Of a stretch of 49,722 bases of DNA, positions 1 through 49,722 are shown piece after piece. Numbering within the stretch: the stretch's first letter is position 1; the number at the start of each line of letters is the position of its first letter. The stretch is from Bifidobacterium tissieri (GTDB taxonomy: Bacteria; Actinomycetota; Actinomycetes; Actinomycetales; Bifidobacteriaceae), in assembly GCF_002259645.1 (NCBI RefSeq), contig NZ_MWWV01000016.1, positions 1-49,722 on the forward strand. Direction: 5' to 3'. The notes under the pieces were generated by a model, which searched no databases, had not been told where the DNA came from, and worked only from the letters and a program-made list of their open reading frames with translations. The translations under genes and the position numbers were made by a program.

Positions 1-1
1 C

Positions 2-505
2 CACGCCGCGAATCCGAATGAGCTGTGGGTCACCGACATCACCGAGTTCTCGATCCCCGCGGGCAAGGTGTACCTGTCGCCGGTGATCGACTGCTACGAC
101 GGCATGCCGGTCGCGTGGACGATCGGCACCAGCCCCAACGCCGCGCTGGCCAATGGGATGCTCGAGGACGCGTGCGCCACGCTCAAACCCGGTCAGACGC
201 CCGTCATCCACTCCGACCGGGGATGCCACTACCGGTGGCCCGAATGGATTCGCATCTGCACGGATCATGGATTGACGAGGTCGATGAGCGCGAGGGGCTG
301 CAGCCCGGACAACGCCGCCGCCGAGGGGTTCTTCGGCCGGCTCAAGCAGGAGTTCTTCCACAAGAGGAGCTTCCAGGGCGTCACGATCGACGAGTTCATT
401 GCGATGCTGGACGAGTACATGGTCTGGTACCGGGACAAGCGCATCAAACTCGAATACGGGATGAGCATCATGGACAAGCGCATCCAGCTCGGGCTCGTCG
501 CCTGA
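2..505 (+). CDS. IS3-family transposase (OrfB, integrase core), 5' end outside window
   Basis: The frame is open from base 2 to the stop at 503-505, so the start lies upstream of the window and only the last 167 residues are seen. All three DDE positions of the integrase core (rve) are visible: D in WVTDITEF, D in HSDRGCHY, and E in NAAAEGFFGRLK. The C-terminal stretch MVWYRDKRIKLEYGMS resembles the usual IS3 OrfB tail. It would act on the ends of its own element to cut and join DNA. The downstream terminal inverted repeat could not be recognised without its partner, so the edge of the element in the 506-600 region is not fixed. The catalytic residues are intact, so this copy may be active. 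I cannot say which gene, if any, it interrupted. Confidence 0.9.
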   Translation, partial: HAANPNELWVTDITEFSIPAGKVYLSPVIDCYDGMPVAWTIGTSPNAALANGMLEDACATLKPGQTPVIHSDRGCHYRWPEWIRICTDHGLTRSMSARGCSPDNAAAEGFFGRLKQEFFHKRSFQGVTIDEFIAMLDEYMVWYRDKRIKLEYGMSIMDKRIQLGLVA

Positions 506-687
506 ACACATGTGATATCGTTCTGAACGACCATTCAGACAACGAAGTCCAACAAAACGTCACCACCCCCTAATTGTGAAAATGTGCGGTTGCGTTCGGT
601 TGTGTGCGATGCTCATGGTGGGTCTCGGGTACCATAAGTGCTCGGTTGCGGACGTGCGGTTCGGAACGGCAGAGGAAGGTGGGGCAG

Positions 688-1308
688 ATGGCAGGAGCAA
701 AGGGAACCCAGCGCATGAGCGCCGAGGACAGGCTCGAACAGATCCTTGACGTGGCTGTGCGCCTCATCGGCGAAAAAGGCTACAACGGCTTCTCACTGCA
801 GGATGTGGCCAGTGAAATAGGCGTCTCGCAGACCGCGGTGATCCATCGAATCCTCAACAAGCAGAACCTGCTCATGCTGGTGCTGCAGCGCTACTACGAC
901 CACACCGGGGCGGCGAACCAGTATCTGGCGCAGTTCAAACCCGGCGGGCCTCGTGAAGGCGATCGTCCGCGCATTCCCGAAATGATGCGGGTCACGGTCG
1001 AACAGAACTCGAAACAGCCGGAACTGGTGCGTCTGTTCGAAATGCTCAACACGGAATCCATGTATCCCGGTCATCCCGCACATGACTACTTTGTTCACCG
1101 CACGCAAGACATCTCCGACGGCTACTACAGCACCGACTGGCTGGTGCCCGACGGTGTGGACGGCCATCTGGTCTACATGCTGGCATACGCGGCCATGTAT
1201 GGCCTGGAAGGTCGCTGGCTTGCCAATCCGGAGATCGATTATCCCGCGGAATGGCAGCGCTACGCCGACTACCTGTTCCCTTCCCCCGTCTGGGACGGCT
1301 ACCGCTGA
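688..1308 (+). CDS. TetR/AcrR-family transcriptional regulator
   Basis: This is a 206-residue protein with an N-terminal TetR helix-turn-helix at about residues 12-58 (ILDVAVRLIGEKGYNGFSLQ, then a recognition helix in VSQTAVIHRI). The C-terminal ligand and dimer domain is not conserved enough to name a ligand. I chose ATG 688 because AGGAAGG lies about 10 bases upstream. An in-frame ATG at 604 has no ribosome-binding site and would add a low-complexity leader. An internal ATG at 715 is a weaker alternative. The gene lies just upstream of, and in the same direction as, the alpha-L-rhamnosidase, so it probably controls the glycoside-use genes and perhaps itself. The 272-base gap to the rhamnosidase holds a dyad at 1542-1559 that could be its operator (inference). 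Confidence 0.88.
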   Translation: MAGAKGTQRMSAEDRLEQILDVAVRLIGEKGYNGFSLQDVASEIGVSQTAVIHRILNKQNLLMLVLQRYYDHTGAANQYLAQFKPGGPREGDRPRIPEMMRVTVEQNSKQPELVRLFEMLNTESMYPGHPAHDYFVHRTQDISDGYYSTDWLVPDGVDGHLVYMLAYAAMYGLEGRWLANPEIDYPAEWQRYADYLFPSPVWDGYR

Positions 1309-1541
1309 TCCGTTGATGGTCCGGCGTGTCGTCGATTCGGTGACAGTTATAGTGGGTCTCAACTTCATTGCTCCCCCATAATCCGCTGATCCGCGACCAG
1401 TTGTGCCGGGATACGTCATGTCGACGTTGGTTGTCGTCATCGTCATGTTCTGCTGACTGTGATCGTGCGGATAAACGGATAGACGTATACGCAATACCGA
1501 CGTGTGTGATTGCGAGTCGGACGACCCGATCATGCACGGAT

Positions 1542-1559
1542 CACGACGATTCCGTCGTG
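1542..1559. promoter_or_regulatory. Perfect dyad CACGACG-N4-CGTCGTG before rhamnosidase gene
   Basis: A 7-bp perfect inverted repeat with a 4-base spacer ends seven bases before the AAAGGAG ribosome-binding site of the rhamnosidase gene. GCAC and GTGC flank it and extend the symmetry loosely. It could be a TetR-type operator or a small hairpin that affects translation. The 1309-1541 stretch before it shows nothing else I can name. Confidence 0.4.
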
Positions 1560-1581
1560 GTGCACAAAGGAGTGATGAGAC

Positions 1582-4257
1582 ATGACGAACGAATCCGAAT
1601 CCTTGATATCCCCGGCCGGACAGGCGATTTCCCAACTGCGCGTCGAACATTTCCATGGCGATACGATCGGTCTGCCGACCGGTGCTCCACGTCTGTCATG
1701 GGACTACGAGACCGTGCCGCCGGCCGACTCGGAAATCGTGTTTCACGTGGAACGCCGTACGTTGGGCGCGGTCGAACCTGTCGTACAGGAGACGCGCGTT
1801 CCCGCTGATGACAACGTCCTGTGCGCATGGCCGTTTCCCGCGCTCGCGTCCTTTGAATCCGCGGTCGCCACCGTGCGACTCGTAAGCCGATCCGGTGAAC
1901 CGCTCTCCCCCGTATCCGAGCCGCTGCGATTCGAAACCGCGCTACTCGAGAACTTCGATCATTTCGCCGACTTTGTAGGACCGTCCTGGGCGGAGCCGGA
2001 AACCGATCACCGTCATCTGCCACTCGTTCGTGCGGAAATCACTTTGCGTGACAAGCCCGTTGCCGCCCGACTCACACTCACCGCACTCGGCATGGTCGAA
2101 GCGGAAATCAACGGCGTCCGCATCGCCGACGATGCACTGCTACCAGGCTGGACCGTCTACTCCGATCGTCTGGACTGCTGGACCTTCGACATCACCGACC
2201 GACTCGTCGCCGGCGCGAACGCACTCGGCTTCTGGCTGGGCGACGGCTGGTGGCGTGGCCGTCTCGGATTCGACGGCGGATGGGTCAACTTCTACGGTGA
2301 CAAGATCGGCGTGGCCGCGCAGATCGACCTCGTCTACCCCGACGGCGGCACCGAACGCATCCTCTCCAACTCATGGGATCGCGCATGGAAGGTCACGCCC
2401 GGCCCGATCGTCTGCTCAGACCTCTACGAAGGCGAACGGTACGACGCCCGACTCGAACAACCCGGCTGGTCCATGCCCGGCTTCGACGATTCCTCATGGA
2501 AGCACGTCGCCGAAGTCCACTACGACACCGCCAAACTCGTCAACGCCGAACTGCCGCCTGTGTCGCCCATCGAACGCGACGAACCCGTATCGATCACCAA
2601 ACGGGACGACGGCAGCTGGCTGATCGACTTCGGACAGAACTGCTCGCAGCGCATGCGCGTTCACATGCGTGGACTCGACTCCGGCGACGTCGTCACCATG
2701 CGCCACGTGGAGGTTCTCAACCCCGACGGATCGCTCGCCACCCGCACCCTGCGTCGCGGACAGCAGTGTGACGTCTACACATCCAACGGCACCGACGCCT
2801 GGTGGGAGCCGCGCTTCGCCATGCACGGATTCCGCTACGCCAGCATCGAAGGATACAAAGGCGAACTCACCGCCGACGACATCGACTGCCGCGTCTACCA
2901 CACGGACATGGAACGCGCCGGATGGTTCGAATGCTCCGACCCGATGATCAACCGACTGCACGAAAACGCCGTATGGTCCATGCGATCCAACTTCGTCTCC
3001 ATTCCCATGGACTGCCCGCAGCGCGACGAACGCATGGGCTGGACCGGTGACATCTCCCTGTTCGCGCCCACCGCAACCTACCTGTACGACACGCAAAGCT
3101 TCCTCGCCAACTGGCTCGAAGACGTGCGCGGAGAACAGTTGCGATATGGCACCATACCGTTCTACGTGCCGTTCGTACCGCTCGGCGTATGGGCGCAGAG
3201 CGCGGCCATCGCCATCTGGGGCGACGCCGCGGCCACCGTGCCATGGGCGCTCTACATGGACGGCGGCGACACGGACGCGTTGCGCCGCACCTATCCGCTG
3301 ATGACCGCGTGGATCGACGAGGTCGCCGGATACCTGTCCGACGACGGAGTGTGGGATCGACGACCGGAATTCGCCATCGGTCAGCTCGGAGACTGGCTCG
3401 ACCCGGCCGCCCCGCCGGACAACCCCATGCTCGCCATGACCGAAAAGGAACTCGTCGCCACCGCGTTCTTCGCGCAAAGCTGCCGGATCGCCGCCGACGT
3501 GGCTCGCGTACTGGGTGAACCTGCCGACGCCATTCGATTCGGTGAACTGTACGATCATGTACGCGGCGGATTCATCGGACGATATGTCGGCGAGAACGGC
3601 ATCATGACATCCGACACCCAGTGTGCGTACGCGCTCGCCATTGCGCTCGGCTTGCTTGACGACGATGATACGTTGCGGACGGCGGCCGGCGACCGTCTGG
3701 CGCAGCTGGTGCGCGAATCCGGTGGCAAAGTGGCGACTGGCTTCGCCGGCACGCCGTATGTGTTGCCCGCGCTGAGCCGTACCGGGCATGACGACGAAGC
3801 GTATGCGCTGTTGTTGTCCACCGAATGCCCGAGCTGGCTGTATCAGGTGAAGATGGGTGCCACCACCACATGGGAACGCTGGGATTCGATGATGCCCGAC
3901 GGCACGGTGAACCCCGGAGGCATGACATCGTTCAACCATTACGCGCTCGGTTCGGTGGCGCACTGGCTGCATGCGAGGATTGGCGGACTTGAGCCGGTCG
4001 AGCCGGGCTGGAAGCGGTTCCGTGTGGCCCCCATGCCCGGTGGCGGTATCACCCACGCCTCCACATCCCACATGACGCCATACGGCCTGGCCGCCTGCTC
4101 GTGGAGTGTGAGCGACGGTGATGCCGGTTTGTCTGGCACCGGTCGCGTGATGACCGTGGAAATCGACGTGCCGGTGGGAACCACGGCCTCCGTGGAGATC
4201 GGGTCCGAACCTCGGGATCTCCCCTCCGGCCACCACACTCTCACCTTCCCGTTCTGA
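1582..4257 (+). CDS. alpha-L-rhamnosidase, glycoside hydrolase family 78
   Basis: This 891-residue protein has the full GH78 layout. An N-terminal beta-sandwich region is followed by the rhamnosidase N domain (NGVRIADD, LLPGWTVYSDR, about residues 170-200), the alpha/alpha barrel, and a C-terminal beta domain. The usual catalytic region is present as CPQRDERMGWTGD, placing the likely acid at about E483. The second conserved glutamate is in WERWDSM at about E765. The family removes terminal L-rhamnose from plant glycosides and polysaccharides with inversion. No signal peptide or anchor is seen, so action is probably cytoplasmic. The start at 1582 follows AAAGGAG by a good distance. The upstream TetR gene and downstream GH140-like glycosidase and MFS permease suggest a locus for rhamnosylated plant glycosides (inference). 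Confidence 0.95.
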   Translation: MTNESESLISPAGQAISQLRVEHFHGDTIGLPTGAPRLSWDYETVPPADSEIVFHVERRTLGAVEPVVQETRVPADDNVLCAWPFPALASFESAVATVRLVSRSGEPLSPVSEPLRFETALLENFDHFADFVGPSWAEPETDHRHLPLVRAEITLRDKPVAARLTLTALGMVEAEINGVRIADDALLPGWTVYSDRLDCWTFDITDRLVAGANALGFWLGDGWWRGRLGFDGGWVNFYGDKIGVAAQIDLVYPDGGTERILSNSWDRAWKVTPGPIVCSDLYEGERYDARLEQPGWSMPGFDDSSWKHVAEVHYDTAKLVNAELPPVSPIERDEPVSITKRDDGSWLIDFGQNCSQRMRVHMRGLDSGDVVTMRHVEVLNPDGSLATRTLRRGQQCDVYTSNGTDAWWEPRFAMHGFRYASIEGYKGELTADDIDCRVYHTDMERAGWFECSDPMINRLHENAVWSMRSNFVSIPMDCPQRDERMGWTGDISLFAPTATYLYDTQSFLANWLEDVRGEQLRYGTIPFYVPFVPLGVWAQSAAIAIWGDAAATVPWALYMDGGDTDALRRTYPLMTAWIDEVAGYLSDDGVWDRRPEFAIGQLGDWLDPAAPPDNPMLAMTEKELVATAFFAQSCRIAADVARVLGEPADAIRFGELYDHVRGGFIGRYVGENGIMTSDTQCAYALAIALGLLDDDDTLRTAAGDRLAQLVRESGGKVATGFAGTPYVLPALSRTGHDDEAYALLLSTECPSWLYQVKMGATTTWERWDSMMPDGTVNPGGMTSFNHYALGSVAHWLHARIGGLEPVEPGWKRFRVAPMPGGGITHASTSHMTPYGLAACSWSVSDGDAGLSGTGRVMTVEIDVPVGTTASVEIGSEPRDLPSGHHTLTFPF

Positions 4258-4433
4258 CGCAAACGGTTGATCTGGGTATAACCGGGTAGGTTAGGGGCGG
4301 AAAAGGGGTCGCTGGTGACATGGTTTTACCCAGAGCCGACCGTCATGACCTTGTTTGACCCGGAACCTTGTCCGGTTTGACCCAGATTGTCGGGATGGGG
4401 CGGTTGCAGGTGCAGGTAGGTGCTTGGGCTTGG

Positions 4434-4553
4434 GGTGGAGGGATGGGTATGGATCGACACACTCGGGCCGTTTGGCCTCGCTCCTGCGATTTGATTGCAA
4501 AGCATATCAAATCACCTCCGCTGATACAGTCGATCCACACCCATCCCTCCACC
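4434..4553. repeat. Long inverted repeat P1 (25-bp arms, one mismatch)
   Basis: Arms 4434-4458 and 4529-4553 are complementary over 25 bp with one A-C mismatch. On the minus-strand transcript this would be a G-U pair. The 70-base loop contains a second dyad, GATTTGAT-N10-ATCAAATC. It is related in design to the two elements that follow, but it has a different loop. Confidence 0.75.
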
Positions 4554-4573
4554 TCCGCCCGTTCCGTCACCCT

Positions 4574-4709
4574 GCCCTCTATGCGGCCTTTGCGTGCTGG
4601 GTGTATTCCCTAGTGTGCCTAGCGGGTGGGTTGGTATGCCGTTCCCGATCGTAAAGACTCGGCCTGAGCGGCCCGGAGCGTATCGGGAACGGCATACCAA
4701 CCCACCTGC
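4574..4709. repeat. 136-bp direct repeat copy 1, carrying long hairpin P2
   Basis: This segment repeats at 5069-5204 with the same length. It begins GCCCTCTATGCGGCC, passes TATTCCCTAGTGTGC, and ends in a hairpin with 25-bp perfect arms at 4625-4649 and 4682-4706. The arms extend to 28 bp with one G-T pair. The loop is 32 nt and itself contains CTCGGCC and GGCC half-stems. Confidence 0.8.
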
Positions 4710-5068
4710 GAAAGCCCTGTCCCCGCCCGAGTCGCACTGCCATCACCTGCGTTCTGGGTCGAGCCGGACAAGAATCTGGGTATAACCGGGTCATGAGGAC
4801 TGGCTCTGGGTATAACCGGGTCACCAGCACCTTCTTTTCTTCCTATAACCTACCCGGTTATACCCAGAGCAGCCGGTTATACCCAGAATAAGAGTCCGGT
4901 CATACCCAGAACAGGAGCACGTGAACCACCTCGAGCCGAAGCTTAGATGATCAGTAATGAAACCCGAAACGCCAACCTGATGAAATGCAACAACCTGCTG
5001 TTCCAGGTCATAGAGACTCGGCCTGAGCAGCTTGGTTGAATTCTTTCTTCTTGCCTTCGTCCCTTTTT

Positions 5069-5204
5069 GCCCTCTATGCGGCCCATGAGTGCTAGGTATA
5101 TTCCCTAGTGTGCTTAGCGGGTGGATCGGTATGCCGTTCCCGATCGTAAGGACTCGGCCTGAGCGGCCCGGAGCGTATCGGGAACGGCATACCGATCCAC
5201 CCGC
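5069..5204. repeat. 136-bp direct repeat copy 2, carrying long hairpin P3
   Basis: This is the second copy of the 136-bp unit. Its hairpin has perfect 28-bp arms (5117-5144 and 5177-5204) around a 32-nt loop that differs from copy 1 by one base. Two arm positions differ from copy 1, and both are compensated on the opposite arm. A fragment of the loop (GAGACTCGGCCTGAGC) also occurs alone near 5008-5023. Confidence 0.8.
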
Positions 5205-5276
5205 GGCCCCGCCCACACACACACCCAGCACTCCCGCTCCCCGGCGCGTCGACTGGACAAAACCAGCAACCCATAC

Positions 5277-5340
5277 TAAGTTACCAAGTAGTAACTTAAG
5301 TCGTTCGGCGAAGAACGTTCCGGTTTCGTCAAACGACTTA
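5277..5340. promoter_or_regulatory. Two overlapping perfect dyads upstream of GH140-like gene
   Basis: TAAGTTAC (5277-5284) and GTAACTTA (5291-5298) form an 8-bp perfect dyad with a 6-base spacer, like a regulator operator. TAAGTCGTT (5297-5305) pairs perfectly with AACGACTTA (5332-5340) and shares two bases with the first dyad. They lie 130-195 bases before the start codon at 5472, a usual distance for a promoter-operator. The regulator is not known. The TetR protein of this locus is a candidate. Confidence 0.45.
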
Positions 5341-5471
5341 CGTTATGCCCATCACGTCAACGAGCCTTACTCACCCTTGGGTTCCCGGCTGATCGGGCCA
5401 AGACTTGACTCCATCCGACGTCCATCGAAGCACGTCGGCATCGATCGCCGTCCAAACATCAGGAGGACACC

Positions 5472-7160
5472 ATGACCGCAGCAACCGAAGCCAAGGCCAC
5501 AGTCACTGCAGCAACCATCGTCGACCCGATCCCCGTCGTACATGTCAGCCCGCAGTCCAACGCCGACGTAGCAGACACTCCACACGTCGAACGCTACGGT
5601 CTGTTTGAAATCAACCTCGACGGAACATCCGACGGCAATCCATACGTCGACGTGGAACTCACCGCCGACTTTATCAGCGCGACCACCGGCGAAACCGTCG
5701 CCGTCGGCGGATTCTATCGAGGCAACGGTCGGTATTCCATCCGATTCATGCCGATCGAGGAAGGCGAATGGAGGTACGTCACCCACTCCACCGATTCCGC
5801 GTTGAATGCCATCACCGGCAAACTCATCGCCGATCCGGCCGGCGACAACAACCACGGTCGCGTGCTGCGCGCCACCGACGCGCACCGCGCCGGCATATCC
5901 GAAGCCGATCCGGCCGGCGACGAGCTCAGATTCCAGTTCAGCTACGAGGACGGCACCCGATACCTGCCCTTCGGCACCACCTGCTATGCGTGGACCAGCC
6001 AGAGCCAGGGCGTGCAGGACGAAACCGTCGCCACGCTCGCCGCGGCCCCGTTCAACAAGATCCGCATGTGCGTATTCCCCAAGTTCTACGACTTCAACAA
6101 CGCCGACCCCGACGTGTTCGCCTACGAAGGCGACATGGACCACGGCTTCGACCACACGCGCTTCAACGAGAAACTGTTCGCCAACCTCGATCGTCGTATC
6201 GGGCAGTTGTGCGCGCTCGGCATCGAAGCAGACATCATCCTGCTGCATCCGTACGACAAGGAACAGTGGGGCTTTTCCAAGATGAGCCGCGAGGACGACA
6301 TCCGTTATCTCACCTACATGGCCCGACGCTACAGCGCGTATCGCAATGTATGGTGGTCGCTCGCCAACGAATACGATCTCATGCCGCAGAAATCCCTCGA
6401 GGACTGGCGGACATACGCGCGTGTGGTCATGACCAACGACGCGTTCGACCATCTGCGTTCGATCCACAACTGCGTGACCGTCTACGACTACAACGAACCG
6501 TGGTGTACGCACTGCTCGATCCAGCGCGTGGACGTCACCCGCACCACCGAATGCATTGCCGACTGGCGCGAAGCCTACGGCAAGCCCGTGGTGTGCGACG
6601 AACCCGGCTACGAGGGCAATATCTACTGGGGCTGGGGCAGCCTGCCCGCCACCGAACTCATGCGCCGCTACTGGGAAGGACTCATGCGTTGCGGAACCGT
6701 GACACATGGTGAGACGTTCATTGATAAAGGCGACCAGATCTGGTGGGCGCATGGCGGCAAACTGCATGGTGAAGCCCCCGAGCGCATCGCGTTCATGAGG
6801 CGTGTTTTCGAAGCCGCACCGCGTGCCGCGAGTCCGCTCGGCGCCAACACCGATCCGTCCGCTGTGTGGAGCGTGAATCCGGTCGATGCCTCGCAGCCGC
6901 TCAACGGCGCGATGGAAAAGGCCATGAAGTTCTGGGATGTGCCCGTACTGCGTGCCGGCACCGACTGGCAGCTCGTGTACTTCGGCTGGTATCAGCAGCT
7001 CTACCGCGAATTCGATCTGCCCGCAGGCGGCGAGTACACGGTCGACGTGATCGACACGTGGAACATGACCGTCGAGCGCATGCCCGGCACCTACACCGGC
7101 ACCGTGCGCGCCGACCTCGGCGGCAGACAGTATATGGCCGTGCGCATCCAGCGCGTGTGA
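5472..7160 (+). CDS. GH140-like glycosidase (DUF5060-DUF4038-DUF5605 type)
   Basis: This is a 562-residue protein. Residues about 40-125 form a DUF5060-like beta domain (HVERYGLFEINLDG, VGGFYRGNGRYSIRF). The central region is a DUF4038-type TIM barrel with YLPFGTTCYAW and FNKIRMCVFPKFYDF. The C-terminal part is a beta domain. WWSLANEYDL (about E300) fits the acid/base and VVCDEPGYEG (about E377) fits the nucleophile of clan A glycosidases. Relatives in GH140 include apiosidase, but substrate cannot be read from sequence. There is no signal peptide. AGGAGG lies just before ATG 5472. Between the rhamnosidase and a permease, it probably removes a second sugar from the same imported glycoside (inference). 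It could also be a beta-glycosidase of another specificity. Confidence 0.85.
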   Translation: MTAATEAKATVTAATIVDPIPVVHVSPQSNADVADTPHVERYGLFEINLDGTSDGNPYVDVELTADFISATTGETVAVGGFYRGNGRYSIRFMPIEEGEWRYVTHSTDSALNAITGKLIADPAGDNNHGRVLRATDAHRAGISEADPAGDELRFQFSYEDGTRYLPFGTTCYAWTSQSQGVQDETVATLAAAPFNKIRMCVFPKFYDFNNADPDVFAYEGDMDHGFDHTRFNEKLFANLDRRIGQLCALGIEADIILLHPYDKEQWGFSKMSREDDIRYLTYMARRYSAYRNVWWSLANEYDLMPQKSLEDWRTYARVVMTNDAFDHLRSIHNCVTVYDYNEPWCTHCSIQRVDVTRTTECIADWREAYGKPVVCDEPGYEGNIYWGWGSLPATELMRRYWEGLMRCGTVTHGETFIDKGDQIWWAHGGKLHGEAPERIAFMRRVFEAAPRAASPLGANTDPSAVWSVNPVDASQPLNGAMEKAMKFWDVPVLRAGTDWQLVYFGWYQQLYREFDLPAGGEYTVDVIDTWNMTVERMPGTYTGTVRADLGGRQYMAVRIQRV

Positions 7161-7268
7161 GTTTGCGGAAGCCGCTGCCCGCCCATTGTTCGGCATTGCC
7201 CGATATTGTTCGCTGACGGATACAATCGGAAACGAACGGGGTGTTTGTCCCGAACAGGAGTAGAGTAC

Positions 7269-7298
7269 TTGCGTCGGTCAAACAGGTGACCGACGCAA
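7269..7298. promoter_or_regulatory. 12-bp perfect dyad TTGCGTCGGTCA-N6-TGACCGACGCAA
   Basis: The two 12-bp arms are perfectly complementary around a 6-base spacer, 147 bases before the permease start. The length and perfect symmetry suit either a strong operator or a leader hairpin. No T-run follows on either strand, so it does not look like a terminator of the upstream gene. Confidence 0.5.
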
Positions 7299-7391
7299 CC
7301 GATCCGTACGCGACAATGGCACGAGGGCACTGACGAACACCATCCAATCCAACCCCCGACACTATGCCCGCATCGTGTGACGGCAACGGAT

Positions 7392-7414
7392 ATCGCCGTA
7401 CACCGTACGGCGAT
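7392..7414. promoter_or_regulatory. 10-bp perfect dyad ATCGCCGTAC-N3-GTACGGCGAT in permease leader
   Basis: The arms at 7392-7401 and 7405-7414 end 30 bases before the permease start at 7445, which itself has only a weak ribosome-binding site. A hairpin here could control access to the start. It could also be an operator. Confidence 0.45.
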
Positions 7415-7444
7415 GGACTGAGGCTGAGTGGAAACGGGTGAGAT

Positions 7445-9142
7445 ATGGCATCGATGGACATTGACGAACGTGATGAACAGGCAGATGAACACAACGAACG
7501 GACCACGGAACAACGTCATACAAAAGATTGCCAGGGCGGCAACGACAATCATGTGCAATGCCTGGCGGTGAAGGTCGGTGAGAACGGCAAGGACCGTGAG
7601 AACGGCAAGGGATCGAATCCGCGAGGGAGCCGGAACTCCAACGTCTCACGAACCCTTACCGGCGAGGAATCCTATCGCGACGGGCATCTCACCCATACCG
7701 CGTTCGTATCACTCGCGATCCTCACCTTCATCACGTTCGTCGGCAACTTCACGCAGCTCCAGCTCAGTTCCGCACTGCCGTCGATCGTCACCGAATTCCA
7801 CGTGAGCGTGACCACCGGGCAATGGCTCACCTCGGTGTTCCAGCTCGTCATGGGCGTGATGGTGCCGCTCACCGCATTCATGACCAAGCGATTCTCCACG
7901 CGACAGATCGTCATTACCTCGATGCTCGTGTTCACGATCGGATCCGCGCTCGCCTGGGTTGCGCCATCGTTCATTCTGCTGCTGGTGGGCCGCATGCTCG
8001 AGGCCATTGGTACCGGTGTGATGTGGCCGGTGCTGCAGATCACCGTGTTCTCCATCTACCCGCTGTCTCGGCGAGGCATGGCAATGGGTACCGTGGGCCT
8101 GGCGATGAGCGTGGCACCGGCGCTCGGCCCCACGTTGGGCGGCTGGCAGACCGATATGGGCGGTTGGCGTTCCATCTTCCTCACCCTCACCGTGGTCGGC
8201 GTACTGTGCCTAATCGCGTCGGTGGTATGGCTGCATAACTTCGGCGCGCATGACCCGTCGGTCAAGGCCGACTTCTTCTCGGTGATGCTGTCGATCTTCG
8301 GATTTGGCGGGCTCATGTTCGGCTTCACGAACATCGAATCCTTCCCCATCACCCATCCGATGACCTGGCTGCCCATGACGATCGGCGTGTTTGGCATCAT
8401 CTGGTTCGTTACCCGACAGTTGCGTCGTGACAAGCCGCTGCTCAATCTGCGGGTGCTGACGAACCGTGGGTTCATGGTCGGCACCATCATCGCGTCGATC
8501 GCGTTCTTCGCATTCAGCTCGATCATGGTGATCATGCCGCTGTATATCCAGAACGATCGCGGATATTCGGCCACGCTCAGTGGTCTGATCATGATGCCCG
8601 GCGCGATCGGCATGGCCATCACGCAGTTCTTCGGCGGCAAGGCGCTCGACCGGTTCGGTGCCCGGCCCGTTGTGATCAGCGGTAGCGTGATCCTGACGCT
8701 TGGCACATTCGCCATGAGTCTGATCTCCATGCATTCGTGGATCTGGTGGGTGTCGATCTGCCAGTTCACCCGTCAGATCGGCATGGGCTTTGTGCTCATG
8801 CCCGTGACCACGTGGTCGCTCAATTGTCTGGACCCGGAGGACGTGTCGGCCGGATCATCCGTGACGAACACCGCGCGTCAGATCGCCGGTGCCATGGGTG
8901 CCCCGGTGCTGGTCATCCTTATGGAGACCATGGCCGCCGCCCGCAAGGCCGCCCTTGGTGGTGGAGCGGACGTCGCCATCGCATCCAGCATCTTCGGCAT
9001 CCAGTGGGTACTGCGCATCAGCGGTCTGTTGTGCGTGGGCATGGTGTTGATCGCCGTGTTCGGCGTGCGCGGTCAAGGTGCCGGCACTGCGCATGGCGCC
9101 TTGCAGCGCGTCCGCGAGGTCCGCGTGCGTGCGCATCGGTAA
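7445..9142 (+). CDS. MFS permease, DHA2 (14-segment) type
   Basis: This is a 565-residue membrane protein. The first ~82 residues are hydrophilic, and a run of about 14 hydrophobic segments follows. Motifs of the DHA2 (EmrB/QacA-like) group are visible: LTSVFQLVMGVMVPLTAFMT, the motif A-like KRFSTRQI, the motif C-like APALGPTLGGW, and GKALDRFGARPVVISG. Such proteins move small molecules using the proton gradient. Most known members are drug exporters. Next to two intracellular glycosidases, uptake of a plant glycoside or export of its aglycone are both possible. The hydrophilic leader is unusually long and the ribosome-binding site before 7445 is weak, so a later start remains possible. The two leader dyads suggest regulated expression. 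Confidence 0.9.
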   Translation: MASMDIDERDEQADEHNERTTEQRHTKDCQGGNDNHVQCLAVKVGENGKDRENGKGSNPRGSRNSNVSRTLTGEESYRDGHLTHTAFVSLAILTFITFVGNFTQLQLSSALPSIVTEFHVSVTTGQWLTSVFQLVMGVMVPLTAFMTKRFSTRQIVITSMLVFTIGSALAWVAPSFILLLVGRMLEAIGTGVMWPVLQITVFSIYPLSRRGMAMGTVGLAMSVAPALGPTLGGWQTDMGGWRSIFLTLTVVGVLCLIASVVWLHNFGAHDPSVKADFFSVMLSIFGFGGLMFGFTNIESFPITHPMTWLPMTIGVFGIIWFVTRQLRRDKPLLNLRVLTNRGFMVGTIIASIAFFAFSSIMVIMPLYIQNDRGYSATLSGLIMMPGAIGMAITQFFGGKALDRFGARPVVISGSVILTLGTFAMSLISMHSWIWWVSICQFTRQIGMGFVLMPVTTWSLNCLDPEDVSAGSSVTNTARQIAGAMGAPVLVILMETMAAARKAALGGGADVAIASSIFGIQWVLRISGLLCVGMVLIAVFGVRGQGAGTAHGALQRVREVRVRAHR

Positions 9143-9187
9143 TGGGCGTTGCCTATCCCGATGGGCTTATCTCGGGGCATATACGAG

Positions 9188-9251
9188 CTAACTACGCTTC
9201 GCTGGGTTGATTTCTGGCTTTGCGAACATCTAACTACGTTTCGCTAGGTTG
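9188..9251. repeat. 22-bp direct repeat CTAACTACGYTTCGCTRGG
   Basis: Copies at 9188-9209 and 9230-9251 differ at two positions and lie 42 bases apart, just after the permease stop. Each could form a weak hairpin (CTA with TAG). No gene is apparent in 9143-9956. Confidence 0.6.
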
Positions 9252-9274
9252 TTGTAAGGGAGCTTTTGCGGCAA

Positions 9275-9297
9275 ACCCCATTCAGCTTCAATGGGGT
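9275..9297 (+). terminator. Hairpin after MFS permease gene
   Basis: ACCCCATT (9275-9282) and AATGGGGT (9290-9297) form a perfect 8-bp stem with a 7-base loop, 130 bases after the permease stop. There is no T-run, so it may be a factor-dependent end or only a stabilising hairpin. Confidence 0.3.
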
Positions 9298-9463
9298 ACG
9301 CGGTCGAGCTATTCCCGTACCTGCCCAGTGAGGTGTGATTTGACCTCAGCATGAGGTGATATCTGCCTACCGAACGCGGAATAGGCGGGGTAGGTGTGCG
9401 GGATGGCGGGATAGACATGTCGAGCGTTCCAGCGCAATGATTGAATCCGGAATTCGAGCCCGG

Positions 9464-9574
9464 TGAAAAAGAGAACCCCGGCGGGTTGGGCGCCGGGGTA
9501 GAGAGAGGAAGAGAGAAGAAGGGTTCAGTTATCGGGTTCCGAGTGGAACCTGATCAGCGGTTGTTTCCGTTGAC
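9464..9574 (-). ncRNA. Candidate small RNA with two hairpins and CU-rich linker
   Basis: On the minus strand a -10-like TATATA (9581-9586) and a weak -35-like CTTGCC (9603-9608) precede a ~110-nt stretch with no convincing gene. It holds a perfect hairpin GGTTCC-ACTC-GGAACC (9535-9550). A CU-rich linker follows, the complement of 9500-9524. The stretch ends in a strong intrinsic terminator at 9475-9499 followed by TTCTCTTTTTC. A terminator with no gene before it on that strand is the main argument. The CU-rich linker could pair with ribosome-binding sites. A short leader peptide is a less likely alternative. Confidence 0.4.
9465..9499 (-). terminator. Intrinsic terminator, minus strand
   Basis: ACCCCGGCG (9475-9483) and CGCCGGGGT (9491-9499) form a perfect 9-bp GC-rich stem with a 7-base loop. 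On the minus strand it is followed by TTCTCTTTTTC. On the plus strand it is followed by purines, so it works in the minus direction. Confidence 0.75.
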
Positions 9575-9956
9575 AGTTCTTATATAACCGCATGACTCTT
9601 GGGGCAAGGATGTCAAATCCTTGGACTTTTCTGGGCAAAACGTGGCGATTATGTGATGTCGTATGAAACGGCGCGCTGCGTGTGTCATGCGGCGTGTGTC
9701 GCGCGGATGAATCCGTGACCATGCCATGTATGTCATGCGCGGCGGCGTCTCCGATTATGGAAAAAAGTGGTTACCGATATGCGTCCGGTGGTGTATCGGT
9801 ATACCGTATTACTGTCTGGATGCTGCCTGTCGAGTTCGCAATTGTGGCGAAAGACCGGGAAGATCACGGGCGACGGGATGCCGTCCACAGACGCAGACAA
9901 CGAAAACAGCAGACGACACGAGAACGGCGAACTGTGCGCAGGCCGTGGGAGGCGCT

Positions 9957-10961
9957 ATGGAGAAGATCGTTGAGCCGGTGGTGTTTCTATGCATCATCCT
10001 GCTCGGATATGCGTTCAAACGCATCGGCTGGGTGAAATCCGACGACTACAAGGTCATGCAGAAGATCGTGTTCAACCTGCTGCTGCCGGCCGCGGTGGTG
10101 GCGTCGTTCATCAACAACGAGCACGATATGCGACTGCTGTGGGTGGCGCTGTTCGGCTTCTGCGCATCCGTCATCCCGATCCTCACCATCTACGCGGTCA
10201 CTGGCAAAACCCCGCTGGGCAATCGCGCGTTCTACATGCTCAACGGATCGGGCTACAACATCGGTTGCTTCGCGCTGCCGGTGGTATTGGCGTTGATGGG
10301 CCCCGGTCCCGCCATCGCCGTGATCATGTTCGATATCGGTAATTCCGTGATGATGTCGGCCGGTATGAACGCGGTGACCACGCAGCTGCTGCGCATCGAC
10401 GACACGCAGCCGCTCACGCCGGAGGAGCAGTCCCAGCCACTCGGCCCGCGTCCGCCGCGCAAGATCATGGACAAGGATGCCCGACGCCTGCAGCGGTGGG
10501 CGAACTTCCGCCGCATCGCCCGCAACTTCTACTCCTCCGCCGCATTCATGACCTACATGCTCATGCTGCTGTTCATGGTCGTGGGATTCAGCATCCCCCA
10601 CTGGGTGGGCACGGTGCTGCAGCCGCTTTCGAACGCCAACGCATTCTGCTCCATGTTCATGGTGGGCATGCTCATGGATCTGCCGCACGGCACCAAGGAG
10701 GTCAAGTCGGTGGCGACCGTGGTCGCATGGAGGTGGGCGTTCGCGTTCATCTTCTCCGTGGCGGCCTGGTTCATCCTGCCGGTGGATCCCGAGATCCGCA
10801 AGGCCGTGATCTTCGTGTGCTTCGCACCGGTGGGCGTGTTCTCCACGCTGTTCACCGACCGTGTGCTCGGCAACGCCCGTCTGGCAGGCCTGTGTCTGGC
10901 CACGACCGCAGTGCTGGGCCTGATCGCCATGACCGTGGCGAACATCGTCATTCCTGCGTAA
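9957..10961 (+). CDS. AEC-family transporter (auxin efflux carrier fold, Mem_trans)
   Basis: This is a 334-residue integral membrane protein with hydrophobic segments from end to end (VVFLCIILLGYAF at the start, ATTAVLGLIAMTVANIVI at the end) and a short polar loop in the middle, the usual layout of AEC permeases. Bacterial members move dicarboxylates or other organic acids, but the substrate cannot be read here. The open frame extends upstream to 9726. I chose ATG 9957 because GGGAGG lies 5 bases before it and because the family starts with the membrane segment MEKIVEPVVF. The longer form would add a polar, low-quality leader. It stands alone, with no close partner on either side. Confidence 0.85.
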   Translation: MEKIVEPVVFLCIILLGYAFKRIGWVKSDDYKVMQKIVFNLLLPAAVVASFINNEHDMRLLWVALFGFCASVIPILTIYAVTGKTPLGNRAFYMLNGSGYNIGCFALPVVLALMGPGPAIAVIMFDIGNSVMMSAGMNAVTTQLLRIDDTQPLTPEEQSQPLGPRPPRKIMDKDARRLQRWANFRRIARNFYSSAAFMTYMLMLLFMVVGFSIPHWVGTVLQPLSNANAFCSMFMVGMLMDLPHGTKEVKSVATVVAWRWAFAFIFSVAAWFILPVDPEIRKAVIFVCFAPVGVFSTLFTDRVLGNARLAGLCLATTAVLGLIAMTVANIVIPA

Positions 10962-11082
10962 TGGCTTTATCGGTGCCCTGACTGGCATATGGATACCGTA
11001 AGGACGATATGACAGCCAGAGCATGACGTATTTATCATGTTCCCGGATGGGGTACGGGGCATCCGCATCCGGGGAGAGCATG

Positions 11083-12261
11083 ATGACCGCGATACGCGAC
11101 GACGCAACAACAACCGATGCCGTGGCTGGCGGAACGTCCGGCGGAACGCCGAACGGCACGCCGGCCCGGTCGTCTCAGCCGGGCCTGTCCCCCACATCGA
11201 AATCATCCGGTCTTCAAGCACCGGCGATCTCCACCAGCCACCTGACCAAACGCTACGGCAAGGCACGCGGCATCGAAGACGTGAACCTGACGGTGCTGCC
11301 GGGCGAGATCTTCGGATTCATCGGCCCCAACGGCGCCGGCAAATCCACCACCATCCGCACGCTGCTGGGACTGATCCACAAGACCAGCGGCGAAGCATCC
11401 ATCTTCGGCTGGGATTGCGAAAAAGACCGCACCCGCATTCTGCAACAGGTCGGATACCTACCCAGCGAAGTGTTCTACTACGACGGCATGCGCGCCCGCG
11501 ATCTGCTGTCCTACGCAGCGAGCTTCTACCGCGTCGACTGCACGGCACGCATCCGCGAACTTGCGGCGAAACTCAATCTGAACCTCGACCAGAAGGTCGA
11601 GGACATGTCGCTCGGCAACCGCAAAAAAGTCGGCATCGTGCAAGGGCTCATGCACTCGCCCAGCCTCATCATCCTCGACGAACCCACCAGCGGACTCGAC
11701 CCGCTGGTGCAACGCGTCTTCTTCGATCTCATGCTCGAGGAACGCAGCCGAGGAGCGACGATACTGTTCTCCTCGCACATCCTGTCCGAAGTGCAGCGCA
11801 TCTGCGATCGCGTGGCCATCATCCGCGAGGGTCGCATTATCGCCACGCAGTCGGTGGCCGATCTGCGGCGATCCGCGGTCAAGCGCGTAACGGTGGAATT
11901 CCTCAGAACCGATATCGAGGAAGTCACGCATGCATTCCTCACCGTTCCCGGCGTCCGTTCGCTCAGCATCGATGGGCATGATATCGACGATCGTGATGGC
12001 ACCGATCATGATGTCGCCGGGCGCGACGTTGCCGGACGTAACGTTGCCAAACACACCGCCGACAGGCTCTCCACGGCGTCGCTGCTGTACGAAGGCGACT
12101 GCAATACGCTGATATCCGCGCTCGCCGGCATGACCCTCACGGACGTGGAGATCGCCGAACCGACGCTGGAGGAAGTGTTCATGCACTATTACCAGACACC
12201 GGAATCAGGCTCCGCTTCCGTGCAGTCGGATTCCGCCCAATCGAAGGCGACGGCACGATGA
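11083..12261 (+). CDS. ABC transporter ATP-binding protein (CcmA/BcrA-like)
   Basis: This is a 392-residue ATPase. About 45 polar residues precede the nucleotide-binding domain. Walker A is GPNGAGKST (about 81-89), Walker B is LIILDEPTSGLDP, and the H-loop is SSHILSE. The signature is the degenerate MSLGNRKKVG, typical of the drug and bacteriocin-type exporters of this group. After the domain lies an acidic insert that includes the short internal repeat DVAGRDVAGRNVA, followed by the usual C-terminal dimer region. ATGs at 11080 and 11083 compete. GGGGAG at 11071-11076 is better spaced for 11083. The stop overlaps the next start by four bases, so it is co-translated with the two permease genes. 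The cargo is unknown. Confidence 0.92.
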   Translation: MTAIRDDATTTDAVAGGTSGGTPNGTPARSSQPGLSPTSKSSGLQAPAISTSHLTKRYGKARGIEDVNLTVLPGEIFGFIGPNGAGKSTTIRTLLGLIHKTSGEASIFGWDCEKDRTRILQQVGYLPSEVFYYDGMRARDLLSYAASFYRVDCTARIRELAAKLNLNLDQKVEDMSLGNRKKVGIVQGLMHSPSLIILDEPTSGLDPLVQRVFFDLMLEERSRGATILFSSHILSEVQRICDRVAIIREGRIIATQSVADLRRSAVKRVTVEFLRTDIEEVTHAFLTVPGVRSLSIDGHDIDDRDGTDHDVAGRDVAGRNVAKHTADRLSTASLLYEGDCNTLISALAGMTLTDVEIAEPTLEEVFMHYYQTPESGSASVQSDSAQSKATAR

Positions 12262-13073
12262 ACGTCAACGTCTACGGATTCGAACTGAAATCCCAGCTGC
12301 GCGTCTTCCTCGCCGGTACGGTCATACTGATCGGCACGGCGCTGCTGTTCCTCGTCGGTGCCTATCCGATCTACCGGGATTCCAAAGCGGACGTCGAGAA
12401 AGTGATCGACGGATTCCCGCCGCAGTTCGCCGCATTGTTCGGCGTGAACGACAACATATTCTCCTTCGGCGGATTCTACCGATTCAGTTCGCTGTACTTC
12501 ATGCTGATCATGGCCATCATGTCCTGCGCATGGGGACTGGCCATATTCGGCCGTGAGAAACGATCGAAAACCATTGATTTCCTCTTCGTTATGCCAACGT
12601 CCAGAATCAGCCTGTATCTGTCCAAGCTCGCGGCAGGATGCACGCTGATCGCCGGTGCGGGCGCGGCCTTCCTCCTCACCGTGGCGTTCTCCTACGACCG
12701 GTACCGCGACGATCCCACCGCAACCGCCATTCCGCTCCCCCGCCTGTTGCTTGCCGCCGCATCGCTGTTCGGCGTAGGTATCGTCTTTCTGTCCTTCGGC
12801 GCGCTGACCGCGGTGCTGCTCCGACGAATCCGTAGCGTGTCCGGCATCGCCACGGCGTACGGCGTGCTCGCGTTCATGCTGGTCTCACTGCCGGAAATGA
12901 CCGGCGAAGACGCATACCGCATCGTGGCCCCGTTCACATGGTTCAACATCGACGAGGCGATGAACCACGGCCACTACGAAGCCGGATATCTGATCCTCGC
13001 GGCGGTGGTGGCTCTGGCCTGTCTGACGGCAAGCGCCATCGCATACGCGCGCGGCGACGTGGAAGGGTTGTGA
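12258..13073 (+). CDS. ABC transporter permease (ABC-2 type), subunit 1
   Basis: This 271-residue protein has six likely membrane segments: FLAGTVILIGTALLFLVGAY near the start, four in the middle, and AGYLILAAVVALACLTAS at the end. FGREKRSKTIDFLFVMP is the cytoplasmic coupling stretch often seen in ABC-2 permeases, where the protein meets the ATPase. Its start overlaps the ATPase stop (ATGA). It would form the membrane channel with the next gene product. No substrate-binding protein is encoded nearby, which fits an exporter. Confidence 0.85.
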   Translation: MNVNVYGFELKSQLRVFLAGTVILIGTALLFLVGAYPIYRDSKADVEKVIDGFPPQFAALFGVNDNIFSFGGFYRFSSLYFMLIMAIMSCAWGLAIFGREKRSKTIDFLFVMPTSRISLYLSKLAAGCTLIAGAGAAFLLTVAFSYDRYRDDPTATAIPLPRLLLAAASLFGVGIVFLSFGALTAVLLRRIRSVSGIATAYGVLAFMLVSLPEMTGEDAYRIVAPFTWFNIDEAMNHGHYEAGYLILAAVVALACLTASAIAYARGDVEGL

Positions 13074-13078
13074 TCGAC

Positions 13079-13996
13079 ATGGCCACCAATACCGTCAACA
13101 CTTCCAATACCGCTGGTGCTGGTGCCAGCGTCAGTGCCAGCGCCACCGGACTCACCACCATGATCGCGATGATTATCCGCGAGCTGCGGGCCAACATCAA
13201 ACCCCTGCTGGTGTGGAGCCTGACGATCATACTGTTCAATATCGCCGGCATGATGAAATTCGAAGGCATAGCCGCCGGCGACACCGAAGCCATACGCCAG
13301 CTCACCGAAGCATTCCCGAAAGTCGCGCTCGCCGTCATGGGCATTTCCGGACTGGACATGTCCACGTTCGCCGGATACTACGCGGTGCTCGAGTTCTACG
13401 TCGGCATTATGGCGGCAGTATATGCGGTGGCGCTCGCGCGCAATGCGGTGCTGCGGGAGATGGTGGACGGCACATACGAGTTTCTGTTCGTCCGTCCCGT
13501 GTCCCGATCGCGGATTCTGACGGCGAAGTTCGTGGCCGCGTTGATCGATGCGATCGTGTTCGCCGCGGTGAATCTGGTGTCGTCGTTGGCGTGTCTGCCG
13601 ATGTTGGGCGATGGTTCCGCCGGGGCTGAGCATGGGCTTGACGACGGTGTCGCAGTGATCTGGCGGTTCTCGCTGTGGCTGTTCGTGATGATGCTGGTGT
13701 TCGGCGCGATCGGCGCGTGCGCATCGCTGGCGAGTTCCGTGCCGTCGCGCGGCGCGGCCGTGGGCAATGGTTCGGTGATCGTGGCCTATGGCGCTGGTGT
13801 CGTGTACGACATGTTCGCCGATCACGACGCCTCGGTCGTGGCCAGGATTCTGTCCCCGTTCCGCTACGTCACGCCGGACGAGGTGATCAACGGCCATGTG
13901 CCGGTGCCGTTCGCTGTCTTGGCCGCGCTGATCGTGATCGCGGGCTTCACCGCCACCTACATCATCTTCAACAAACGCGATCTGGTTTCCCGCTGA
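13079..13996 (+). CDS. ABC transporter permease (ABC-2 type), subunit 2
   Basis: This is a 305-residue membrane protein with about six hydrophobic segments. Its coupling stretch, LREMVDGTYEFLFVRPVSR, matches the position and style of FGREKRSKTIDFLFVMP in the gene before it, so the two are probably paired half-channels. ATG 13079 is given as the start. A GTG at 13070 overlaps the previous stop and would suit translational coupling equally well. A Ser/Thr/Ala-rich polar stretch of about 30 residues precedes the first membrane segment. The gene ends the three-gene operon. Confidence 0.85.
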   Translation: MATNTVNTSNTAGAGASVSASATGLTTMIAMIIRELRANIKPLLVWSLTIILFNIAGMMKFEGIAAGDTEAIRQLTEAFPKVALAVMGISGLDMSTFAGYYAVLEFYVGIMAAVYAVALARNAVLREMVDGTYEFLFVRPVSRSRILTAKFVAALIDAIVFAAVNLVSSLACLPMLGDGSAGAEHGLDDGVAVIWRFSLWLFVMMLVFGAIGACASLASSVPSRGAAVGNGSVIVAYGAGVVYDMFADHDASVVARILSPFRYVTPDEVINGHVPVPFAVLAALIVIAGFTATYIIFNKRDLVSR

Positions 13997-14027
13997 GGTC
14001 TTCTCCGCTGACGGGTCATAGGGCCGG

Positions 14028-14122
14028 AATGTGTGTCTGGAACAGGCCGTGAGGTCTTGCGGGACAACGGTTGTGCGGTTTTTCGTGGGGGCGAATAGGC
14101 ATCCACTCCCGGACACACATTG
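14028..14122. repeat. 13-bp inverted repeat after ABC operon
   Basis: AATGTGTGTCTGG (14028-14040) pairs with CCGGACACACATT (14110-14122) with one G-T pair, enclosing 69 bases. It follows the operon stop by 31 bases and precedes the tandem array at 14149. Confidence 0.5.
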
Positions 14123-14148
14123 AGGACTACGATCCGTAGCCATCCGAT

Positions 14149-14344
14149 GCCTGTTCGACATAGGCGTGCGTCCGATGAGCACGGGGCGTCTTCCCTGGTG
14201 CTTGTTTGCCGTATGCGTGCGTCCGATGGGCATCCTGTCCCGTCCTCCATACTCATCGGACACATGCGTGCGTCATATGAGTATGGAGGCTTCTCCTCGG
14301 TGCTTGTTCGACATGCACGTGCGTCCGATGAGCATTTCCCCGGT
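14149..14344 (+). repeat. Four-unit tandem array, exact 51-bp period
   Basis: Units begin at 14149, 14200, 14251 and 14302. Each has a 34-bp core close to TGCTTGTTCGACAT, then GCGTGCGTCCGATGAGCA, followed by a GC-rich 17-bp spacer such as GGGCGTCTTCCCTGG. Core ends are complementary (TGC with GCA). In unit 3 this becomes a 7-bp stem, TACTCAT with ATGAGTA. The same units occur in the opposite direction at 26437-26640. Confidence 0.85.
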
Positions 14345-14580
14345 TACAGTGGCAACGGTCGAGAATCGTATATATGCCGATGCCGGTTGAAGGCGACGCC
14401 GGCGCTTTACGATACGGCGGCATGGGGCAGATGTCAGGCTCCCACCCGGACCGAATGGCCCGCCAACGACTAGACCACCAGACGCACACATATAACCCCA
14501 CTATCTTGTGCACTCTGCGTGCCATAAGACCTGTCGAAAATTGCTGAAATGAGATGAAAGTAAGCAGAAAATGCAAGAAC

Positions 14581-14617
14581 AAAAACCCTCGGAATCGTTG
14601 CAATTCCAAGGGTTTTG
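14581..14617 (-). terminator. Intrinsic terminator after tRNA-Ala
   Basis: On the minus strand AAACCCTTGGAAT pairs with ATTCCGAGGGTTT (one mismatch), and TTTTGTTCTTGC follows. It begins 6 bases after the tRNA-Ala 3' end. Confidence 0.8.
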
Positions 14618-14622
14618 AATAG

Positions 14623-14695
14623 TGGAGCATGCCGGGTTCGAACCGGCGACCCTCTGCTTGCAAAGCAGATGCGCTACCAGCTGCGCCAATGCCCC
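14623..14695 (-). tRNA. tRNA-Ala (anticodon TGC)
   Basis: The 73-base minus-strand sequence folds as a tRNA. The acceptor stem pairs GGGGCAT with ATGCTCC (one G-T pair), the anticodon loop is TTTGCAA between TCTGC and GCAGA, and the T loop is GGTTCGAACC. The discriminator is A. CCA is not encoded. Confidence 0.95.
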
Positions 14696-14706
14696 AGTTT
14701 TGAGAG

Positions 14707-14731
14707 AAAAAAAGCGGCTCGAAAAGCCGCT
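14707..14731 (-). terminator. Intrinsic terminator between the two tRNA genes
   Basis: On the minus strand AGCGGCT-TTTCG-AGCCGCT is followed directly by seven T residues. It begins 12 bases after tRNA-Ile and ends 11 bases before tRNA-Ala. It should stop most transcripts that start ahead of tRNA-Ile. Confidence 0.8.
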
Positions 14732-14743
14732 GTCTTCTCTGTG

Positions 14744-14817
14744 TGGGCCCGGGAGGACTTGAACCTCCGACCTCATCCTTATCAGGGATGCGCTCTAACC
14801 ACCTGAGCTACGGGCCC
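14744..14817 (-). tRNA. tRNA-Ile (anticodon GAT)
   Basis: The 74-base minus-strand sequence has acceptor arms GGGCCCG and CGGGCCC, the anticodon loop CTGATAA between CATCC and GGATG, and T loop GGTTCAAGTCC. The discriminator is A and CCA is not encoded. The Ile-Ala pair is usually found inside rRNA operons, but here it lies apart from one. Confidence 0.95.
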
Positions 14818-14852
14818 GATCCATGTGCAATCTCGAAATCGCACAAGCAATT

Positions 14853-14882
14853 ACTATAGCGATGGGTTCCTGTTCTGTCTAA
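14853..14882 (-). promoter_or_regulatory. Promoter of tRNA-Ile
   Basis: On the minus strand TTAGAC (14877-14882), an 18-base spacer and TATAGT (14853-14858) form a good sigma-70-type promoter, placing the start of transcription about 30 bases ahead of the tRNA. Confidence 0.6.
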
Positions 14883-15087
14883 TATCGGCGTGTCGCCTTA
14901 TTTTATGCGGGTTTTGGGCGGTTTCAAGCCGCGCGGAGGTACGCGAATTCATGCGGATTTTGTCGTTTGGGCATGATGCACAGCGCATAATGCATGATGG
15001 TGGTGATGAACCACCGCTATCGGTGTCGGGGGCGAGCAGATCGGTCGTCGTGGAGTCGTGGAGTATACGTGTTGCGGAGGGAGGAAC

Positions 15088-15756
15088 ATGGCCGGGAAAA
15101 GAACGCTGGCGGTGGAGATCCTGGAAATGGATGATCTCCGTATACAGGTCTCGCGCAAGGCGGTGAAGAACATGTATCTGCGTATCAAGCCGCCGGACGG
15201 TCGTATCGAGATCACCGCGCCGGTGCGGACAAGTCATAGACGCATCGAGGAATTCGTGCGCTCTCGTCGGACGTGGATCATGACGTCCCGGAAGCGGATT
15301 CTCGATCATGCAGCGCGATTCAACGCCGTGGACGGTGCGCCGGGCGCGGATGGCCGTAACGCGAACGGCAGCGAATCCGGAACGAATACGCCCACTCCCG
15401 CACGTCCGTCGTTCGGACAACCGTGGACCACGGCCCGCAAAACTCAGGCAAAGCGGATCATCAACGCGCGTCTGCCGGAACTGTTACGGAAATGGACGCC
15501 GATCATCGGCAAATCACCGACGAACATCTCGTTGCGGGCAATGACGTCACGATGGGGATCGTGTACTCCTGCCACCGGGCGAATCCGTCTCAATCTGGAG
15601 CTGGCGTATCTGCCGGAACGATATCTGGAATACGTGCTCGTGCACGAACTCACGCATCTGTGGGAACGTAACCACGGCGAGGGATTTCGTCGGCGTATGA
15701 CCGCATATCTGCCCGAATGGCGGCGTCTGCGTCGGGAGCTCAACCAGCTGGTGTGA
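15088..15756 (+). CDS. YgjP-like zinc metallopeptidase (DUF45, M48 superfamily)
   Basis: This is a 222-residue protein with the family's marks. SRWGSC lies in the middle. VHELTHLWERNHGEGF carries the HExxH zinc site and a third ligand His six residues after the second. The N-terminal half is a small beta domain (IQVSRKAVKNMYLRIKPPDG), and a variable, disordered insert with NANGSESGTNTPTPAR separates it from the catalytic half. Members are often annotated as M48 family or SprT-like peptidases; the role is not well known. ATG 15088 was chosen because GGAGG lies just upstream. An earlier ATG at 15058 has no ribosome-binding site. It faces dps across a hairpin array. Confidence 0.85.
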   Translation: MAGKRTLAVEILEMDDLRIQVSRKAVKNMYLRIKPPDGRIEITAPVRTSHRRIEEFVRSRRTWIMTSRKRILDHAARFNAVDGAPGADGRNANGSESGTNTPTPARPSFGQPWTTARKTQAKRIINARLPELLRKWTPIIGKSPTNISLRAMTSRWGSCTPATGRIRLNLELAYLPERYLEYVLVHELTHLWERNHGEGFRRRMTAYLPEWRRLRRELNQLV

Positions 15757-15830
15757 CGAACTCGAGCGCGTGCCACTCCGCAACGAGGCCGGATCGTAGT
15801 TGGCATCGGGAATCCGTGCGGTTGGTTATG

Positions 15831-16049
15831 TGCGGGTTCAACAATCATCTGCAACGAACCCGCATTGGAACCGACTCTGTACTGCGGGTTCGTCGCGTCT
15901 GCATTACAGACCCGCAGCGAAGAAGCCGGTGAAATGTGGGTTTATCACGTTCGAGTTGCAGACCCGCAGTATGGAGCCCGCCTGAGTGCGGGTCAGTGAG
16001 GTTTACACAATGGACCCGCAGCGAAACGACGCCCGCTGCGGGTCCATTG
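15831..16049. repeat. Four-to-five-unit tandem hairpin array, 52-bp period
   Basis: Units begin at 15831, 15883, 15935 and 15987, with a partial fifth at 16037. Each opens with TGCGGGTY (TGTGGGTT in unit 3) and has ACCCGCA 27 bases later, so a 34-bp core forms a hairpin. Unit 1 pairs TGCGGGTTC with GAACCCGCA. The cores are joined by 18-bp spacers of unrelated sequence. The last part also forms a 16-bp perfect stem, CAATGGACCCGCAGCG (16008-16023) with its complement (16034-16049). It fills the gap between the convergent metallopeptidase and dps genes. Confidence 0.85.
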
Positions 16050-16119
16050 CACATAATCGTCTAATCCGATCGGAATCCAAGCGGATCAGACGATCAGCTA
16101 CGCGATTGTGGTTGCGTAA

Positions 16120-16599
16120 CTACGCGATGTGGCTGCGCAGGAACCACTGGAACAGCTCCAGCGCCTGCACATGGTCCTGAATGATGTTGGAGCTGACCAC
16201 GTCCAGTTCGTCGAGTTCGGCGATGGCCTTACGGTCGTCGGTGATGAACACGTCGTAGTAGTCGATGAGCGCCTTGATGTACTCCTCGGTGGATGCGCGG
16301 CCCTTGAGATCCAGACTCTTCCACGAGCGGTTGCGCACGATCGCGTCAGGCGTGCCGTCGGGCGAACCACCCAGCGTAGCGATGCGCTCGGCGGTCTCAT
16401 CGGCCTGGGCGAGCACCACGTCGACCTGCGGGTCGAGCATCTCGTGCACGGCGATGAAGTTCGGGCCGGTCACGTTCCAGTGGGCGTGCTTGAGGACCAG
16501 CGCGGCCTCCTGCTCTTGGCTGAGACGGTTCTGCAGAATGGCGATGGACTTCTCGGCCTGTTCTTCGCTCAGGCCGGGGACAGTGAACGGAAGCGTCAT
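16120..16599 (-). CDS. dps: Dps-family DNA-binding ferritin-like protein
   Basis: This is a 159-residue protein of usual Dps length. The ferroxidase residues at the dimer interface are visible in LKHAHWNVTGPNFIAVHEML and in DPQVDVVLAQADETAERI (His, Asp and Glu ligands). Dps forms a 12-subunit shell that oxidises and stores iron and protects DNA in stress and stationary phase. The N-terminus is short and lacks a lysine-rich tail, so direct DNA binding may be weak. AAGGAGG precedes the start. The upstream region 16600-16793 holds its promoter but no motif I can name with confidence. Confidence 0.95.
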   Translation of the reverse strand: MTLPFTVPGLSEEQAEKSIAILQNRLSQEQEAALVLKHAHWNVTGPNFIAVHEMLDPQVDVVLAQADETAERIATLGGSPDGTPDAIVRNRSWKSLDLKGRASTEEYIKALIDYYDVFITDDRKAIAELDELDVVSSNIIQDHVQALELFQWFLRSHIA

Positions 16600-16793
16600 G
16601 ATATTCCTCCTTGTGTTGGACGGATGGAATGGTACTTCAATTCTAGATACGTGCGGTCGGTAAATCGTTCAACGCTCAGCGAAGAAACGATCCGCCGCGA
16701 TATTGCAATGATGTGAGCGATACTCACGGCATATCGGGGGCGAGTCGTGCTGTGCCGACGAGTGCTTTTACCGCAGTCTGAGCACTACGGGCA

Positions 16794-18215
16794 TCACGAA
16801 CGTTCGTCGCGCCCGTCATCATTGCGATCGTCGTTCTCATGATCATCGGTACCGTTGTCGACCCGCCCAGCGTTGTCGTCGCGCCCAATGTTGCCGATGC
16901 CGCTACCAGTGCCGGCGGTACTATTGCCGTCACGCTTCCGCACCTCGATCGTCTGAATACGCCTGCCGTCCACCTCGGTGATGACCATGTCGTAGCCGTC
17001 GTCGGAATGCAGTACGGCCCCGACCTTGCCCATTTCGCCGGTCTTGGCGAGGAAGTATCCGGCCACGGTCTCGTACGGGCCGTCCTCAAGTTCGATGCCG
17101 GTGAGTTCGTCGAAGTCCTCGATCGTCATGCCGCCGTCGATGCGTGCCACGCCACCAATGAATGCCGATCCAGGCTTCTTGCCGCCGGCCTCCTCGGGCA
17201 GATCGTATTCGTCACGGATGTCGCCCACGAGTTCCTCGGTCATGTCTTCCAGTGTCACGATGCCGTCGGTGCCGCCGTATTCGTCGATCACGATGGCCAG
17301 ATGGATGCCGCGCTTGCGCAGCAGAGACAGGCTGGGCAGCAGTTTCGACGTGCCGGGCAGTGAGATGCCTTCGCGTGTCACGTCGGCCACGGTTTGCGCC
17401 TGCTTGTTACGTACGTCGAGCAGGTCACGCACATGCACGAAGCCGAGTACGTCGTCGAAGTCCTTGCCGATCACCGGATAACGGGAGTACGGCATGTCGT
17501 GCACGAAGTCGGCCGCCTTGTCGAGCGGCATATCGCCGTCGATGAACACGACGTCGGCGCGTGGACGCATCACCTCGGCGACGATCGTTTCGGATGCGTC
17601 GAATACGTCGTCGAGAATCACGCGCTCGTCCTTGCTCAGGTTTGTGTTCGACGACACGAGTACGCGCAGCTCATCATCGGACACTTCGGTTTCGGTTTCG
17701 TTCGGATCAAAACCAAGCAGTCGTACGATGCCATTCGTGTTCTTGCCGATCAGCCAGATGATCGGTCGACAGATCGTGGCGAACACGTCGATCGCGGGCA
17801 CGACGGCGCGTGCGATCTCTTCGGTCTTCTGCATGGCGATGCGCTTGGGCACCATTTCCGAGATCACGATCGAGCAGTAGGAGATGATGAGCGTCAGGCC
17901 GATGGTGATGAGTGGATTGGCCACGAACGTCGGCACGCCCCAGCTTTCGACCAGTGGGATCAGGAACGGTGCGATGGACGATGCGCCGAACGATGCGGAC
18001 AGGAAGCCGGACAGTGTGACGCCGATCTGCACGGTGGACAGGAACGTGTTCGGATCGCGGGCGATCTTTGCCACGCGGGCACCACGGGCATCCTCCTGTT
18101 CCATCTGTTCGATCTGAGAGCCGCGCAAGCTTACCAGAGCCAGCTCGGTGCCTGCGAATACGGCACCGATGACCAGAAAGACGAAAATCAGCAGGATATT
18201 CAAACCAAGTGACAT
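16794..18215 (-). CDS. CNNM/CorC-type (hemolysin-like) membrane protein with CBS pair
   Basis: This is a 473-residue protein. Residues 1-190 form the DUF21/CNNM membrane domain (FLVIGAVFAGTELALVSLRG, ISYCSIVISEMVPKRIAMQK). Two CBS domains follow (VMRPRADVVFIDGDM, SRYPVIGKDFDDVLGFVHVR, AIVIDEYGGTDGIVTLEDMT). The transporter-associated CorC_HlyC domain comes next (FDELTGIELEDGPYETVAGY). The tail is a highly charged, disordered stretch of about 45 residues rich in Asp, Asn and Gly. Family members are linked to Mg2+ or Co2+ transport and resistance, with CBS domains sensing nucleotides. It lies 112 bases after the carbonic anhydrase on the same strand, with a structured RNA in between. The hemolysin name is historical. 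Confidence 0.93.
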   Translation of the reverse strand: MSLGLNILLIFVFLVIGAVFAGTELALVSLRGSQIEQMEQEDARGARVAKIARDPNTFLSTVQIGVTLSGFLSASFGASSIAPFLIPLVESWGVPTFVANPLITIGLTLIISYCSIVISEMVPKRIAMQKTEEIARAVVPAIDVFATICRPIIWLIGKNTNGIVRLLGFDPNETETEVSDDELRVLVSSNTNLSKDERVILDDVFDASETIVAEVMRPRADVVFIDGDMPLDKAADFVHDMPYSRYPVIGKDFDDVLGFVHVRDLLDVRNKQAQTVADVTREGISLPGTSKLLPSLSLLRKRGIHLAIVIDEYGGTDGIVTLEDMTEELVGDIRDEYDLPEEAGGKKPGSAFIGGVARIDGGMTIEDFDELTGIELEDGPYETVAGYFLAKTGEMGKVGAVLHSDDGYDMVITEVDGRRIQTIEVRKRDGNSTAGTGSGIGNIGRDDNAGRVDNGTDDHENDDRNDDGRDERS

Positions 18216-18273
18216 GATTCCACACTAATGGAAGCCCCCACCAGCAGGGGTTGATCCCTTTGCCACTGCCATG

Positions 18274-18327
18274 GTGGAGGAACGGATCGGCTTATCATCC
18301 CCGTCTGTTCCTCCACACGGGGAATGA
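18274..18327 (-). promoter_or_regulatory. Pseudoknot-capable RNA between carbonic anhydrase and CNNM genes
   Basis: On the minus-strand transcript a stem TCATTCCCCGT / ACGGGGATGA (18317-18327 and 18295-18304, one bulge) starts just after the carbonic anhydrase stop. Its 12-base loop contains GTGGAGGAAC, which is perfectly complementary to GTTCCTCCAC further downstream (18274-18283). This allows either a pseudoknot or a switch between two folds. There is no T-run. Confidence 0.5.
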
Positions 18328-18960
18328 TCAGAACGACAGTACCTCCACCTTGCCGTCGTCCATCTTGTAGCGGGCACCGACAAGCGACACTTCGCCCGAA
18401 TGCACGGCGTTGCGGATCACGGCCGAATCGGTGACCAGTGCCTCCAGCGTCTGCGCCACATGGATGCGTTCCACATCCTCGGCGGTGTCCAGATCGGAAT
18501 CCAAGGCCAGGCGTACCGATGCGCCCACCTCGCGCATGAGAATCGATCGGAATCCTTCGTCCTCCGTGTTCTCGTCGCCGGATAACACCTTCATGGCGGC
18601 GGCCACCGCGCCGCAGTTCTGATGACCCATCACCACGATCAGACTGACGCGCAGATGCTGCACTGCGTATTCCAATGATTCAAGAACGGCCTCGTCCACA
18701 ACCTCACCGGCAGTACGGATGGTGAACAGATCGCCCAGTCCCTCGTCGAAGATGATCTCCGGCGGCACCCGGGAGTCAGAGCACGACAGCACCGCCGCGT
18801 CGGGCGTCTGCTCGTCGATCAACGATTCGCGGGTTTCGCGATCCTGCCATGGATGTTCCGCCTTGCTTTCGGCGAAACGACGATTGCCCGCCAACATTCG
18901 GCTCCATGCCGCGTCGGCGCGGGTACGGCCATTCTGCTCATCGTATTCATTCTGTGCCAT
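18328..18960 (-). CDS. Beta-class carbonic anhydrase
   Basis: This is a 210-residue protein of usual length. Zinc ligands are in VLSCSDSRVPPEIIFDEG (Cys and the Asp-Arg dyad) and in VVMGHQNCGAV (His and Cys). The enzyme interconverts CO2 and bicarbonate in the cytoplasm. Bicarbonate is the substrate of the PEP carboxylase encoded just upstream on the same strand, so the pair probably feed oxaloacetate synthesis together. They are separated by about 330 bases with a terminator, so they are not one simple operon. The C-terminal residues KMDDGKVEVLSF complete the fold. Confidence 0.95.
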   Translation of the reverse strand: MAQNEYDEQNGRTRADAAWSRMLAGNRRFAESKAEHPWQDRETRESLIDEQTPDAAVLSCSDSRVPPEIIFDEGLGDLFTIRTAGEVVDEAVLESLEYAVQHLRVSLIVVMGHQNCGAVAAAMKVLSGDENTEDEGFRSILMREVGASVRLALDSDLDTAEDVERIHVAQTLEALVTDSAVIRNAVHSGEVSLVGARYKMDDGKVEVLSF

Positions 18961-19044
18961 GCTGCACCTCCACTTGCAATGAAACCCGTGTGCTGTGACA
19001 TCGGGACCGGAATCCGGGGTAATCGGAACTCATCGGACCTAGGT

Positions 19045-19201
19045 CTGGGTCAAACCGGACGTATCGAATTGGGGTTTGGGTGAATCGGGACACGGGTCTG
19101 GGGAAATCCGGTCCCATAAGTCTGGGTCAAACCGGACGTCTGGGTATAACCATGTCACGAGCACTCCCGATATTGATTCCTCATGACATGGTTTGACCCA
19201 G
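19045..19201. repeat. CTGGGTCAAACCGGACG repeats with long hairpin
   Basis: Two identical 17-bp motifs (19045-19061 and 19122-19138) lie 77 bases apart. A hairpin follows, with 18-bp arms at 19140-19157 and 19184-19201. Its ends are CTGGGT and ACCCAG and its inner stem is AACCATGTCA, with a 2-base internal mismatch. The motif is related to the one at 4272-4912. This is the gap between ppc and the carbonic anhydrase. No gene is present. Confidence 0.7.
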
Positions 19202-19215
19202 ACCGGTAACGCAAA

Positions 19216-19259
19216 GGCCCGCAAGGGTACGTCCGAAACGGAACGTATCCTTGCGGGCC
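19216..19259 (-). terminator. Terminator of ppc
   Basis: GGCCCGCAAGG (19216-19226) pairs with CCTTGCGGGCC (19249-19259), and the stem continues inward through TACGT. It starts 32 bases after the ppc stop on the minus strand. Only a short T-run follows (CTTTGCG). Confidence 0.65.
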
Positions 19260-19291
19260 CTGTCAACGGGAACCGGGAGACCGGCGGCCGA

Positions 19292-22051
19292 TCAGCCCGT
19301 GTTCTGCAGGCCTGCCGCCACACCGGACACGGTGCAGAGGATCAGGTAGATGAAGTCCGCGGTCTGAGACTCGCTCAGCTCGTTCTTCTCGTCGCGACGA
19401 CGCACCGAACGCAGCGCACGCACCTGCGTGACCGACAGCGCGTTCACGTACGGCGAGCGGATTCGAATAGCCTGACCGAGTACGTGACGGTGCTGCAGCG
19501 GCCACTCATCGCCCACGATCTTCAGAACCCACTTGCGGGTGAGCGCCATCTCCTCAAGCACCTTGTCGCGCAGATCATCACGATCGCCGAGAGCCAGATA
19601 CAGCTTGGCGATACGCTCATCGGTCTTGGCCAGCGACATCTCGATGTTGTCGATGAAGGTGCTGAACAGCGGCCACTCCTGATACGCCTTGCGCATGGTG
19701 GCAAGGTCGCCGAACTGCTCGCATGCGGAACCCAGACCGTACCAGGCGGCCAGGTTGATGCGGGCCTGAGCCCAGGAGAACACCCACGGGATCGTACGCA
19801 GATCGTCGAGCGACTTCGCGCCCAGACCACGCTTGGCCGGACGGGAGCCGATCGGCAGCAGGCCGACCTCGGTAAGCGGAGTGACGATGGAGAACCACGG
19901 GGCGAAGTCCGGCGTGTTCAGCAGATCGAGGAAGCGCGCGTGAGACGCGTCATCCAGCTGCTTGGTCATGTCAGCGTACTTCGCGGTCATCTCCGTGTTC
20001 GTCTTCTCCACGCTCGGAGCGGACTGCAGCAGCGTGGCCGAAGCAACGGACTCGATGTGGCGCACGGCCAGCACCGGGTTGCCGTAACGAGCGAAGATGA
20101 CCTCGCCCTGCTCGGTGAGCTTGAAGCGGCAGTTCACGGAACCACGCGGCTGGGCAAGCACGGCACGGTTGGCCGGGCCACCGCCACGACCGACGGCACC
20201 GCCACGACCGTGGAACAGCGTCAGATCAAGGTTGTTGGCCTCAGCCCATTCCACAATGCGCGCCTCGGCCGAATGCAGGGCCAGCGTAGCCGTGGTCGGA
20301 CCGGCATCCTTCGACGAATCGGAGTAGCCAAGCATGACCTCGAGCTTACGACCGGTGGCCTTCAGTCGAGCCTGCACCTCCGGGATCTTCAGCATGGCGT
20401 CAAGCACATCCACGCAGTTCTGCAGATCCTCAAGCTGCTCGAACAGCGGAATCACGTCGATGATCGGCGCATCCTCCGGGTGCTCGAACGCCAGACGGTT
20501 GAGCTCGTACACATCCTTGATGTTCTGAGCGGACTTGGTGAACGAGATGATGTAGCGGCGAGCGGCCTTCGTACCGTTACGACGCTGAATCGAACCGAGC
20601 GCGCGGAAGGTGTCGAGCACCTCGCGGGTCATCGGCTGCAGTTCGCCGCGCTCACCATGCAGACCGTGCTCGCGAATATCGGCAAGAGCACGGGAATGCA
20701 CCACGGAGTGCTGACGGAACTCCATCTCGACCATGTGGAAACCGAACGTCTCGGCCTGCCAGATCAGCGTCTGCAGCGGGCCATACGCGCTACGCGGAGC
20801 GCCGGCGTCGGCCAGCGACTTCTGCACGGTCTTCAGATCGGCGATGTAATCATCGCAGGAGTGGTACATCAGATCGGTGTCACGCTCAATGGTGGCGTGC
20901 AGACGGTCGGCGATCACCAGCATCACCGCACGATGCGGCTCCTTGGTGGAGATCAGCTCGGCCTTCTCGGTCAGGCGCTCGCTCATCTCGCGCTGGTGGC
21001 TCCACAGGCTCAGCAGGCCGGCGCACGGCTTGGTGTCCTTGGATTCCAACGTCAGGTTACGGCCCACCTCACGGGTGGCCTTCTCAAGCTTCGCGATCAC
21101 ATGATCGCTGAACTTGCGAGCCACCTGACGGCTCACGCGAGCGGTCACGTTCGGGTTGCCGTCACGGTCGGAACCGATCCAGCTGCCCGGGTGGAAGAAC
21201 GCGGGGCATGCCGGCGGAACCTTGCCCGCCTTGTCGCCCAGCACCCAATCATCAAAGCGGCGGTACACCTTCGGCACGGTGTCGAACAGCGTGTTATCAA
21301 AGATGTCAAGAATTGTGTCGGCCTCTTCAACAGGGGTCGGCTTCTTCAGCGCGATCGGAGACGTACGGAACATGGCGTCGATCTCATTGAGCATCAGACG
21401 CTCGTTCTCCGCCAGATCGGAACCACCCAGACGCGGGCGCTCCTCAAGCAGTTCGGCGATACGACGGATCTTGCCTTCCACGGCCTTACGACGGGCCTCG
21501 GTCGGGTGCGCGGTGAACACCGGATGGAACTCCAGCTTCTCCAGCAGCTCCTTGGCCTTCGCCGGTCCGCACTCTTCGATCATGCGCTTGTATGCGCCGG
21601 TCATTTCGTTGATCGGATCGGTGGGGGCGTCAACGGGAACCTGCTTCTCGCGCTCATGCAGAACGCTGACTCGGTAGTTCTCCTCCGACAGATTCGCCAG
21701 ATGGAAGTATGTGGTGAATGCGCGGGCCAGCAGAGTGGCGTCATCCACGGATACCGAATCAATGAGTTTCACGGCCTTTTCAAAGCCGACCTGCTCAGGA
21801 TCGTCATCGTCGTATTCCCCGCTGGTGCCACCGAACTCGCCACTGGTCGCCTCATTGGCGTATTCCAGCAGCTGATCGAAGTTGTCCAGCAGATTACCGT
21901 CGTACTCTTTCAGCACCGTACGCAGCAAACGAAGGAACAGATCCATGTTGTCGCCAAGGTTGGCAGGAAGATTCTGCTCCTCGGGACCCTTCGTGCCGGT
22001 TCCGGTGCTAACGATTCCCGAATCGGCGGCTTTAATCGTCTCGTCTGTCAT
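19292..22051 (-). CDS. ppc: Phosphoenolpyruvate carboxylase
   Basis: This is a 919-residue enzyme with the whole set of PEPC signatures in order: VFTAHPTEARRK (catalytic His), GSWIGSDRDGNPNVT, VMLGYSDSSKDAG (catalytic Lys), FHGRGGAVGRGGGP (glycine loop), and the C-terminal QNTG. It adds bicarbonate to PEP to give oxaloacetate and phosphate, refilling the acid pool in a sugar fermenter without a full citric acid cycle. A strong AAAGGAGG precedes the start. The first ~30 residues are a polar leader usual in bifidobacterial forms. A nearly full-length antisense open frame on the plus strand is a codon-use shadow, not a gene. Confidence 0.98.
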   Translation of the reverse strand: MTDETIKAADSGIVSTGTGTKGPEEQNLPANLGDNMDLFLRLLRTVLKEYDGNLLDNFDQLLEYANEATSGEFGGTSGEYDDDDPEQVGFEKAVKLIDSVSVDDATLLARAFTTYFHLANLSEENYRVSVLHEREKQVPVDAPTDPINEMTGAYKRMIEECGPAKAKELLEKLEFHPVFTAHPTEARRKAVEGKIRRIAELLEERPRLGGSDLAENERLMLNEIDAMFRTSPIALKKPTPVEEADTILDIFDNTLFDTVPKVYRRFDDWVLGDKAGKVPPACPAFFHPGSWIGSDRDGNPNVTARVSRQVARKFSDHVIAKLEKATREVGRNLTLESKDTKPCAGLLSLWSHQREMSERLTEKAELISTKEPHRAVMLVIADRLHATIERDTDLMYHSCDDYIADLKTVQKSLADAGAPRSAYGPLQTLIWQAETFGFHMVEMEFRQHSVVHSRALADIREHGLHGERGELQPMTREVLDTFRALGSIQRRNGTKAARRYIISFTKSAQNIKDVYELNRLAFEHPEDAPIIDVIPLFEQLEDLQNCVDVLDAMLKIPEVQARLKATGRKLEVMLGYSDSSKDAGPTTATLALHSAEARIVEWAEANNLDLTLFHGRGGAVGRGGGPANRAVLAQPRGSVNCRFKLTEQGEVIFARYGNPVLAVRHIESVASATLLQSAPSVEKTNTEMTAKYADMTKQLDDASHARFLDLLNTPDFAPWFSIVTPLTEVGLLPIGSRPAKRGLGAKSLDDLRTIPWVFSWAQARINLAAWYGLGSACEQFGDLATMRKAYQEWPLFSTFIDNIEMSLAKTDERIAKLYLALGDRDDLRDKVLEEMALTRKWVLKIVGDEWPLQHRHVLGQAIRIRSPYVNALSVTQVRALRSVRRRDEKNELSESQTADFIYLILCTVSGVAAGLQNTG

Positions 22052-22312
22052 TCAGACCTCCTTTGCCTCGTCATCGGTTGTTCGTCTATCGGCGTTCTGC
22101 GGCTCCTCCGCAGTTATGGCTGCCGACCGTTCCGAACCCAAAGCCGATGAACAGACGCCCCACCATTCTATTGCGCCGAACCCTCCGTTTATTACGGGAA
22201 GTTTTCATAATGGACAATCTCGAGTTGTCTACGTACCTTGGATTCGCTTCACAGTGCCGTAAATCCGCTTTCGTTACGCCTCGTTCTGCGTGCAGGAGTA
22301 CAAATAGGAAGT

Positions 22313-24244
22313 GTGATTTTCGGGAAGAAGCATGACAAGAACGGGACCCCTCACGGCGCCGCGATTCCCGCCGGCGTCGATAAGGTCACCAAATTCCACA
22401 CCCACTCCATTCCGCTCGACATGGAAGACATCGAACGGGATCTCGACAAGCCCGTGGTAGAGGCGGGTATCGCCGCGAAAACCAGCGTGATCGTACGCGT
22501 CGGTATGCTCGATCTGGCCGCCGGCACCGGAAGCTACCGTGTACGCCAGATGATGCATCGCATCGCCTACCCGCTTGGCGTGCACGTGCGCGCCGACGTC
22601 AACCTCACCGACATCGAGGCCTCCTGCACCGACGGCAAGAACCGCAACACCGAGGTCGTGGATCTCCCCACCACCGGCGTCAACACCGAACGCATCTGGC
22701 TGCTCGAACACTTCGCCGACTGGTTCAGCGTCAACCTCGGCCATTCCGCCGTCTATCACAGCCGCGGACTCAAAGTCTCCGACACCCTGGTGGAACATCT
22801 CGACGTGCGTGACGCATCGCAGCTGTCCGCCGAAGCCTCCAAGGAGGAACGTCGCGCCGCCAAACATCCCGAAGCCAATTCCCCGGCAAACGCGAACGCG
22901 CAGGACGGCATGGCAGATGCCGATCTGCCCATGCAGCCCACCAGCGCATCCACCGCACAGGAACGCCTCGATGAAATCGCCCGACAGCAGCGTCAGGACA
23001 GCACCGATCCCATCGCCGAACAGATAAACGCTCACGCGCATGACTCGCACAACACCCCTGACGACCGCAACCCGCACGCTTCACACGATCCACAGCATGC
23101 GGAAAACTCCGGGGATAACGATCCCATCTCCCGCGCTGCCGCCACAGGCAGTCTCAAACATGACACCAAGCGCGGCATCAAACCCCCGCGCGAATACGCC
23201 AAACACTTCGAACACCACACCAATCCGATCAACCCCGCGCACCCGGACTTCCACCCCATCACCGTGCGCCAGGCCCACGAACGACTCGACCTTATCGAAC
23301 ATCGCAAGCCGCTCTACAGCCCCGAATTCGCCGGATTCGCATCCGCCATCGCCTGCGCATCCTTCGTATTCCTACTCGGTGGTGGACTCTACGACATGAT
23401 CGCCGCATTCGTCGGCGCCGGCATCGGACACTGGCTCCGTCGCAAACTCTTCGCCAAGCACCTCAACCAGTTCTTCGTCACCTTCGTCGCCGTCTTCGTT
23501 GCCGCGCTCGCCTGCACCGGCACCCTGCGACTCATCGGCTTCTACGATCCCATCGCGCTCGCCCATGACACCGCCTACATCGGTGCCATGCTCTTCGTCA
23601 TCCCCGGATTCCCCCTCATCACCGGCGGCCTCGACATCGCCAAAATCGACTTCCCCTCCGGCATCCAACGACTCACCTACGCGCTCTCCATCATCCTCAT
23701 GGCCACCCTCGCAGGCTGGGCCGTCGCCCGCATCGTCTTCCTCAACCCCCAAGGCTTTGAACCCCAAGGCCTCAGTACTGCCGTCACCGGCGTTCTGCGC
23801 TTCATCTTCGCCTTCATCGGCGTCTGGGGCTTCTCCGTCATGTTCAACTCCCCCCAGCGCATGTGCCTCGTCGCCGCCTCCATCGGTGCCATCACCGACA
23901 CCCTGCGTCTGGAAATCCAGGACCTTCTCAGCGTTCCCCCGGAAGCCGCCACCTTCATCGGTGCCTTCCTCGCCGGTCTCCTCGCCGCCGGCTGGCGTTC
24001 CTCCGTCCGCCACGGCTGGCTTCCCCCACACCTCGGCTACCCCCGTATCTGCCTCACCGTCCCCTCCATCGTCATCATGGTTCCCGGCATGTACATGTAC
24101 CGCGCCATGTTTTACCTCGGCCAGTTCGACACCCAAAACGCCCTCGACTGGGCCTTCCGCGCCTTCATGGTCATCATCTGCCTGCCCGTTGGACTCGCCA
24201 TGGCACGTGTGGTGACTGACCGTTCCTGGCGCTACGACATCTGA
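22313..24244 (+). CDS. ThrE-like threonine/serine exporter family protein
   Basis: The protein is about 643 residues if the GTG at 22313 is the start. A TTG at 22238 or the ATG at 22421 are alternatives, and none has an ideal ribosome-binding site. The DUF1212 part (SVIVRVGMLDLAAGTGSYR, RIAYPLGVHV) comes first. A polar, disordered stretch of about 120 residues rich in His, Asp, Asn and Ala follows. About ten membrane segments come next, opening with FAGFASAIACASFVFLLGGG. Known ThrE proteins export threonine or serine. Here the polar linker is unusually long. It is divergent from ppc. Its stop codon is the first part of a fold-back repeat that begins at 24243. Confidence 0.88.
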   Translation: MIFGKKHDKNGTPHGAAIPAGVDKVTKFHTHSIPLDMEDIERDLDKPVVEAGIAAKTSVIVRVGMLDLAAGTGSYRVRQMMHRIAYPLGVHVRADVNLTDIEASCTDGKNRNTEVVDLPTTGVNTERIWLLEHFADWFSVNLGHSAVYHSRGLKVSDTLVEHLDVRDASQLSAEASKEERRAAKHPEANSPANANAQDGMADADLPMQPTSASTAQERLDEIARQQRQDSTDPIAEQINAHAHDSHNTPDDRNPHASHDPQHAENSGDNDPISRAAATGSLKHDTKRGIKPPREYAKHFEHHTNPINPAHPDFHPITVRQAHERLDLIEHRKPLYSPEFAGFASAIACASFVFLLGGGLYDMIAAFVGAGIGHWLRRKLFAKHLNQFFVTFVAVFVAALACTGTLRLIGFYDPIALAHDTAYIGAMLFVIPGFPLITGGLDIAKIDFPSGIQRLTYALSIILMATLAGWAVARIVFLNPQGFEPQGLSTAVTGVLRFIFAFIGVWGFSVMFNSPQRMCLVAASIGAITDTLRLEIQDLLSVPPEAATFIGAFLAGLLAAGWRSSVRHGWLPPHLGYPRICLTVPSIVIMVPGMYMYRAMFYLGQFDTQNALDWAFRAFMVIICLPVGLAMARVVTDRSWRYDI

Positions 24245-24349
24245 ATTATTCACATGATGGAGCGCCGCCTGCGTTGCTCCTTAGTCGACGTACCTTTGTA
24301 CGTCTTCCTTCGGTGCGCCTTGGTGTCGCACGCATCATGTGAATAATTC
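24243..24349 (+). repeat. Fold-back repeat A1, at thrE stop codon
   Basis: A perfect 16-bp arm pair, GAATTATTCACATGAT (24243-24258) and its complement (24334-24349), starts at the second base of the thrE stop codon. Inside are small stems GGAGC/GCTCC and GTGCG/CGCAC, and the constant core TCGACGTACCTTTGTACG (24285-24302). Confidence 0.88.
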
Positions 24350-24351
24350 GG

Positions 24352-24449
24352 GTCACCGGGTAACGGAGCGCCGCCTGCGTTGCTCCTTAGTCGACGTACC
24401 TTTGTACGTCTTCCTTCGGTGCGCCTTGGTGTCGCACGCATCATGTGAA
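24352..24449 (+). repeat. Fold-back repeat A2 (shares distal arm with A1)
   Basis: The core is at 24391-24408, and the body and right arm are the same as A1. The left arm is different (GTCACCGGGTAACG) and does not pair with the right arm. It resembles the left arm of A3 with transitions. Confidence 0.82.
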
Positions 24450-24456
24450 TAATGCC

Positions 24457-24561
24457 AAATCATCGGATAACGGAGCGTCATCTGCGTTTCAGAAGACTCG
24501 ACGTACCTTTGTACGCCTTCGTCTTCTGTGCCTTGATGTCGCACGCGTTATCCGATGATTT
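24457..24561 (+). repeat. Fold-back repeat A3
   Basis: Perfect 16-bp arms AAATCATCGGATAACG (24457-24472) and its complement (24546-24561) enclose inner arms CAGAAGAC and GTCTTCTG and the core at 24498-24515. A short partial core (CGTACCTTTGTACG) follows at 24572-24585, just after the aldo/keto reductase end. Confidence 0.85.
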
Positions 24562-24606
24562 TTACGGGGTGCGTACCTTTGTACGTCTCTTCGGTGCGGC
24601 TGTGCG

Positions 24607-25620
24607 TTACTTGCCTAGGGCGATTTCGTCGATGCGGCGCAGTTCGTCGTCGCTGAACTCGAGATTCTTTAGCGCACCGATGTTGTCGACGATCTGCTGC
24701 GGCTTCGATGCGCCCACCAGCACGGTCGTCACCGCCGGATGATGCAGCAGCCACGCCACCGACATCTCCGCCAGCGTCTGACCACGATCGGCGGCCAGAT
24801 CATTCAACGCGCGAATCTGCGCCAGACGTTCCGGCGTCAACGCGTTCTCGTGCAGGAACCGGCCATCCGCCTTGATACGGCTGTCGTCCGGCACGCCGTT
24901 CAGATACCGGTTCGTCAGCAGTCCCTGCTGCAGCGGGCTGAACGTGATCACGCCCTTGCCGAGCCGTTCCGCCGCATCCAGCAGTCCGTTATCCGCCGGA
25001 CGACGATCGAAAATATTGAACTTGTTCTGATTGATGATGAACGGCACACGCAGCTCCTGCAGCATCGCCGTCGCCTTCTCCATCGTCGGGCCGTCATAGT
25101 TCGACAGACCCACGTACAGCGCCTTACCGCTGCTCACCGCCTGCGCCAGCGCGCTCATCGTCTCCTCAAGCGGCGTCTCCGTATCCGGACGGTGATGGTA
25201 GAAGATATCCACGTAATCCAAACCCAGACGCTCCAGACTCTGATCCAGACTCGCCAACAGATACTTGCGGCTGCCTCCATCGCCGTACGGCCCCTGCCAC
25301 ATCTCATACCCGGCCTTGGTGCTGATGATCAGCTCGTCACGATGCCCGCGGAAATACTGGCGCAACAGACGGCCGCAGTTCTTCTCGGCCTGCCCCGGTT
25401 CCGGCCCATAGTTGTTCGCAAGATCAAAATGTGTGATGCCATGGTCGAACGCCGTGAACACCAGCTGCTTCATATGCTCATACGGCGTGAGATCACCGAA
25501 ATTATGCCAAAATCCCAGTGACAGTGCCGGCAGCTTCAAACCAGAATTGCCGCAACGGTTATAGACCATGTCATCGTATCGGCTGGGCGCGGGCGTGTAC
25601 ACGGTTGTGGGTTCGAACAT
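24607..25620 (-). CDS. Aldo/keto reductase (YghZ/Kv-beta-like, AKR14-type)
   Basis: This is a 337-residue TIM-barrel oxidoreductase. The catalytic set is visible: Asp and Tyr in FDLANNYGPEPG, Lys in IISTKAGYEMWQGPYGDGG, and His in VDIFYHHRPD. The NADPH-binding tail is TVLVGASKPQQIVDNI. The GPEPGQAEKN and WQGPYGDGGSRK stretches are characteristic of the E. coli YghZ group, which reduces aldehydes such as methylglyoxal. I chose ATG 25620, five bases after AAAGGAG. The ATG one codon earlier is too close, and the 25686 start lacks a site. It is divergent from a MerR regulator, with a shared control region, so it is probably induced by aldehydes or similar stress (inference). Confidence 0.92.
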   Translation of the reverse strand: MFEPTTVYTPAPSRYDDMVYNRCGNSGLKLPALSLGFWHNFGDLTPYEHMKQLVFTAFDHGITHFDLANNYGPEPGQAEKNCGRLLRQYFRGHRDELIISTKAGYEMWQGPYGDGGSRKYLLASLDQSLERLGLDYVDIFYHHRPDTETPLEETMSALAQAVSSGKALYVGLSNYDGPTMEKATAMLQELRVPFIINQNKFNIFDRRPADNGLLDAAERLGKGVITFSPLQQGLLTNRYLNGVPDDSRIKADGRFLHENALTPERLAQIRALNDLAADRGQTLAEMSVAWLLHHPAVTTVLVGASKPQQIVDNIGALKNLEFSDDELRRIDEIALGK

Positions 25621-25685
25621 CATTGCTCCTTTGCTGACATGCAAAAAACCAGGCGATATCGAAATCGGTTGATATCGTGATTCCA

Positions 25686-25715
25686 TCGTTACACTTCAAG
25701 CGCACTTGAACGCAA
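25686..25715 (-). promoter_or_regulatory. MerR-type promoter of aldo/keto reductase
   Basis: On the minus strand TTGCGT (25710-25715) and TAACGA (25686-25691) are separated by 18 bases. The spacer is centred on a perfect dyad, TTCAAG-N4-CTTGAA (25695-25710), which overlaps the -35 by one base. A dyad inside a long spacer is the classic design of MerR-activated promoters, where the regulator twists the DNA. The MerR gene lies 66 bases away and is divergent. Confidence 0.7.
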
Positions 25716-25781
25716 ATCACACCGGATTGCACGATGACGATGATTGCGCGGTGGCGATGATTTCAAGACAGGAGCTGATGT

Positions 25782-26279
25782 ATGGCAACGACTACGCATA
25801 TCGACAACGGCCATGATAACAACGACGTTGCCATTGCCGATCCCGTCGGATACTCCATCCGGCAGGTCGCCGCGATGTTTCACATGCAGCCGTCCACGTT
25901 GCGTTATTACGAGGATGCGGGTCTGCTCACCAACGTGGAACGCGACTCCGCAGGGCAGCGCGTGTACCGGGAATGTCACATCAACCGACTGCGCACAATC
26001 TGCTGCTTCAAGCACGCCGGCATGAGCATCAGCGAGTTGCAGCGGTTTTTCTCCTACGAGTCCGACGAAGTCGGCCATATCGATGAGATCATGGAGCTGC
26101 TGTACGAGCGGCATGAGGCGTTGGACGAACAGCGTCGTGCACTTGAGGAGGCGCATGCGCATTTGCTCTGCAAACTGCATTTCTACGGCGACATCCAGAA
26201 AGCCGCTCGTGAGCGTCGCCCACTCCCCCAATGGTCCGACTATCGCCACGCGGTGTTCACGGAGATTTCCGGTTCATGA
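25782..26279 (+). CDS. MerR-family transcriptional regulator
   Basis: This is a 165-residue protein. The winged helix-turn-helix starts at about residue 22 (GYSIRQVAAMFHMQPSTLRYYEDAGLL), followed by RDSAGQRVYRECHINRL and a long dimerising helix (HIDEIMELLYERHEALDEQR). The C-terminal effector region is short. No paired cysteine metal site is evident, so it is probably of the aldehyde- or stress-sensing kind. AGGAG precedes ATG 25782. It is divergent from the aldo/keto reductase and probably binds the dyad in that promoter. About 20 polar residues precede the HTH. Confidence 0.93.
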   Translation: MATTTHIDNGHDNNDVAIADPVGYSIRQVAAMFHMQPSTLRYYEDAGLLTNVERDSAGQRVYRECHINRLRTICCFKHAGMSISELQRFFSYESDEVGHIDEIMELLYERHEALDEQRRALEEAHAHLLCKLHFYGDIQKAARERRPLPQWSDYRHAVFTEISGS

Positions 26280-26289
26280 CACGACAAAA

Positions 26290-26319
26290 CCCCGCGGAAC
26301 ACCGAGAAGTTCCATGGGG
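26290..26319. terminator. Hairpin after merR gene
   Basis: CCCC-GC-GGAAC pairs with GTTCC-AT-GGGG around an 8-base loop, ten bases after the merR stop, with a C-A mismatch inside. No T-run follows on the plus strand. A run of four T follows on the minus strand. Confidence 0.35.
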
Positions 26320-26436
26320 CTGGGGATTGTCTCGACAGGTGTGTGACTGGTTTTGGCTGCCACCGGTCGTGATGCCGGCGGGAAGGGTCTCCCGCTGAGA
26401 GCCGCGCCGATCAAAGCGGTGACGACATGGAGAAAG

Positions 26437-26640
26437 ACGGTTCCCCGCCTCGGTGCGTATCTGACGCGCGCTTGTGACGAACAAGCACCGGACGCACGCC
26501 CCGATGCGCATATGACGCACAGAGACGTCGAACAAGCACCGGGGACACGCTCCAGTGCTTGTTCGACGCACGCTTGTGCCAAACCCGCATCAAGGGGCAC
26601 GCTTCAGTGCACATTCGACGCACGCATGCGACCAAAACCA
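26437..26640 (-). repeat. Four-unit tandem array, exact 51-bp period (minus orientation)
   Basis: Read on the minus strand, units start at 26640, 26589, 26538 and 26487. Cores begin TGCTTGTTCG or TGCGGGTTTGG, pass GCGTGCGTC, and end GCA after 34 bp. The 17-bp spacers are GC-rich, such as CGGGGCGTGCGTCCGG, and match those of the array at 14149. Across one spacer GTCGAACAAGCAC pairs perfectly with GTGCTTGTTCGAC of the next unit. Confidence 0.85.
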
Positions 26641-26718
26641 GCTACACACTTACCGAGACATTCCGCGGGGCTACCTACCATAACCACGATTTATGAACCA
26701 CAAACCCTGGTTCGCCGT

Positions 26719-26813
26719 TGAGTTTTGGATGATGTGTGTGTCCGCAAGGCGCACCGAAGGAAGGCGTACGAAGGTACGTCGACTGAGGAGTAACGCCGCG
26801 GACACTCCATTTG
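26719..26813 (-). repeat. Fold-back repeat A4 (shares distal arm with A6)
   Basis: The plus-strand left side GAGTTTTGGATGATG, the stem GTGTCCGC / GCGGACAC and the core are the same as A6, with one base change in the core loop. The arm that should pair with the left side is replaced after CAT by unrelated sequence. Confidence 0.82.
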
Positions 26814-26829
26814 CGTGTGGTTGATTGTT

Positions 26830-26910
26830 TGTGTAATGCGTGTGTCTTCAAGGCGCGGAACGCGAAGGCGTACAAAAGTACGTCGAGTGTTCCGTAACGC
26901 CGGTTCATTG
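26830..26910 (-). repeat. Fold-back repeat A5 (diverged)
   Basis: On the minus strand the core is TCGACGTACTTTTGTACG, with inner arms CGGAAC (26856-26861) and GTTCCG (26889-26894). The outer arms are poorly paired. Confidence 0.7.
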
Positions 26911-26912
26911 TC

Positions 26913-27015
26913 GAGTTTTGGATGATGTGTGTGTCCGCAAGGCGCACCGAAGGAAGGCGTACAAAGGTACGTCGACTGAGGAGTAACGCCGCGGACACTC
27001 CATCATCCAAAACTC
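26913..27015 (-). repeat. Fold-back repeat A6, at trpS stop codon
   Basis: Perfect 15-bp outer arms GAGTTTTGGATGATG (26913-26927) and its complement (27001-27015) start at the second base of the trpS stop codon. A second perfect stem, GTGTCCGC (26931-26938) with GCGGACAC (26991-26998), lies inside, then the constant core. Confidence 0.88.
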
Positions 27016-28105
27016 AGTATTTCATGCCCATGGCGGAGCGCACTTCATCCAACGTCTCTTCGGCGATCGCATTGGCGCGCTTGTTGCCGTCGTGGAGGAT
27101 GTCTCGGATGGAATCCATGTCCTTGGCGAGTTCGGCGCGGCGCTCGCGATGCGGGGCCAGGAACTCGTTGACGGAGTCGGTGACGTACTTCTTGAGGGCA
27201 CCGGCACCGGCGGCGCCGATCTCGTCGGCGATCTCCTGTGGGTCACGACCGGTTACCAGACCGGCGGTGGTGAGCAGGGCGGCGACCTGCGGACGGTTGA
27301 TCGGGTCGAATGTGATGGTGCGCTCGGAGTCGGTGGGGCTCTTCTTGATGAGCTTGGCGGTTTCTTCCGCGGTGGCACCCAGCATGATGGAGTTGCCGTA
27401 GGACTTGCTCATCTTGCGGCCGTCGAGGCCCGGGATCTCCGGAGCGTCGGACAGGATGGCGGACGGCTCGGGGAACACGGGGTTCTTCTTGGCGAAACGC
27501 TCGTTGAAGCGGCGGGCGATGGTGCGGGTGATCTCCACGTGCGGCAGGTTGTCCTTGCCGATCGGCACCACGTTGGCTTTGCAGAAGAGGATGTCGCATG
27601 CCTGATGCACGGGGTAGGTGAGCAGCAGGCCGGTCAGTGCGTGGCCGCTGGCTTCCATCTCGGACTTGACGGTGGGGTTGCGGTGCAGTTCGGCCTCGGT
27701 GACGAGGGAGAGGAACGGCAGCATGAGCTGGTTCTCGGCGGGCACTGCGGAATGCGTGAAGATCATGGTCTTGGTCGGGTCGATGCCGGCGGCCATGTAG
27801 TCGAGAACGAGGTTGAGCACGTTGTCTTCGATGTGCTCGGTGGTGTCGCGGTCGGTGATCACCTGATAGTCGGCGATGATGATGTTGGTGTTCACGCCGC
27901 GGTTCTGCATGGCCACGCGCTCCTTGATGGAGCCGAAGTAGTGGCCGAGGTGCAGACGGCCGGTCGGGCGGTCGCCGGTGAGCATGGTGAACTTGCTGGG
28001 ATCGGCCTCAAGTTTGGCGAGCGTGGCGTCGGAGCGTTTCTTCGCTGCGAGGAAGCTCGCGCTCATTTCGTTGCCTGCTGCTGTCAACTGCTGCTCTTCG
28101 GCCAT
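27014..28105 (-). CDS. trpS: Tryptophanyl-tRNA synthetase
   Basis: This is a 363-residue class I aminoacyl-tRNA synthetase. The HIGH signature is HLGH in TGDRPTGRLHLGHYFGS, and the second signature is the exact KMSKS in PGLDGRKMSKSYGNSIML. It charges tRNA-Trp with tryptophan. The start at ATG 28105 gives MAEEQQL. A longer frame to 28180 would add a leader with no family match. No clear ribosome-binding site is seen before 28105, which is odd for an essential gene and may mean a weakly led transcript. The stop is shared with fold-back element A6. The next gene upstream is divergent. Confidence 0.96.
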   Translation of the reverse strand: MAEEQQLTAAGNEMSASFLAAKKRSDATLAKLEADPSKFTMLTGDRPTGRLHLGHYFGSIKERVAMQNRGVNTNIIIADYQVITDRDTTEHIEDNVLNLVLDYMAAGIDPTKTMIFTHSAVPAENQLMLPFLSLVTEAELHRNPTVKSEMEASGHALTGLLLTYPVHQACDILFCKANVVPIGKDNLPHVEITRTIARRFNERFAKKNPVFPEPSAILSDAPEIPGLDGRKMSKSYGNSIMLGATAEETAKLIKKSPTDSERTITFDPINRPQVAALLTTAGLVTGRDPQEIADEIGAAGAGALKKYVTDSVNEFLAPHRERRAELAKDMDSIRDILHDGNKRANAIAEETLDEVRSAMGMKY

Positions 28106-28256
28106 TACGCACCAACCCGTTTTTGTTGAAGGTATTGAAAAATAACGCTCTAATCGTAAAAGTCTGAGCCGACATCCCAAGATTAGTGGTACTCTCTTAT
28201 GTGATGAATTAGGAAACGTGTTGCCTCGGGCACAATAGACTGGCGAAGGGGGTCAG

Positions 28257-28655
28257 ATGGGCCGCGGACGTCAGAAGGCTAAGCAGACGCGAATTGCCCG
28301 TAAGCTCAAGTACCTCACCACTGATACCGATTACGATGAGCTCGCGAAGGAACTGTCAAGTCAGGATGAGGTGACTCCATCCGCTGCGGATCCGTTTGCG
28401 ACGATCGAAACCAAGATTCATGCCGATGATCATGCGGATCATGCGTCCGGCGGGGTTGATGGCGAGGAACTGGACGAGTACGCGCAGTGGGCCGCCGAAG
28501 CCGCCAAGAAGGCGGAGGAGAAGCCGGCCGCCAAGGCTCCCGTTCGACGGGGACCGATTCCCATGCCGATGCCTTCCGCATTGAAGAAAACCGTAAAACC
28601 AGCCGCTCCGGCCAAGCCGAAGACGGAGGATTCCGAGTCCGATTCCGACGAATGA
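28257..28655 (+). CDS. DUF3073 family protein
   Basis: This is a 132-residue actinobacterial protein. The conserved N-terminus MGRGRQKAKQTRIARKLKY and the following TDYDELAKEL are the DUF3073 signature. The rest is a low-complexity tail: an acidic DEYAQWAAEAAKKAEEK stretch, a Pro-Ala-Lys stretch, and a final run of Ser, Asp and Glu. The basic head and acidic tail suggest nucleic acid or ribosome contact, but the function is unknown. GGGGGTC just before the start is a fair ribosome-binding site. A strong terminator follows. Confidence 0.88.
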   Translation: MGRGRQKAKQTRIARKLKYLTTDTDYDELAKELSSQDEVTPSAADPFATIETKIHADDHADHASGGVDGEELDEYAQWAAEAAKKAEEKPAAKAPVRRGPIPMPMPSALKKTVKPAAPAKPKTEDSESDSDE

Positions 28656-28691
28656 TCGATCAGTGATCGTTCGTATTCGGCAGATAATGTA

Positions 28692-28727
28692 AGGGGCAGA
28701 CGCCATTCGGGTGCCTGCCCCTTTTTC
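28692..28727 (+). terminator. Intrinsic terminator of DUF3073 gene
   Basis: AGGGGCAG (28692-28699) pairs with CTGCCCCT (28715-28722), then TTTTC follows. On the plus strand this is a typical terminator, 37 bases after the stop. Confidence 0.85.
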
Positions 28728-28788
28728 ATACCTATATATATTTGTATCGAAGTCTGTGCGCGTCGTCGTTCGCGGTAGTTCCCTTCCG

Positions 28789-29178
28789 CTATATCAACGG
28801 GAGCAGTTCACTCAGATCGTCGCGCTCGCCCACCGCGCTGATGTGTCCGGCGTTCTTCTCCTCGTCCCATGTGCTCATTCCGCAGACCAATCGCAGCCAT
28901 ACGTCCGGTTCGAGTTCGATCACGTCGGGAGGCGTGAGATTATGCGGATCTGATGCAGGCCCATCCAGAATTTTGATCGCGCCCCATGGCGCTACGCGCA
29001 CTTCCACGCCTTCACCCGGCGCTCTGCGTTCCATGAGATACAACGAATATCGCACGGCCATGGCCCAGACCCGACGAGGCAGATCGTCCGTTTCCGCGGG
29101 CTCGTTCGCTGCCGTTTGCCGCCATTGCTCCAACGCCCGTTTTCCTTCGGGTAGATCCTTCTTCAAAATGGATGCCAT
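28789..29178 (-). CDS. Sterol-carrier-like (bacterial SCP_3-type) protein
   Basis: This 129-residue protein resembles the small actinobacterial proteins with the SCP-2-related fold. The visible marks are GVEVRVAPWGAIKILDGP, PPDVIELEPDVWLRLVCGM, and the ending AVGERDDLSELLPL. Such proteins have an open lipid-binding pocket. The true ligand in bacteria is not known, and sterols are unlikely. Start MASILKKD has no strong ribosome-binding site. It converges with the DUF3073 gene, and its own upstream region leads into the glgP promoter region. Confidence 0.75.
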   Translation of the reverse strand: MASILKKDLPEGKRALEQWRQTAANEPAETDDLPRRVWAMAVRYSLYLMERRAPGEGVEVRVAPWGAIKILDGPASDPHNLTPPDVIELEPDVWLRLVCGMSTWDEEKNAGHISAVGERDDLSELLPLI

Positions 29179-29242
29179 ATGATCATCATCCCACGTCCCT
29201 TTCCGATGTGTGGTTTGAAGGATGATTGCGCCAGCGTTTGTT

Positions 29243-29290
29243 CACTTGAAACAACTGCAATTGGCACGTTCAAGTGCTACCATCGGATAT
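29243..29290 (+). promoter_or_regulatory. Putative glgP promoter with CACTTGAA...TTCAAGTG dyad
   Basis: TTGGCA (29261-29266) and GGATAT (29285-29290) are separated by 18 bases. CACTTGAA (29243-29250) and TTCAAGTG (29269-29276) form a perfect 8-bp dyad spanning the -35. The half-site is the same as in the aldo/keto reductase promoter. A leader of about 110 bases would follow. Confidence 0.45.
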
Positions 29291-29406
29291 TGTTGGTCTC
29301 AGACAGGTGAATCCGTCATCCAGAATTCATCTGAAAGCTAGGCAGAGTCGCCTTTGCGGACGGATAATGTCTAGCGGGAGATGTTTCTCACGAGAAAGAG
29401 TGCTTT

Positions 29407-31863
29407 ATGACTGAGCAAACCGCACCGAAGTCCCCGGTGACCACCGAGCAGTTCATTGACGAAATCAAGGAGCAGCTGAAGTACAACCAGGGCGTGACTC
29501 TTGAACAGGCTACCGACGCCGACATCTACGTCGCGTCGTCCCTGGCCGTTCGCCGCCACCTCATGGACTCCTGGACCGCTACGCAGAAGGCCATGGTCGA
29601 AGGCAACACCAAGGCCGTCGGCTACCTGTCCGCCGAGTTCCTCATCGGTAAGCAGCTGCGTAACGCGCTGCTCAACCTGGGCATGCTGACCGAGTTCGAT
29701 GAAGCCGTCAAGACTCTGGGCCATGACCCGCAGCTCGTCGTCGACGCCGAGTACGAGCCCGGCCTCGGCAACGGTGGTCTGGGTCGTCTGGCTGCCTGCT
29801 ACGTTGATTCCCTCGCCTCGCTGGGCGTGCCGGCCTTCGGTTACGGCATCCAGTACAAGTACGGTATCTTCAAGCAGGAGTTCGACGCCGAGGGCAAGCA
29901 GGTCGAGCGCCCTGACTACTGGCTCGCCAACGATGAGCCGTGGGGCCACATCGACTACAACCGTTCCCAGAAGGTCTCCTTCGGCGGCGAGGTCGTCGAG
30001 GAGAACGGCAAGAAGGTTTGGAAGCCGGTCTGGTCCGTGCGCGCCGTCCCGGTCGACTACATGGTTCCGGGCTACGCCTCCGGCCGTGTTGACACCCTGC
30101 GTCTGTGGAGTGCCAAGAGCTACGACGAGTTCGACCTCCTCACCTTCAACAAGAGCGAGTACCTCGACGCCGTCAAGCCGCAGGTTGAGGCCGAAAACAT
30201 CTCGAAGATCCTCTACCCGGAGGACTCCACTCCTCAGGGCAAGCGCCTGCGCCTCGAGCAGCAGTACTTCTTCGTCGCCGCATCCCTGCACGACGCCATC
30301 CGCGTGTTCTACCCCGGCCAGGACAAGCCTGATCTGACCACCTTCCCGGACAAGATCACCTTCCAGCTCAACGACACCCACCCGGTGATCGGCATCCCCG
30401 AGCTCATGCGCATCCTGATCGACGAATACGACTACGACTGGGATACCGCCTGGGATATCACCACCAAGACCTTCAACTACACCTGCCACACCCTGCTTCC
30501 GGAAGCCCTCGAAGTCTGGCCCGTCGACCTCATCAACGAGCTGCTGCCTCGCCACATGGAGATCATCAACGAGATCAACGAGCACTTCCTCGCCGAGCTC
30601 AAGGGCCTCACCCGTGACAAGGAGCGCATCAACCGCATGCGCATCGTCACCGAAGGCGAGCACCCGCAGGTGCGTATGGCCTACCTCGCTACCGCCGGCG
30701 GATCCCACGTCAACGGCGTTGCCGAGCTCCACTCCCAGCTCCTCAAGGACGTCACCCTCCGTGACTTCTCCGACCTCTTCCCCACCAAGTTCACCAACGT
30801 CACCAACGGTGTCACCCCCCGTCGCTTCATCCGCCTTGCCAACCCCCGCCTGAGCGCCCTCATCACCGAAGGCCTCGGCACCGACAAGTGGCTCAGCGAC
30901 CTCGACCTGCTCCAGGGCCTCGTTCCTCTGGCCAACGACGACGAATTCGTCAAGAAGTTCGCCGAAGTCAAGCACGCCAACAAGGTCGCCTTCGCCAACT
31001 TCGCCAAGGACCGCTACGGCTTCGAAGCCAACCCGGACACCATGTTCAACACCATGGTCAAGCGCCTCCACGAGTACAAGCGCCAGTCCCTCAAGATCCT
31101 GGCCCTCATCTCCCGCTACGCCGCCATCAAGAACGGTACCGTCAACGTTGATGACGTTCTCCCCCGTACCGTCTTCTTCGGCGCCAAGGCCGCCCCGGGT
31201 TACTACATGGCCAAGCTCACCATCCAGCTCATCAACAACGTCGCCCGTGTCGTCAACAACGACCCCGACGTCAAGGGCAAGCTGGCCGTCCACTTCCCCG
31301 CCAACTACAACGTTCGTCTCGCTCAGCACCTCATCCCCGCCACCGAGCTTGACGAGCAGATCTCCCAGGCCGGTAAGGAAGCCTCCGGCACCGGTAACAT
31401 GAAGTTCGCCCTCAACGGCGCCCTTACCGTCGGAACCCTCGACGGTGCCAACGTCGAGATCCGCGAACGCGTCGGTGCCGACAACTTCTTCCTCTTCGGT
31501 CTCACCGTCGACGAAGTCGAAGCCCTCTACGAGGAAGGCTACGATCCGGCCAAGTACTACGAAGCCGACCCCCGCCTCAAGATGGCCATCGACATGATCT
31601 CCTCCGGTACCTTCTCCGACGGCGACCGCAACACCTACGCGCCGCTCGTTGCCGACTGGCTCACCAAGGACTACTTCATGACCCTCGCCGACTTCAGCGC
31701 CTACGCCGACATCCAGTACCAGATCGAGGACCTCTACCGTCAGCCCATGGAGTGGAACCGCAAGGCCATCCTCAACGTGGCCAACACCGGCTACTTCAGC
31801 TCCGACCGCGCGATTGAGGATTATCTCGAGCGAATCTGGCACACTTCTCCGCTCGCTGACTGA
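29407..31863 (+). CDS. glgP: Glycogen/maltodextrin phosphorylase
   Basis: This is an 818-residue GT35 enzyme of usual length. The PLP-lysine stretch is EASGTGNMKFALNGALTVGT, followed by LDGANVEI. The glucose-site motifs NGGLGRLAACYVDSLA and FQLNDTHPVIGIPELMR are present. It splits alpha-1,4-glucans with phosphate, giving glucose 1-phosphate, which feeds the bifid shunt. Codon use is strongly biased toward a few C-ending codons, more than in its neighbours, which fits high expression. AGAAAGAG lies before ATG 29407. The stop overlaps a fold-back repeat. A long antisense frame on the minus strand is a shadow. Confidence 0.97.
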   Translation: MTEQTAPKSPVTTEQFIDEIKEQLKYNQGVTLEQATDADIYVASSLAVRRHLMDSWTATQKAMVEGNTKAVGYLSAEFLIGKQLRNALLNLGMLTEFDEAVKTLGHDPQLVVDAEYEPGLGNGGLGRLAACYVDSLASLGVPAFGYGIQYKYGIFKQEFDAEGKQVERPDYWLANDEPWGHIDYNRSQKVSFGGEVVEENGKKVWKPVWSVRAVPVDYMVPGYASGRVDTLRLWSAKSYDEFDLLTFNKSEYLDAVKPQVEAENISKILYPEDSTPQGKRLRLEQQYFFVAASLHDAIRVFYPGQDKPDLTTFPDKITFQLNDTHPVIGIPELMRILIDEYDYDWDTAWDITTKTFNYTCHTLLPEALEVWPVDLINELLPRHMEIINEINEHFLAELKGLTRDKERINRMRIVTEGEHPQVRMAYLATAGGSHVNGVAELHSQLLKDVTLRDFSDLFPTKFTNVTNGVTPRRFIRLANPRLSALITEGLGTDKWLSDLDLLQGLVPLANDDEFVKKFAEVKHANKVAFANFAKDRYGFEANPDTMFNTMVKRLHEYKRQSLKILALISRYAAIKNGTVNVDDVLPRTVFFGAKAAPGYYMAKLTIQLINNVARVVNNDPDVKGKLAVHFPANYNVRLAQHLIPATELDEQISQAGKEASGTGNMKFALNGALTVGTLDGANVEIRERVGADNFFLFGLTVDEVEALYEEGYDPAKYYEADPRLKMAIDMISSGTFSDGDRNTYAPLVADWLTKDYFMTLADFSAYADIQYQIEDLYRQPMEWNRKAILNVANTGYFSSDRAIEDYLERIWHTSPLAD

Positions 31864-31948
31864 CGGAGTGTCATCGGTTGCGCAGAAGGTTCGACGTACC
31901 TTTGTACGCCTTCACCTTCTGCGCAGCCGATGCCACACTCGTCAGTCA
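31857..31948 (+). repeat. Fold-back repeat A7, overlapping glgP stop codon
   Basis: The outer arms are TGACTGACG (31857-31865, covering the end of glgP) and CGTCAGTCA (31940-31948). Further paired blocks follow: GAGTGT/ACACTC, CATCGG/CCGATG and TGCGCAGAAGG (31879-31889) with CCTTCTGCGCA (31915-31925). The apex is the core TCGACGTACCTTTGTACG. Confidence 0.88.
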
Positions 31949-31994
31949 ACTCGCTTGCTCGCGACTGCGGAGGGTGATTGAGTACATAAACAAT

Positions 31995-32047
31995 GTGGGT
32001 GGTGGCGCTATCGAAAGCAATGTGCTTCCGGTAGCGCCACCACCCAC
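31995..32047. terminator. Strong hairpin between glgP and small membrane protein gene
   Basis: GTGGGTGGTGGCGCTA (31995-32010) and its complement (32032-32047) form a perfect 16-bp stem, followed on the plus strand by GTTTTGTATG. It lies between convergent genes and probably ends transcripts in at least the plus direction. Confidence 0.65.
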
Positions 32048-32095
32048 GTTTTGTATGTCAGGCGAACCTGAACCCCAACCCTAACGGGAAAACTC

Positions 32096-32338
32096 TCAGG
32101 CCTCTTCGGCGGTTTCAGCCTCGTCGGCCTCAGCCTCTTCCGCGGCCTCGTCGGCCTCGGCCTTCTCCTTCTTCGTGACACTCAGATCGACCGGAGAAGA
32201 GCTGTTCTCCCACGGCTCCTCCCACGGGTCATACTCCGGGTTCTGCTGCTTGTACAGGTACAGCGCCGCCAGACCGGCCAGCAACGCACCGAACAGAAGC
32301 GCGAAGAACTTCCACCCGTTCGACGACTTGTTCTCCAT
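32096..32338 (-). CDS. Small single-span membrane protein, unknown function
   Basis: This is an 80-residue protein. A basic, polar start (MENKSSNGWK) leads into one hydrophobic segment (FFALLFGALLAGLAALYLY), then a Pro-Tyr-Trp stretch and a C-terminal tail of Glu, Ala and Asp repeats. AAAGGAG lies six bases before ATG 32338, which settles the start over an upstream ATG at 32353. The tail would lie outside or inside the membrane depending on orientation; by the positive-inside rule the N-terminus is inside. I do not recognise the family. It is convergent with glgP and divergent from the rhomboid gene. Confidence 0.75.
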   Translation of the reverse strand: MENKSSNGWKFFALLFGALLAGLAALYLYKQQNPEYDPWEEPWENSSSPVDLSVTKKEKAEADEAAEEAEADEAETAEEA

Positions 32339-32520
32339 ATTGGCTCCTTTCACAGGGAATTACAGCCTGCCCTTTCAGACCGCTTTCACCCATTCTAAGC
32401 CGACGATGTGCCCAAGCTGTGAGCATCCACGCCGAACGTCCCTTGAAAGTCATCCCATCACAGGCATCCTCGCCCGTCCGTCTCTTCTCACCGGCCCTAC
32501 CATGCCATACAGTAGGGTCC

Positions 32521-33285
32521 ATGAGCCAACGTTTTCGTCTGTTCCCCAACTCCCCCACATCGCACGACCTATTCGATCGCGACAACATCCGCCATCAGTG
32601 GCGCATGGGCGGACCAGTGATCACCTCCGCGATCATCATGATCTGCGTGGTCATGTGGGCAGTGGAAATCATCACCAGATTCATCGCGCCGAACCTGCTG
32701 GGCACCATACTCGGCTACGGTATGTTCACCTCCGCACTTGCCGCGCAGATGCCATGGACGTTCATCACCGCACTGTTCCTGCACGAACCAGGCATCTTCC
32801 ACATCCTGTTCAACATGCTCACCCTCTGGGCCATCGGGCCGGTACTGGAGCGCATGCTCGGCCACTGGCAGTTCCTCGGTTTCTATCTGCTGTCCGGATT
32901 GGGCGGAGACATGGCACTGCTGCTCTGGGCCCGACTGCTGCCCGGCGGCACCGGCTGGGGCATGTCCACATACGGGGCGTCCGGAGCCCTGTTTGGCCTG
33001 TTCGCCGCCATCTTCGTCGCCTACCGTCGCATCGGCATGGACATGACATCCATGATCGTATGGTTGGCGATCAACTTCATCATGCCGTTCATCGCCCCCG
33101 GCATCGCATGGCAGGCGCACGTCGGCGGATTCGTGATCGGCGGACTGTACGCATGGCTGATGGTCGCCGGACTGCCGGCACTACGCAAAACAGGCCTTAC
33201 CGCGCGGGCCTGGGTATACGGCATCGCATTGTTCATCGTCGTTGCCGGTGTGAGCGCGTGGTGCCTGATTCCCACACTGGGATAA
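32521..33285 (+). CDS. Rhomboid-family intramembrane serine protease
   Basis: This is a 254-residue protein with about six membrane segments. The catalytic serine is in STYGASGALFGL (about S154), and the catalytic histidine is in AWQAHVGGFVIGGLYA (about H200). The usual HxxxNM-like stretch is IFHILFNMLTLWAIGP. Rhomboids cut membrane-anchored proteins within or near the membrane. ATG 32521 (MSQRFRLF) was chosen by fit to the family. The frame extends to 32419, but that leader is unlike the family, and the ribosome-binding site AGTAGGG is weak. Rhomboid genes near crgA are known in actinobacterial oriC regions. Confidence 0.92.
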   Translation: MSQRFRLFPNSPTSHDLFDRDNIRHQWRMGGPVITSAIIMICVVMWAVEIITRFIAPNLLGTILGYGMFTSALAAQMPWTFITALFLHEPGIFHILFNMLTLWAIGPVLERMLGHWQFLGFYLLSGLGGDMALLLWARLLPGGTGWGMSTYGASGALFGLFAAIFVAYRRIGMDMTSMIVWLAINFIMPFIAPGIAWQAHVGGFVIGGLYAWLMVAGLPALRKTGLTARAWVYGIALFIVVAGVSAWCLIPTLG

Positions 33286-33323
33286 GGCCGATACGACGAG
33301 TCATCGCACGGCACCAATACCAA

Positions 33324-33362
33324 ACGATCCTCCCGAATCATGAATTGATCCGGGAGGATCGT
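33324..33362. terminator. Bidirectional hairpin between rhomboid gene and crgA
   Basis: ACGATCCTCCCG (33324-33335) and CGGGAGGATCGT (33351-33362) form a perfect 12-bp stem with a 15-base loop between two convergent genes. There is no strong T-run on either strand. Confidence 0.55.
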
Positions 33363-33441
33363 CATATATACGATCAGTGCCATACCCATCCGTATGTCGA
33401 CAGCATACGGTGTCGTAGTGCGGTACGGTGCATTGAGCGGG

Positions 33442-33921
33442 TCAGCGCCACCACATGGTCATCAGGAATCCGATCAGCATGATGCCGAATCCGATGGCAA
33501 GATTCCACGCACCGATGTTCGGAATCGGGTAATCGTACGTCATGTAGTACACGACCACCCACACCAGACCGATCACCAGCAGCGCGCAGAACAGCGGCAC
33601 GAACCAGGCCGGATTCGACTTGGTGCCCTTGATCGACTCCTCCACACGCTTCGTATTCTCCTGCTGACGGGCGAACATCTTGCGCATCTGCGGCGTCATG
33701 GCGGCCTCGTCAACGCTCTTGTTGAGCACGGCCTCCACCTTGTCCATGGAAATGCCGAAATCGTCGTCCTTGTCGTCGGACTTGTCCTTGTCGGCGGTCT
33801 CGTCCTTGTCGGCGACATCCACGGTCTTGTCGTCCGGTTCCTTGACATCAACATCGGCGGTGGTGTCGGTGACGGTGTCCGCCTTGGTTTCGTCGAGCTT
33901 CTGCTCGTCCTGTTCAGCCAT
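33442..33921 (-). CDS. crgA: CrgA-like cell division protein
   Basis: This is a 159-residue protein. The C-terminal 60 residues match CrgA (UPF0233): NPAWFVPLFCALLVIGLVWV as first membrane span, a short YYMTYDYPIP loop, then IGAWNLAIGFGIMLIGFLMT with final MWWR. CrgA links the divisome and peptidoglycan synthases in Actinobacteria. The first ~95 residues are an acidic, Asp/Lys/Thr-rich extension much longer than in mycobacterial CrgA, probably disordered in the cytoplasm. GGAG precedes ATG 33921. It is divergent from the DUF881 gene. Confidence 0.93.
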   Translation of the reverse strand: MAEQDEQKLDETKADTVTDTTADVDVKEPDDKTVDVADKDETADKDKSDDKDDDFGISMDKVEAVLNKSVDEAAMTPQMRKMFARQQENTKRVEESIKGTKSNPAWFVPLFCALLVIGLVWVVVYYMTYDYPIPNIGAWNLAIGFGIMLIGFLMTMWWR

Positions 33922-33945
33922 GAGAGATTACTCCTTTAACGTAAG

Positions 33946-33961
33946 CTACTAGTCATAGTAG
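33946..33961. promoter_or_regulatory. Dyad CTACTA-N4-TAGTAG in crgA/DUF881 divergent region
   Basis: A perfect 6-bp dyad lies 25 bases ahead of crgA and 80 bases ahead of the DUF881 gene, within their 119-base shared promoter region. It is a possible regulator site. Confidence 0.3.
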
Positions 33962-34040
33962 TGGCTAGAGTGGAAACAGTTGACAAGTCGAATCCAATAA
34001 TAGGACGAACAATACGAACGGATAAGGCGGATTGACGATC

Positions 34041-34781
34041 ATGGGCAAGCACGGAGGCAGACATGTAGCGCGTAAGTCGATGGTCGGCGCGCTCTCCGTG
34101 ATCATCGTGTTCGCGCTCGCCGGATACCTCTTCGTCACGAACGTGCGCATCAACCGTTCCGTCACCGTCACGTCCGACACCACCCAGCTGCTCAATGAGC
34201 GATCCCGCAAGGTCACTGAACTCGAAGGCGATGTCAACACTCTCAGTGACAAGATCGACGCATTGAAAACCCTGACCGGCAACGACAGCTCCACGAACTC
34301 TGAGGACGTGGGATCAGGCACCAAACTCAAGGCCGTGGAGGGGCCAGGCGTCACCGTCACGCTCGACGACTCCCCACTGTGGGAGACCAAGGTGGGCGAC
34401 TCCGGATCATCGGCCGACATCAACGACTACGTCGTCCACCAGCAGGACATCGAAGGCGTGGTGAACGCGCTCTGGGCCGGTGGCGCCGAATCCATGATGA
34501 TCGAGGACCAGCGCGTGACCTACAACTCCGCCGTGCGATGCGTAGGCAACGTACTGCTGCTCCAAGGCAAGCGATACGCGCCACCGTTCAAGATATCCGC
34601 CATCGGACCGGTGAACGACATGGTCCAGGCGCTCAACAATTCACCAACCGTGCAGGTGTACAAGGAATACGTGGACTCGATCGGCCTCGGATGGAAGGTC
34701 GAACGATCCGACAATCTTCGATTCGACGCCGCCAACGCGGTGCCGCAGACACTCAAATACGCCAAGGTAAAGGAAAGCTAA
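34041..34781 (+). CDS. DUF881 family membrane-anchored protein
   Basis: This is a 246-residue protein. Basic residues (MGKHGGRHVARK) precede one membrane span (MVGALSVIIVFALAGYLFV). A short coiled coil follows (LLNERSRKVTELEGDVNTLS), and then the DUF881 domain (VEGPGVTVTLDDSPLW, VVNALWAGGAESMMIEDQRV, ISAIGPVNDM). The domain would lie outside the membrane. In Actinobacteria the gene sits between crgA and trpG/pabA, as here. Its role is thought to be in division or envelope work. ATG 34041 follows AAGGCGG. A TTG at 34032 is an alternative start. The stop is one base before the sortase start, so the two are co-transcribed. Confidence 0.92.
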   Translation: MGKHGGRHVARKSMVGALSVIIVFALAGYLFVTNVRINRSVTVTSDTTQLLNERSRKVTELEGDVNTLSDKIDALKTLTGNDSSTNSEDVGSGTKLKAVEGPGVTVTLDDSPLWETKVGDSGSSADINDYVVHQQDIEGVVNALWAGGAESMMIEDQRVTYNSAVRCVGNVLLLQGKRYAPPFKISAIGPVNDMVQALNNSPTVQVYKEYVDSIGLGWKVERSDNLRFDAANAVPQTLKYAKVKES

Positions 34782-34782
34782 C

Positions 34783-35916
34783 ATGGCACAAACCATGGCC
34801 CAACCGACCGCCAACGCCCGTATGACGCGCAACCCCGGCAGCGGGAGGGGCTCCGCGGCATCCGCGATCCTCGGCATTCTCGGCGAGATCCTGCTCACCC
34901 TCGCCGCAGTACTCGCCCTGTACATCGCATGGCAGCTGTGGTGGACCGGCGTGGAATCCGAACAGGCGCAAAGCTCCCAACGAGACAGCGTCTCCTGGGT
35001 GGACCCGCAGAAAAACGGTAACGACTACACCATCGCCAAGGCACAGCAGGGCGATCCGCCGGTCCAGCCGCAAGGAGCCGTCACCGGCGACCTGATCGCG
35101 CAGCTCTACGTCCCCCGATTCGGACAATCATGGCAGCGCAACGTCGTGGAGGGCACCGACGCCTACCAGCTCTCCCGCCACGGCCTGGGCCACTACTCCG
35201 AAACCCAGATGCCCGGACAACTCGGCAACGTGGCCATCGCCGGCCACCGATCCGGCTACGGCGAACCCCTCGCCCACGTCGACGAACTCCAACCCGGCGA
35301 CAAGATCATCCTGCGCACACAGGACTACTGGTACGTGTACACGTACACCGACTACAAGATCGTCACCCCCGAATCCACCGAAGTCGTGGCCGCGGTCCCC
35401 GGACAGCCCGGAGCAACGCCCACCGACCGCTACATCACACTCACCACATGCGAGCCGCGATACACCGAAGCCACACACCGCTGGATCTCCTACGGCAAAT
35501 TCGACTACTGGGCCAAGGTCTCCGACGGCATCCCACAGGAACTCGCCGCATCCGCATCATCCGGCGGCGTACAGTTCGAACGCGGCCAGTCCTCACCGCT
35601 CGCCAAAGTGTCCGGATCCATGGAGAACCTGGTGATCGCGCTCGCCATCGCCTACGTCGTGGTGTATCTCGCCGCGCTTGTCGCCTGGCGATACCCGGTA
35701 CTCAGGCAGATCAAGTACGGCGTGCGCAGCAAGCCCTCCGCAAGCCTCTACGGATGGTTCTACCGGCACCAGCCCGGCCCCATGCTCATCCGATGGGTAT
35801 TGATGCTCATTCTGGCCCTCGCGATCGCCGCGACCCTGTTCGAATGGGCGTTCCCGTGGGCGGCGTCCAATATTCCATATCTGAAAGTCACGTCGAACTT
35901 CGTTGCCGTAGAGTAG
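34783..35916 (+). CDS. Class E sortase
   Basis: This is a 377-residue protein. One N-terminal membrane span (LGEILLTLAAVLALYIAWQL) is followed by the sortase domain with catalytic His in VAIAGHRSGYG (about H155), Cys in TLTTCEPRY (about C223) and Arg in THRWISYG. Two more hydrophobic segments (LVIALAIAYVVVYLAALVAW and RWVLMLILALAIAATLFEW) follow the domain, which is usual for class E sortases of Actinobacteria. Sortases cut a C-terminal sorting motif and join the protein to peptidoglycan or pilin. Class E enzymes generally prefer LAxTG. It follows DUF881 by one base. Confidence 0.94.
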   Translation: MAQTMAQPTANARMTRNPGSGRGSAASAILGILGEILLTLAAVLALYIAWQLWWTGVESEQAQSSQRDSVSWVDPQKNGNDYTIAKAQQGDPPVQPQGAVTGDLIAQLYVPRFGQSWQRNVVEGTDAYQLSRHGLGHYSETQMPGQLGNVAIAGHRSGYGEPLAHVDELQPGDKIILRTQDYWYVYTYTDYKIVTPESTEVVAAVPGQPGATPTDRYITLTTCEPRYTEATHRWISYGKFDYWAKVSDGIPQELAASASSGGVQFERGQSSPLAKVSGSMENLVIALAIAYVVVYLAALVAWRYPVLRQIKYGVRSKPSASLYGWFYRHQPGPMLIRWVLMLILALAIAATLFEWAFPWAASNIPYLKVTSNFVAVE

Positions 35917-35985
35917 ACGCAGCGAAGCCCATTCAACGGAACGACCAATAACAGGCAGCAAACAGCAGACAGCGGAGGAGCAGCC

Positions 35986-36651
35986 ATGACGGATACGACA
36001 ACCGATTCCGCAAGGATTCTGGTCATCGACAACTACGATTCGTTCGTATACACGATCGTCGGATATGTGGAGACGCTGGGTGCCACGGTAACAGTGGTGC
36101 GCAACGACGCGATCGACCCGGCCACGCCCGGACTGCTCGACGACTACGACGGCGTGCTCATCTCCCCTGGCCCCGGCGCGCCCGCCGACTCCGGCGTGAG
36201 CGAGGACATGATCCGACTGTGCGCCAAGGTGCGCAAGCCCATGTTCGGTGTGTGCTTGGGCATGCAGGCGCTCGCCGAGGTGTTCGGTTGCACGGTGGGG
36301 CATGCGCCCACGATCATGCATGGCAAGACCAGCCAGATCGAGCATCTGGACGATGAGATCTTCGCCGGCATCCCCAACCCGATGACCGCCACACGCTACC
36401 ATTCGCTGGCCGTGGAACCCGACAGTGTGCCCGACACGTTGCAGGTGACCGCGTGGACGCAGGGCGATCATATCGTACAGGGGATTCGCCACAAGGAACT
36501 GCCGCTGTACGCCGTGCAGTTCCACCCCGAATCCGTGATGACCGAAGGCGGCTATCGTCTGCTCGCTAACTGGCTCGCGGTGTGCGGACAGACCAACGCC
36601 GTCGAGAAGTCCAAGGGGCTCAAGCCCAAGGTTGCCGTCGACGCGGAGTGA
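35986..36651 (+). CDS. Glutamine amidotransferase, TrpG/PabA type
   Basis: This is a 221-residue class I amidotransferase. The nucleophile is Cys in MFGVCLGMQALAEVFG (about C90), and the His-Glu pair is in FHPESVMTEGG. The protein supplies ammonia from glutamine to a chorismate-using partner, either anthranilate synthase (tryptophan) or aminodeoxychorismate synthase (folate). The large subunit is not in this window. Its place after DUF881 and the sortase, facing pknB, is conserved in Actinobacteria, where it is labelled trpG or pabA. GGAGGAGC precedes the start. A strong two-way terminator follows. Confidence 0.92.
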   Translation: MTDTTTDSARILVIDNYDSFVYTIVGYVETLGATVTVVRNDAIDPATPGLLDDYDGVLISPGPGAPADSGVSEDMIRLCAKVRKPMFGVCLGMQALAEVFGCTVGHAPTIMHGKTSQIEHLDDEIFAGIPNPMTATRYHSLAVEPDSVPDTLQVTAWTQGDHIVQGIRHKELPLYAVQFHPESVMTEGGYRLLANWLAVCGQTNAVEKSKGLKPKVAVDAE

Positions 36652-36676
36652 TTGATACCGAGGAAAACGGCAAACG

Positions 36677-36726
36677 AAAAGGTCCGGCGGAGGACTCCTG
36701 AATAGGAATCTTCCGCCGGACCTTTT
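36677..36726. terminator. Bidirectional intrinsic terminator between trpG/pabA-like gene and pknB
   Basis: AAAAGGTCCGGCGGA (36677-36691) pairs with TCCGCCGGACCTTTT (36712-36726) perfectly, so both strands have a U-run after the stem. It ends the plus-strand operon and the long minus-strand operon. Confidence 0.9.
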
Positions 36727-36737
36727 GCGATCACCGA

Positions 36738-38975
36738 CTACTGCACGGTGATGGTGTATGAGCCGTCGGCGTTCTTGGTCACACCGGTCACCTTGGCATC
36801 GTCGTTGCCGGGACCACTGATGGTGTACTTCACCTTCTGGCCGTCCATGATCGACTTCATCTCGGACTGCGACTTGCCCATCACACCGAACGGATCACTG
36901 CCCGACGAGCTGGTGTTGGGGCTCGGCGAGGATCCAACCGTGCTGTTTGTGTCGCCATTGTTGGAGCCGGAGCCGCTGGTATTCAGCGTCACCGAGCTGC
37001 CGGCGTTCACCTTGCTGTTGGCGGTCGGGCTCTGGCTGGTCACCGTGTCGCTGTCGTTGCCGCTGGAGCTCACCGTGAGGCCGAGCGCCTGCAGCGCCTG
37101 ACGCGCGGAGGAGAGCGACTGGCCGGTCACGTCGGGCACGGTCACCTGATCGGAACCCTTCGACACGTACAGCGTCACCGTGCTGCCCTGCTCCACCTTG
37201 GAACCCTCATCCGGGCTGGTGCTGACCACATTGCCCTCATCCACGTCACTGGATGCCACCTGCTGTGTGGTGGCGTTCAGACCGGCCTGCTTGAGCTTGG
37301 CCTCGGCGGCGTCGGCGGAGATGCCGGACAGGCCGTCGGGGACGGTGGTCATACCGGAGGAGATGTAGATGAGGATCGATGTGCCCTTGGCCTTCTGCGT
37401 GCCGCTGGCCGGGTCGGTGCGGGTGACGTGATCCTTCGCCACGGTCGCACTCTCCTCAACGGAGGCGCTGCCACTCACCGTGAATCCGGCGTCCTCGAGC
37501 GTCTTCTTGGCCTTCTCCTGCGTCATGCCGGACACATCAGGCACCTCACCCTGCTTGGGGCCGGTGGAGAACCACACGGTCACCGTGCTGCCCTTGGCGG
37601 CCTTGGAACCGCCGTCGGGGCTCTGCTTGGTGAACATGCCCTTCTCCTTGGCGGAATCATTGTCATCGGCGGTCTTGCAGGTCAATCCGGCGTCCTGGAT
37701 GCGCTGGCAGGCCAGTTCGCTCGACATCTGTTCGGTGATCGTAGGCACGGTCACCTGCTCGGTTGAGCTGCCCGACGTGACATACCAGATGCCCAGTCCG
37801 GCCGCCACCAAAGCGACGATGGCCAGAACCGTGCTGATGATGATCCGCTTCTTTTTCTTGGCCCTGGCGGCCTCGGCACGGGCCGCGCCGCGACCGGCGT
37901 TGCCGGCGTCCATACCGTTCATGCCGTTGCCGGCAACACCGGTACCGGTCTCGATCGGATTAAACGCCATGGTGCCGCCGTTCGCACCGCCATTGCCGGC
38001 AGCCCCGTTCGCACCGGCACCCATCACCATGGTCTCGCCGGCTTCCTGCTCCTTGCGGGCCTTCATATTGGCCAGATCAGTGAGCGGGTTGAACGCGGCC
38101 GCCACAGGGGTGCCGCCGTTCATCAGGGCCAGCACATCGTTGCGGAACTCGGTGGCCGTGGTGTAGCGGTTCTGACGGTCCTTGGCCATGGCCTTGGCAC
38201 AGATCGAATCCCACATCTTGGGCAGTCCGGGAACGATCGCGCTCGGCGGTGTGGCCACTTCGGACACATGCTGGTAGGCGATCGCCACGGCGGAGTCGCC
38301 GGTGAACGGCGGCCGTCCGGTCAGCATCTCATACAGCACGCATCCGGCCGAGTACAGATCGGAACGCATATCCACGTTCTCGCCTCGGGCCTGCTCAGGA
38401 GAAAGATACTGTGCAGTGCCCACCACGCCCTGCGACTGGGTCATGGTGGCGGACGAGTCATCAAGCGCTCGGGCGATACCGAAGTCCATCACCTTCACCA
38501 CACCCTGATCGCTGATCATGATGTTGCCGGGCTTGATATCGCGGTGGATGATGCCCATACGATGCGAATACTCGAGTGCGCCGAGCACGCCGAGCATGAT
38601 CTGTTCGGAATCGCGCTGGCTCAGTGCCCCGTTGGCCTTGAGGATGTCGCGCAGCGTCTGTCCCTGCACGTATTCCATCACCAGATACGGGACGCTGACG
38701 TCACGTCCGGCGTCGTCCTTGAGATTCTCCTCGCCGGAATCGTAGATCGATACGATATTGGGATTGTTCAGCTGGGCTACCGAATGCGCTTCACGACGGA
38801 ATCGTGCGATGAAGATCGGATCGCTGGCCAGATCGGCCCTCATGATCTTGATGGCGACAGTGCGGCCCAGACGAGTGTCCGTACCCACGTGGACCTCCGC
38901 CATGCCGCCATGCCCGACGAGATTGCCAACGGTGTACCGTCCGCCGGCTAATGATGCGGGGATGTACATACTCAT
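36738..38975 (-). CDS. pknB: Ser/Thr protein kinase PknB with PASTA domains
   Basis: This is a 745-residue protein. The kinase domain (1-280) has VGHGGMAEVHVG, Lys in VAIKIM, HRDIKPGN, DFGIA, and an activation loop with TMTQSQGVVGTAQYLSPEQA. A Gly/Asn/Ala-rich juxtamembrane stretch follows, then KKKKR and a membrane span (IIISTVLAIVALVAAGLGIW). The outside part has four PASTA repeats (TVPTITEQ, EVPDVSGM, TVPDGLSG, TVPDVTGQ) and a further shorter C-terminal unit after a Ser/Asn-rich stretch. PASTA domains bind muropeptides or lipid II, so PknB reports cell-wall state. It is the last gene of the operon and overlaps the previous stop by four bases. Confidence 0.97.
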   Translation of the reverse strand: MSMYIPASLAGGRYTVGNLVGHGGMAEVHVGTDTRLGRTVAIKIMRADLASDPIFIARFRREAHSVAQLNNPNIVSIYDSGEENLKDDAGRDVSVPYLVMEYVQGQTLRDILKANGALSQRDSEQIMLGVLGALEYSHRMGIIHRDIKPGNIMISDQGVVKVMDFGIARALDDSSATMTQSQGVVGTAQYLSPEQARGENVDMRSDLYSAGCVLYEMLTGRPPFTGDSAVAIAYQHVSEVATPPSAIVPGLPKMWDSICAKAMAKDRQNRYTTATEFRNDVLALMNGGTPVAAAFNPLTDLANMKARKEQEAGETMVMGAGANGAAGNGGANGGTMAFNPIETGTGVAGNGMNGMDAGNAGRGAARAEAARAKKKKRIIISTVLAIVALVAAGLGIWYVTSGSSTEQVTVPTITEQMSSELACQRIQDAGLTCKTADDNDSAKEKGMFTKQSPDGGSKAAKGSTVTVWFSTGPKQGEVPDVSGMTQEKAKKTLEDAGFTVSGSASVEESATVAKDHVTRTDPASGTQKAKGTSILIYISSGMTTVPDGLSGISADAAEAKLKQAGLNATTQQVASSDVDEGNVVSTSPDEGSKVEQGSTVTLYVSKGSDQVTVPDVTGQSLSSARQALQALGLTVSSSGNDSDTVTSQSPTANSKVNAGSSVTLNTSGSGSNNGDTNSTVGSSPSPNTSSSGSDPFGVMGKSQSEMKSIMDGQKVKYTISGPGNDDAKVTGVTKNADGSYTITVQ

Positions 38976-40549
38976 CGTGGCTCTTCCTTCCCTGTTTCAT
39001 TAATGTTCAAGTCTATATTCGCAATGCCCGACGGCGCATCCGTCGTCGGAGGCGTTCCTGTGATGCCGGTCGTATCGGTCACTCCTGTGGCACCGGTGAC
39101 CGGCGTGCCCGTGTACGGCGTTGGCGTCGGCGGAACGGATAGCGCGATCGGCGTCGACGGAATCGCGGTCTGACGCGGTTTCGCGGCAGGAACGAATCCG
39201 GGCAGCGGTCCGGAGTCCAAAGGTTCCAGAATCGGAATGTCCTGTGGCGTCGGGCCGGCCAGGGCCGGTTCGACCGACGGCAAGGACGATGCCGATGCTG
39301 ATGACGCTGATGACGAGGTCTCCGACGATGCCGACTGAGACGATGCCCGCAAGGACGACTCCGTCGGGATCTGCACGCCCGGTGTATTCGGTAACGGTAC
39401 GGAATCCAACGCCATGGGCGCTGCCGAGTCCGTGGCCGACGTTCCAGTCCCGCCAGCTCCGGCATCGAGTGAAATGTCCGGGATCGGGATATCCGGCGCG
39501 GACTCCGGCACCGTAATGGGCGCCGGCGGCACAATAGTCGCTTCCGGAGCAGCCGCCGGCGTAGGAGTCTGAGTCACGGCCGGTGCGACGGTTGTCTGAG
39601 TCGGACGCGGAGTCTGCTTGGCCACCCAATCGGCCGCGGAGAACAGCTGGATTGGCTGATGCGGCGCGCTCATGACCCGTCGGGTCAGATGGCCGGTTTC
39701 GGTGAGCGCCTCGGACGCCTCCTGATCCAGCAGCCGACGCTCGATCTTCGCAAGTGTGCGTGAAACGACAAGCGCGTTGGCTGGACGATCCGCAGGATCC
39801 TTCGCCAGCATGCTCATTACGAATTCACGCAACTGCCAATCGATGCTGTCCGGTAACGGCGGCACCGGGTCGTTCACATGCGCGGCGGCGATATCCACGG
39901 GCGTGGCACCGGTGAACGGACGGTGTCCGCACAGTCCCTCGTACGCCACCACGCCGAGTGAGTAGATGTCGGACTGCGGTGTGGCCTGTTCGCCCTGGGC
40001 CTGCTCCGGGGAGATGTACTGCGCGGTGCCCACCACCATGCCGTCCTGTGTGATCTGCGCCTGGTTGGTGGAGTAGGAGACGCCGAAATCGGTGATCTTG
40101 ACTTCGCCGGTCTCCGAAACCATGATGTTCGCCGGCTTCACGTCGCGGTGGATCACACCATGCGAATGCGCCACATACAGGCCGCGGGCGGTCTGGATAA
40201 GGATGGGAAGCAGTTCGTCGGTGCTCAGAGGTCCCCGTGCCTTGTAGATTTCGGCCAGCGACTTGTTGGGCACGTATTCCATGATCAGGAATCCGATATT
40301 GTCGTGCTCGTAGTATTCGAATAGGGCGGCGATGTTCGGATGGGCCAGATTCGCCGAGTTGTGGGCTTCGGCGCGCAGCCGCTTGAGCTTCGCCTCCTCG
40401 TTGCCCATGTCGGCGCGGAGGGCCTTGATGGCCACGGGCCGTTCAAGCTCGATGTCGTAGCCTTTCCACACTTCGCCCATGCCGCCTTGCGCGAGGCGCT
40501 GGTCCAGACGGTAGCGGCGGTGAATCAGCTGTCCTTCGATCAGTCTCAT
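38972..40549 (-). CDS. pknA: Ser/Thr protein kinase, PknA-like
   Basis: This is a 525-residue protein. The kinase domain (about 10-270) has AQGGMGEVWKG, Lys in VAIKAL, HRDVKPAN, DFGVSY and GTAQYISPEQAQGE. It belongs by position to the PknA line (pbpA-pknA-pknB order). The remaining 250 residues are a disordered Pro/Thr/Ser/Ala-rich tail. I see no membrane span in it, unlike PknA of mycobacteria. It may therefore be a soluble kinase. It overlaps pbpA and pknB by four bases each, so the genes are translationally coupled. Confidence 0.93.
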   Translation of the reverse strand: MRLIEGQLIHRRYRLDQRLAQGGMGEVWKGYDIELERPVAIKALRADMGNEEAKLKRLRAEAHNSANLAHPNIAALFEYYEHDNIGFLIMEYVPNKSLAEIYKARGPLSTDELLPILIQTARGLYVAHSHGVIHRDVKPANIMVSETGEVKITDFGVSYSTNQAQITQDGMVVGTAQYISPEQAQGEQATPQSDIYSLGVVAYEGLCGHRPFTGATPVDIAAAHVNDPVPPLPDSIDWQLREFVMSMLAKDPADRPANALVVSRTLAKIERRLLDQEASEALTETGHLTRRVMSAPHQPIQLFSAADWVAKQTPRPTQTTVAPAVTQTPTPAAAPEATIVPPAPITVPESAPDIPIPDISLDAGAGGTGTSATDSAAPMALDSVPLPNTPGVQIPTESSLRASSQSASSETSSSASSASASSLPSVEPALAGPTPQDIPILEPLDSGPLPGFVPAAKPRQTAIPSTPIALSVPPTPTPYTGTPVTGATGVTDTTGITGTPPTTDAPSGIANIDLNINETGKEEPR

Positions 40550-42012
40550 TGCTTCAGGGCCTCCTGCATGATTTTTTGCATAATCGGTCCGGCCGCCTGA
40601 GCTCCGTAGGTGTTGACGTTGTGCACCACCACGGCCACGGCGATTTCAGGATTGTCGGCGGGCGCGAATCCGGTGATCCACGCGTCATTGGTGTTGTTGT
40701 TAGTGCCGATCTGAGCGGTACCGGTCTTGGCCGCTACCTTGGCGTTGGCGAGCTGCAGCTGCGGGTCCTCCTTGGTGATCACGGATTGCATCATGGCGTT
40801 GATCTTGCCTGCGGTGTCGCTGGAGAACGCGCGCGAGAACTCCGACGGGGAGCTTTCGCTGATCACGGTCAGGTCGCTGGAACGTACACGATCCACGAGG
40901 GTGGGCTGCATCATCACACCATCATTGGCCACGGCGGACGCGATCATGGCGTTGAGCAGCGGGGTCTCCAGCACATCACCCTGGCCGATCGAGGCCAATG
41001 CGAGCTTGTCGTCGGTGGGTGAGTCGGGGAACTTGGACGCGGTGGCCTTCATCGGTGTTCCCGTGGCGGTGTTGCCGTCCACGGTGATCGAACTGCCGAA
41101 GCCCATCTTCTTGGCCTGATCGGCCACCTTGTCCTTGCCGAGCTTCACGCCCAGCTGTGCGAAGGCGGTATTCGACGAGTATGCCAGCGCGTCCTCAAGG
41201 GTGATCTGCCCATTGGATCCGTTGGCGGCACTGGTGGTGTTCGTCAGGTTCGTCACCGTGCCGGGCAGCGTGTAGGAGGCACCGGCGGGAATCTGCGTAT
41301 CGGTGTTGTAATCGCCCTCTTCGAGTGCGGCGGCGGCCACAACCAGCTTGAATGTGGATCCAGGCGGGAACAGTTCACCGGTGGTGCGGTTGAGCATCGG
41401 GTTGTTGGCGTCGCCGACCAGTGCGGCATAGGCCGAATTGACCTCGGACGTGTTGTGGCTCGCCAGCGTGTTCGGATCATAGCTGGGTGTGCTCACCATG
41501 GCCAGGATTCGACCGGTCTTGGGTTCCATGGCAACAACGGCACCTTGCTTGTCACCCAGCAACTGGTAGGCCAGTGTCTGCAGCTTGGGATCGATCGAGG
41601 TCTCAATCGTGGCACCCAGATTCTCCTCGCCGGTGAACAGCGACTTGAATCGGCTGAGCCAGAGCGAGCTGCTTTCACCGCTGAGCAGGGAGTTACGGCT
41701 CGCTTCCACGCCGCGGTCCGCACGCTGGTTCACGGAGAAGTATCCGGTGACCGGGGCATAGACCTGACCGTTGCTATACGTGCGCTGGTAGGAGAACGCG
41801 TCGTCGGACTTCTCAGATTTGGCGATCACCGTGCCATCGCTTGCCAGAATCGATCCTCGGGGCGCTCCGTACTCGTGATACAGGGCACGGGTGTTCCGCG
41901 TGTCCGCGTTCAGTTCATTCGCGCGCACGGTCATGATCAATGATGTGGACAGGCCGAGGATCGCGAACAATACGATGACCGCGTTGAACAGATGCCGTAG
42001 TGAGTTATTCAT
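40546..42012 (-). CDS. pbpA: Penicillin-binding protein 2-like transpeptidase PbpA
   Basis: This is a 488-residue class B PBP. An N-terminal membrane anchor (AVIVLFAILGLSTSLIMTV) is followed by a dimerisation-like region (APRGSILASDGTVIAKS). The transpeptidase domain follows, with SxxK in PPGSTFKL, SxN in YSSNTAF and KTG in AAKTGTAQ. It crosslinks peptidoglycan outside the membrane, together with the SEDS glycosyltransferase encoded just upstream. It is four bases overlapped with rodA and pknA. Confidence 0.96.
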   Translation of the reverse strand: MNNSLRHLFNAVIVLFAILGLSTSLIMTVRANELNADTRNTRALYHEYGAPRGSILASDGTVIAKSEKSDDAFSYQRTYSNGQVYAPVTGYFSVNQRADRGVEASRNSLLSGESSSLWLSRFKSLFTGEENLGATIETSIDPKLQTLAYQLLGDKQGAVVAMEPKTGRILAMVSTPSYDPNTLASHNTSEVNSAYAALVGDANNPMLNRTTGELFPPGSTFKLVVAAAALEEGDYNTDTQIPAGASYTLPGTVTNLTNTTSAANGSNGQITLEDALAYSSNTAFAQLGVKLGKDKVADQAKKMGFGSSITVDGNTATGTPMKATASKFPDSPTDDKLALASIGQGDVLETPLLNAMIASAVANDGVMMQPTLVDRVRSSDLTVISESSPSEFSRAFSSDTAGKINAMMQSVITKEDPQLQLANAKVAAKTGTAQIGTNNNTNDAWITGFAPADNPEIAVAVVVHNVNTYGAQAAGPIMQKIMQEALKQ

Positions 42013-43760
42013 CGATCCCTCCTCTCCGAAGAGGCCGAACCTGCCGATCCTGCCGCGTGACGGGGTGCGGACGGTGCCGGCGGGCGCAGATTCGGCATGG
42101 CCGTAGCTTCCGGCAGCGTATTGCCATCATGAGTACGCTGTGCGATGATCTCGGTCTCCTCGTTGGAAGGGTTCTGGACGGCCTGCGCGGTATGACGTGC
42201 GTGACGCGGCGTCTCGGTCATTGACGCGATGGGCTCGATGGGCTCAATAGGAGCGACGGGCGTCACCGGAGCAGGCACGGCCATGGTTGCGAATGCGTCG
42301 GCATTCGCGCCTGACTCATCGGAAGCCTCCGCCTCGTTTGCAGATGCTTCGGACTCGGACTGTGCCATACGGGCCTGTGAGGCCTTCTTCTCCTTCTCGC
42401 GTAGCGCCATCAGCGCCTCGTACTGGAAGGCGTCATCATCGGTGTCGCTGACCGGCTTGTTCGCCGAATTCGAAATGATCAGCAGCAGGGATGCAAGTAT
42501 GCAGTTGGCGATCAGGCTGGAACCGCCGGCCGCCAGATACGGCAGCGTCAGACCGGTCAGCGGGATCACGCCGGTGACGCCTCCCACGACGGTGAACACC
42601 TGAAACGCCATGGTGAACACCAGACCCGATGCCAGCAGTTTGCCGAATCCGTCGGTCACTTTCATGGCGATGATCATGCCGGTGCCGATGATGATCAGGT
42701 ACAGCGCCAGAATCGCGAACAGTCCGGCGATGCCAAGCTCCTCGCCCAGCGATGCGTAGATGAAGTCGGAATTGGCGAACGGCGTGACGGTCGGATGCCC
42801 CTGACCAAGTCCGGTGCCGGTCATACCGCCCGTCGCAAGACCGAATCGACCCTGCACCAGCTGGAAGGAGCCGCCGACTGCGTTGTAGATCTTGTCGTCG
42901 TACGGGTGTAGCCAGGCGTTCACACGATTACCCACATGCGAGAACATCATCACAGCCGCCACGGAACCGACCGCGAAGCCAACGAAGCCGATCAGGATCC
43001 AGCTCTTCTGTCCGGTCGCCACATACAGCATCGACACGAACATGGCGAAGAACATCAGCGACGTACCAAGATCGTGCTGCAGCACGAGCACGCCCATGCA
43101 CACCACCCACACCACGAGGATCGGGCCCAGATCCTGCAGTCGAGGCAACCGAATGCCGAGGATCTTCTTGCCGCCCACGGCCAACTGGTCGCGATGATCA
43201 AACAGGTACGAGGCGAAGAAGAACGCCAGGAACAGCTTGGCGAATTCAGCCGGCTGCAACGTATGGCTGCCGAACGCCAACCAGACGCGTGCGCCGTTGA
43301 TCTCCTTGCCGATGAACGGCAGCATGGGGGAAAGGAGCAGCACCAGACCCACGACCATGCTCAGATACGAGAATTTGCGCAGTACGCGATAATCCCGCAT
43401 GAATATCACCAGGATCGCGCACAGGACAAGCGCCACGCACAGCCAGATCATCTGCGTCAGCGCTACGGTGCTATGTCCCTTGCCGAACACATCGTTCTGG
43501 TTATCGATACGGGCGATCATGATAAGACCAATACCGCTGAGCAGCATCACGCATGGCAGGATCGTCTGATCGGCATGCGGCTGTCGGACCAGCAGAATGA
43601 TCCAGAACACCACGAACAGCGCTCCGACGATGCCAAGACGAGTCGCGTAGGCGGCCGGGAATGAGTTATGCACTCGCATGAACATCTGAAAGAATCCCAG
43701 CATCACGGTCGCACCCGCCAGTATCAGCATTGAGGCCTGTTCGATTCGACGTGCGATCAT
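42009..43760 (-). CDS. rodA: SEDS-family peptidoglycan glycosyltransferase (RodA/FtsW)
   Basis: This is a 583-residue protein with about ten to twelve membrane segments in the first 465 residues. Family marks include KEINGARVWLAFGSHTLQPA, EFAKLFLAFFFASY, LQHDLGTSLMFFAMF and IPLTGLTLPYLAAGGSSL. SEDS proteins polymerise lipid II into glycan strands with a class B PBP. A C-terminal cytoplasmic tail of about 115 residues, rich in Ala, Glu, Pro and Thr, is longer than usual and holds many Thr residues that might be targets of the neighbouring kinases (inference). It overlaps pstP and pbpA by four bases. Confidence 0.96.
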   Translation of the reverse strand: MIARRIEQASMLILAGATVMLGFFQMFMRVHNSFPAAYATRLGIVGALFVVFWIILLVRQPHADQTILPCVMLLSGIGLIMIARIDNQNDVFGKGHSTVALTQMIWLCVALVLCAILVIFMRDYRVLRKFSYLSMVVGLVLLLSPMLPFIGKEINGARVWLAFGSHTLQPAEFAKLFLAFFFASYLFDHRDQLAVGGKKILGIRLPRLQDLGPILVVWVVCMGVLVLQHDLGTSLMFFAMFVSMLYVATGQKSWILIGFVGFAVGSVAAVMMFSHVGNRVNAWLHPYDDKIYNAVGGSFQLVQGRFGLATGGMTGTGLGQGHPTVTPFANSDFIYASLGEELGIAGLFAILALYLIIIGTGMIIAMKVTDGFGKLLASGLVFTMAFQVFTVVGGVTGVIPLTGLTLPYLAAGGSSLIANCILASLLLIISNSANKPVSDTDDDAFQYEALMALREKEKKASQARMAQSESEASANEAEASDESGANADAFATMAVPAPVTPVAPIEPIEPIASMTETPRHARHTAQAVQNPSNEETEIIAQRTHDGNTLPEATAMPNLRPPAPSAPRHAAGSAGSASSERRDR

Positions 43761-45457
43761 TGCTGAGTCTCCGTATTCGATGCGCTGGGCGACGGTGATT
43801 GCGATGCCCCCGCGGAATCATTCTGATTCTGCTGGTTGTCTTGCGCCGACTGATCGTTCTGACCGGACTGGTCAGTCTGTTCCGCGCCGCCGAACTCGTC
43901 CTTCGGCTTCTCCTGACTCTGCAGGTCCTCGGCCTGCTGACGAATCGTCTGCGCGTGCGTTTCAGCCTCGGCATACGAGCCGACCGTGATGCCACGGCTC
44001 AGCTGCTCCCGCCAATTCGCCGGCAGCGACAATACCGTGATGTCGGTTCGTTTCACCTCGTGCGAGAGCGAGAATCCGAACAGATCGGTGGGCACACCCT
44101 GATAAATCGCCACCGAACCTTCCGCCTCGCCTAGATAGTATTGCGTCTGCGACCATCGAAAGGCCATGAAGCCGGCGCCTCCCAGCACCAGCAGCACCGC
44201 CACGATAATGCCGATGATGGTCATGCGGAACCGGGAGCGACGCTTGCGCGCCTGCTGCGCCTGTTCCCGCTGCTGGGTCTTGATGGCCCGTGCCACTTCG
44301 GGATCGTGCGGGTCGGCGCTCGCACTGCCGTCGCGTTTCTGCACCACGGGGATTTCCCCGGTATTCGGCATGGCGACGTCGGTGGTTTCGGGACGCTGGC
44401 TCGACGGCTGCGCCACTCGCGGCGATGTCGCCTCGTCGGTTTGCTCGTTCTTTGGCTTCTGCTCCTGCATAAGCGCGGCCGCGCGCTGCGCCGGACTGCC
44501 CTGATCCGCCTTGAGCGCGGGAGCCGTCACCACGGATTCGTCGATGATGTCGGCGATGCTTTCCAGGCTGGCGCTTACGGCACCACCCACCAGAGGCACC
44601 GGCGAATTCTCATCGGTTGGCTTCTCGCTCAACGGCACGGTGGCGTCCGCGATCACGGCGGTCACGTTGTCGGTGCTGCCGGCCTTCAACGCCATGGCGA
44701 CCAGACGCTGTGCACACTCCTCGGGATCGGTCAGCTCACTCAGCGTCTCTTCAAGTGTGGAATCCTCCAGAACTCCGCAAAGGCCATCGGAGCACAGCAG
44801 CCAGCGGTCGCCGGCCTTGGCGCGGCGGATGGAGATGTCGGGGCGGGGATCGATGTCGAAATCTCCAAGCACGCGCATCACCACGTTGCGCTGTGGATGA
44901 TTCTTCGCTTCGGCCTCGGTGATCCTGCCGGTGTCGATCAGATGCTGCACATAGCTGTGATCCTTGGTCGCTCGGATCAGATGACCATCACGTAGCAGAT
45001 ACGCGCGTGAATCACCGATGTGCGCAAGAATCCAATGGTTTTCGACCAGACTCAGTGCCACCACGGTGGTGCCCATGCCGGACAGACGACGTTCATGCTT
45101 CGCCTTGCCCACGATGGCGTCGTGCGCCGCCAGCACGGAGGTCTCCATGATCTTCGACACGGTCTCGATGTCGTTCGACGATTCCTCATGCTCGATATGG
45201 GCCAGCGAACGGATTGCAATGGTCGAAGCGGTATCGCCGCCTGCATGGCCGCCCATGCCGTCGCAGATCGCCGCGAAATGGCGTCCGGCGAACGATGAAT
45301 CCTGATTGTTGCTACGCACATATCCCACATCGGACACCGTTGTGGAATATAACGTGAGCGCAGGTGCCGCGTTCACCGCGGGCGTTGGATCCGTGGTCTC
45401 CGAGGCCGTCTGCTGAACCTGCTGTAAGGACGATGAAGAAGACTGATTGGTGGCCAT
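43757..45457 (-). CDS. pstP: PP2C-type Ser/Thr protein phosphatase PstP
   Basis: This is a 566-residue protein. The PP2C domain (about 35-275) has SDVGYVRSNNQDSSF, AAICDGMGGHAGGD, AHIGDSRAYLLRDG and LLCSDGLCGVLED, with the metal-binding aspartates intact. A polar linker rich in Pro, Ala and Glu leads to one membrane span (TIIGIIVAVLLVLGGAGF). An outer domain follows, with a Gln/Asn/Ser-rich tail. It reverses PknA/PknB phosphorylation. It overlaps rodA by four bases and follows fhaB by three. Confidence 0.95.
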   Translation of the reverse strand: MATNQSSSSSLQQVQQTASETTDPTPAVNAAPALTLYSTTVSDVGYVRSNNQDSSFAGRHFAAICDGMGGHAGGDTASTIAIRSLAHIEHEESSNDIETVSKIMETSVLAAHDAIVGKAKHERRLSGMGTTVVALSLVENHWILAHIGDSRAYLLRDGHLIRATKDHSYVQHLIDTGRITEAEAKNHPQRNVVMRVLGDFDIDPRPDISIRRAKAGDRWLLCSDGLCGVLEDSTLEETLSELTDPEECAQRLVAMALKAGSTDNVTAVIADATVPLSEKPTDENSPVPLVGGAVSASLESIADIIDESVVTAPALKADQGSPAQRAAALMQEQKPKNEQTDEATSPRVAQPSSQRPETTDVAMPNTGEIPVVQKRDGSASADPHDPEVARAIKTQQREQAQQARKRRSRFRMTIIGIIVAVLLVLGGAGFMAFRWSQTQYYLGEAEGSVAIYQGVPTDLFGFSLSHEVKRTDITVLSLPANWREQLSRGITVGSYAEAETHAQTIRQQAEDLQSQEKPKDEFGGAEQTDQSGQNDQSAQDNQQNQNDSAGASQSPSPSASNTETQQ

Positions 45458-45460
45458 GCT

Positions 45461-45976
45461 TTACCTCAGCTCGAAAGTGGTCGCACCGATGCGTACGGGT
45501 ACGCGTGCCGGCAGTACGGCGGCTTCGGTGAGCTTCTTACCGCCCACCACCGTGCCGTTGGTGCTGCCGAGATCCTCGATGGCCCATCCGCCACTGCCGG
45601 AATCCCAGAATATGCGCGCATGATGGGAGGATACGAATTCGTCGTCGAGCACGACGGAATTGCCTGCCGCGCGGCCCAGCGTGATCTGACCATTGCCCAG
45701 TGGCATGGTGGTTCCGGCCAGCGGGCCGTCGATGATCGTGAGAATGGTGGGCTGTTCCGTCACGGGTCGGGCAGGTTTGATCGGCGCCGGCGTAGGAGTG
45801 GGGGCAGGCGCCTGAGCCGCCTGCTGGGCGGCTTGGGTACGTTTACGATGCTTCTTGGAAGGCTTGGGGCTGTACGACGCCACGTCGCGGTGCAAAGAGC
45901 GTACGGCGAGCCATACGAATACCCATAGCAAGATCAGGAATCCGTATTTGAGAACGGTGAAAGTAAGTTCGGTCAT
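45461..45976 (-). CDS. fhaB: FHA-domain membrane protein FhaB (FipA-like)
   Basis: This is a 171-residue protein. An N-terminal membrane span (YGFLILLWVFVWLAVRSL) is followed by a basic stretch (KPSKKHRKRTQAAQQ) and a Pro/Ala linker. A C-terminal FHA domain follows (LGNGQITLGRAAGNSVVLDD, SSHHARIFW, DLGSTNGTVVGGKK). FHA domains bind phosphothreonine made by PknA/PknB. In mycobacteria FhaB links the kinases to the division machinery. The ribosome-binding site is weak, and the gene lies 33 bases after fhaA. Confidence 0.94.
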   Translation of the reverse strand: MTELTFTVLKYGFLILLWVFVWLAVRSLHRDVASYSPKPSKKHRKRTQAAQQAAQAPAPTPTPAPIKPARPVTEQPTILTIIDGPLAGTTMPLGNGQITLGRAAGNSVVLDDEFVSSHHARIFWDSGSGGWAIEDLGSTNGTVVGGKKLTEAAVLPARVPVRIGATTFELR

Positions 45977-46009
45977 GATTGGCTCGCGTTCGTGCGTCGG
46001 GGAAGTGGA

Positions 46010-46711
46010 TCAGTCCTGCGGGGTGGAAGACGCCCAGAACAGGATGCGCGTACGCCCGATGGTGATGGTGTTGCCGTCGAGCAGTGTGGCCGCGGGAACC
46101 TGATGTCCCTCCACATAGGTGCCGTTTGTGGATCGCAGATCACGCGCGATCACCCCGTTGTCGGTGATATCGATCTCAAGATGGCTGCGCGAGATACCCG
46201 GATCGTCGATCACGATGTCGCAGTTCGATCCACGGCCGATCACGGTCTTCGGAGCGGTAAGCAGGTACTGGCGTCCGTTGATCTCCAGCACCGGGCAGTC
46301 CTTCGTTTCGCTCGGCGTGGTCACGGGAGCCGCGTTGCCCTGCACGGACTCGCTGGAAAGTTTGAATTCGGCGCGGCTCAGATCGAGATCCTCCTCGAAG
46401 ATCACCACGACCGGGCCGACGAAGGCGTAATGCTGGCTTTCCGCGTACTTGGTGAGATTGTCGGCGAGTTCGTTGGCCAGAGTCTCGGACCCCCACTGTT
46501 CGATTCGGTCGAAATCGGGGGTGGACAGGCGGAACCGGTATTCGTTGGGGGCCACGGTACGATCTCGTCCCATGGGCATGGCCTGTGCGTCGATCTCACG
46601 TTCAAGGGCGCTGGAGAGGTCCACCGGCTGGAGGTCCTTGGAGGCGAATTTGCTGAATACGCCGTTTACGGCACCTTCGACACTTTTTTCGAAACGGTCG
46701 AGAACGCTCAT
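46010..46711 (-). CDS. fhaA: FHA-domain protein FhaA (DUF3662 plus FHA)
   Basis: This is a 233-residue protein. The N-terminal DUF3662 domain (MSVLDRFEKSVEGAVNGVFS, LQPVDLSSALEREIDAQAM, PNEYRFRLS) is joined by a short linker to a C-terminal FHA domain (TVIGRGSNCDIVIDDPGISR, DLRSTNGTYVEGH). It binds phosphothreonine partners of the PknB system and regulates peptidoglycan work. GAAAGGGA precedes ATG 46711, which rules out the longer frame to 46777. It is the first gene of the operon that runs to pknB, so the region upstream of it controls all seven genes. Confidence 0.95.
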   Translation of the reverse strand: MSVLDRFEKSVEGAVNGVFSKFASKDLQPVDLSSALEREIDAQAMPMGRDRTVAPNEYRFRLSTPDFDRIEQWGSETLANELADNLTKYAESQHYAFVGPVVVIFEEDLDLSRAEFKLSSESVQGNAAPVTTPSETKDCPVLEINGRQYLLTAPKTVIGRGSNCDIVIDDPGISRSHLEIDITDNGVIARDLRSTNGTYVEGHQVPAATLLDGNTITIGRTRILFWASSTPQD

Positions 46712-46954
46712 GAATATCCCTTTCTCGCAATGGCTCCATCGTACGCAGCTGTCTTTACCAAGGCATGGGTATCCCAAGCTATCATTGCAAAGTCTTCATT
46801 ACGCTTTCTTTCTTCCACCAATCGTAATCCCGACTGGGAATTTTGCCCGCATCTTCCTGCAAAACCTTCGGCTGAGAGGGAAAATCCCCCACTTGGGGTG
46901 TTTCACTCCCCCGATGTGCCGTCGCCGCGCCCCCGATGGCCCGGCTGGTATTGC

Positions 46955-47104
46955 GTCACTTGGGCCGACTACCGTCACGTGGACCGCCCGGCCCATGTGA
47001 CGGCATCTCATAATCGTTGATTTTTCAACGTTTGTATTTCTTCGTCACGTGGACCGCCCAGCCCGCGTGACGCAATGCGGCCCGCGTGACGCGTCACATG
47101 GGCC
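46955..47104. repeat. GTCACRTGGRCC dyad cluster before fhaA operon
   Basis: Seven copies of GTCAC(R/T)TGG(R)CC or its reverse lie within 150 bases. Pairs form hairpins at 46972-47003 and 47042-47073 (70 bases apart, each with CGTCACGTGG on the left and GTGACG on the right). A near-palindrome follows at 47078-47104. A small stem CGTTGA-TTTT-TCAACG lies between them. The region is between the Nudix stop and the fhaA start. No gene is present in 46712-47137. Confidence 0.7.
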
Positions 47105-47137
47105 GAGATCGGTGTATACCCCCTGACGACTTGGGCT

Positions 47138-47785
47138 CTAGGCCTTGTCACCACACGGTTTGCCCAGCGCCCGGCGCAAGGCCTCGTGCTTGAGCGCGAT
47201 CGTCGCATTCGACGAGACGATACCCACGGCATTGAGCTCATCCCAGCTCACCCACGTGCTTGCCACATGTTCGTCCTTGTCGAAGTGCCGCTCCCCCGTG
47301 TGCCAACGACGCAGATGCAGCACCATGATGTTCGCCAGTTCGTCGGTCATGCCCTCCGAGGAATAGCATTGTGCCACGTCGTCGATGACGATGCCGTCCT
47401 GTCCGTCCGGTCGTACGCCGGTCTCTTCGTGCAGTTCGCGCAGGGCCGCGGCATGCGGTTCCTCATCGTCGTCGATCAGTCCGGCCGGTATGCCGAACGC
47501 GTACATGTTCGGTCCGACTCGGTACTCACGTTCGAGCAGGTATCGGTCGGTGGCGCAATCATGAACCAGCATCACCACGCAGGGTGCATGCCTCATCACC
47601 TGACGATGGATTCGCGTCGACGAGCCGTCGTGCCGGGTCAGTCGTATCGTCTGATCCTCCACGCGGAAAATCGCACCCGTATACACGGTCTCGACCGATT
47701 CCACCACCGGTGTCGTTTCCATGTCGATGTCGTTGCTGGCCTCCAGCCGCTTGATCACATCGTTGGTATCGTTCGTGTCGTTCAT
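47138..47785 (-). CDS. Nudix hydrolase, ADP-ribose pyrophosphatase-like
   Basis: This is a 215-residue protein. The Nudix box is complete, starting with GLIDDDEEPHAAALRELHEE and ending TGV, so the metal and catalytic Glu residues are present. Around it are ILV-rich strands (VVMLVHDCATDRYLLEREYR, MYAFGIPAGL) as in ADP-ribose pyrophosphatases. It cleaves a nucleoside diphosphate linked to another group. ADP-ribose is the likely but unproven substrate. ATG 47785 (MNDTNDTND) fits best. The longer frame to 47956 runs through a palindrome-rich AT stretch unlike coding DNA. The upstream sirtuin also concerns NAD-derived ADP-ribose, so the pair may share a pathway (inference). Confidence 0.9.
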   Translation of the reverse strand: MNDTNDTNDVIKRLEASNDIDMETTPVVESVETVYTGAIFRVEDQTIRLTRHDGSSTRIHRQVMRHAPCVVMLVHDCATDRYLLEREYRVGPNMYAFGIPAGLIDDDEEPHAAALRELHEETGVRPDGQDGIVIDDVAQCYSSEGMTDELANIMVLHLRRWHTGERHFDKDEHVASTWVSWDELNAVGIVSSNATIALKHEALRRALGKPCGDKA

Positions 47786-47891
47786 CTGGTCACCCACTTG
47801 CCGTACCCACTTTCCATAAGGGGGACTGTCGTATTCAATTCGTAACCGCTTCCGCATTCGTCCGAACGGCCACGTATGTGTGTCACTGCCG

Positions 47892-47929
47892 ATACACATC
47901 GCATATATACGTATATATGCGATGTGTAT
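47892..47929. promoter_or_regulatory. 38-bp perfect palindrome, AT-rich
   Basis: The sequence reads the same on both strands over 38 bp. The half-arm is ATACACATCGCATATATAC and the centre is ACGT. It lies about 110 bases before the Nudix start and could be extruded as a cruciform or bind a symmetric regulator. Confidence 0.65.
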
Positions 47930-47969
47930 ATATACGTCTGAAGGACGGTCGTGCATGGCCGTATAACCA

Positions 47970-47991
47970 CGTATATATACGTATATATACG
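47970..47991. promoter_or_regulatory. 22-bp perfect palindrome, AT-rich
   Basis: A perfect palindrome of the CGTATATATACG type lies with its centre exactly 70 bases from the centre of the 38-bp palindrome. It lies between the sirtuin stop (48029) and the Nudix gene. The pair could be two sites for one regulator. Confidence 0.6.
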
Positions 47992-48028
47992 GCGTGTACG
48001 CATATGCAGCCGGTATACAGTCGAAGCG

Positions 48029-48781
48029 TTATCCGTTGATCGTCTGTTCCACCAATTCCGGTAGTGCGACGGCGATATCGTCATGGATCAGACGGGTGGC
48101 GATGCCGTCGTACTGTGTGCGGCCCATGTTCATGATGGTCATCGGCACACCGGCCTGCACTGCGATGGGTGCCAGCGACGCCGCCGGGAACACCTCCAGC
48201 GTAGACCCGATGACCCAGAATTCGTCCGCTTCCTGCACCCGCTTGATCGACTTTTCCATGGCGCCGTTGGGCAGTGCCTCGCCGAAATACACCACGTCGG
48301 TCTTGATCATGCCGTTGCAGGGCATATTCCCCTTGTACGGCAGTTTGCGATGGCAACGCGGATCAGGCTCCTCGTCCAGACGATCCATGATCTCGGCCGT
48401 GTCGTACTTGGCATGGCATTTCATGCAGTGTGACGTGCCGATGGTGCCGTGCAGATTCACGATCACATCCGGGGAGTTTCCGGCCTTCTCGTGCAGGGCG
48501 TCGAAGTTCTGCGTGGCCAGCAGCGTGAGCATTCCGGCCTTCTCAAGATCGACCAGCGCCTTGTGGGCGGCACCGGGCTGCGCACCCCACACCGGCGACT
48601 CCTTCTGCCAGCGCCAGGAGTATTCGCGGTCCTCCTTGCTGGTCATGAAGGCGTCGATATCGTAGACGTTCATCTGTTCGGGATGCTTGGTCCACACGCC
48701 ATCCGGACCGCGGAAGTCCGGAATACCCGCGCTGGTGGAGATGCCGGCGCCCGTCAGTACCGCAATCTTCTTTGTACTCAT
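48029..48781 (-). CDS. Sirtuin (NAD-dependent protein deacylase, Sir2 family)
   Basis: This is a 250-residue protein of usual bacterial length. NAD-binding marks are GAGISTSAGIPDFRGPDG and TQNFDALHEKAG (the usual TQNID has F here). The catalytic His is in VNLHGT. Four zinc cysteines lie in HCMKCHAKY and in CHRKLPYKGNMPC. GSTLEVFPAASL and the C-terminal Rossmann parts complete the fold. It removes acyl groups from lysine using NAD, giving O-acyl-ADP-ribose, which a Nudix enzyme could process; a Nudix gene lies downstream on the same strand. Confidence 0.94.
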   Translation of the reverse strand: MSTKKIAVLTGAGISTSAGIPDFRGPDGVWTKHPEQMNVYDIDAFMTSKEDREYSWRWQKESPVWGAQPGAAHKALVDLEKAGMLTLLATQNFDALHEKAGNSPDVIVNLHGTIGTSHCMKCHAKYDTAEIMDRLDEEPDPRCHRKLPYKGNMPCNGMIKTDVVYFGEALPNGAMEKSIKRVQEADEFWVIGSTLEVFPAASLAPIAVQAGVPMTIMNMGRTQYDGIATRLIHDDIAVALPELVEQTING

Positions 48782-49203
48782 ACCTCTTTCTTACACCCGG
48801 AATATGTATGGATTCCGCAGTTGGCGTCTGTATGGCATGCTGTTCGTCTGGCGTTCGCCCATACTTCTACTTTTCCGCTTCGAGGACTTCATGAGGCGTG
48901 GGTGCGTTTGCCTGCTGATATGGTTTGCCTGCCGACGTGGTTGGGGCGGCTGGGATGGTCAGATGAGTGGGGATTCATTGCCGCTCTGGTGATGGTTTCG
49001 GATTCCCGTCAAGAATTTCCCTGGTGATCAGACGGATTGCCGGTGCTGGCAATGTTGTGTTAACCGTGCTGACGGTACTCTGATGGTGTCTGCGCCCATG
49101 ATCGGTTGTTGCGATGATTGTGGGGCTTGGTTTTGTGCGGTTTGCGACACGCCGGGGGAATGCCGTCGTTTCAACGATTTGGGGTGTGTTTTTGCATGCC
49201 GAT
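48782..49203. other. Intergenic stretch with no recognised gene
   Basis: No open frame here has both a credible start and a family-like protein. From about 49080 onward the plus strand becomes rich in G and T, the start of the rRNA leader region. Confidence 0.6.
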
Positions 49204-49232
49204 TTGCGTGGTTGTGTGTTGTCGTGTAAGTT
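49204..49232 (+). promoter_or_regulatory. Candidate rRNA operon promoter
   Basis: TTGCGT (49204-49209), a 17-base spacer and TAAGTT (49227-49232) are the best promoter-like match upstream of the 16S gene. It gives a leader of about 300 bases. Other promoters in the G/T-rich region are possible. Confidence 0.4.
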
Positions 49233-49298
49233 ATTCACTCGTTGCCCGGCACGACGGCGCTCCTTGGTTTTGGGGTGTGTTTGTTGGTGTGGTGGTGG

Positions 49299-49318
49299 TT
49301 TGAGAACTCAAGAGCGTG
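49299..49318 (+). promoter_or_regulatory. rRNA leader antitermination-like motif
   Basis: TTTGAGAACTCAAGAGCGTG resembles the conserved GAGAACTCAA element of actinobacterial rRNA leaders, which takes part in antitermination or processing. It lies about 245 bases before the 16S start. Confidence 0.55.
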
Positions 49319-49543
49319 TTTTGTACTACTAAGTTTTGATTGCCAGTCCGGCTGCTGCTCCTGTCGTTGTGTGGTGGGAGTGCCCGAGGGGGTTTGATTG
49401 TGGCCGGGTTTTTGGAAGGATTGTGCGAGCATGCGGCTGGTTGGCTGTCGCGGGGTTTCCCGTGGTGGTTGCTGGTTGTGTGTTTTGTCTGTCTTTTTCT
49501 TTTCTTTTTTTCGAGTCATTGTTTTGGCTCTTCATGAAGGTTT

Positions 49544-49722
49544 TTTGTGGAGGGTTTGATTCTGGCTCAGGACGAACGCTGGCGGCGTGCTTAACACATG
49601 CAAGTCGAACGGGATCCATCAAGCTTGCTTGGTGGTGAGAGTGGCGAACGGGTGAGTAATGCGTGACCAACCTGCCCTGTACTCTGGAATAGCTCCTGGA
49701 AACGGGTGGTAATGCCGGATGC
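49544..49722 (+). rRNA. 16S ribosomal RNA, 5' end only (runs off window)
   Basis: The conserved start AGGGTTTGATTCTGGCTCAG and the following GACGAACGCTGGCGGCGTGC place the mature 5' end at about 49544. The V1 stretch GGATCCATCAAGCTTGCTTG with GTGAGTAATGCGTGACCAAC is of Bifidobacterium type. The rest lies outside the window. Confidence 0.97.

What the first reader, a model, noticed from the sequence alone, without database searches (positions are those of the whole stretch)
24243..24349. Fold-back repeat family with a constant core and gene-specific arms starting at stop codons
The core TCGACGTACCTTTGTACG occurs in A1-A3 (24.2-24.56 kb), A4 and A6 (26.7-27.0 kb, minus strand; A4 has one loop change) and A7 (31.86 kb), plus one diverged copy (A5) and one partial copy. 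At thrE, trpS and glgP the flanking arms are perfect or near-perfect inverted repeats, but their sequence is different each time. One arm is the stop codon and the bases right after it. In thrE and trpS the arm begins at the second base of TGA; in glgP it begins a few bases before the stop and runs through it. An inserted mobile element would carry the same ends everywhere. Here each copy carries an inverted copy of its own host sequence. This suggests either templated arm synthesis (fold-back copying around the core) or strong selection for a gene-end hairpin capped by a fixed apex.
Basis: partly seen in the sequence, partly recalled or inferred. Interest (0 to 1): 0.8.

Follow-up and report, generated by a model that had tools for sequence, protein, structure and literature searches.

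The report
Gene-end hairpins mirroring gene tails
Bifidobacteria carry a scattered DNA hairpin just behind stop codons whose tip and bulges stay nearly constant while its outer arm is a mirror copy of the end of whichever gene it follows, and the evidence favours DNA copying, not ordinary selection, as what keeps the two arms matched.

Summary
The 18-nt core is the tip of a ~109-nt hairpin with three variable stems joined by near-constant asymmetric loops: 32 model hits in the own genome, hits in 72 of 189 family genomes, no Rfam match. Copies lie sense-strand behind ORFs: 100 of 121 have a stop 0-24 nt upstream, random sites 4.9%. The outer arm is host sequence, 15-18 bp in 81 of 106 copies, counted from the core, not from the stop. 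In 25 ortholog pairs both arms changed together at 0.177 per position against 0.178 at four-fold sites; a selection-only model gives at most 0.006. Near the core G.U does not exceed A.C (25 and 28). A synonymous codon change is mirrored, and two sister species show one 3' arm updated at four positions, the other not. Three dapD genes carry mirrored tails without a core. Best reading: a structured, probably once mobile element whose arms are made and re-matched by fold-back template switching. Loops A and B are conserved in place. What binds them is unknown. The 23-nt tip recurs in Clostridia repeats.

The parts
24243..24349 (+). A1, intact element at the thrE stop codon (24242-24244): 5' arm 24243-24259, inner part 24260-24332, 3' arm 24333-24349
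24353..24448 (+). A2, array copy: inner part and 3' arm like A1, 5' arm not matched
24457..24561 (+). A3, intact copy in the same array with its own 16-bp arms (24457-24472 with 24546-24561)
24571..24600 (+). partial cap copy (gcgtacctttgtacgtctcttcggtgcggc)
   Evidence: read directly
26732..26810 (-). A4, array copy: 3' arm like A6, 5' arm not matched; one loop change in the core
26849..26902 (-). A5, truncated array copy
26913..27015 (-). A6, intact element at the trpS stop codon (27014-27016, minus strand): 5' arm 27001-27015, inner part 26928-27000, 3' arm 26913-26927
31848..31957 (+). A7, element at the glgP stop codon (31861-31863): perfect arm 31857-31865 with 31940-31948

Best explanation
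A dispersed, sense-oriented gene-end hairpin element. Its identity lies in near-constant parts: loop A (GGAGYG / CRCACGC), loop B (GCGTT / GCCTT) and the cap TCGACGTAC-CTTT-GTACGCCTTC, held at set spacing by stems whose sequence is free. [Shown: anatomy, position, in-place conservation of loops A and B.] The outer 15-18 bp arm is host sequence, in many copies the last codons and stop codon of the gene; its partner is an inverted copy of it. [Shown.] The two sides are kept matched by DNA copying from one arm to the other. [Strongly supported by rates and single cases.] The most likely process is fold-back template switching at the extruded hairpin during replication, which can extend short arms into the flanking gene tail after insertion and rewrite one arm after the other has mutated. 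[Inferred.] The loops escape homogenisation because they are selected. [Inferred; the ligand is unknown.] The element most likely acts at the 3' end of its gene, as a boundary or stabilising hairpin whose loops are bound by a protein. [Inferred from sense orientation and from retention at the same genes.]
For: Arms are host sequence: NrdD, Gmk and other last codons are mirrored. 1984 ORF ends: 40 with a perfect inverted repeat of >=14 bp reaching >=5 nt into the ORF, control 1. 25 ortholog pairs, 300 positions: 53 double, 14 one-sided, 5 unpaired in both; double rate 0.177, four-fold 0.178 (194 of 1089); selection-only model at most 0.006, copying model 0.145 at the highest rate tried. Near-core mismatches 25 G.U, 28 A.C, 25 other. 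Synonymous GCG/GCA at gmk mirrored. ABC-transporter gene: G005 and G006 share the 5' arm, only G005 has the four-base update in the 3' arm. Core-less mirrored tails at dapD in three genomes. Template switching that makes and repairs stems is in print (PMC8794818, passages). Loops A and B: most positions differ in 0-0.06 of 18 ortholog pairs, stem 3 in 0.33-0.36, four-fold 0.21.
Against: Far-arm pairs show 35 G.U against 17 A.C and the cap stem 9 against 3, which leans to RNA-level selection there. The sharp 15-18 bp arm length is not explained by template switching. At the highest copying rate tried the model gives more one-sided states (0.089) than seen (0.047), and 29 of 135 elements with poor arms were dropped first. 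Loop C is little below the four-fold rate (0.12-0.19 against 0.21; a few rows are shifted) and the tetraloop is at 0.33. Small RNA controls for G.U were inconclusive. No transcript data exist here.
Confidence: 0.65

Rival explanations
1. Selection for base pairing alone: the hairpin works as RNA (or as single-stranded DNA), and independent compensatory mutations keep the arms paired.
For: Strong covariation; sense orientation at gene ends; far-arm and cap-stem G.U above A.C (35:17 and 9:3); 27 of 106 elements have TTTT near the arm end, as a terminator might.
Against: Double changes run at the synonymous rate, about 30 times the most that the selection-only model gives (0.177 against 0.006; the model leaves out double mutants that arise before the first is fixed). 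No near-core G.U excess (25:28). Four-base update in one of two sister species. Core-less mirrored tails.
Confidence: 0.2
2. The inner part inserts into the loop of hairpins that already existed at gene ends, such as terminators, so the arms are older than the element.
For: One site has terminator-like arms AAAAAACCGCCCC..GGGGCGGTTTTTT (L014); core-less palindromes exist at dapD and at trpS of G133.
Against: An extra copy at an SDR gene, absent in G001, has arms of only 7 bp. Arms share a set length counted from the core. Arms keep changing together after orthologous sites split. Most of the other trpS and gmk ends without the element show no such palindrome over the stop.
Confidence: 0.09
3. 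A dedicated enzyme, reverse transcriptase or HUH transposase, makes the inverted arm at insertion with a built-in length of 15-18 nt.
For: Sharp arm length independent of stop position. Diversity-generating retroelements use a hairpin beside a stop codon in which stem structure, not stem sequence, matters (PMC3240598, passages).
Against: RVT_1 (PF00078) found in 1 of 13 genomes searched and not in the window's. Y1_Tnp (PF01797) not found in the window's genome or in 7 of the 8 other genus genomes; the one that has it, G003, has a single element hit. Other enzyme families were not searched.
Confidence: 0.06

Closest known systems
Quasipalindrome / template-switch mutation (PMC8794818, passages read)
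   Same: Copying between hairpin arms can create perfect stems in one event and re-match existing ones
   Different: Described there in RNA genes, not for a dispersed bacterial element; no constant loops and no gene-tail arms. The paper itself calls the evidence for maintenance of short stems circumstantial
REP / BIME elements with RAYT transposases (PMC3733652, passages; PMC2817692, listing only)
   Same: Short palindromic repeats between genes; REP ends can supply stop codons to flanking ORFs
   Different: Here the stems vary between copies and the outer arm is host sequence; no Y1 transposase in the window's genome
Hairpin/cruciform target of diversity-generating retroelements (PMC3240598, passages)
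   Same: Hairpin beside a stop codon; stem structure matters and not its sequence; loop sequence is fixed
   Different: 8-bp stem there; no reverse transcriptase found in the window's genome; no mirrored gene tail described in the passages seen
Coding palindromes of Nematomorpha mitochondria (PMC6649704, abstract and outline)
   Same: Perfect inverted repeats that reach into coding sequence
   Different: Both arms code there; here one arm lies behind the stop and a near-constant core sits between
Intrinsic terminators and gene-end inverted repeats in general (PMC13155455, passages)
   Same: Hairpins concentrated behind stop codons
   Different: Constant ~73-nt inner part, and the stop codon often inside the arm; T run in only 27 of 106

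Membership tests
REP/RAYT elements | Y1 (RAYT-type) transposase in the genome | tested here: not met
   PF01797: no match in G000 nor in 7 of 8 other genus genomes
REP/RAYT elements | stem sequence shared between copies | tested here: not met
   outer-arm identity 0.30-0.38 between copies; stem 3 varies
MITE | same terminal inverted repeats in each copy | tested here: not met
MITE | target-site duplication | tested here: inconclusive
   one near-empty site compared (SDR gene); TGA next to TGA there, too short to judge
Intrinsic terminator | hairpin followed by a T run | tested here: not met
   TTTT in the last 8 nt of the 3' arm or the next 8 nt in 27 of 106; a minority may terminate
Diversity-generating retroelement target | reverse transcriptase in the genome | tested here: not met
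   PF00078: 0 in G000, 1 of 13 genomes searched
Known structured RNA family | match to an Rfam model at the element | tested here: not met
   none at gathering score over the window; with E up to 1 over 24200-27050 one chance-level hit that overlaps no element
Products of template switching | paired multi-base changes without intermediates | tested here: met
   (rates); four-base case
Integron attC | R and L boxes and an integron integrase | not tested
   considered from recall only

The most novel reading that the evidence does not exclude
A new class of dispersed bacterial repeat that builds its own ends from host sequence: a near-constant looped core lands behind a stop codon, and a fold-back process with a 15-18 nt ruler writes an inverted copy of the gene's tail on the far side and keeps rewriting it, so that gene tail and 3' flank evolve as one unit. 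The 23-nt cap is a protein-binding module shared with Clostridia gene-end repeats.
Probability: 0.25. Interest if true: 0.93.

Novelty: new variant of a known kind. Interest (0 to 1): 0.8.

Why it matters
How long stems stay perfectly paired while their sequence drifts is an open question. Here are dozens of natural replicates, many with one arm pinned by a protein-coding tail, so the direction, tract length and rate of arm copying can be read directly. It also means that the 3' flank of many bifidobacterial genes mirrors the gene's own tail, and that stem covariation in such a family is not by itself proof of selected RNA structure.

Tried and rejected
Rfam gave no match at the elements and, in 12 Clostridia, Nitrospirota and Bifidobacterium loci, none at the cores except the RNase P RNA of L154. 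Viral contigs by exact pattern, phages and plasmids by blastn of the 78-nt inner part: no match. Reverse transcriptase and Y1 transposase: mostly absent.

Flawed or weak steps: a first run over glgP and trpS ends ignored locus orientation and was redone. The control was flawed, because downstream stretches swapped between genes with the same TGA keep arms that start at the stop; therefore demanded at least 5 nt inside the ORF. Some rows show one element twice (two frames, or overlapping loci). The search for the second hairpin family was narrow (7 hits). G.U controls were too small: 6 tRNA acceptor stems with 2 G.U and 2 A.C, 28 terminator-like hairpins with 7 G.U and 3 A.C. (44 ortholog pairs that reuse elements: 121 double, 38 one-sided) was replaced by the 25 independent pairs. 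In one search (18 pairs) a few rows are shifted in the cap, so only loops A and B are relied on. The hits were chosen by a model that contains the arm pairs, which favours paired arms; 29 of 135 with poor arms were still found. G004-G008 are matched to named species only by equal contig lengths.

Full report
WHAT IS THERE. The core TCGACGTACCTTTGTACG occurs seven times in the window with up to three mismatches (0 in 100 shuffles) and 21 times with up to two in the window's genome (reversed control 1). Lined up, the 21 copies show one plan of about 109 nt: outer arm, loop A (GGAGYG / CRCACGC), a stem of about 8 bp (stem 2), loop B (TGCGTT / GCCTT), a stem of about 9 bp (stem 3), cap TCGACGTAC-CTTT-GTACGCCTTC. 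Outer arm, much of stem 2, and stem 3 differ from copy to copy but pair. On 14 of the 21, chosen for intact arms, 90.8% of 586 cells pair, 29 of 42 pairs change on both sides, and the covariation score is 0.622 against 0.10-0.15 with one side slid. A covariance model finds 32 hits in the window's genome at E up to 0.01, two of them the opposite strand of another hit, and hits in 72 of 189 genomes of the family, 4 of 16 genera.

WHERE IT SITS. Elements were collected from the window's genome (22 hits) and from stretches of six relatives chosen around core matches (116 hits); 3 of the 138 could not be placed on the arm columns, leaving 135. Of 121 that are first in their array, 100 have a same-strand ORF stop 0-24 nt upstream of the arm foot, 16 have one at that distance on the other side, and random positions in the same loci give 4.9%. 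The commonest single distance is one nt (22 of the 109 with a stop found), that is, the stop codon directly in front of YGGAG. The arm is 15-18 bp in 81 of 106 elements with good arms, whether the stop lies 2 or 20 nt away, so its length is counted from the core. In these 106 the stop codon lies fully in the arm in 55, partly in 18, outside in 20, and was not found in 13.

THE ARMS ARE HOST SEQUENCE. Outer-arm identity between non-orthologous copies is 0.30-0.38 in each class of inner identity, 0.9 and above included (31 pairs there). Where the stop touches the core, the 5' arm is the gene's last codons: NrdD GTCCTGCACCCTCTGACG and Gmk CCAAATCAACGCGTGATG are mirrored exactly (gene names from the translations, by recall). 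Among 1984 distinct ORF ends, 40 have a perfect inverted repeat of at least 14 bp reaching at least 5 nt into the ORF, against 1 when the downstream part comes from another ORF; at 11 bp the counts are 45 and 4. Of the 45, 33 have a spacer of 66-80 nt (the element), 8 have other spacers and 4 rows (three dapD genes, one listed twice) have a spacer of 2-3 nt and no core. The loci held were mostly fetched for elements, so these counts are no genome-wide rate.

COPYING OR SELECTION. First, in 113 distinct hits from the six relatives the eleven outer pairs nearest the core show 1050 Watson-Crick, 25 G.U, 28 A.C and 25 other. Selection on an RNA stem should leave G.U well above A.C (general knowledge); decay of a perfect copy should not. 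Against this, the seven far pairs show 35 G.U and 17 A.C, and the cap stem 9 and 3; all inner pairs together show 47 and 68. Second, in 25 independent ortholog pairs with the same stop distance, 300 arm positions hold 228 unchanged, 53 double Watson-Crick changes, 14 one-sided states and 5 unpaired in both; four-fold sites of the same genes differ at 194 of 1089 (0.178), double changes run at 0.177. A 16-state model with selection alone gives at most 0.006 for the strengths tried; a copying model gives 0.145 at the highest rate tried, with more one-sided states (0.089) than seen (0.047). Elements with fewer than 8 of 10 paired near positions (29 of 135) were dropped first, which lowers the one-sided count. 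Third, single cases. At gmk the last codon is GCG in the window's genome and GCA in G001 and G008, and the 3' arm follows. At an ABC-transporter-like gene G005 and G006 (97.0% identical over the last 300 coding nt) share a 5' arm that differs from that of G001 at four positions; the 3' arm carries all four in G005 and none in G006, where it fits the G001 arm at 17 of 18 and its own at 13 of 18; the G005 arm fits its own at 15 of 18. At nrdG of the window's genome, of five bases where the coding tail differs from G001, the 3' arm follows the three far ones and keeps the G001 form at the two near ones. Among 26 mismatches that orthologs can polarise, 20 have the change in the 3' arm, 5 in the 5' arm, 1 in both.

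LOOPS. In 18 ortholog pairs most loop A and B positions differ in 0-0.06, while stem 3 differs in 0.33-0.36 and four-fold sites in 0.21. Exceptions: two loop B positions (0.61 and 0.22) and the last base of loop A (0.28) vary. The two sides of loop C differ in 0.19 and 0.12, the tetraloop in 0.33, partly because a few rows are shifted. So loops A and B are held in place while stems drift; for the cap this count is inconclusive. The trpS site is occupied in 8 of 9 genomes of the genus and in 1 of 21 others examined. At thrE six genomes show six different mirrored arms behind the same last codon, one of them with a mismatch.

EMPTY AND PARTIAL SITES. At an SDR gene the window's genome has an extra copy between the stop and the element that G001 also has; its arms are 7 bp. 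This suggests insertion with short arms that are extended later; it is one case. Array copies such as A2, A4 and A5 lack a matched 5' arm or carry the neighbour's 3' arm.

BEYOND BIFIDOBACTERIA. A looser exact pattern was absent from 395 other Actinomycetota genomes and a similar one from viral contigs. In Clostridia the cap forms one limb of a Y-shaped element with shared ends followed by a T run (25 of 46 copies that passed a filter were aligned). One such copy lies between the converging ORFs 8-1015 (+) and 1318-2493 (-) of L152, with shorter ORFs overlapping, and one core lies inside an RNase P RNA match (L154). Only the cap is shared; gene-specific arms were seen in bifidobacteria.

MECHANISM AND NOVELTY. 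Template switching that creates and re-matches stems has been proposed for RNA genes (PMC8794818, passages). Fold-back switching at the extruded hairpin could extend arms into the gene tail, rewrite either arm and make core-less mirrored tails. It does not explain the 15-18 bp limit and needs selection to spare the loops. A dedicated enzyme is not supported by the two families searched. I found no description of these elements: the core string is in no held paper; listings of searches for REP, palindromic or hairpin repeats with Bifidobacterium showed nothing on them (capped lists); PMC3733652 and PMC13155455 do not name Bifidobacterium in their main text. Most subscription papers are not in that library.

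Noticed in passing
L380, L381, L370, L371, L375, L384 (dapD ends), L200, L203, L204, L209 (glgP ends): A second hairpin family (GCGGCC..CTCCCCTCGCCTAC, short palindrome with core AGTCCACYGGACT..ACGGCTC) lies behind stop codons with inverted and direct copies of the gene's tail around it, at dapD and glgP of several species.
   Followed up: partly
L372, L380, L397 (dapD ends); L254 (trpS end of G133): Perfect inverted repeats over the stop codon without the core: arms of 17-21 bp with 2-3 nt spacers at dapD, and a 14-bp arm with a 10-nt spacer at trpS of G133.
   Followed up: partly
window 26291-26669: Very long imperfect inverted repeat behind the MerR-like ORF (CCCCGCGGAA..TTCCGCGGGG and CTCGACAGGTGTGTGACTGGTTTTGG with a partner near 26637-26662), read by eye.
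   Followed up: no
window 46961-47110: Array of GC-rich palindromic units (GTCACGTGGRCCGCCC, GCCCGCGTGACG) forming a strong fold, a different repeat family.
   Followed up: no
window 31990-32055: Strong hairpin GTGGGTGGTGGCGCTA..TAGCGCCACCACCCAC with TTTT behind it, a terminator-like structure after the glgP element.
   Followed up: no
L154 3792-4332: In a Clostridia MAG the 23-nt cap sits inside an RNase P RNA match.
   Followed up: partly
G003: The genus genome with a single element hit is the only one of nine with a Y1 transposase match (C6:27090-27452).
   Followed up: no
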